Shown: one piece after another, positions 1-35,836 of the stretch | Position numbering within the stretch: the stretch's first letter is position 1 | Layout: each line of letters opens with the position of its first letter | DNA from: Deltaproteobacteria bacterium | Lineage (GTDB): Bacteria; Desulfobacterota; Binatia; UBA9968; JAJDTQ01 | Direction of reading: 5' to 3' | DNA: 35,836 nucleotides | Assembly (NCBI GenBank): GCA_028821115.1 | Contig: JAPPHF010000084.1 | Location: 1 to 35,836, forward strand | Position numbers and translations under genes: made by a program | Notes under the pieces: generated by a model | Told to the model about the DNA's origin: nothing | What the model saw: the letters and a program-made list of their open reading frames with translations, nothing else | Database searches by the model: none

Positions 1-2
1 CC

Positions 3-689
3 GTCACGTTCGTCAGCAAGGACCTGGGCATCACCAAGGGCACCGAGCTGGGCGGGGTCAAGAAGAAGCTCTTCTTCGGCACCACCTCGATCCAGAGCCC
101 ACGCTCCATGATCCCGCGGCTACTCCTGAAGATCCTGGGCAAGGACCACAAGCTGGTGACCGGCTACGGCAGCAGCGGCGACATGCGCGCGGCCATCCGC
201 CGGGGCGAGCTGAACATGACCAACGACAGCCAGAGCGGCTACTTCGCCGCGGTGCTGCCGATGGTGGAGGAAGGCGCGGTGGTGCCCATCGCCCAGGAAG
301 GCACCGTCCAGGACGGCAAGATCATCCGCGACCCGCGCCTGCCGGACCTGCCCACCTATTACGAGATCGTCCTGGAGCTCAAGGGCGAGTCCATCAGGAA
401 GGACCCCAACTACCGCGCCATGGAGCTTCTGGCCTATCTCGGCGGCGTCCGGCGCGGCTGGATCTACGCGGCTCGGGTCCCCAAGAACGTCTTCAACACC
501 ATGGCGGCGAGCTTCGACAGGTTCCTGAAGGACAAAGAGATGGTCGCCCACTTCAAGAAGGCCATCGGCTTCCAGTTGGTGTCGCTGAACGCGCCCGCCG
601 CCCAGGCCATCATCGACAAGGTCGTGGAGATCCAGAAGCGCGACCCGGAAGCCCTGGAGATCCTGAAGGCCATGGCCAAGAAGCCCTGA
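3..689 (+). CDS. Tripartite tricarboxylate transporter (TTT) substrate-binding protein, TctC/Bug-like, 5' end outside the window
   Basis: The frame is open from base 3 (VTFVSKDLGITKGTELGG...) into ORF 108..689. Followed by TctA- and TctB-like genes. Motifs such as VTGYGSSGDMRAAIRRGELNM resemble Bug-type receptors. Confidence 0.75.
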   Translation, partial: VTFVSKDLGITKGTELGGVKKKLFFGTTSIQSPRSMIPRLLLKILGKDHKLVTGYGSSGDMRAAIRRGELNMTNDSQSGYFAAVLPMVEEGAVVPIAQEGTVQDGKIIRDPRLPDLPTYYEIVLELKGESIRKDPNYRAMELLAYLGGVRRGWIYAARVPKNVFNTMAASFDRFLKDKEMVAHFKKAIGFQLVSLNAPAAQAIIDKVVEIQKRDPEALEILKAMAKKP

Positions 690-726
690 ACCGGGTCGCG
701 GCCTTCGCCCGGGTGCTGCCCGCTCC

Positions 727-780
727 GCAGGGGTTTCTCGTTGCCGGCAAGGAGCGATCACCCCTAGGGGCGGGTATCAC
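727..780. repeat. Dispersed intergenic repeat, copy A
   Basis: ttctcgttgccggcaaggagcgatcacccctaggggcgggt is similar to segments at 7131-7160 and 18721-18780. Confidence 0.5.
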
Positions 781-794
781 CGGATCCCCTTATC

Positions 795-2396
795 GTGAAC
801 CTCAAACGTAGCCTGGGTTGGCTCGTCTTTCTGGCGGTCCTCGCGGTCTGGATCTTCCTGGCCCAGGGCATGGCCGGAAAGATCGGCGCGGCCTCGTTGG
901 AAGGGTTGGTCCGTGTCTTCTCCTGGCCCGCCTTCGGCTACCTGCTGCTGGGCAACCTCATCGGATTCGCCGTGGGCATGCTGCCGGGCCTGGGCGGGCC
1001 CGTCACCATGGCCCTCATGCTCGGCTTCGCGTTCCAGCTCAAGATGGACGCGGTGGAGGCATTCTCGTTCCTGCTGGGGATGATGGCCGTCACCGCCACC
1101 ACCGGCGACATCACCTCCATCCTCTTCGGCATCCCCGGCGAAGGGTCCACCGCCTCCACCATCGTCGAAGGCCATCCCATGGCCAAGAAGGGCGAGGCCG
1201 GACGGGCGCTGGGCGCCTCGCTCATGAGCTCGCTCATGGGGGCGCTCATCGGCGCCGGCGCCATCGCCGTGGCCATCCCCATCGTCACTCCGCTGGTGCT
1301 GGCCATGGGCACGCCGGAGTTCTTCATGCTCACGGTGGCCGGCGTGACTTTCGTGGGCGCGCTGAGCGGCGGCAGCGTGGTGAAGGGACTGGCCGCCGGC
1401 GGCCTGGGCTTCATGTTCTCGCTGGTGGGGCTGGACATGCAGACCGCCACCGAGCGCTATACCTTCGGCACCATGTACCTCTGGGGCGGCGGCGAGACCG
1501 GCGGCGCCGGCATCGGCCTGGTGCCGGCCACGGTGGGGCTGTTCGCCATCCCCGAGATCATCGACCTCGCCACCAAGGGGGGCAGCATCGCCCAGGCCCA
1601 CGTGGGCCGTCTCGGCGGCGTGCTCCAGGGCGTCAAGGACGCCTTCCGCCACTGGTGGCTGGTGGCCCGGTGCAGCGCCATGGGCACCTACATCGGCATC
1701 ATCCCGGGCATGGGCGGACCCGTATCCCAGTGGGTGGCGTACGCCCACGCGATGCAGTCCTCGGGCAAGCATGACCGGGTGGGAACCGGCGTCATCGAAG
1801 GCGTCGTGGGCCCCGGCGCGGCCAACAACTCGACCCTCGGGGGAGCGCTCATCCCCACCATCGCCTTCGGCATCCCCGGCAACGTCACCACGGCCATCCT
1901 GCTGGGGGCGTTCCTGGTCCTGGGTCTTCGTCCCGGCACTTCCATGCTGACCAAGGACCTGGACGTCACCTTCTCGCTGGTGTGGGTGCTGGTGGTGTCC
2001 AACGTCATTACGGTGTCGGTCTGTTTCCTGTTCCTGAACCAGTTGGCCCGCCTCACGCGCATCAAGGGAACGCTGCTGATACCGCCGCTGCTGCTGTTCA
2101 TCTACCTGGGCTCCTATACCCACACCAACAGCTTCGGCGACATCCTCGTTACCCTGGTCTTCGGCGCCCTGGGCTGGCTCATGGTGGTGTTCGACTGGTC
2201 CCGGCCGGCGCTGCTGCTGGGGCTGGTGCTGGGGCGGTTGGCGGACAACTACCTCTGGATCACCTATTCGCGCTACGACTTCGGCTTCATCACGCGGCCG
2301 GGGGTGCTGATCATCCTGTGCGTCATCCTGGCCAGCATCGCCTTTCCGGTGATCCGCGACCGGCGCCGACAGCGGGCGGCCGAGACCGCGCCATGA
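795..2396 (+). CDS. Tripartite tricarboxylate transporter permease, TctA family
   Basis: 533 aa, hydrophobic; GMLPGLGGPVTMALMLGFAF and FGIPGEGSTASTIVEGHPMAKKGEAGRALG are TctA hallmarks. GTG start. Confidence 0.95.
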   Translation: MNLKRSLGWLVFLAVLAVWIFLAQGMAGKIGAASLEGLVRVFSWPAFGYLLLGNLIGFAVGMLPGLGGPVTMALMLGFAFQLKMDAVEAFSFLLGMMAVTATTGDITSILFGIPGEGSTASTIVEGHPMAKKGEAGRALGASLMSSLMGALIGAGAIAVAIPIVTPLVLAMGTPEFFMLTVAGVTFVGALSGGSVVKGLAAGGLGFMFSLVGLDMQTATERYTFGTMYLWGGGETGGAGIGLVPATVGLFAIPEIIDLATKGGSIAQAHVGRLGGVLQGVKDAFRHWWLVARCSAMGTYIGIIPGMGGPVSQWVAYAHAMQSSGKHDRVGTGVIEGVVGPGAANNSTLGGALIPTIAFGIPGNVTTAILLGAFLVLGLRPGTSMLTKDLDVTFSLVWVLVVSNVITVSVCFLFLNQLARLTRIKGTLLIPPLLLFIYLGSYTHTNSFGDILVTLVFGALGWLMVVFDWSRPALLLGLVLGRLADNYLWITYSRYDFGFITRPGVLIILCVILASIAFPVIRDRRRQRAAETAP

Positions 2397-2959
2397 GCTC
2401 CCGGCGGCTCTCCATCGCCTTCACGGGCGCATTGTTCCTGGTGATGGCCTGGGCGCTGTGGGAGGCCTCCGCCTGGGAACTGCAGGCCAGCCTCATGGCA
2501 TGGCTCATCGGCCTGCCCACGGCGGCGCTGCTGGCGGTCCAGCTTGCGCGGGAGATCCTGGGGCGGCCGGAGCGGGCCGTGCCGGTCGAGGGGGACGAGC
2601 CCGGACTCCTGGACCCCTCGCTGGCAGAGCAGGAGGCGGAGCCTCTGGACCCGGCCGAGGAACGGCGCCGGACCGCCAGGATCATCGGCTGGATCCTCGG
2701 CTTCGCCGCCGCCATCTGGCTGGTGGGCTTTCAGTTCGGCATCGGGCTGGCGACGCTGCTCTATCTCAAGAGCGCCGGCGAGCGCTGGCTCACGGTGGCC
2801 GGCATCACCGTGGCCGTCCTGGCCGGGGTCGTGCTGGTGTTCGACTGCGGCATGCACATCTTCTTCGCCGAGGGCAAGCTCTTCGCCTGGAGCGGACTGA
2901 CCACCACCCCGCTCTTCAACAGCTTCTGCTACCAGGTCACGAGCCCCTTCAAGGGCTGA
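2393..2959 (+). CDS. Tripartite tricarboxylate transporter small permease subunit, TctB family
   Basis: MSSRRLSIAFTGALFLVMAWALWEAS...; four TM-like segments; ATGA overlap with the TctA stop. Confidence 0.8.
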   Translation: MSSRRLSIAFTGALFLVMAWALWEASAWELQASLMAWLIGLPTAALLAVQLAREILGRPERAVPVEGDEPGLLDPSLAEQEAEPLDPAEERRRTARIIGWILGFAAAIWLVGFQFGIGLATLLYLKSAGERWLTVAGITVAVLAGVVLVFDCGMHIFFAEGKLFAWSGLTTTPLFNSFCYQVTSPFKG

Positions 2960-2982
2960 CGCGTTCCAGACACGGTCAAACG

Positions 2983-3024
2983 CACGAAGGCCGGGACGGC
3001 GCACCGGCGGTCCCGGCCTTCGTG
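2983..3024. terminator. Bidirectional stem-loop between convergent genes
   Basis: Perfect 15-bp inverted repeat cacgaaggccgggac / gtcccggccttcgtg with a 12-nt loop, between the convergent tctB-like and amidohydrolase genes. Confidence 0.75.
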
Positions 3025-3041
3025 TCGACCCGGACGGTTCG

Positions 3042-4163
3042 CTAGAGCCCGTAGAGCGCCCGGCCGTTATCGCTCAGGATCTTGCGCTTTTGCTCCGCCG
3101 AGATGGTGGCGTTGCCGTTGAAGATGGTGAACGCGTCCACTTCGCTGGAGGCGTCGGTGTGGCCGTAATCCGTGCCAATGACGATGTTGTCGTCTCCCGC
3201 GTACTTGAGCACGTAGGGGAAGTCGTCGTCGGTCTGGGCCGACACGTAGATGTTGAACGCCTTCATGGGGTTCTCGGGGTATTCCGCGGTCCCCGACCTC
3301 CGAATGGTCTCGTTCACCACCCACGGCACCCACTGAGCCGACGACTCGATGAATCCCCACCGCAGGTCCGGGAACACCTTGGGCACCTCGCTCATCATCA
3401 CCGTGAAACACTGGGAAACCGTGGGAATGCGGAACACCGGCAGTCCGCCGCCGCTGTCGTAGCGGGGCCGGAACTGCGTCGCCATCCTGGGGCTGCCGAT
3501 GGCGATATGGATGCCCATCATCATGTCCAGGCGCTGGGCTTCGTCGAAGATCGGATAGAAGTAGGGGTCCACCAGGTGCCGGTCACCCTCGAAGGGACGG
3601 AGGCACACGCCCACCGCGCCGTTCTCCCGTGCGAAGCGGATCTGCTCGAGGGCCTCGTTCATGGTCATGGCCGGCACAACGCAGACCCACCGGAGGCGCC
3701 CGCCGCCCTGCTTCCATACGTCCGCCATCCAGCGGTTCCAGCTCCAGCACAGGGCGATCTCGGCGTCGGCGTGGTCCGTCACCTGCTCGATCCACATGGT
3801 GTTGTACAGGACCTGGACGTCGATGCCGAGCTCGTCCAGGTGATCGAGCCGCAACTGCACGTCGCGCAGTTCCCGAGCGTCCTGCGGCGTCTGCATCTGC
3901 CGGCCGGCCTTGGCCGACACCTCGTCGAGCTGCTTTTCGCTCAGGCTCTGGAACCGGAATCCCAGCACTCTGCCGTCCAGCACCCAGTACTGCGTGGTCA
4001 AGTCCTCGGGGGCGCCGAAGAGCTTCGGGCGAAACTTCTTCTCCGACGCCTCCAGATAATCCCAGGTGCGCTCGGTCTCCACCACGTGGGCGTCCGAGTC
4101 CACTACCATGTGCGTTCCGTTGCCGGACATTGCCGTGCTCCTTTCATCCCTGCCCGCCGTCAT
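3042..4163 (-). CDS. Amidohydrolase family protein (amidohydrolase_2, metal-dependent hydrolase)
   Basis: VVDSDAHVVETERTWDYLE, IHIAIGS, FIESSAQWVPW and IGTDYGHTDASSE motifs. Start at 4163 overlaps the upstream stop (ATGA); internal ATG (MSGNG...) is an alternative. Confidence 0.85.
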   Translation of the reverse strand: MTAGRDERSTAMSGNGTHMVVDSDAHVVETERTWDYLEASEKKFRPKLFGAPEDLTTQYWVLDGRVLGFRFQSLSEKQLDEVSAKAGRQMQTPQDARELRDVQLRLDHLDELGIDVQVLYNTMWIEQVTDHADAEIALCWSWNRWMADVWKQGGGRLRWVCVVPAMTMNEALEQIRFARENGAVGVCLRPFEGDRHLVDPYFYPIFDEAQRLDMMMGIHIAIGSPRMATQFRPRYDSGGGLPVFRIPTVSQCFTVMMSEVPKVFPDLRWGFIESSAQWVPWVVNETIRRSGTAEYPENPMKAFNIYVSAQTDDDFPYVLKYAGDDNIVIGTDYGHTDASSEVDAFTIFNGNATISAEQKRKILSDNGRALYGL

Positions 4164-5248
4164 GCGATGCCGTAGAGGGCCATGGGATTGTCGCTCAGGA
4201 TCTTGCGCTTGGGCTCGTCCTCCACCGTCGGGTCGGCCTTGAAGCGGGTGATGGCGTCCACCTCGCTCGAGGCGTCGACGTGGCCGTAGTCGGTGCCAAT
4301 GACGAGGTTGTCCTCGCCCGCGTACTTCAGGACGAACGGGAAGTCGTCATCGGTCTGGGCCGTGACGTAGATGTTGAACGCGTTCAAAGGGTTATCGGGA
4401 TAGTCGGCGGCGCCGGCGCGCCGCCTGGCCTCGTTGACGATCCAGGGGACCCATTGGGCCGACGATTCGATGAAGCCCCAGCGGAGCTTGGGAAAGACCT
4501 CCGGCACCTCGCTCATGAGGAGCTGCAGGCAGGTGAGCACCGTGGGCAGCCGGAACGGTGCGAAGCCGCCGGTCCTGTCGTAGCGCGGCCGGAAGTGCGA
4601 GATCAACCCGGCACTGCCGTTGGCGATGTGCACGCCGATGGCAATATCCAGCTCCTGCGCAAGCTCGAACACCGGATAGAAGTACGGGTCCACAAGATGC
4701 CGGTCGCCCTCGAAAGGCCGCAGGCACACCGCCACCGCGCCGTGCTCGTGGGCGAAGCGAATCTGCTGCAGGGCCTCGTTCATGACCATGGCGGGGACGA
4801 CGCAGGACCACCGGAGCCTTCCCTTGCCGGCCTTCCAGACGTCGGCCATCCAGCGGTTCCACGCCAGGCACAGCGCCGTCTCGGCGTCCTCGTGGTCCGC
4901 CACGCGCTCGATCCACAGAGTGTTGTGCATCACCTGGACGTCCACGCCCAGCTCGTCGAGCTGGGTAAGGCGCAGGTCCACGTCGTCGAGCTCGCGGGAG
5001 GCCTGGGGCGTGTTGAGCCTGCGGCCGGTTTTTTCGGACAACTCGTCGAGCTGCTGCTCGTTCAGCGTGGGCAGGCGTACGCCCCGGATCTTTCCGTCCA
5101 GCACCCAGTACTGCCTGTCCACGCCCGGACCGCCGAACAGCACGGGCCGGTACTTCTTGTCCGATCCTTCAAGGTAATCCCAGGTCCGCTCCGTCTCGAT
5201 GACGTGAGCGTCGGCATCCACCACCAGGGGGTGTCCGTTCCGCGCCAT
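4160..5248 (-). CDS. Amidohydrolase family protein, tandem paralogue of the preceding gene
   Basis: VVDADAHVIETERTWDYLEGSDKKYRPVLFGG...; strongly similar along its length to 3042..4163. Confidence 0.87.
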   Translation of the reverse strand: MARNGHPLVVDADAHVIETERTWDYLEGSDKKYRPVLFGGPGVDRQYWVLDGKIRGVRLPTLNEQQLDELSEKTGRRLNTPQASRELDDVDLRLTQLDELGVDVQVMHNTLWIERVADHEDAETALCLAWNRWMADVWKAGKGRLRWSCVVPAMVMNEALQQIRFAHEHGAVAVCLRPFEGDRHLVDPYFYPVFELAQELDIAIGVHIANGSAGLISHFRPRYDRTGGFAPFRLPTVLTCLQLLMSEVPEVFPKLRWGFIESSAQWVPWIVNEARRRAGAADYPDNPLNAFNIYVTAQTDDDFPFVLKYAGEDNLVIGTDYGHVDASSEVDAITRFKADPTVEDEPKRKILSDNPMALYGIA

Positions 5249-5281
5249 GATTTGTCTCCTTGCGAGATATCACCTAGACTC

Positions 5282-5295
5282 GTGAAGATCTTCAC
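5282..5295. promoter_or_regulatory. 14-bp perfect palindrome gtgaagatcttcac, possible operator
   Basis: Exact palindrome in the divergent intergenic region between 4160..5248 (-) and 5368..6153 (+). Confidence 0.3.
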
Positions 5296-5367
5296 TACCC
5301 CGCACACCAGCACTAGTTAACGAACCCTTGGATTGGGTGTCAAGAAGTTTGCGGGGCCGCGTCCCAC

Positions 5368-6153
5368 ATGGACGGACACCCATACGGCAGCCCCGTGCGG
5401 AACATCCTGACCATCTTGCTGATTCTTCTGTCGCTGGCGCTCGTCTCGGTGTTCGTCGTCGGCGCCTCCGGGGCGTGGAACCGGGACTGGCGCACCGCCA
5501 GCCGGGAAAGCTCCGGCATCGCGCCGGACCCCTCGCGCACTCCCGAGGCGGTGGTTCAACTCTATGCGGCCCGTGCCTTCAACTGGCGCGGGATATTCGG
5601 CGTGCATACGTGGATCGCCGCCAAGGAACCCGGCGCGCCGGCGTACGTCGTCTACCAGGTGGTGGGCTGGCGCCTGTACCGCGGCCTGCCGGTGGTTTCG
5701 GTGCGGGAAGACATCCCCGACCGGCTGTGGTTCGACAGCCGCCCGCGGATCATGGCGGACCTGCGCGGAGCGGCGGCCGAGCGCGCCATCGAGGGCATCC
5801 GCAAGGCCGCCGGGAGCTACCCGTATCCGGAGGAGTACCGGCTGTGGCCCGGCCCCAACAGCAACACCTTCACGGCCTACGTCGGCCGCCGGGTACCCGA
5901 GCTCGGGGCCGCGCTTCCCGCCAACGCCCTGGGCAAGGACTATCTGGACAAGGGAGTCTTCCTCGCCCGAACGCCCAGCAACACCGGCTGGCAACTCTCC
6001 GTTTACGGCGCGCTGGGCGTGACGCTCGCCTTGCAGGAAGGGATCGAGATCAACATCCTCGGGCTTGTCTTCGGACTCGACGTGACGCGGCCGGCGCTCA
6101 AGCTCCCCTTCGTGGAACGCATCGGCCTCAGCAGGGATCTGCCGGAACCATGA
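5368..6153 (+). CDS. DUF3750-like membrane-anchored protein
   Basis: N-terminal TM segment; SSGIAPDPSRTPEAVVQLYAARAFNWRGIFGVHTWIA and YPYPEEYRLWPGPNSNTFTAYVGRRVPEL...GKDY match the DUF3750 pattern from memory. Confidence 0.75.
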   Translation: MDGHPYGSPVRNILTILLILLSLALVSVFVVGASGAWNRDWRTASRESSGIAPDPSRTPEAVVQLYAARAFNWRGIFGVHTWIAAKEPGAPAYVVYQVVGWRLYRGLPVVSVREDIPDRLWFDSRPRIMADLRGAAAERAIEGIRKAAGSYPYPEEYRLWPGPNSNTFTAYVGRRVPELGAALPANALGKDYLDKGVFLARTPSNTGWQLSVYGALGVTLALQEGIEINILGLVFGLDVTRPALKLPFVERIGLSRDLPEP

Positions 6154-6178
6154 AGACCCGGCACCCGGAACGACGTTC

Positions 6179-7039
6179 ATGACCGCCCAATTCCTGGCCC
6201 TGGTGACGTCGTTCTTCTATGCGAGTTGCTTTCTCGCCAGCCGGCGCGGACTCGTGTACTCGACGCCGTCGACGGCCGCCTACGTAGCCCTCGCGGTCAA
6301 CACCTCCATCCTGTGGACGATCGTGTTCCTGACCGGCGGCGTCCCCGCCATCCCCCTGGCGGCGACGGGCTGCTTCGTGGTGGGCGGCCTGCTTCAGCTC
6401 GGCACTCGCCTGTTCGCCTACCACGGCGTGGCGCGTCTCGGGGCCAGCGTCACCAGCACCGTCCAGTCCACCAACCCCTTGTTCGGCACCGCCCTGGCAG
6501 TCGTCTTCCTGCACGAGACGGTGACGCCGTTGCTGCTCTTCGGCACCGGTTCGGTGGTGTTCGGCATCGTCCTGCTATCCTGGACGCCGCACCAACAGCA
6601 GCAGGCCTACCGGACCTGGGAGCTGATCTTCCCGTTCGCAGCCGCCCTCACCGCCGGTGTGAACCACCCAATCCGCCGCTACGGGTTGACCATCGCCAAC
6701 GAACCGTTGTTTCTCAGCGCGGTCATGGGGTTGTCAGCGTTGATACCCTTGCTGGTCAACCTGGCCAGCACCCGGGCTCGCGAGCGCATCGTGTTCGACC
6801 GGCGCGCCATGCCCTATTTCCTGGCCACCGGAGTGTTCGAGGCGGTAGGGATCTGGGCGCTGGTGGCCGCGCTGGGTATCGGCAACGTGGTGGTGGTGGG
6901 ACCCATCGTGTGCGTCGCCCCGCTATGGGTGCTGCTGGGCACCCTGCTCTTCTCCCGCGACATCGAGCAGGTGAACCTCCAGACCGGCATCGCCACGATC
7001 TTCGTGATCACGGGGATCGTCGCCATCTACCTTGCGTAG
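6179..7039 (+). CDS. DMT superfamily (EamA-type) transporter
   Basis: 286 aa, about 10 TM segments with duplicated EamA-like halves (FLHETVTPLLLFGTGSVVFGIVLL; VNLQTGIATIFVITGIVAIYL). Confidence 0.8.
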   Translation: MTAQFLALVTSFFYASCFLASRRGLVYSTPSTAAYVALAVNTSILWTIVFLTGGVPAIPLAATGCFVVGGLLQLGTRLFAYHGVARLGASVTSTVQSTNPLFGTALAVVFLHETVTPLLLFGTGSVVFGIVLLSWTPHQQQQAYRTWELIFPFAAALTAGVNHPIRRYGLTIANEPLFLSAVMGLSALIPLLVNLASTRARERIVFDRRAMPYFLATGVFEAVGIWALVAALGIGNVVVVGPIVCVAPLWVLLGTLLFSRDIEQVNLQTGIATIFVITGIVAIYLA

Positions 7040-7085
7040 ACCTGGATTCCGGCTCTCGCCGAAATGACGTTTGCGAGGCTTTGGG

Positions 7086-7272
7086 CTAGTGTCCTGTCTG
7101 GTTGATTCGGACCCTAAGCTGCGCAGATTTTTCGTTGTCGGCAAGGCGCCATGACGAGTGGTGGGCCACCGTAGGTCGCCTCAGGGCGGGCACCACGCGA
7201 GGAAGAGCAACCCAGCCGGCGGCGAAAAAAGACCAGCAGATTATGGTGCGAATCAACCAGACAGGACACTAG
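7086..7272. mobile_element. MITE-like non-autonomous element with 24-bp perfect terminal inverted repeats
   Basis: Left arm ctagtgtcctgtctggttgattcg (7086-7109), right arm cgaatcaaccagacaggacactag (7249-7272). Outer CTAG may be part of the TIR or a 4-bp target duplication. No transposase inside. Confidence 0.85.
7126..7170. repeat. Dispersed intergenic repeat, copy B (inside the MITE)
   Basis: gcagatttttcgttgtcggcaaggcgccatgacgagt resembles copies at about 727-780 and 18721-18780. Confidence 0.5.
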
Positions 7273-7934
7273 GACGCAGTCGGAGAGGCCAGCACCTTGT
7301 CCTGGAGCCAGCCGGACAGATCGCTGAGGCTCCTCGAGGTGATCTCGTGGCCCATGTCGTACTCGGTGTAGTCCACCGGGACATGCAGTTTCTCGAGCAG
7401 CGTGATGGAGTGCTTGGCCCGCTCCAGGTCGATGAGCTCGTCGCGCCTGCCGTGGTGCACCAGGGTCGGCAGCGAGTCCACCCGGTCGGCCACGCCGAGA
7501 GCGCCGAGCGTGCCCTCCCGCAGCCAGGAGCTCAGGATGCACATTCCCGCGAAACGCCCCGGCTCGGGGAGTCCAAGACTGTAGGCCATGCCGCCGCCCT
7601 GGCTGAAGCCCAGCAGGGCGAGCTTGCCGTCTTCCAAGGCGTATCGCCCGGCGCACTGGTCCACGAACGTGCGGAGCCGGTCGCGGGCGGAAAGGAAGGT
7701 GCCGGTGTCGATATCGCCCCCCGTGGACATGGGAAACCAGGCGTAGCCGGTCATGCCCGGCCCGAGAGGCACCTCCAGCGGCGCCTGCGGGCAGATGACC
7801 CGGAACACGCCGCCGCACAGGTGCGGCGCCAGCCCCAGCAGGTCCATGGCGTTGGCGCCGCGGCCGTGCAGCGCCAGGATCGTCGGATGCGGCCCCTCGC
7901 CCTCGGGCTCGTACACGCAGTGGAGCAGTTCCAT
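7269..7934 (-). CDS. Phospholipase/carboxylesterase (alpha/beta hydrolase, dienelactone hydrolase-like)
   Basis: ILALHGRGANAMDLLGLAPHL, LLGFSQGGGMAYSL (GFSQGG nucleophile), LVHHGRRDELI, DMGHEI. Stop codon TAG lies in the MITE end. Confidence 0.85.
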   Translation of the reverse strand: MELLHCVYEPEGEGPHPTILALHGRGANAMDLLGLAPHLCGGVFRVICPQAPLEVPLGPGMTGYAWFPMSTGGDIDTGTFLSARDRLRTFVDQCAGRYALEDGKLALLGFSQGGGMAYSLGLPEPGRFAGMCILSSWLREGTLGALGVADRVDSLPTLVHHGRRDELIDLERAKHSITLLEKLHVPVDYTEYDMGHEITSRSLSDLSGWLQDKVLASPTAS

Positions 7935-7936
7935 CG

Positions 7937-8890
7937 CTACTCCATCACCGCCCGGAGGTCCTTGACGTAGTCCTCGAACGCCGCGTCCATGCTGTATTGC
8001 GGCTCCCACCCCAGGTATTCCTTGGCCCGGGATATGTCGAGCGGCGAGCTGGCGGATACGGCCGGCGGGCTTCCGGGAATCACCTCCACCTCCAACTTGG
8101 GGAACTGACGCTCCGCCGCCGCCACCAGCTCGTCGAAGGTCGTCAACTGCCCGACGCCGATATTGAAGGTGGTCTTCTCGGGCATTGCCACGGTCGTCGC
8201 CAGGTCCACGGCGCGCCCCATGTCCTTGGCGTAGACGTACTCGAAGGTCATGGTCTGGGCCTGGGGAATCCTGGCCACCTCGCCCCGGATCCCCGCCTCC
8301 AGCAGCATCTGCACCTTCTCGCCGCCGCCGGAGCCGCCCCAGAAATGGCCGAGCCCGTAGGCGTTGGCCAGCCGCAGAGTCAGCAACTCGAAGCCGTAGA
8401 GTCGCTGGTAGGCCTCCGCCATCAGTTCCTTGGTGGCCTTGGAGTTGCCGTAGCCCGCTCCCGGGCCCCGGGGCATGTCCTCGTGGGTGGGCTGGTCCCC
8501 TGCGCGCCGCCGGTCGTAGGCACCGAAGGTGCTGATCAGGACGAACCGCTTCACCCCAGTGAGCCGCGCGGCTTCCAGCACGTTGATGGTCCCCATCACG
8601 TTGATCTGAAGCCCGCTGTAGAGCGACTCCTCCACCCTTCCGCCGATGAGCCCGGCGGTGTGCACGACGGTCTCGGGCCGGTAGCGCTGCATCGCCTCGG
8701 TCAGTGCCGGCAGATCGCGGATGTCCTTCTGCACCACCTCCACGTCCGCCGTCCCGAGCTTGCGGTGCAGATACTCGGTGCGCGGCATGAAGTCGTAGAA
8801 GACCAGCTTCTCGTTGCGTTTGAGCGCGCACTGCGCGAACGACGTGCCGACGAGGCCCACTCCGGTGACAAGTGTTGTTCCCATGATCAT
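7937..8890 (-). CDS. NAD-dependent epimerase/dehydratase (extended SDR)
   Basis: TLVTGVGLVGTSFAQ, VVHTAGLIGGRVEESLYSGLQINVMGTINVLEAARLTGVKRFVLISTFGAY, YGNSKATKE. Confidence 0.9.
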   Translation of the reverse strand: MIMGTTLVTGVGLVGTSFAQCALKRNEKLVFYDFMPRTEYLHRKLGTADVEVVQKDIRDLPALTEAMQRYRPETVVHTAGLIGGRVEESLYSGLQINVMGTINVLEAARLTGVKRFVLISTFGAYDRRRAGDQPTHEDMPRGPGAGYGNSKATKELMAEAYQRLYGFELLTLRLANAYGLGHFWGGSGGGEKVQMLLEAGIRGEVARIPQAQTMTFEYVYAKDMGRAVDLATTVAMPEKTTFNIGVGQLTTFDELVAAAERQFPKLEVEVIPGSPPAVSASSPLDISRAKEYLGWEPQYSMDAAFEDYVKDLRAVME

Positions 8891-9044
8891 TGAGCTCCCT
8901 GGATGGCTTGGCGGCGGAGCGGCCGCCGCTTCCTGTGTCCGAATTCAGGACCCATCCATAGCCGACTTGCTTCGCGTCGGCAAACGCGTCCCGTCCCAAC
9001 CCTGCGTGTTGACGTGCGGAAACCGCGCGCTGTATTGTGGTTTC

Positions 9045-9596
9045 GTGAAAATCGTCAGGGCGATACTCGTTGCGTTTCTGTTGATTTCACCCGCAACTCT
9101 CATGGCTGACCAGACAGACCCCCGGCTCCACGCCCTTTTCGGACGGCTGCAGACCACCGACGACGCCGGAGACGCGGCCGTGGCGACGAACCTCATCTGG
9201 GCGATCTGGCATCAATCCGACGACGACCGCATCAACGACCTCATGCGCCGGGGGCTGGCCCATATGTCCGTGCGGGACTACCCGGCGGCGATAAAAACGT
9301 TCGGTGAGATCATCGACCTCGAACCCGGTTTCGCCGAGGCATGGAACAAGCGCGCCACGGTCTACTACCTGATGGGCGACTACCGAGCTTCGGTGCACGA
9401 CATCGACAAGACCCTGGAACTCGAGCCGCGCCACTTCGGCGCCCTCTCCGGCCTGGGACTCATCATGGTAGCCATGGGCAACGAAGAAGCCGCCATCAGC
9501 GCCTTCGAGGCAACCCTGGCCGTGCATCCCTTCGCCGAGGGAGCGCGACAGAACCTGGAAGCATTGCGGGAGCGGCAGAAGAAGCGTTCGCTGTAG
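9045..9596 (+). CDS. Secreted/periplasmic TPR-repeat protein
   Basis: GTG start; signal-peptide-like MKIVRAILVAFLLISPATLMADQ; TPR repeats (AHMSVRDYPAAIKTFGEIIDLEPGFAEAWNKRATVYYLMGDYRASVHDIDKTLELEPRH). Confidence 0.85.
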   Translation: MKIVRAILVAFLLISPATLMADQTDPRLHALFGRLQTTDDAGDAAVATNLIWAIWHQSDDDRINDLMRRGLAHMSVRDYPAAIKTFGEIIDLEPGFAEAWNKRATVYYLMGDYRASVHDIDKTLELEPRHFGALSGLGLIMVAMGNEEAAISAFEATLAVHPFAEGARQNLEALRERQKKRSL

Positions 9597-9599
9597 ACA

Positions 9600-10679
9600 C
9601 TACCCCCTCAACCGCGGAATCACGCTGTCCGCCAGCATGTTGATGGCCTCCGCGTAGTCCGGGCCGAGCTTGGCGAAGGCGATCTCGTCGTAGCCCATCT
9701 CCTGGGCCTGCCCCGCCAGATCGACGATCTGGTCCGCCACCTCCTCCGGACGCCCGGCGACGTAGTAGTTCAGGACCATCTCCTCGGTCACCCTCTCCGC
9801 GGCTTCCTCCACGGTAGCGCCCCCGGCGAACATCTCCTTGAGCTCCAGCACCTTTTCCCGCTCCACCCCAAGGCGGTCGTACTCCTCCGGCGTGAACTTG
9901 AGAGCCTCCCACTGCAGGATCGAATGGGACACCTGGCGCTTGGGGAACTCGATGGCGGCGTCGCGGTCTTGCGAAACCGATACGTTGAGCTCCACCATCT
10001 TGCGGATCTTCTTGTCGGGGTCGACGCTGCGGGCGCCCGCCTCGATCATCTCGTGCATCTCCTTCAGCCGGCCGGCGCGCAGCATGGGGATGAAGGTCCC
10101 GGAGCTGATGAGTCCGTCCATGGCCTGGCCTCCCATGCGCAGCGACTGGGGGCCGTTGCCGCCGGAATAGATCACCACCGGGGACTTCGGCTCGAAGGCG
10201 AGCTGGAACCTGCCGGCGGAATTCAACCGGTAGTATTCGCAGAGCACGGGGAAATCGCCGTAGGCAACGCTCTCGCCGGAAAGAGCACGCCGCACGAACA
10301 CGGCCAGCTCCCGCACCAGCGAGATGGGCCGGTGCACGTCGACGTGCTGCGGAGTTTGCGCCAGATCGCCCCGGGCGAGGCCCAAGCCGAACTCCCGGCC
10401 CTCGCTCAGCTCGGACAGCGCCCCGAGCGAGTCCACCACCTCGATGGGATGGTGCAGATAGGGCACCAGGATCGCGGTGCCGATGCCGACGGGCACCCGC
10501 GCCGCGATGGCCGAGAGGATCACCACCTGGCTCCGGTAGCGCGCGTTGTCGTTGACCCAGATACGTTCGAAGCCGCGCCCGTGCGCCAACTCGGCCAGCT
10601 CCACGAGTTGATTCACCGTGTATCGGTTCGCCAGGTGGATCACGAACTGGAGACTGAGCTTGCCGTCAAATGTCGCCAT
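9600..10679 (-). CDS. LLM class flavin-dependent oxidoreductase
   Basis: RGFERIWVNDNARYRSQVVILSAIAARVPVGIGTAILVPYLHHPIEVV; luciferase-like monooxygenase features. Confidence 0.9.
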   Translation of the reverse strand: MATFDGKLSLQFVIHLANRYTVNQLVELAELAHGRGFERIWVNDNARYRSQVVILSAIAARVPVGIGTAILVPYLHHPIEVVDSLGALSELSEGREFGLGLARGDLAQTPQHVDVHRPISLVRELAVFVRRALSGESVAYGDFPVLCEYYRLNSAGRFQLAFEPKSPVVIYSGGNGPQSLRMGGQAMDGLISSGTFIPMLRAGRLKEMHEMIEAGARSVDPDKKIRKMVELNVSVSQDRDAAIEFPKRQVSHSILQWEALKFTPEEYDRLGVEREKVLELKEMFAGGATVEEAAERVTEEMVLNYYVAGRPEEVADQIVDLAGQAQEMGYDEIAFAKLGPDYAEAINMLADSVIPRLRG

Positions 10680-10712
10680 TGGGGTTCCCCTATGCTGTTG
10701 TTTCCGTGTGCT

Positions 10713-10738
10713 GTCGGATTACGCTTCGCTAATCCGAC
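10713..10738. repeat. REP-like palindrome / possible terminator hairpin
   Basis: gtcggatta-cgcttcgc-taatccgac, perfect 9-bp stem, between the two LLM genes. Confidence 0.7.
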
Positions 10739-10782
10739 CCAGGTGTTCTCTACGTGTTGTCATTGTGCGCGGGGCGTTGGAC

Positions 10783-11862
10783 CTACGCCCTCAGCCGCGG
10801 CACCACGCTCTCCGCCAGCATTTCGATGGCTTCCTCGTAATCGGGGCCGAGCTTGGCGAAGGCGATCTCGTCGTAACCCAGTTCCCGGGCCTGCCCCGCC
10901 AGCTCCACGACCTGGTCGGCCACCTCGGCTGGAGTGCCGGCGACGTAGTAGGCCAGGACCATCTGCTCGGTCACCAAGGACGCGGCCTCCTCGATAGTGG
11001 CGCCCCGGGCGAAGGCGTCCTTCAGGTCGAGCACCCTCTGCCGCTCCACGCCGAGCCGGGCGTACTCGTCGGCGGTGAACCCCAGCGTCTCCCACTGAGG
11101 GATCGAGTGGGCCACCTGGCGCCTGGGGAACTCCATGGCCGCTTGCCGGTCGCGGGAAACCGAGACGTTGAGCTCCACCATCTTGCGCAGGGTCTTTTCC
11201 GGGTCGATGCTGCGGGCGCCGGCCTCGGCGATCTCGAGCATTCCCTTGAGCCTGCCGGCGCGCAGCATGGGGATGAAGGTTCCGGAACTGATGAGGCCAT
11301 CCATGAGCTCGCCGCCCATGCGCAGCGAGCGGGGCCCGTTGCCGCCCGAATAGAGCACCACGGGGGACTTGGGCGCAAACGCCAGCTCGAAGCGGCCGGC
11401 GGGGTTGAAGTGGTAGTGCTCGCACAGCACAGGGAAGTCGCCGTAGGCCACGCGCTCTCCGGCCAGCGCCCGGGACGCGAACACCGCCAGTTCCCGCACC
11501 AGCGCCAGGGGTTTGTGCATGGTCACGTGCTGCGGCGTCTGGGTGATGGAGCCGCGCGCCAGGCCGAAGCCCACCTCGCGCCCTTCGCTCAGCTCGGACA
11601 GGGCCGCCAACGAATCCACCACCTCGATGGGGTGGTGGAAATACGGCACCAGCACAGCCGTGCCGATGCCGATGGGCACGCGCGCGGCGATGGCGGAGAG
11701 CACCACCACCTGGCTGCGGTAGCGCGCGTTGTCGTTGAGCCAGATCCGCTGGAACCCGCGTTCATGTGCCAGCGCGGCGAGCTCCACGAACCGGTTGACC
11801 GTGTAGTGGTTCGCCAGATGGGTGACGAACTGGAAGCTGAGCCTACCGTCGAATGCCGCCAT
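10783..11862 (-). CDS. LLM class flavin-dependent oxidoreductase, tandem paralogue
   Basis: MAAFDGRLSFQFVTHLANHYTVNRFVELAALAHERGFQRIWLNDNARYRSQVVVLSAIAARVPIGIGTAVLVPY; collinear with 9600..10679. ORF extends to 11898 but the paralogous start is 11862. Confidence 0.9.
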   Translation of the reverse strand: MAAFDGRLSFQFVTHLANHYTVNRFVELAALAHERGFQRIWLNDNARYRSQVVVLSAIAARVPIGIGTAVLVPYFHHPIEVVDSLAALSELSEGREVGFGLARGSITQTPQHVTMHKPLALVRELAVFASRALAGERVAYGDFPVLCEHYHFNPAGRFELAFAPKSPVVLYSGGNGPRSLRMGGELMDGLISSGTFIPMLRAGRLKGMLEIAEAGARSIDPEKTLRKMVELNVSVSRDRQAAMEFPRRQVAHSIPQWETLGFTADEYARLGVERQRVLDLKDAFARGATIEEAASLVTEQMVLAYYVAGTPAEVADQVVELAGQARELGYDEIAFAKLGPDYEEAIEMLAESVVPRLRA

Positions 11863-11979
11863 AATCCCTTCTCGTCGCGAGTATTCGGACGCACCCATTG
11901 TGGAACCTGTTCGCGGAGAAGGTCAACCGGGTCAGCAAGAACACGGCGGCAGCGCTGGACCTTCCTACCCGGACCTGTC

Positions 11980-12801
11980 ATGCAGGCAGGCGTGACTCCC
12001 ACCCCGACCCTGGCGGCCCTCGGAATCCTGCAAGGGCTCACCGAGTTCCTGCCGGTCAGCAGCTCCGGCCACCTGGTGATCCTCCAGGCCCTGCCCCCGG
12101 GGTTCCGCGAGCCGGGCGTGCTGTTCCATGCCACCGTGCATCTGGCCACCCTGGGCGCCGTGCTCGCTTACTTCCGGGGGGACGTGGCCGGCCTCGCCCG
12201 CGCCGCCCTCATGCCGTCCCGGGCGGACCCCACCGCCCGGCGCCTCCTCTGGCTGGTGGCCGCCGGCACCGTTCCCACGGCGCTGATCGGCTTCTCCCTG
12301 GCGGAGCCGCTGGAGCGTCTCTTCGCCAGCGTTCCCACCGCGGCGAGCATGCTGCTCCTGACCGGCGCCCTGCTCTTCGCCACCGACCGCGCGAGCGAGC
12401 GCACCGGCGGAATCGCGGGAATGGGGGTGACCCAGGCGCTCGTCATCGGCGTCGTCCAGGGCGCGGCCATCGTCCCGGGCATCTCGCGTTCCGGGGCCAC
12501 CGTGGCCGCCGGCGTGTTTTGCGGGCTCGAGCGCGGCCTCGCCTTGCGCTATTCGTTCCTGCTCTCGATCCCCGCCATCGCCGGAGCGTTCGCGCTCCAG
12601 TTGGCCACTCACGGTTTCGAGGGCGCGGCGACGGTGAACCTGCTCGGCTACGGGTTGGCTTTCCTGCTGGCCTTCGCGGTGGGCTACGCGAGCATCGGCG
12701 TGCTGCTGAAGGCGCTGCTGTCGCGCAGGCTCACGTGGTTCGCCTGCTATTGCTGGGGTCTCGGGGCCGCGGTGCTGGTGGTTACCGGCCTGTCCGGGTG
12801 A
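11980..12801 (+). CDS. uppP: Undecaprenyl-diphosphatase (BacA/UppP family)
   Basis: ALGILQGLTEFLPVSSSGHLVI and GVVQGAAIVPGISRSGATVAAG are diagnostic BacA/UppP motifs. Confidence 0.96.
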   Translation: MQAGVTPTPTLAALGILQGLTEFLPVSSSGHLVILQALPPGFREPGVLFHATVHLATLGAVLAYFRGDVAGLARAALMPSRADPTARRLLWLVAAGTVPTALIGFSLAEPLERLFASVPTAASMLLLTGALLFATDRASERTGGIAGMGVTQALVIGVVQGAAIVPGISRSGATVAAGVFCGLERGLALRYSFLLSIPAIAGAFALQLATHGFEGAATVNLLGYGLAFLLAFAVGYASIGVLLKALLSRRLTWFACYCWGLGAAVLVVTGLSG

Positions 12802-13067
12802 AGACCGAAAACGGGCGTGGACGAGCGGACGGGGATGACCAAGAAGGACCAGGCGGCATCAGAAGCGAACGCGCCACGCGGCGCCCGCCCCGTACGAGGG
12901 AGCCGCGTTGGTGTGTCCGGGGTTCTCGCTGGGGGAGCCACTGCCGAGCCGCCCGCAGGCGTGCGACGTGTTCGGCACGGAAGGCCAGATCGAGACGGCT
13001 CATGTCCGGGTAGTACGGGCGGCGGGCGGCAGGACAAGCCCTACACGGCCAAGTTTGAAACCCGTCC

Positions 13068-13940
13068 CTACAGGCCTTCGGCCTGCCGGAGGAACGGCTC
13101 GAGCCGCCGCACCTCCTCGACCCCGCTGCCGGCGGGGGGAACCGTCACCCGCAGGATGATGCGGCGCATGCCCGCCGCGCGGTACCGCGCCATGTCGTCG
13201 AGGGTGGGAAAGTCCTCCCTTGGCGTCAGCAACGCCGAAAACTCGATTCCCGCGGGGTCGCGTCCCTGTTCTCGCGCGGCGCGGCGCACGCTGGCCACGG
13301 CATCCGCCGCTTCGTCCGGGGCGAGGTCGCCCGGACACCAGCCGTCGGCGTAGCGGGCCACGCGTGCCGGAGCGTACTTGGGGTCGTGTATGCCCAAGTA
13401 GATCGGCGGGTAGGGTCGCTGCACAGGCTTGGGGAAGACCCGGACCGGCGGGAAGCGCACGAACTCGCCGTCGTAGGAAGCTTCATCCCGGGTCCACAGC
13501 TCCTTCAGGGCCTCCACGCCCTCGCGCAGCATCTTCCAGCGGCGCTTGAACGGAACCCCCAGGATCTCCGCCTCCTCCGGGAACCAGCCGGCGCCGACGC
13601 CCATGATGAAGCGCCCGCCGCTGTGGAGGTCCAGGGTCGCGGCGGCCTTGGCCGTGGCGATGACGTCGCGCTGGGGCAGAATGCAGATGCCGGTGGCCAC
13701 GCGCAGGCGCTCGGTGGCCTGGGCCGCCATGGCCGCGCCGATGAAGGGATCTGGCAGGTGCGCGAAGGACTCGGGGACCTTGCCGTCGGGGGTGCGCTTG
13801 TAGCGGGACTGGTAGCGCACGGGTATGAGCATGTGCTCGGGAAACCACAGGGACTCGAAGCCCAGGCGCTCCGCCTCCCGGGCGATATCGCCCACGGGTC
13901 CTGACTGCTCCGTTGAAAACAGGGAAAGACCCATCTCCAT
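13068..13940 (-). CDS. LLM class F420-dependent oxidoreductase-like protein
   Basis: ESLWFPEHMLIPVRYQSRYKRTPDGKVPE, ATGICILPQRDVIATAKAAATLDLHSGGRFIMGVGAGWFPEEAEILGV. Confidence 0.88.
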   Translation of the reverse strand: MEMGLSLFSTEQSGPVGDIAREAERLGFESLWFPEHMLIPVRYQSRYKRTPDGKVPESFAHLPDPFIGAAMAAQATERLRVATGICILPQRDVIATAKAAATLDLHSGGRFIMGVGAGWFPEEAEILGVPFKRRWKMLREGVEALKELWTRDEASYDGEFVRFPPVRVFPKPVQRPYPPIYLGIHDPKYAPARVARYADGWCPGDLAPDEAADAVASVRRAAREQGRDPAGIEFSALLTPREDFPTLDDMARYRAAGMRRIILRVTVPPAGSGVEEVRRLEPFLRQAEGL

Positions 13941-14038
13941 GATGCCTATCCTCGCGCTCTACGTTGTGTTCGGTTGCGGTTCCCGCTATACGCTAGTGGC
14001 GCTCCCGTGGCGCTCGCAATTCGTCAACGGAGAATAAC

Positions 14039-15220
14039 ATGCCCGAAGCACCCGCCGGAACCCGGACCTTCACCCAGGGCCTGGGCCGGGAAGAGACGTT
14101 GGTTCCCATCACCTGGGACGACTGGCTCGCCATGCCGCCGCCCCATGACGACGGCGCATATACCGTCACGGAGGTGGTGGAGCGGTATGAGCGCAACGGC
14201 TACGAGTGGGACATGCACGGCTCCCTCTACGTTCCGGCGAAGGAGCGGGACGACCGGCCGGCCTTCGTCGTGTTTCACGGCGGCGGCGCCAACGAGAAGG
14301 TCATGGACGTCACCCCCGACGGCCGGCCGGGGCTGGCGCGGCGGCTGGCGGCGCAGGGCTTCACGGTCCTCGCCGTGAGCTACCCGGGACTGTGGCCTCC
14401 GGGCGGCGAGTGGGACAAGTCCATCGCCGAGCGTGTGCCCGTCTATCTTCTGGATCTGGAGACGGAGGAAGACGAGCTTCAGGACCGCCTCCTGAAATGC
14501 ACCTTCAACGTCATCCTCCAGGGCGCCGGACAGCTCACCGACCGCCTTCTGCGGGGGCGGCGCCTCATCAGCTTCGGCCACTCCACCGGCGGCCCGATGG
14601 CGGCGCACCTCACCCGGTTCACACGGGAGGCGGAGGTCATCGGCGTCGTCGGCTGGGGCAGCGGCGGGCCCGACGGCTGGCGCCGGGAATGGCGCGAGGC
14701 CACGGGGATGGAGACGCCCAAGCCCTACGGGCTCACGCAGATCTCGCGGCGCACGGTGGAGGCCTACCGCAGGTCCCACTACGAAGACCTGCCGGAGCTG
14801 ACCCCCTGGGGGCGGATGGAAGACTTCTTCCGGCTCACCGAGAAGACCCGGCCGCAGATCAAGATCGGACTGCGGGACAACCAGCACAACGTCTTTCCCG
14901 AACGGCTGGAAGAATACGTCCGGATCACCGGGCTGCCTCGGGAGGAGTACTTCGACCACCTGCAGGACCCGCCCGCGAAGTGGCTCGCCGACCTCAAGGT
15001 CCTGCTCATGGTGGGCGAGAACGACCACGGCCACTGGATCGGCGGCAAGAGCCTGGGCGACAAGCGAGAGATGTTCATGGCCGGCAAGTACCGCGATGCC
15101 GGCGCCGGCGTGCACGTCGGGTTGGTGCCCAAGTACACCCACATGGGGCACTGGGCGCTCTACAACGAGAAGATCGTATACGCCTGGTTGTGGGCCATCG
15201 AGACCGGCTACTTCGACTAG
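14039..15220 (+). CDS. Alpha/beta hydrolase family protein
   Basis: AFVVFHGGGANEKVMDVTPDGRPGLARRLAAQGFTVLAVSYPG; GHSTGGP nucleophile elbow. Confidence 0.75.
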   Translation: MPEAPAGTRTFTQGLGREETLVPITWDDWLAMPPPHDDGAYTVTEVVERYERNGYEWDMHGSLYVPAKERDDRPAFVVFHGGGANEKVMDVTPDGRPGLARRLAAQGFTVLAVSYPGLWPPGGEWDKSIAERVPVYLLDLETEEDELQDRLLKCTFNVILQGAGQLTDRLLRGRRLISFGHSTGGPMAAHLTRFTREAEVIGVVGWGSGGPDGWRREWREATGMETPKPYGLTQISRRTVEAYRRSHYEDLPELTPWGRMEDFFRLTEKTRPQIKIGLRDNQHNVFPERLEEYVRITGLPREEYFDHLQDPPAKWLADLKVLLMVGENDHGHWIGGKSLGDKREMFMAGKYRDAGAGVHVGLVPKYTHMGHWALYNEKIVYAWLWAIETGYFD

Positions 15221-15246
15221 CGGCGCCGGCACACCACGGAGGTTCC

Positions 15247-16056
15247 ATGCCCCTGTTCAGCGTCAACGACACCGAGCTCTACTACGAGGTCCACGGCCAG
15301 GGACGCCCGCTCCTCTTTCTCAGCGAGACCCACTGCGACGGGGAAGTCTGGAAGATCCACCAGGTGCCGGAGTTTTCCCGGGACCACCGCGTCATCATCA
15401 TGGACTACCGCGGCACCGGACGGTCCGGGAAGCCATCGATCCCGTACACCACGCAGATGTTCGCCGACGACGCCATGGCATTGCTGGACCACCTGGAGGC
15501 TTCCGAGGCCGTCGTCTGCGGCCACTCCATGGGAGGCAGGGTGGCGCAGCTCATGGCCCTCGACCATCCCTCACGGATCAAGGCGTTGGTCCTGGCGTCC
15601 ACGGGAGCCTCGTTTCCCGACACCAAGGGCATTCCCCTCAAGATCGCCACGGAAATGGTGGAATGGGGCTACGAGAAATACGTCCGCGACCATTCCATCC
15701 TGGTGGGCTTTACCGACGAGTTCGCCGAGCGGCACGCCGACCGGGTCGAGAACTACCTGCGGGTGCGCATGGCCAACATGGGGCCGGTGGAGTTCTACTT
15801 CCGCCATCTGCTGGCCCGGCAGGGGCACGACACCAGCGACCGGCTCGGAGAAATCGGCGCTCCGACCCTGATCCTCGTCGGAGAGGACGACCGCAACGTC
15901 ACCAGCGACATGAACCATCGCACCTCCTCGGAGATCCTCGAGAACGGCATATCGGGCGCCGAGCTGGTGGTGCTGCGGGGAGAGCGGCACAGCTATTTCT
16001 TCGCCAACCCGGACGCGGCCCATCGCACCATACGGGATTTTCTGGCAGGGCTCTGA
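15247..16056 (+). CDS. Alpha/beta fold hydrolase (epoxide hydrolase/haloperoxidase-like)
   Basis: FSVNDTELYYEVHGQGRPLLFLSE, DYRGTGRSGKP, VVCGHSMGGRVAQLMALDHPSRIKALVLAST, TLILVGEDDRNV. Confidence 0.92.
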   Translation: MPLFSVNDTELYYEVHGQGRPLLFLSETHCDGEVWKIHQVPEFSRDHRVIIMDYRGTGRSGKPSIPYTTQMFADDAMALLDHLEASEAVVCGHSMGGRVAQLMALDHPSRIKALVLASTGASFPDTKGIPLKIATEMVEWGYEKYVRDHSILVGFTDEFAERHADRVENYLRVRMANMGPVEFYFRHLLARQGHDTSDRLGEIGAPTLILVGEDDRNVTSDMNHRTSSEILENGISGAELVVLRGERHSYFFANPDAAHRTIRDFLAGL

Positions 16057-16233
16057 AGGGGGTCGGCGACGTGCGCACGGGCCCTCATGTAGGTCCCATG
16101 CTTTTCGTCCGGCTTCGCTCCGTTCGCGGCGCACGAAGGCTTACCGCCGAAAAGCTTGCAAAAACGCAGTAATTTTTTAAGCCGTCAGGTCTTGACTTCC
16201 GCACGATTGGCATTATTGAATGCTGTCCGTATG

Positions 16234-16266
16234 CGGTCCTCAGGGGGGAGGAAAGCCGAAGGACCG
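16234..16266 (+). promoter_or_regulatory. Structured 5' leader hairpin upstream of the receiver gene, with a possible promoter just before it
   Basis: TTGACT-like box near 16192 in an AT-richer stretch, then cggtcct...aggaccg 7-bp stem in the leader. Confidence 0.3.
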
Positions 16267-16324
16267 GGCAATTCGTATGGACTGAAACGGGACTCGCGCT
16301 CTGCGCGGCAGTCATGAAGGTGCC

Positions 16325-16804
16325 ATGGCACAAAGCGTACGACCCAAGATCCTGATAGCGGACAGCTACAAGAGCCACACCGAGACGCTGTCAGAGTACA
16401 TGAAAGAGCTCACACCCGCCATCGAGGTGTACAGCGCCTCGGAGGGTCGCGAGGCCTTGTCCGAAACCGCCGCGCAGGACATCCACCTGTTTCTCGTGAA
16501 CGGCTTCCTCAAGGGTCCGCTGAACGGCTTCGAGCTCTGCCGGGCCATCCGGAGGCTGGACGCACACCAGCACACGCCGATCATCATGGTGCTCTCGGGC
16601 CATCTCATGTCCTATCATGAAAGGGGCCTCCACGCGGGCGCCGACCTGTTTCTGCACCAGCCGGTGGAGAAGCAGGAGCTGTGGCGGATGATGGTACTGC
16701 TGCTGAACGAATACTCCCAGAGACGGCGAAGGGAAACGTCGGCCGCGGACACCCAGGACCTGGAGTTCATCGAGATCAAGCCCTTCGTGCGGATCCTGCA
16801 CTGA
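16325..16804 (+). CDS. Stand-alone response-regulator receiver-like (pseudo-receiver) protein
   Basis: REC-like fold: PKILIADSYKSHTETLSEYMKEL... GFELCRAIRRLDAHQHTPIIMVLSGH...AGADLFLHQPVEKQEL; catalytic Asp and Lys positions substituted. Confidence 0.8.
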   Translation: MAQSVRPKILIADSYKSHTETLSEYMKELTPAIEVYSASEGREALSETAAQDIHLFLVNGFLKGPLNGFELCRAIRRLDAHQHTPIIMVLSGHLMSYHERGLHAGADLFLHQPVEKQELWRMMVLLLNEYSQRRRRETSAADTQDLEFIEIKPFVRILH

Positions 16805-16834
16805 AGCCTGCGCCGAGCGCACCCGTGCCCCCCG

Positions 16835-17773
16835 CTACATCCCCAGAATCCCGTTGACCTCGGCCAGCTCCGAAGGCGTCAGTTCCCACTCCGCCGCCTT
16901 GGCGTTGTCGTGCACCTGGGCCAGCCGGGTGGCGCCGGTGATGACCGAGCAGACCCGCGGCTGCGCCAGCAGCCAGCACTGGGCCAACTCGTTCATGCCC
17001 CGCCCCCGGGCTTCCGCCCATGCCTGCAAGCGCTCCACGATATCGTAGTTGGCATCGGTCATGTACTGCTGGACGTAGGCGTGACTCTCGCCGCGGGAGC
17101 CGGGCGGCGGCTTCTCGCCCCTGACGTACTTGCCGGTGAGGAAGCCTCCGGCCAACGGGAAATAGGGAACGAAGCCCACGCCGTGGGCGCGGCAGTAGGG
17201 CAGCATCTCCCGCTCCACGTCTCTTTCGAGCATGTGGTAGTGGGACTGCATCACCGCAAAGGCGGTCCAGCCGCGGAACTCGGCCAGCACGTTGGCGTGG
17301 GCCAATTGCCACGAGGCAAAGTCCGAGCCGCCGATGTAGCGGACCTTCCCCTGCCGTATGAGATCGTCCAGCGCCCGCAGGGTCTCCTGGATCGGCGCCG
17401 TGTCGTCCCACCGGTGAATGTAGTAGACGTCGATGTGGTCGCTCCCGAGCCGTCGGAGACTTCCCTCCACCGCGTTCATGAGATGGTAGCGTGACGTGCC
17501 GCGGTCGTTGGTGCCTTCGCCGGTGGGGAAGAAGAACTTGGTGGCCACCACGAAACGGTCCCGGCGCCCCTTCAATGCGTTCCCCAGCGTTTCCTCGGAG
17601 CGGCCTCCCTGGTAGCTGTTGGACGTGTCGATGAAGTTGATACCGAGGTCCGCGGCCGCGTCGATGATGGCGGTCACCTCTTTCTGCGGCAACGCCGCCG
17701 AGCCGAAGCGATTGGTGCCGAGGCCGATGGCGGAAACACGAACTCCAGAGGTTCCAAGCTGACGATACTCCAC
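16835..17773 (-). CDS. Aldo/keto reductase
   Basis: VEYRQLGTSGVRVSAIGLGTNRFG, INFIDTSNSYQGGRSEETLGNALKGRRDRFVVATKFF, VYYIHRWDDTAPIQETLRALDDLIRQGKVRYIGGS. GTG start at 17773 inferred from homology pattern. Confidence 0.92.
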   Translation of the reverse strand: MEYRQLGTSGVRVSAIGLGTNRFGSAALPQKEVTAIIDAAADLGINFIDTSNSYQGGRSEETLGNALKGRRDRFVVATKFFFPTGEGTNDRGTSRYHLMNAVEGSLRRLGSDHIDVYYIHRWDDTAPIQETLRALDDLIRQGKVRYIGGSDFASWQLAHANVLAEFRGWTAFAVMQSHYHMLERDVEREMLPYCRAHGVGFVPYFPLAGGFLTGKYVRGEKPPPGSRGESHAYVQQYMTDANYDIVERLQAWAEARGRGMNELAQCWLLAQPRVCSVITGATRLAQVHDNAKAAEWELTPSELAEVNGILGM

Positions 17774-17919
17774 GGACAATCCTCCCGTTGATAGTTTGGC
17801 GGCTCGGTGATGTTTACCAGATCGACCCGAATCCGTCATTCCTGCTCGAAGCACGTTTGACCACCTCGGCGGACGGGTGCTAGTTTCCACCGCTCAACAA
17901 CGAAACCCCGGAGGTGGTC

Positions 17920-18684
17920 ATGCAGTGGGACATGGAGGGCGACAGCGCGTTCGTAACCGGCGGCGGCAGCGGCATCGGTCAGGCCATCGCGCTCAAGCTG
18001 GCCGAGCAGGGCGTCAAGGTGGCCGTGGCCGACGTGGACGCGTCCAAGGCGGAAGGCACCGCCTCGCGCATCAGCGAAGGCGGCGGCACCGCCCTGTCCC
18101 TGGAGTTGGACGTCACGCGCTCGGATCGGGTGAACGACGCCATCGCCAGGACCCACGCCGAGTTCGGCAGCCTCGCCTACCTCATGAACGTGGCGGGGAT
18201 CTCACAGCAAAAGGCCGTGCACGAGATCAGCGATCAGGACTGGGCGCGCATGATCGACGTGCACCTGAACGGAACTTTCTACTGCATCCGCGCGGCCCTG
18301 CCGTTGATGATGGAAGCGGGTTTCGGAGTCATCGCCAGCCTTTCCTCCATGCACGGTCTCAAGGGCCAGGAAATGGCCTCCCACTACTCGGCGGCCAAGG
18401 CCGGCATCGCCGCCCTCACCAAGGCGGTGGCGCGCGAGGTGGCCGGGCACGGCATCCGCATCAACGCGCTGGCGCCGGGACCCATCGACACGCCCATGTG
18501 GCGCCGCGGCCTCACCGGCGAAGCCCTGGCGAAGCGCAAGTCGGACCGTTCCAAGATCGTGCCCATGGGGCGGCTGGGAGAGCCGGCCGAAGTGGCCGAC
18601 CTGGCGGTCTTCCTGCTGAGCAACGCCAGCACCTACGTGACCGGCCAGGTGGTGGGGGTGAACGGCGGCGAGCTGATGCCGTGA
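17920..18684 (+). CDS. Short-chain dehydrogenase/reductase (SDR)
   Basis: AFVTGGGSGIGQAIALKLAEQGVKVAVADVD; LMNVAGIS; HYSAAKAGIAALTKAVAREVAGHGIRINALAPGPIDTPM. Confidence 0.95.
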   Translation: MQWDMEGDSAFVTGGGSGIGQAIALKLAEQGVKVAVADVDASKAEGTASRISEGGGTALSLELDVTRSDRVNDAIARTHAEFGSLAYLMNVAGISQQKAVHEISDQDWARMIDVHLNGTFYCIRAALPLMMEAGFGVIASLSSMHGLKGQEMASHYSAAKAGIAALTKAVAREVAGHGIRINALAPGPIDTPMWRRGLTGEALAKRKSDRSKIVPMGRLGEPAEVADLAVFLLSNASTYVTGQVVGVNGGELMP

Positions 18685-18718
18685 GCCGTGTCGCGTCCCG
18701 CAAGTTCCTGCCATAGGT

Positions 18719-18783
18719 TGCACAGGATTTTTTTCGTCGGCAAGGTGCGATGACTTGTAGGGGCGACCGGCGGTCGCCCCCCG
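18719..18783. repeat. Dispersed intergenic repeat, copy C, with palindrome
   Basis: ttttttcgtcggcaaggtgcgatgacttgtaggggcgaccggcggtcgcccc; perfect 9-bp stem ggggcgacc-ggc-ggtcgcccc at 18760-18780. Confidence 0.65.
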
Positions 18784-18786
18784 TAG

Positions 18787-19833
18787 CTAACCGCCGAACA
18801 GCGGGAGTTGCGCGGTATCGCGCCGGAACGCCGCCGTCGACAGCTTCCAGCTTCGGCGCGTCAGGCCGAGCTTCCGGCAGGTGGCGTCGAACAGCGCTTC
18901 GACCTGCTCGGCGAAGATCCCCTGCCCCTTCATGCGGCTCCTGAAGCCCGGGTCGTTCAGCCTGCCGCCGCGGAACTCCCGGACGCGGTTCAGCACCTTG
19001 TCCTTGCGGTCGGGGTAGTTCTCCTCCAGCCACTGCTCGAACAGATCCTTCACTCCGAACGGGAGCCGCAGGAGCGAGTAGCCGGCACAGCCGGCCCCGG
19101 CTTCGGCGGCCGCGGCGAGGATCGCGGGCGTTTCGTGGTCGGTCAGCCCCGGCACCACCGGCGCAACCAGGACACCCGCCGGCACCCCAGCCTCGCTCAA
19201 CGTGCGAATGGCGTCAAGGCGCAGCCGGGGCTGGGAGGTACGGGGCTCCATGCGGCCGCAGATCTCGTTGTCCAGCGTCGTCACCGAGATGAACACCACC
19301 GCCGCGTCGCGGGCGGCCAGCTCCTTCAGGATGTCGACGTCGCGCGTCACCATATGGTTCTTGGTAACGATGGCCACGGGGTTCCGGAACGCCGCCAGCA
19401 CCTCGAGACAGCGGCGGGTGAGCTCGAGCCTGCGCTCGGCGGGTTGGTAGGGATCGGTCACGCCACAGAGGGCGATAACCTGCGGCTTCCAGCGCGGCGA
19501 CGACAGCTCTTTCCTCAGCAGCTCGGGCGCGTCCTCCTTCACCAGGATGCGGGTCTCGAAGTCAAGTCCGGCGGAGAAGCCCAGGTACTCGTGGGTGGGC
19601 CGGGCGTAGCAGTAGATGCAGCCGTGCTCGCAGCCGCGGTACGGATTGACGCTGGCCTCGAAGCCCACGTCCGGGCTGTCGTTGTAGGCGATGATGGAGC
19701 GGGAGGTGTCCCTGAGGAACCGCGTCTTCGGGCCCACCAGAGTGCCGTCCGGGACGAACGCGAGGGGCTCGAAGCGGTTCCGCGGGTTGTGACTGCTCCC
19801 TCGCCCGCCGATAGCGCGCTTCGGTTCGCTCAT
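18787..19833 (-). CDS. PA0069-family radical SAM protein
   Basis: GRGSSHNPRNRFEPLAF; YRGCEHGCIYCYARPTHEYLGFSAGLDFETRILVK (CxxxCxxC). Confidence 0.9.
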   Translation of the reverse strand: MSEPKRAIGGRGSSHNPRNRFEPLAFVPDGTLVGPKTRFLRDTSRSIIAYNDSPDVGFEASVNPYRGCEHGCIYCYARPTHEYLGFSAGLDFETRILVKEDAPELLRKELSSPRWKPQVIALCGVTDPYQPAERRLELTRRCLEVLAAFRNPVAIVTKNHMVTRDVDILKELAARDAAVVFISVTTLDNEICGRMEPRTSQPRLRLDAIRTLSEAGVPAGVLVAPVVPGLTDHETPAILAAAAEAGAGCAGYSLLRLPFGVKDLFEQWLEENYPDRKDKVLNRVREFRGGRLNDPGFRSRMKGQGIFAEQVEALFDATCRKLGLTRRSWKLSTAAFRRDTAQLPLFGG

Positions 19834-19870
19834 GGTTCCCCAGGGAGCCTGTCCGAGTAATCAAACACAA

Positions 19871-19915
19871 CCCCTCTCCCTCTGGGAGAGGGTGGCCGAA
19901 GGCCGGGTGAGGGCC
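19871..19915. repeat. REP-like palindromic intergenic repeat
   Basis: ccctctccc-tct-gggagaggg (19872-19892) followed by ggccgaaggccgggtgaggg. Confidence 0.7.
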
Positions 19916-19987
19916 TAGGGCCGCCGTGTCCCGGCCGCCGATTCACCCCGTCGCGGCTTCACGGGCAGTTGGCGGCCCGGAACCGCG

Positions 19988-20506
19988 TCACTTGATGCGC
20001 CACTGCTTGAGCTTGGCGTCGGTGGATCCGCACGGGGCAAGCCCGAGGTCCCGCGACATGTACGGCCCGGCCGACCTGCCGGCCGCGCCGGCAACGAGAC
20101 AAAGTGTTGGGTCGCCGCCCGGCCGGAACTCCATCGTCGCGGCGTCGTAATCGAAGACCTGCTCGGCGGAGTCCTTCGCACAGTCCACCAATCCGAGCGA
20201 AACACCCGCCGCCGCGGGCGCCGTCAACGTGGCGCACTTGCCGGAATACGTGGCCGAGGCGATCCGCCGTCCCGCCTTGTCGTAGAGAAACTGCACGTCG
20301 CCGCCCCGCGGCTTGCAGGAGTGCGCATGCAACCGCTCGCCAAAGCCACGTCCGACGGTATCGATGCACCACCCCAGCTTGTCCTTTTCGTCCAGGTTGT
20401 CCGCCAGGTAGATCACCGGCGCCGGAGTCTTGAGGTCCGGCGGCGCGGCAGAGGCAGCCATCGGAATCAGCAGCAGAAGAACCGCCCACAAGCATACCTT
20501 ATTCAT
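19988..20506 (-). CDS. Secreted ricin-type beta-trefoil (lectin-like) protein
   Basis: Signal peptide MNKVCLWAVLLLLIPMAASA; repeated CIDT...C, CATL...C, CLVA...C and LKQWRI pattern suggestive of a beta-trefoil. Confidence 0.55.
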   Translation of the reverse strand: MNKVCLWAVLLLLIPMAASAAPPDLKTPAPVIYLADNLDEKDKLGWCIDTVGRGFGERLHAHSCKPRGGDVQFLYDKAGRRIASATYSGKCATLTAPAAAGVSLGLVDCAKDSAEQVFDYDAATMEFRPGGDPTLCLVAGAAGRSAGPYMSRDLGLAPCGSTDAKLKQWRIK

Positions 20507-20741
20507 ACTCCTCTTCTCCCTTCTTCTTCACGCGCCAGAACAGCGCGTCCGATCGAGCGGCCACGCGCCGGCAGCCAAAGAACTACCAGGAAAGGCCGGT
20601 GCCCGCCAAGATACGGGCCGCGCAAAAACCCCCCCTTTGCTCTCATTTTAGACTGGTGCCGGTTCCCCAATTCGCTTCCGGGCCGGCCCTTGGCCGAATT
20701 GCATCGCCCGCCAAAAAGTGCGATGAATGGCCGCTGAAACC

Positions 20742-21602
20742 ATGAGGCCTTTCAACTACCTGGCTCCCACCCGCCTCGACGAGGCCCTTTCACTGCTGAC
20801 CCCCCAGGCCGTTCCCCTGGCCGGGGGAACGGACCTGTTTCTCAGGATGGAGCGGCGGCAGACGCAGCCGGACACGGTGGTGGACCTGAAGCGGATTCCC
20901 GGCATGGACGGGGTCGAGGCCGTGGACGGCGGGATTCGTATCGGCGCCCTGGCTCTCATGGAGACCCTGGCCGCCTCCCCGCTGATTTCGGACCCTTATG
21001 ACGCGCTGGCTCAATCCGCTCGGGTGGTGGGATCCATCCAGACCCGCAACCGGGCCACCGTGGGCGGTAATCTCGCCAACGCGTCCCCGGCGGCGGACAC
21101 CGCGACGCCGCTGATGGCGCTGGGCGCGACGGTGGAAGCCGCCGACGCCGGGGGCACCCGGGAGATACCCCTCGATGAGCTGTTCCTGGGACCCGGCAGG
21201 ACGGCGCTGCGGGAGGGCGAGCTCCTGACGGCGGTCCGGGTCCCCGCCCTGCCCGCCCGCGCCGGCAGCGGGTTCCAGCGCTGCGTGCGCACGGCCATGG
21301 ACATCGCGGTGGTGAACTGCGCGGCGTTCGTGCAGTTGGACGAGGACGGCGTCGTCGCGGAGGCGCGCATCGCGCTGGGCGCGGTCGGACCCACGCCGCT
21401 GCGGGCGCCGGCGGCGGAGAACCGCCTCGAGGGACGGCGCTTCGATCCCGCCGCCGCGGAGGAGGCCGCGGACTGCGCCGCCGAGGACGCCAGGGCCATC
21501 GACGACGTCCGCGCGAGCGCGGATTACCGGAGAGAGATGGTCCGGGTGCTCACCCGGCGGGCCGTGGGGAACGCCTTCCGACGCGCACAAGGAGAGGCTT
21601 GA
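20742..21602 (+). CDS. Molybdenum hydroxylase FAD-binding subunit (CoxM/XdhB-like)
   Basis: MRPFNYLAPTRLDEALSLLTPQAVPLAGGTDLFLRM; VGSIQTRNRATVGGNLANASPAADTATPLMALGA. Confidence 0.93.
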   Translation: MRPFNYLAPTRLDEALSLLTPQAVPLAGGTDLFLRMERRQTQPDTVVDLKRIPGMDGVEAVDGGIRIGALALMETLAASPLISDPYDALAQSARVVGSIQTRNRATVGGNLANASPAADTATPLMALGATVEAADAGGTREIPLDELFLGPGRTALREGELLTAVRVPALPARAGSGFQRCVRTAMDIAVVNCAAFVQLDEDGVVAEARIALGAVGPTPLRAPAAENRLEGRRFDPAAAEEAADCAAEDARAIDDVRASADYRREMVRVLTRRAVGNAFRRAQGEA

Positions 21603-22075
21603 TGGCCGGCGAACGTATCGCGATCACGGTGACCGTCAATGGCGAGGACTACCGCGAGGAAGTGCCGGCGACGCGCTCGCTCCTCGACTTCCTGCGCGAC
21701 GACCTGGCGCTCACCGGCACCAAGGAGGGCTGCGGCGAGGGCGAGTGCGGCGCCTGCTCGGTGATCCTGGACGGCCGTCTGGTGGACGCCTGTCTCGTCT
21801 TCGCGGCGGAGGCGGACGGACGGCGTGTCGAGACCATCGAAGGGTTGGCGGACGGCGGGGATCTGCACCCGTTGCAGCGGGCCTTCGCCGCCACGGGGGC
21901 GGCCCAGTGCGGCTACTGCACCCCTGGCATGCTCATGGCATGCAAGGCGCTGCTGGACGGCAACCCGTCGCCCACCCACGACGAGGCCGCCCAGGGAATC
22001 GCCGGCAACCTGTGCCGTTGCACGGGTTACGGTACCATCATCCAGGCGGTCATGGATGCCGCGGAGGAATCATGA
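21602..22075 (+). CDS. Molybdenum hydroxylase [2Fe-2S] subunit (CoxS-like)
   Basis: GCGEGECGACSVILDG; QCGYCTPGMLMACKALL; GNLCRCTGYGTI. Confidence 0.96.
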   Translation: MAGERIAITVTVNGEDYREEVPATRSLLDFLRDDLALTGTKEGCGEGECGACSVILDGRLVDACLVFAAEADGRRVETIEGLADGGDLHPLQRAFAATGAAQCGYCTPGMLMACKALLDGNPSPTHDEAAQGIAGNLCRCTGYGTIIQAVMDAAEES

Positions 22076-24312
22076 GAGTCGTCGGTCAGGAGCTACCCAG
22101 GGTCGAAATCTTCGAGAAGGTCACCGGGCAGTCGGTGTTCGGCGCGGACGTGTCGCCGGGGGGCCAAGTGCTCCACGGCAAGATGGTGCTGAGCCCGCAC
22201 GCACATGCGCGCATCACCGCCGTTCGCACCGAGCGCGCCGAGGGGCTGCCGGGCGTCCGCGCCGTGGTCACCGCGGCCGACGTGCCCGCGGTACGCTACG
22301 GCAAATTCGTCCGCGACGAGGAGTACTTCGCCAGTACCAAGGTGCGCTACGTCGGCGACCGCATCGCCGCGGTGGCGGCGGTGGACGAGGAGACGGCCGA
22401 GGAAGCCGCGCGCCTCATCGAGGTTGACTACGAGGTGCTTCCGGCGGTGACCTCGGGGCTGGAAGCGATGGAGCCGGACGCGCCGCTGATCCACGACAGC
22501 TATGCCGACTATTGGACACAGCCCAGCGTGGAAGACCGCCGCGGCAACGTGTGCAACCACAAGCAGCTCCTGCGCGGCGACGTGGAGGCCGGATTCGCCG
22601 AGGCCGACCGGATCTTCGAGCACCGTTTCCACGCCCCCATGGTGCACCAGACCTACATCGAGCCTCATACCGCGCTGGCGCGCTTCGACGCCTCGGGCAG
22701 GGCGACGGTGTGGGTCCCCACCCAGGCCCAGTTTCCGCTGCGCGACGCCATCGCGGAAATACTCGATATGCCCATGACCAAGGTACGGGTGATCCCGACG
22801 GAGATCGGCGGCGGCTTCGGCGGCAAGATATCGCCCACCGTCGAACCCGCGGCGGTGGCGCTGGCGCGGAAAGCGCGCGGGCCGGTGCGCATCGTCATGG
22901 GCCGCGGCGAAGACTTCCAGACCACCAACCCCCGGCACCCGTTCCACCTGCGTTACAAGACCGGCGTCAAGCTCGACGGCACCATCACGGCCCGGGAGAT
23001 CGAGGTGGTGCTGGGGACCGGATACTCTTCCGGCTCCGGCGTCATGATCAGCCAGGGGGCCGCGGTACGGGCGCCCGGCCCCTACCGCATCCCCAATCTC
23101 AAGATCGACAGCTACTGCGTCTACACCAACACCCCCACCTGCGGGGCCTACCGGGGGCCCGCCGGACCGCAGCTTGCGTTCGCGTCCGAGTCGCAGATCG
23201 ACATCATCGCCCGGGAGCTGGACATCGACCCGTTGGAGATTCGCCTGCGCAACGCCATGGAGGACGGCGACGAGACTCCCGCCGGCCTCCCCCTCAAGGA
23301 CGTCCACGTCAGGGAAACCGTTCGCAAGGCCGCGGAGGCCATGGACGCGGCCCCCAGAGCGGAGGGCGCCAACATCGGACGGGGGATGGCGGCGGCCCAC
23401 TGGCTGGTGGGGGGCATGGCGTCCAGCGCCGGCGTCAAGCTCAACGAGGACGGCACCTTCGCCATCCTCACGGGCCTGGTGGACCTGAGCGGCGCCAGCA
23501 CATCCCTGGCGCAGATCGCCGCGGAAGTGTTGGGAGTGTCCCTCGACGACGTCCACGTGCGCACCGCCGACACGGATTTCGCGCCCCATTCCACCATCAG
23601 CGCCGGCAGCCAGGCGCTCAAGAGCATGGGCGGCGCGGTGTTGTTGGCGGCGAGGGACGTCAAGCGACAGATTCAGCAGGTGGCCTCGGACAAGTTGGAG
23701 GCCGATCCCGGCGACCTTGAGCTCGGCGAACACAAGGTCTTCGTCAAGGGCAGCCCGGAACGGTCCGTCTCGCTTCGGGAGGTGGGCCGCTCGGCCCTGG
23801 AGCACGAACGCGGACCCATCGTCAGCACCCAGTCCGTGTCCCGACTCATCCCGCACCCGGCGGTGGCGGCTCACGCCGCCGAGGTGGAGGTGGACCCGGA
23901 GACCGGTCACGTGCGTATCCTTCGCTACGTGGCGGTTCAGGACGTGGGGACGGCGGTCAATCCCTTGTCGGTTCGCGGTCAGATACAGGGTGGAGTGATG
24001 CAAGGGCTCGGGCAGGCGCTGAGCGAGGCCTGCACCTTCACGGACGGGAAAATGGACAACCCGAACCTGCTGGACTACAAGATCTTCAGCGCGCTGGACG
24101 CTCCGCCGGTGGAGGTGCACCTGATCCAGCACCCTTGCGCCACGGGCCCCTTGGGCGCCAAGGGCGTGGGCGAGCCGCCCATCATCCCGCCGCCCGCGGT
24201 CATCGCCAACGCCGTCCATGACGCGGTGGGCGTGCGCATCCACGAACTTCCCGTGACGCCGGAGAAGATCGTCCGCGCGTTACAGGCCAGACGGGCCGAG
24301 CGGCAACCGTAG
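22072..24312 (+). CDS. Molybdenum hydroxylase molybdopterin-binding large subunit (CoxL/XdhA-like)
   Basis: 746 aa; GGGFGGKISPTVEPAAVALARKARGPVRIVMGRGEDF; CGAYRGPAGPQLAFASE; GAKGVGEPPIIPPPAVIANAVHDAVG; ATGA overlap with the 2Fe-2S gene. Confidence 0.95.
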   Translation: MRVVGQELPRVEIFEKVTGQSVFGADVSPGGQVLHGKMVLSPHAHARITAVRTERAEGLPGVRAVVTAADVPAVRYGKFVRDEEYFASTKVRYVGDRIAAVAAVDEETAEEAARLIEVDYEVLPAVTSGLEAMEPDAPLIHDSYADYWTQPSVEDRRGNVCNHKQLLRGDVEAGFAEADRIFEHRFHAPMVHQTYIEPHTALARFDASGRATVWVPTQAQFPLRDAIAEILDMPMTKVRVIPTEIGGGFGGKISPTVEPAAVALARKARGPVRIVMGRGEDFQTTNPRHPFHLRYKTGVKLDGTITAREIEVVLGTGYSSGSGVMISQGAAVRAPGPYRIPNLKIDSYCVYTNTPTCGAYRGPAGPQLAFASESQIDIIARELDIDPLEIRLRNAMEDGDETPAGLPLKDVHVRETVRKAAEAMDAAPRAEGANIGRGMAAAHWLVGGMASSAGVKLNEDGTFAILTGLVDLSGASTSLAQIAAEVLGVSLDDVHVRTADTDFAPHSTISAGSQALKSMGGAVLLAARDVKRQIQQVASDKLEADPGDLELGEHKVFVKGSPERSVSLREVGRSALEHERGPIVSTQSVSRLIPHPAVAAHAAEVEVDPETGHVRILRYVAVQDVGTAVNPLSVRGQIQGGVMQGLGQALSEACTFTDGKMDNPNLLDYKIFSALDAPPVEVHLIQHPCATGPLGAKGVGEPPIIPPPAVIANAVHDAVGVRIHELPVTPEKIVRALQARRAERQP

Positions 24313-24402
24313 CGACGAACCGGAAACGCCGCCGCCGGGACGCCGGCACCGAGTCCACGGAATGTGAGAGAATATCGGACGACCGCGGACGCGGCCGCCG
24401 TG

Positions 24403-24636
24403 TCAGAGCCCCAGAAGCGAGTCGATCCGTTCCTGATCGAAGCCGACCACGGCTTCCCCGTCGATGATGACCACGGGGGTGCTTTGGAAACCGCGCGCCA
24501 GAAGGTCCTTCAGCGCCTCCTCGTCCTCGCGAATGTTCTTCTCCACGAAATCAACGCCCTTTTGAGAAAGATACTCTTTCTCTCGATGACAGGGCGGTCA
24601 ACCGGGTTGGGTGAACAGAATGATGGATTCGGCCAT
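24403..24636 (-). CDS. Glutaredoxin-like selenoprotein with in-frame UGA (Sec) in a UPPC redox motif
   Basis: Read-through translation: MAESIILFTQPG-U-PPCHREKEYLSQKGVDFVEKNIREDEEALKDLLARGFQSTPVVIIDGEAVVGFDQERIDSLLGL*. TGA codon at 24598-24600. GGAGGT Shine-Dalgarno just upstream; cis-Pro STPVV and GFDQE features of glutaredoxins/NrdH. Confidence 0.88.
24555..24596 (-). promoter_or_regulatory. Candidate bacterial SECIS element of the glutaredoxin-like gene
   Basis: After UGA: c-CGCCC-UGUCAUCGA-GAGAAAG-AGUAU-CUUUCUC-AAAA-GGGCG; 7-bp perfect upper stem, 5-nt loop with G at position 2, loop starts 23 nt after UGA, 5-bp lower stem. Confidence 0.85.
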
Positions 24637-24769
24637 GGGTACCTCCGTGTCTCGTTTCATAGCATCGACCGGTCATTTCTCAAAGGGCGTCTTGACATGA
24701 CCGCGCCACTTCTGTAGCCAAGGGTCTCGGCGTGGATGACGCCGGCAGAACCGAAACGGAGGGACATTT

Positions 24770-25819
24770 ATGACACGCAAGGGTTTATCCTTTCTGGCCG
24801 CGGCCATCATCCTGGGCGCCGCTCTATACGCAACTCCCGAGGCGCGCGCCGAGGACTTCTACAAGGACAAGACGTTCCGCTTCATCGTCGGCTTCTCCCC
24901 CGGGGGCGGCTATGACACCTACACGCGGCTGATCGCCCGCTACTTCGGCAAGTACGTTCCCGGCAACCCCACCACACTGGTTCAGAACATGACCGGAGCC
25001 GGCAGCCTGATCTCGGCCACCTACATCGGCCGGCGGGCCAAGCCCGACGGTCTCAGCGGCGCGGTGTTCAACAACTCCCTCATCGTGCAAAAGGCCCTGG
25101 GCGACAAGAAGGCCGGCGCGGTGCCGTTCGAGAAGATGGAATGGGCGGGCGCCCCCAGCAAGGGCGAGATCGTGTGCATGATGATGGCCTTCTCCGGCAA
25201 GACGACCTGGAAGGATGTCATCAATTCCAAGGAACCCATCAAGATCGGCGCCACCCGGGCCGGCTCCACCGGCCACGACATCCCGGCTATCCTGAACAAG
25301 GCCATGGGCACCAAGTTCAAGATCGTCACCGGGTACCGGGGGACGGCTACCATACGGCTGGCGCTGGAGGGACGCGAGGTCGACGGCTTCTGCTCCCAGT
25401 GGGAGTCCATGCGGGTCACCGCCCGGAGCATGCTGGACGCCGAGGGCGACCAGAAGCTGGTCCCCTTCGTCATCGACAGTCACAGCTACCCTGACCCGGA
25501 GATTCAGAGCATACCGCTGTTCAAGGACGTGCTGAACAAGGAAGCCCTCCAGCTCTACAACTCGTGGGCGTTCCAGATGGCGTTCCAGCGCATGCTCGCG
25601 CTGCCGCCGGGCACGCCCAAGGACCGCGTGAAGATCCTGCAGACGGCCTACGCGAACACCCTGAAGGATCCCCAACTTCTGGCCGAAGCCAAGAAATCCA
25701 AGGTCCTGATCACCCCTGTCTCGGGTGCCGAGGTGGAGAAGCTCGTGGACGGGATCATCAACATGCCGCAGCACGTCAGGGAGAGCCTGTCGTTCCTGGT
25801 GAGGAAATCGAAGAAGTAG
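24770..25819 (+). CDS. Tripartite tricarboxylate transporter substrate-binding protein (TctC/Bug-like)
   Basis: Signal peptide; FYKDKTFRFIVGFSPGGGYDTYTRLIARYFGKYVPGNPTTLVQNMTGAGSL. Confidence 0.88.
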   Translation: MTRKGLSFLAAAIILGAALYATPEARAEDFYKDKTFRFIVGFSPGGGYDTYTRLIARYFGKYVPGNPTTLVQNMTGAGSLISATYIGRRAKPDGLSGAVFNNSLIVQKALGDKKAGAVPFEKMEWAGAPSKGEIVCMMMAFSGKTTWKDVINSKEPIKIGATRAGSTGHDIPAILNKAMGTKFKIVTGYRGTATIRLALEGREVDGFCSQWESMRVTARSMLDAEGDQKLVPFVIDSHSYPDPEIQSIPLFKDVLNKEALQLYNSWAFQMAFQRMLALPPGTPKDRVKILQTAYANTLKDPQLLAEAKKSKVLITPVSGAEVEKLVDGIINMPQHVRESLSFLVRKSKK

Positions 25820-25844
25820 CCGTCGTCATTCGAGGGAGGGGAGC

Positions 25845-27272
25845 CTAGGGTTCCTCTCCCTCCCCTTTCTCCGCGCCCCAACCCCGCAGGAGCTCCGCCT
25901 TTACCACCTTCCCGGTCGGCCCCTTGGGCAGCTCGGGCACGACACGGAGGTGCCGCGGGTACTTGAAGCGGGCGAGCCGGTCCGCGCAATAGGCCGCGAG
26001 GGTGTCGGTTCCCGGGCTCGTACCCGGTTTCGCCACCACGAAAGCCGCCACCTCCTCGCCCAGCTCCGGGTGCGGTACCCCCACCACCGCGGCCTCGGCA
26101 ACGTCCGGGTGCTCGGCCAGCACCGCCTCGACTTCCTGGGGGAAGACCGAGTAGCCGCCCCGGAGGATGCGTTCCCTGAGGCGCCCGGTGATCTCCACGA
26201 ACCCGTCGGGCGAGATCCGCGCGAGATCGCCGGTCCGGAACCAGCCGTCCTCCAGCACCGGTGCGGGATCGTTCCAGTAGCCTTGAAGCGCGGCCGGGGT
26301 CCTGATGCAGAGCTCCCCCGTGTCTCCTTCTCCGGACCCCACGCCCTCGTCCGCCAGCACCCGGACGTCCACGCCCGGAACCGCGCGCCCGACGCATTCC
26401 GGCCGGTCCTCCGGTTCCGACGCCAGATACGAGATGGGCCGGAACAACTCGGTCATGCCGTAACCCCGGAGGATGCGGTGGCCGGCGCGGCGGCGCCATT
26501 CCGAAGCCAGGTCCCATGGGCACGGCGCGGCGCCGGACACCGACAGGCGCAGCGAGGACAGGTCCGCGCCGGCAAACTCCGGCGCGCCCAACAGCCGCCG
26601 GAACATGGTGGCCACACCCAGGAAAAGGGTGACGCGGCGCTCCTGGATGGTTGCGATCACCCCGTCGGGCGCGAACCCTCCGGGGAGCACCACCTGGGCG
26701 CCCTTGAGCAGCGCGGCCAGGAGCGAGCCGTTGAGCCCGAAGGAATGGGGCAGTGGCAGCACCGACAGCACCACGTCCTCGGACGTGACCGCCATCATGT
26801 CCGCCCACGAGTGGTTGGCGAAGGTCAGCGCCGCGTGGCTGAACACGGCGCCCTTGGGCCGGCCGGTGCTGCCGGAGCTGTAGCCGAAGTGGGCCGGCGC
26901 GGCGCACTCCGCCGCCGTGTCCCAGGCGCCCTCCCGCGCCACTACGTGCTCGACCACCGCCGCCGGGTCCACATCCGCCAGGATGGCGTCCCGTTCCTCG
27001 GGCTTCAGCAACGGGCTGAGCGGCACCGCGGTAGCGCCCAGCTTCCAGACGCCCAGCATCGCCACCACGAAAGTCCAGTGGTTGGGCAGCACCATCGCGA
27101 CCCGATCGCCCGGCCCGATGTTGCCCGCCGCAAGCTCCCGCGCGAACCCGGCCGCGCGTTGGTGCAGGACGCCGTAGGTCAGGGTCGCGTCGGGACAGAG
27201 CAACGCGGGCTTTTCCGGGAAGCGCGCCGCGGTCTCCTCCAGGAGACAGACGAAGTTCCGCGTAGAGGTCAA
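25845..27272 (-). CDS. AMP-dependent acyl-CoA synthetase/ligase
   Basis: FGYSSGSTGRPKGAVFSHAAL; GYGMTELFRPISYL; GWFRTGDLARISPDGFVEITGRLRERILRGGYSVFPQEVEAVL; PKGPTGKVVKAEL. TTG start directly after the UbiD stop. Confidence 0.95.
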   Translation of the reverse strand: MTSTRNFVCLLEETAARFPEKPALLCPDATLTYGVLHQRAAGFARELAAGNIGPGDRVAMVLPNHWTFVVAMLGVWKLGATAVPLSPLLKPEERDAILADVDPAAVVEHVVAREGAWDTAAECAAPAHFGYSSGSTGRPKGAVFSHAALTFANHSWADMMAVTSEDVVLSVLPLPHSFGLNGSLLAALLKGAQVVLPGGFAPDGVIATIQERRVTLFLGVATMFRRLLGAPEFAGADLSSLRLSVSGAAPCPWDLASEWRRRAGHRILRGYGMTELFRPISYLASEPEDRPECVGRAVPGVDVRVLADEGVGSGEGDTGELCIRTPAALQGYWNDPAPVLEDGWFRTGDLARISPDGFVEITGRLRERILRGGYSVFPQEVEAVLAEHPDVAEAAVVGVPHPELGEEVAAFVVAKPGTSPGTDTLAAYCADRLARFKYPRHLRVVPELPKGPTGKVVKAELLRGWGAEKGEGEEP

Positions 27273-28622
27273 TTACAACCCCAGCTTGTCCAGGTCGATG
27301 CGCTCCAGAACGTCCCGGGGAATGCGGTTGCGCGGCGTGTACCCGGCCAGGGAGGGCTTGGCGGTGGCGTCGACGCCCCACTTGGCGGTGTAGCCGTCGG
27401 AGTCCGTGGAGGGGTCGAGGTCCGAGCCGCGGGTGTTGGAGATGACCGTGATGTCCCGGTCCGCCTGGCACCGCGTTCCCAGGGCCCAGGCCACCTCCCG
27501 GTCGTCGAAGATATCGACGTCGTGGTCCACCACCACCACCCACTTGATGTACATGTCGGCGCCCAGCACCGCCAGGATGGCGTTCTTCGCCTGGCCCGGA
27601 ACCCGCTGATTGATTGCGACGTAGCAGCTGTAAGGCGCCGGAACCCGCACCGCGGTCACTGACGGGACGATCGCGCGCACGGCCCGGTAGAGGTTCGATT
27701 CCATGGGAATGGTGGACAGCAGCAGGTGATCCACCTGGGCCACGGCGATGTCGTGGAACAGCGCCCCTTCCCGCATGGTCACCGCGTTGTAGCGCACCAC
27801 TTCGCGCTGGCGCTCGCCTAGGCTGTAGCCGGTGAATTCGCTGAAGGGCCCCTCCGGAGTCCGTTCGCCGGGCAGGATCTCGCCCTCCAGGACCAGTTCC
27901 GCCTGGGCCGGCACCAGCAGGTCCGAGGTCTCGCAGCGCACCAGCTCCAGCGGTTCCCCCAGGATCCCGCCCATGATCGCGCGCTCGTCCTCGTCGATGG
28001 AGCCAATGGCCAGCGCCCCCAGGCCGATGGCCGGATGAACCCCGACGGCGAACGCCACGGGCAGCGCCTCCCCCCGGGCCTCCGCCTTCTGGTAGAACTC
28101 CCACAGGTGCTTCGACGCCGTGATATGGATGGAGGTCCGGCCCTTCCCCATGATCATCAGACGGTTGTAGGCGCAGTTCCAGGTGCCGTCCTCCGGGTCC
28201 TTCGCGAACGAGATGGCCGCGGTGATATAGGGGCCCGCGTCGGCCGCGTGATGAACGATCTGCGGCAACGCCAGCAGGTCGACGTCTCCGCCTGTCCGCA
28301 CGACTTCCTTGACCGGCCCGGTGCCTACCAACACCGGCGACACCGGACGTTCCATGGCCCTGAGGAACGCACCTTGGACCTCCCGGGGCTCGGTATTCAT
28401 GGCCAGCGCCATGCGCCGCCGGCTCGCATGCAGGTTGGTCACCACCGGAAGCGCGCTGCCCTTGACGTTCTCCAGCAGAAGCACCGGCCGGCGCCGCCGT
28501 TCCCGCGCCAGCTTGGCCACCAGCGCGGTTACCTCGTGGCGCGGGTCCACGGGAGCCGATATTCTGACCAGCTCGTCCTTCGACTCGACGAGATCGAGAT
28601 AACTTCTCAGGTCCTGCGACAT
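27273..28622 (-). CDS. UbiD family decarboxylase
   Basis: LRSYLDLVESKDELVRISAPVDPRHEVTALVAKL; ENVKGSALPVVTNLHASRRRMALAM; VAVGVHPAIGLGALAIGS; EFTGYSLGERQREVVRYNAVTMREGALFHDI. Confidence 0.95.
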   Translation of the reverse strand: MSQDLRSYLDLVESKDELVRISAPVDPRHEVTALVAKLARERRRRPVLLLENVKGSALPVVTNLHASRRRMALAMNTEPREVQGAFLRAMERPVSPVLVGTGPVKEVVRTGGDVDLLALPQIVHHAADAGPYITAAISFAKDPEDGTWNCAYNRLMIMGKGRTSIHITASKHLWEFYQKAEARGEALPVAFAVGVHPAIGLGALAIGSIDEDERAIMGGILGEPLELVRCETSDLLVPAQAELVLEGEILPGERTPEGPFSEFTGYSLGERQREVVRYNAVTMREGALFHDIAVAQVDHLLLSTIPMESNLYRAVRAIVPSVTAVRVPAPYSCYVAINQRVPGQAKNAILAVLGADMYIKWVVVVDHDVDIFDDREVAWALGTRCQADRDITVISNTRGSDLDPSTDSDGYTAKWGVDATAKPSLAGYTPRNRIPRDVLERIDLDKLGL

Positions 28623-28737
28623 GGTTCACCCATTTACACGAGAGTGGCGCGACGCGCGATTCGCGCCATCCCTCGCGCCAAAGCCAAGAGTCAATCGAAA
28701 ACCCCTCCGATTTTGAGCGTCGCGGTCATCTGCCAGC

Positions 28738-29208
28738 CTACGCTCTCACAATCTCCGCCTGATGAGTCACCGGAAAGTTGACCGAGCGCGCGATGAAGCA
28801 CATGGCGTTGGCCTTCTCGTGCAGGTTCTCCGCCGTCCTTGGGTCGCTTTCCGGGCTGATGGTAATGCGGGGTTTGAGGGACACCCCGATAAACTCGCCC
28901 GAGCCGTCGGGATACGTCCGCATTACGCCTTCGGCGGCATCCTCATAGGCCGTGACGACGACCTTGTTGGCCGCGCACAGGTGCAGGTACCAGAGCATGT
29001 GGCAGGCAGAGAGTGCCGCTACGAGTAAATCTTCCGGGTTGTGGCGGCCCGCATCCCCCAGATAGGTCGGGTCGGCCGAACCCTTGATCGGCGGCTTGCC
29101 CGCGCAGACGACGTCGTAATCACGCGTGTACGTCTTGTACGCGGCCGTGCCCCCGCCCCGGTTTCCCGTCCACGTCACGACCGCCGTGTAGGTGTGTTCA
29201 TTCGCCAT
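28738..29208 (-). CDS. OsmC family protein (Cys-type)
   Basis: MANEHTYTAVVTWTGNRGGGTAAYKTYTRDYDV...; NPEDLLVAALSACHMLWYLHLCA. Confidence 0.9.
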   Translation of the reverse strand: MANEHTYTAVVTWTGNRGGGTAAYKTYTRDYDVVCAGKPPIKGSADPTYLGDAGRHNPEDLLVAALSACHMLWYLHLCAANKVVVTAYEDAAEGVMRTYPDGSGEFIGVSLKPRITISPESDPRTAENLHEKANAMCFIARSVNFPVTHQAEIVRA

Positions 29209-29288
29209 TTTTCCGCCCTCATATCAATGTGATAGAAAAGATTTCATACGCGAACAACTCCAGCTTGATGCGTCCAAAAGGAGGGATC

Positions 29289-29870
29289 ATGGCGATCACG
29301 GAAGAAACCGACGACCCGGGCTGCTGCTCCATCGACTACGGTCACCACAAGGCCGTCTTCGAGCGCCGCCAAAGGGCCTACCGGGAGGACCCCTCCAAGG
29401 CGGTGACAGTGCACGAGGCACGGGTACGCCTGGTCAACGACCACCTGAAGGAGGCCAGGACCTCGGAGGGCTACACCATCCTATGCGACGAGCCGGAGTC
29501 ACGGGGCGGCACCGGCAAGGGAGCCGCCCCGCTTCAGTATTTCGTGGCCTCCATCGGCTTCTGAATGCTCAGCCAGGTGACGCAGTTGGCGTCATTCATG
29601 GACATCCGCATCGAGCGCGCCGAGATCTCGGTGCGTGGAGAGTTCGACCAGAAGGGCAAGTTCGGTCTGTCGGACGTGCCTTCGGCCTGCACCCGCATGG
29701 TCTACCGTCTTGACCTGCAGAGCCCGGACAGCCGGGAGCGCATCGTCGAGTTCACCGAGGCACTGGAGCGCTCCTGTTACACCACCAACACCCTGCGCCG
29801 CCCGGTGGAGGTTGTGCCGGAGCTCACTCTAAACGGCGTCGACGTGCCTCTAGTGTCGTCTCCCACGTAA
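29289..29870 (+). CDS. OsmC family selenoprotein with in-frame UGA (Sec92)
   Basis: ORFs 29229..29564 and 29565..29870 are the same frame separated only by TGA (29562-29564). Joined: ...GTGKGAAPLQYFVASIGF-U-MLSQVTQLASFMDIRIERAEISVRGEFDQKGKFGLSD... U occupies the OsmC catalytic Cys position. SD GGAGGG upstream of ATG 29289. Confidence 0.87.
29573..29601 (+). promoter_or_regulatory. Candidate bacterial SECIS element of the OsmC-like gene
   Basis: CCA-GG-UGACGC-AGUUG-GCGUCA-UUCA-UGG; 6-bp perfect upper stem (extendable by G-U pairs), 5-nt loop with G at position 2, 19 nt between UGA and loop. Confidence 0.83.
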
Positions 29871-29891
29871 AGTTGACAGGAGCTGCGCGAG

Positions 29892-29912
29892 CGGCACCAA
29901 CTCCCGGTGCCG
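29892..29912. terminator. Hairpin between convergent OsmC-like and deacetylase genes
   Basis: cggcacc-aactccc-ggtgccg, 7-bp stem; no T tract. Confidence 0.35.
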
Positions 29913-29924
29913 GCTTCGCCTCGT

Positions 29925-30764
29925 CTACCCCTGCTCCAGCACCCAGCGCGCCACTTCGTCGTGGCGCGCGAACCACACCCGGGAAAAGCCCTTCATGTAG
30001 CGGAGGATTTCGGTCAGCACCGCGGCCATCATGGGGCGGCCGCCGAAGTGGGCGTGCACGGTGAGGTTGATCATCTCCGGGGCATCGGAACGGTACAGGA
30101 AGTCGAAGGTGTCCTTGTAGACGTTCAGGAAGTCGCGCGGACTGCCCCGCAGCACCCGGTTGTCGGCGAAGTCGCTGTGGGGGATGGCGACGATGTTCCC
30201 GGCCCCGGTGGGGATCGTGTACGGAACATCGGTGTCGTTGTAATCCCCATGCCAGACACAGCCGGCTTCCGCCAGGAACCCGGCCGTGTGCTCGGTGGGG
30301 GTGGCCCTGGGGCTCAGCCAGCCCACCGGCCGCACTCCGGCCACCCCCTCGATGAGATCGAAGCAGCGGCCGATGATCTCCTTTTCCTCTTCGGCGGAGA
30401 GGTCGGTGAGGAAGGTGTCCTGGGTATAGGAGTGGCCGGCCAGCTCGTGGCCGTTCTCGTGCAGGGCCTTTACCGCGTCGGGGAAAAGCTCCGCCGAGCG
30501 GCCGCTGACACATACCGTGGCGGGGACCTCGAACTCCTGGAAAATCTTCATGAAGCGCCAGACGCCCGTGCGGCCGCCGTATTCCGACCACGAGACTCCC
30601 AGGCGGTCCACCACCCCCGGCTTGAGCGGCGACGACATGGGCGAGTACGACGGCGCCTTGCCCACCGACCAAGTCTCGAACATGGGCGTCACCAGCACCG
30701 CCACCCTGGCGTCGCCGGGCCATTTCTCGATGTTTGGCAACTCTCTCTCCCCTCCTCGGTTCAT
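29925..30764 (-). CDS. Polysaccharide deacetylase family protein
   Basis: FMKIFQEFEVPATVCVSGRSAELFPDAVKALHENGHELAGHSYTQDTFLTDLSAEEEKEII; NodB-like motifs. Start ATG at 30764 overlaps the DUF72 stop. Confidence 0.88.
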   Translation of the reverse strand: MNRGGERELPNIEKWPGDARVAVLVTPMFETWSVGKAPSYSPMSSPLKPGVVDRLGVSWSEYGGRTGVWRFMKIFQEFEVPATVCVSGRSAELFPDAVKALHENGHELAGHSYTQDTFLTDLSAEEEKEIIGRCFDLIEGVAGVRPVGWLSPRATPTEHTAGFLAEAGCVWHGDYNDTDVPYTIPTGAGNIVAIPHSDFADNRVLRGSPRDFLNVYKDTFDFLYRSDAPEMINLTVHAHFGGRPMMAAVLTEILRYMKGFSRVWFARHDEVARWVLEQG

Positions 30765-31489
30765 GCCTCGGTCGAGCCAGTGGCGGCGCGCTTGTTCAGG
30801 AGCTCGATGAAGCGCGCGGCGAGCTTCGGGCCGGTGGCCTCGTCTTCGTGCTTGAAGAAGACGTAGCCGCGCTCCCAATGCTGTTCATGCACCCGGTCCA
30901 CCCACGCGCCGATGGCCTCGTCAGTATAGTCCACCGCGCGCAGGCGAAGATAGCCCCAACCGGCCGTGGAAACGAAGGGCGCCTCGCCCTCCAGCTCGCC
31001 GTCGGCCACGCACAGCGCGGCGTCGTGCTCCCGGAGGGTTTCGAACACTGTTTCGTCGAACCAGGAAAGATGCCGGAACTCCACGGCGACCCGATGCCCG
31101 GCGGGTAGCGTGGCGAGGAAGTCCCGCAGCCGCGGCAGGTCCAGCTTGAGGTTCGGAGGCAACTGGAACAGCACCGGGCCGAGGGTATCTCCTAGCGCCT
31201 CCAGCCGCTGGAACAGGAAGTTGACGGCATCGCCGGCCTCCTTCAGCCGACCGAAATGCGTGATGGCGCGGGACGCCTTGATGGAGAAGGAGAATCCCTC
31301 CGGCACCTGCTCGCGCCAGCGCGCCAGCACCGGATCCGCCGGCATGCGGTAGAAGGTGTTGTTGATCTCCACCGTGTCGAAGCGCGCGGCATAGAAAGGC
31401 AGCATCTCTTTGTCCGGCAGTCTGGCGGGATAGAACTTCCCCTTCCAGGGCTTGTAGGCGAACCCGCTGGTGCCGACGAAGGTCTTCAA
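30761..31489 (-). CDS. DUF72 (YecE-like) family protein
   Basis: FVGTSGFAYKPWKGKFYPARLPDKEMLPFYAARFDTVEINNTFYRMP; VAVEFRHLSWFDETVFETLREHDAALCVAD; YLRLRA. TTG start. Confidence 0.95.
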   Translation of the reverse strand: MKTFVGTSGFAYKPWKGKFYPARLPDKEMLPFYAARFDTVEINNTFYRMPADPVLARWREQVPEGFSFSIKASRAITHFGRLKEAGDAVNFLFQRLEALGDTLGPVLFQLPPNLKLDLPRLRDFLATLPAGHRVAVEFRHLSWFDETVFETLREHDAALCVADGELEGEAPFVSTAGWGYLRLRAVDYTDEAIGAWVDRVHEQHWERGYVFFKHEDEATGPKLAARFIELLNKRAATGSTEA

Positions 31490-32658
31490 GGAAGATCGCT
31501 CCAGAGATGTGGGTACTTGAGCCCGGAGCCGGTGATCATGAGGACCGCCCGTTCATCGCTGTCCACCTCGCCGAGCTCCAGGAGCCTTCGCAATCCCGCC
31601 AGGCACGCGCCGGCCTCGGGCGCCGCGAAGATCCCCTCGGCGGAACCGATCTCCCGCACGCTCTCCAGAATCTCGGCGTCGGACACGCTTACGGCGGTGC
31701 CGTTGCTCTTGCGCAGAATGTCCAGCAGCATGAAATCGCCGATGGCCACCGGGACGCGCAGGCCCGCGGCCACGGTGGCCGGCTCGGTCACGGCCGCCGC
31801 CGTGTCCGCTCCGGCCGCGAACGCGTTGACGATGGGGGCACAGCCCTCGGCCTGCACCGAGATCATCCGCGGCCGCTTCGAATCGATCCATCCCAGCTCT
31901 TCCATCTCGTCGAACGCCTTCCACATGCCGATGAGGCCCGTACCCCCGCCCGTAGGGTAGACGACCACGTCCGGCAGCGTCCAGTCCATCTGTTCGGCAA
32001 GCTCGTAGGCCATGGTCTTCTTGCCTTCGACCCGGTAGGGTTCCTTCAGCGTCGATACGTCGAACCAACCCTCGCGTTCCTTCTTCTCGCTGATGATGCG
32101 GCCGCAATCGTTGATGAAGCCGTCCACCAGCACGACGTGGGCGCCGTATTGCATGCACTCCACAACGCTCACCCGCGACGCGTCCCGAGGCATGTAGATG
32201 TGGGCCTCCAGACCCGCCTTGGCGGCGTAGGCGGCCAGCGCTCCGGACGCGTTCCCGGCCGAGGGCACCGCCAGACGCTCCGCTCCCAGCTCTTTCGCCA
32301 TAGATACGGCGGCGGTCATGCCACGGGCCTTGAACGAGCCGGTGGGATTGAAGGACTCGTCCTTGAGATGGAGGCGCGGCATGCCGAGCCGCTCGCCCAG
32401 CCGGCGCGCATGAGCCAGCGGCGTCCATCCCTCCCCCAAGGTGGTGATCGATGCGTCGTCGGCCACCGGAAGCACCTCGCGGTAGCGCCAGAGGCTTGCC
32501 ACCCTTCCGGGGAGGCTGTCGCGGGTAAGGGTCTTGCCGGCCCGTGCCAGATCGTAGCGGACCAGCAGCGGACGGCCGCATTCCCGGCAGAGGTTGTGGA
32601 GCTTCGCGCGTTCATGACGTGCGCCGCAACGCGAACATTCCAGAAACGTCACATACAT
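31486..32658 (-). CDS. Threonine synthase (PLP-dependent)
   Basis: N-terminal Zn-ribbon CSRCGARHERAKLHNLCRECG; LKDESFNPTGSFKARGMTAAVSMAKELG; PSAGNASGALAAYAAKAG; YPTGGGTGLIGMWKAFDEM. Confidence 0.92.
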   Translation of the reverse strand: MYVTFLECSRCGARHERAKLHNLCRECGRPLLVRYDLARAGKTLTRDSLPGRVASLWRYREVLPVADDASITTLGEGWTPLAHARRLGERLGMPRLHLKDESFNPTGSFKARGMTAAVSMAKELGAERLAVPSAGNASGALAAYAAKAGLEAHIYMPRDASRVSVVECMQYGAHVVLVDGFINDCGRIISEKKEREGWFDVSTLKEPYRVEGKKTMAYELAEQMDWTLPDVVVYPTGGGTGLIGMWKAFDEMEELGWIDSKRPRMISVQAEGCAPIVNAFAAGADTAAAVTEPATVAAGLRVPVAIGDFMLLDILRKSNGTAVSVSDAEILESVREIGSAEGIFAAPEAGACLAGLRRLLELGEVDSDERAVLMITGSGLKYPHLWSDLP

Positions 32659-32838
32659 AACGCACCCCCAGGCCGCCGGCCGGCGCCGCGTAACGCCGGC
32701 CCGGCTTGCCGAGGCCTCCGGTCAACTTGGCGGCGCCATATAACCGACTTTATAAATTAGGAAACTTAATATTATATTCATAATACATTTCAAGTGGTTC
32801 GACAACCGTTTTTTCGCAGAACACCGAGGAAATGCAGC

Positions 32839-33936
32839 TCACATCCGCGGACTCCACACCCTGTCCGGGACGTAGATCTGGCCCTGGAACAGCTTCCGCG
32901 CGGTGCGGACGACGCCCGCCTTCTCCAACGCGAAGTCGTCGCCTACCCCACTCAGCTCGAACGCCACGGTGATGGAGCCGCTAGGGTGCTCGATCTCAAC
33001 TAACTCGGAGAAGCCGCCCTTGACCTCGGCGATGCCATCGGCCACGGTGCCGGGCACCAGGGCGCAGCTCCCCACGCAGATGGCGCCGGACACCGCGTGG
33101 GCGGCGTGACAGTCGGTGGGCACGAAGTAGCGGGAGGTGAGCGCGCCGCCGCGGCGCGGACGGGAGAGGATGCCGAACTTGGGAATGACCTGGCCGCGCA
33201 CATCGCCGAGCCCCATCTTCTCGCCGGCGGCCACCCGGATGGTCTCCAGCCGCTCCAGCAGCGCCCGGTTGGGGTCCAGCTCCGCCTTGCCCTCGTCTCC
33301 CTCGATGCCCATGCTCTGGGCCGTCGTCAGCACCATGGGCATGGCCACGTCCACGCAGCTTACCTCCACGCCCTCGATGGTCTCCTTGCGCTGACCGGTA
33401 GGGAACAGCGCTCCCGTCTTGGAACCGATGACGTCCATGAAATTGAGCAGGATCGGCGCCGCCGTGCCGGGGACCCCGTCGATGGCGGCCTCGCCGTCAT
33501 ACTCGACATGGCCGTCCGGGGTCCGGATGACGGCTTCGATGAGCGAGTCGGTGTTGACGTTGCGGATGTTCACCACGGTCCTGGGATCGCCCGAGGGCAC
33601 CAGTCCGCGGTCGATGGCGAACGGGCCCACGCCCGCCAGCATGTTGCCGCAGGTGGGACCGTAGTCCACGAAAGCCCTGTCCACCGAGACTTGGGCGAAC
33701 AGATAGTCCACGTCCGCCCAGCGGTGGTCCGAGGGCGAGACGATGGCGACCTTGCTGGTCAGGGTGGTGGCGCCGCCCATACCGTCGATCTGACGCTGAT
33801 CGGGGGAGCCCATGGCGGACAGCAGGACCCGGTCGCGGGTCGCGTCGTCGGCCGGCAGCTCGCCGGACAGGAAGTACGGTCCTCGCGAGGTGCCGCCACG
33901 CATCATGATGCAGGGGATTGCGGTCTGTCGTGCCAT
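32839..33936 (-). CDS. PrpF-type isomerase (2-methylaconitate isomerase / 4-oxalomesaconate tautomerase family)
   Basis: IPCIMMRGGTSRGPYFLSGELPAD; MGSPDQRQIDGMGGATTLTSKVAIVSPS; VDYGPTCGNMLAGVGPFAI. Confidence 0.93.
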   Translation of the reverse strand: MARQTAIPCIMMRGGTSRGPYFLSGELPADDATRDRVLLSAMGSPDQRQIDGMGGATTLTSKVAIVSPSDHRWADVDYLFAQVSVDRAFVDYGPTCGNMLAGVGPFAIDRGLVPSGDPRTVVNIRNVNTDSLIEAVIRTPDGHVEYDGEAAIDGVPGTAAPILLNFMDVIGSKTGALFPTGQRKETIEGVEVSCVDVAMPMVLTTAQSMGIEGDEGKAELDPNRALLERLETIRVAAGEKMGLGDVRGQVIPKFGILSRPRRGGALTSRYFVPTDCHAAHAVSGAICVGSCALVPGTVADGIAEVKGGFSELVEIEHPSGSITVAFELSGVGDDFALEKAGVVRTARKLFQGQIYVPDRVWSPRM

Positions 33937-33938
33937 GG

Positions 33939-34307
33939 TCAGGATATCCTTTCCCAGATGAGCGACGCCCGGCTGCCCGGTCCGCCCATTACGGGCGGCG
34001 ACGCCGTCAGTACCAGCCTGCCCCCCTCGAAGGAGACCTCCCGACGCGTGGTGGTGCCGTCCAGCCGGGGATCATGGGCAAACTCGATGTGATGCAGCAC
34101 CACGTCGCCCTGGAGCTCGAACTCGCCGAAGTAGCTGAAGTAGGTGCCGTCAGGCCGCCGGGTGGCGGTGGCCATGTGGCCGGCGGCGGTGTATTCCATC
34201 CGGCCCGCCGTGGGGGCGTCGTCGGCCGGTCCGGGGTTGCCATCGGCGTCCGTAAAGCGAAACTCGTGCAGACGCCACGTTCCGATCATGCGATCTCGAT
34301 AAGCCAT
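33939..34307 (-). CDS. Lipocalin-like domain small protein
   Basis: MIGTWRLHEFRFTDADGNP...MEYTAAGHMATATRRPDGTYFSYFGEFELQGDVVLHHIEFAHDPRLDGTTTRREVSFEGGRLVLTASPP. Confidence 0.7.
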   Translation of the reverse strand: MAYRDRMIGTWRLHEFRFTDADGNPGPADDAPTAGRMEYTAAGHMATATRRPDGTYFSYFGEFELQGDVVLHHIEFAHDPRLDGTTTRREVSFEGGRLVLTASPPVMGGPGSRASLIWERIS

Positions 34308-34384
34308 GACCTCAAGATAGCGCCTGGTGCACGGAGTTCAACTCCGTCTCCTTGTGCGTCTGCAATGGCGGTGCCGACAGCCAA

Positions 34385-35836
34385 CTATATCGCCTGGGTC
34401 ACGGCCTCCGGCCTCAAGTCGGTCTCGACCGCCACCGTGCCGCCGTAGTCGTCCACGATGCAGTAGAGCGCGGGCACCAGAAACAACACCTGGAACGTGG
34501 ACGCGGCAAGACCGAAGGCGAGGCTGGTGACCAGGGGGACCAGCACCTGGGCCTGGAGGCTCGTCTCCATCAACAAGGGCGACACCCCAGCCACCGTGGT
34601 CAGCGTAGTCAGCAGCACGGCGGAAACGCTGCCGGGCCGCGCCCCGCGCGGCGGCTTCCGCGGACTCGCCGCCCGCGCGGCGGATCTTGATGAAGTTCAT
34701 GAGCACGATGGCGTTGTTGACCACGACCCCGGCAAGGGAGACGAAACCCACGAGGCTGGGCATGGAAAGCTCGAGGCCCATGGCCAGATGGCCGGCAACC
34801 ACGCCCACGAGACCCACGGGAATGGACGCCATGATCACCAGGGGCTCGATGTAGCCGCGGAACTGGAAGCTCAGAAGAAGGAAGATGGCGGCGAGTCCCA
34901 CCAGGAAGTTCCGCCCGAGCGACGCTCCGGTCTCCGCCGACTCGCTCGCCTGCCCCTCCAGTTCCGTGCGGATGCCCGGGTAGCGCGCCAGCAGACCGGG
35001 CATGAAACGCGCCTGGGTGTCGGCGACGATCTCCGCGGCGTTGGCCTTTTCCGGATCGATGTCGCCCTGGATGGTGACCGCGCGGCGGCCGTCCACGCGG
35101 TGGATGCGGCTGTAGCCGCGCTCGGAGGTCAGCGACGCCACCGTGTGCAACGGCACCTGCTCTCCGGCGGGCAGGGTGACGGTGAAGCGGGCGAGGTCGG
35201 CGAGACTGTCCCGGTCCCGCTCGTACAGCCGGACGTCAATCTCGTAGTCCTCCGACCCCACCTGGAACTCGCCGGCGCGGCGCCCCTGGAACGCCGCGCG
35301 AAGCTGGCGCGCCACCTCGGACGCGGTCACCCCCAGTGCCAGCGCGCCTTCGCGCAGGCGCACGCGCAACTCCGGCTTGCCCAGACGCAGGTCGTCGGTC
35401 AGGTCGAAGACGCCGGCGTAACCGCCAAGCCATTCCCGCAGCTCCGTGGCGGCCGTCTTCAGCGAGGCCATGTCCTCCCCCACCAGGCGGATGTCGATGG
35501 GTCTTCCCCCCGGCCCCAGTTGCGCTTCGCCAAAGGTCAACGCGATGACGTCCGGCGGCATGCCCACATGCGCGCGCCACCGGCCCATGATCTCGCCCAG
35601 CGACGCGTAGCGGGCGTCGGGTCCCACCAAGTCCACGGTGACGGTGGCCAAGTGCTCACCCGACTCGCCCGCCCGCCGGTTGCGGCTGAACTGAACCCCG
35701 ACGTTCCGCACCATTTTCTCACCGCCCGGCCGCTCGGCCGCGTAGGTTTCGTCCACGGACCGGATGGCCGCCACCACGCGCTCCACCACGGCCTCGGTGC
35801 GGGCCAGCGGCGTCCCCTGGGACAGCAGCAAGCGCG
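34385..35836 (-). pseudogene. RND efflux permease (AcrB-type), C-terminal part, frameshifted near 34619; 5' end outside the window
   Basis: ORF 34338..35831 (QLRAAFQGRRAGEFQVGSEDYEIDVRLYERDRDSLADL; GVVVNNAIVLMNFIKIRRAGGESAEAAARGAARQRFR) loses homology at about 34619. The family sequence resumes in another frame as VLLTTLTTVAGVSPLLMETSLQAQVLVPLVTSLAFGLAASTFQVLFLVPALYCI (34385..34618). Confidence 0.85.

Follow-up and report, generated by a model that had tools for sequence, protein, structure and literature searches.

A selenocysteine glutaredoxin predicted in uncultured Candidatus Binatia, with a conserved SECIS-like hairpin inside the gene

Introduction

Glutathione (GSH) is the usual electron donor of glutaredoxins (Grx). 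Members carrying selenocysteine (Sec) in a UxxC motif have been a listed selenoprotein family since 2005, from the Sargasso Sea (PMC1088965), and figure again in a 2026 review (PMC13188914). The closest characterised relative of the protein described here, cGrx1 of Clostridium (Alkaliphilus) oremlandii, naturally contains Sec (PMC7642778). This native Sec lies at position 13, mutants U13C/C16S have been studied and the protein reduces methionine sulfoxide reductase A (MsrA) (PMC4479559). A bacterial SECIS is recognised as a stable hairpin just past the UGA, with a G in a small apical loop (PMC1088965).

Here we describe a predicted gene of this kind in Candidatus Binatia. The window, that is, the whole stretch of DNA analysed (35,836 nucleotides), is contig C52 of a fragmented MAG (2.2-Mb assembly, 77% complete). 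Computed in this work were the reading frame and its selection, the catalytic position, a covarying hairpin, a fold prediction and the genes of the Sec machinery. No report of a Sec-glutaredoxin in Binatia was found in the literature searched, subscription journals being mostly outside its reach, and Binatia are not mentioned in two selenoprotein reviews, PMC13188914 being one of them.

Results

A read-through frame on the minus strand

The gene and its local signals are as follows.
24403..24636, minus strand: Sec-glutaredoxin gene, 77 residues (MAESIILFTQPG-U-PPC...LLGL), terminal TGA counted in
24598..24600, minus strand: TGA codon 13, predicted selenocysteine at the catalytic position of UPPC
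24589..24591, minus strand: TGT codon 16, resolving Cys of UPPC
24641..24646, minus strand: Shine-Dalgarno GGAGGT, with the ATG 4 nt further on
24377..24399, minus strand: GC-rich inverted repeat directly past the stop codon, read by eye

The initial annotation had described a Shine-Dalgarno sequence and an ATG followed by 12 codons, a TGA and a continuing frame, and the translation is exactly as it claimed. Read directly, the ATG (24636-24634) opens 12 codons, followed by TGA (24600-24598), 64 codons translated as PPCHREKEY...LLGL and a terminal TGA (24405-24403), so that UGA serves within one gene both as codon 13 and as terminator. This read-through frame, 24636-24403, is far beyond chance. 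In the alignment of genus orthologues, GGAGG is present in 8/8 copies. The inverted repeat is a possible transcript end; it has no T run and a terminator scan did not flag the site. No Rfam family reached its gathering score in the window.

In the genus the gene stands by itself, flanked by a molybdenum-hydroxylase-type gene set on one side and a TctC-like gene on the other, and in family f3 it lies among unrelated genes that are mostly oriented opposite to it. Judged from these neighbourhoods, an operon partner was rejected. An antisense open reading frame (24364-24717, 117 aa) is probably not a gene, because only 1/3 congeners inspected has a counterpart of 80 aa or more. The corresponding reverse frame (rc1) shows a pN/pS of 0.14 in the genus, against the lower value of 0.04 in the real frame; the low rc1 value may come from the wobble position that it shares with the real frame.

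Relation to described glutaredoxins

The read-through product matches PF00462 (Glutaredoxin, Pfam) at 4e-15, with 56.2 bits for a cut-off of 22.9. No NCBIfam model reaches its cut-off with this product: scores were 75.5 bits for YruB TIGR02196 (cut-off 88.55), 57.0 for NrdH TIGR02194 (85.75), 52.3 for Uxx-star NF041212 (66) and 28.4 for Uxx-star NF041114 (72). YruB TIGR02196 and Uxx-star NF041212 are among the best-scoring named models, and since their scores fall below the cut-offs they would leave the protein unnamed even after read-through.

An AlphaFold model has a thioredoxin fold (pLDDT 90.9), and its best PDB matches are BC3987 and the dithiol form of cGrx1 (TM 0.91, rmsd 0.8). The structural alignment with cGrx1 (PDB 7c10/7c12/7c13) spans all 77 residues at 46% identity and TM 0.91. 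Of the Grx/NrdH-like fold proposed initially, the Grx homology was supported (PF00462 at 4e-15, TM 0.91 to 7c10), and the type was corrected: the nearest type is YruB/cGrx1, and not NrdH or classical GSH-dependent Grx, although the product stays under every NCBIfam cut-off. A C-terminal GFD motif is common to the Binatia protein and to YruB/cGrx1-type redoxins.

Like cGrx1, the Binatia protein has position 13 as Sec, here predicted, and position 16 as Cys in a U(or C)PXC motif; as a difference from cGrx1, the active site reads UPPC in the genus, and it reads UGPC in sister families f2 and f3. With the glutaredoxin selenoproteins of the Sargasso Sea and of later catalogues (COG0695/PF00462) it shares the UxxC motif, the downstream hairpin and the apical-loop G (PMC1088965, PMC13188914).

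Conservation of the in-frame TGA

Orthologues were searched in 58 genomes. Full-length copies were recovered from eight genus genomes, among them the one that carries the window, and from 20 genomes of sister families; all come from separate assemblies, and together they cover three families. Codon 13 is TGA in 28/28 of these full-length orthologues of the order (Candidatus Binatia) and Cys in none. Identity to the window protein is 95-97% among congeners and 62-70% in the sister families. In one congener (G008, 88% complete) the orthologue was not detected.

Among genus members, pN/pS amounts to 0.11 ahead of the TGA and 0.04 past it, and DNA identity amounts to 91-93% inside the gene versus 57% and 41% in its flanks. 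As judged from these comparisons, purifying selection acts strongly on the part of the frame that follows the TGA. Cys homologues of Soehngenia and of another Tissierellia bacterium (CPYC, 45-49% identical) place their Cys on the U13 column, and positions 13 and 16 are invariant Cys columns in the alignment with Cys homologues. The proposal that UGA replaces the first catalytic Cys was thus borne out, U13 falling on the catalytic Cys column of both the Cys homologues and PDB 7c10.

At the scale of the phylum, related Grx at E <= 1e-12 occur in 45/247 genomes; many of these genes carry the TGA, and some have Cys instead. In the family tree the Binatia genes group with other U forms and some switching between U and C is seen; the minimum number of switches is 6, including 1 owed to the mislabelled locus L101, and the tree cannot date them because it has too few columns.

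A SECIS-like hairpin downstream of UGA-13

Two nested stems are predicted past the TGA.
24564..24582, minus strand: SECIS-like hairpin GAGAAAGA-GUA-UCUUUCUC, 8 bp with a 3-nt loop opening with G
24555..24596, minus strand: lower stem CGCCCU/AGGGCG, predicted in the window sequence and partly kept in relatives

The loop G lies 23 nt downstream of UGA-13. For the 50 nt counted from the UGA, the folding energy is -17.5 kcal/mol (z = -3.3), and 0/200 shuffles were as stable. Across 24 orthologues in the order, 99.5% of the hairpin stem cells are paired, and 94.9% across the phylum. Cells compensated on both sides number 13 across the phylum versus 4.7 in shuffles, a count to be taken as support and not as a probability because shuffling leaves relatedness in place. 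At columns 23/33, A-U is replaced by U-A in eight sequences, the change at column 33 being silent (Leu codon CUU to CUA), and at columns 20/36 the pairs A-U, C-G and U-A alternate across the phylum. Shape and spacing of the predicted hairpin are those of a bacterial SECIS, and its changes are compensatory and in part silent. As for the lower stem, only 70.8% of its cells are paired in relatives; it was ruled out as a general feature of the SECIS on this ground, and only the upper hairpin is claimed.

A scripted scan, comparable to the bSECISearch run suggested at the outset, looked for frames that are interrupted by UGA and combine a redox motif with a SECIS-like hairpin; it retained seven candidates in the whole window. 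The Sec-glutaredoxin was tied for top.

Selenocysteine machinery and decoding of UGA-13

The genome carrying the window has selA, selB and selD in a row on contig C179 (selA 514.5 bits, selD 370.9 bits, selB read from its open reading frame), so that the total lack of Sec machinery, named beforehand as fatal to the claim, is excluded. The selD gene (C179:4863-5912, L009) has itself an in-frame TGA in the active-site region, AAG-U-AAK; from its sequence it is a Sec-type selenophosphate synthetase. The search for selC gave a divided answer: tRNA-Sec was found in 8/8 congeners (73.1 bits), with anticodon UCA in 5/5 congeners checked, and was not detected in the 77%-complete assembly that includes the window.

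Our main reading, to which we attach a probability of about 0.95, is that 24636-24403 is a monocistronic gene for a selenoprotein glutaredoxin whose UGA-13 is read as Sec by means of SelB and the hairpin. SelB with Sec-tRNA would bind the hairpin that closely follows UGA-13, and insertion of Sec at this codon would give a 77-residue thioredoxin-fold protein with the active site U13-P-P-C16. By analogy with the family, the Sec13 selenolate would attack disulfides (or sulfenic/selenenic acids) of client proteins, the mixed selenosulfide so formed would be resolved by Cys16, and the selenoglutaredoxin would be reset by a reductase or a small thiol. The actual insertion of Sec, the redox activity, the electron donor and the clients are thus what we infer.

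UGA-13 might instead be decoded as an ordinary amino acid (Trp or Cys), through an altered code or programmed read-through, as a conserved site tolerating an in-frame UGA would allow. This is very improbable given the adjacent selA, selB and selD of the genome and the tRNA-Sec of the genus, the position of the UGA at a redox-active Cys together with the SECIS-like hairpin, and the termination of the same gene with UGA. A pseudogene or sequencing error, in which a Cys glutaredoxin had its TGC or TGT turned into TGA (a single base change is enough, and the MAG is fragmented), is refuted by the same TGA in 28 concordant orthologues, which were assembled separately and belong to three families of the order, and by the purifying selection past it, the hairpin moreover being conserved and covarying; its probability is negligible.

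Electron donor and client proteins

Taking the gene as a Sec-glutaredoxin, we looked at what may feed it. No PF02955 (GshB-type) glutathione synthetase scored above cut-off in the nine genomes of the genus (G000-G008), and the usual electron donor of Grx may therefore be missing. PF04107 glutamate-cysteine ligase-type (GCS2-type) genes are present in 9/9 genus genomes. A GSH-independent, NrdH-like Sec thiol-redoxin, reset by thioredoxin reductase or by gamma-glutamylcysteine, would be compatible with Sec at position 13; the synthetase result, the best family scores (YruB, NrdH) and the GFD motif speak for it. Against it stand the PF04107 genes, the scope of the synthetase search, which covered the PF02955 family, and the C. 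oremlandii cycle, which is drawn with GSH (PMC4479559). We give this reading somewhat less than even odds. Its extension, that a Binatia-wide clade of UPPC/UGPC selenoglutaredoxins whose hosts lack a GshB-type synthetase would act as a Sec redoxin independent of glutathione, drawing on another thiol or on a thioredoxin reductase and belonging to an undescribed rich selenoproteome of the lineage, is more doubtful.

As to clients, the protein could be dedicated to MsrA, as proposed for cGrx1 of C. oremlandii: this closest characterised relative reduces MsrA (PMC4479559) and MsrA is found in 9/9 genus genomes. The MsrA of the genus has, however, no in-frame TGA, and no genomic linkage with the Sec-glutaredoxin was seen, which makes such a dedication unlikely. 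The lack of a TGA also led us to reject a Sec-MsrA partner; the Sec-Grx/Sec-MsrA pair of C. oremlandii is therefore not what the Binatia genus has.

Other candidate selenoproteins

A second selenoprotein candidate of the window is OsmC-like (29229-29870, plus strand, TGA 29562-29564). Its read-through product scores 134.9 bits against NF041052 OsmC_like_Se (cut-off 95), and a hairpin lies downstream of its UGA. The gene occurs with one TGA in 8/9 genus genomes, about 5 kb from the Grx gene in G004, and another, stronger OsmC-like Sec gene is located elsewhere in each genus genome. A congener also encodes a Uxx-star family 1 selenoprotein with UTYT (L110, G001:C1 about 2504.6 kb), at 95.2 bits against NF041114 (cut-off 72).

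In the same order, outside the window's genus, a LysW-like double zinc-ribbon protein of about 92 residues has its TGA in CPF-U, a CxxU at a zinc-ligand position (loci L103, L100/L115, L105/L116 and L101/L117, in G026, G010, G023 and G009, respectively). The TGA is present in five copies from four genomes, and G032 has CPFC. The gene has a downstream hairpin, e.g. CCCTCAGGTTGAGGG, and adjoins a second Sec-Grx paralogue, whose motifs include UASC and UGSC. This CxxU protein is probably a selenoprotein, and possibly an unlisted selenoprotein family; the 2026 review mentions neither 'LysW' nor 'zinc ribbon' (PMC13188914).

A Sec-Grx domain was also observed at the N-terminus of proteins of ~250-290 residues: L106 (UFTC, G018:C2 about 86 kb), L107 (UASC, G010:C33) and L108 (USSC, G027:C596). 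The C-terminal part of L106 is DinB-like (DinB_2 1.1e-5), and no NCBIfam model scored above cut-off for L106 or L108.

Discussion

The locus adds a well-supported example from an uncultured bacterial lineage to a known kind of protein, one that had been investigated before in a Clostridium. The Binatia Sec-glutaredoxin is not exceptional, because a native U13 glutaredoxin had already been studied (PMC4479559, PMC7642778) and the family had been listed in 2005 (PMC1088965). The LysW-like CxxU protein is the more novel lead.

Ordinary annotation would cut the Sec-glutaredoxin gene to 12 codons, and the database entries of further proteins from these MAGs probably suffer from the same UGA-caused truncation. 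The gene offers a clean comparative case, in which one hairpin can be followed phylum-wide through compensatory and partly silent changes, and it adds the uncultured Candidatus Binatia to the lineages that use selenocysteine, with a SECIS that lies inside the gene and is conserved.
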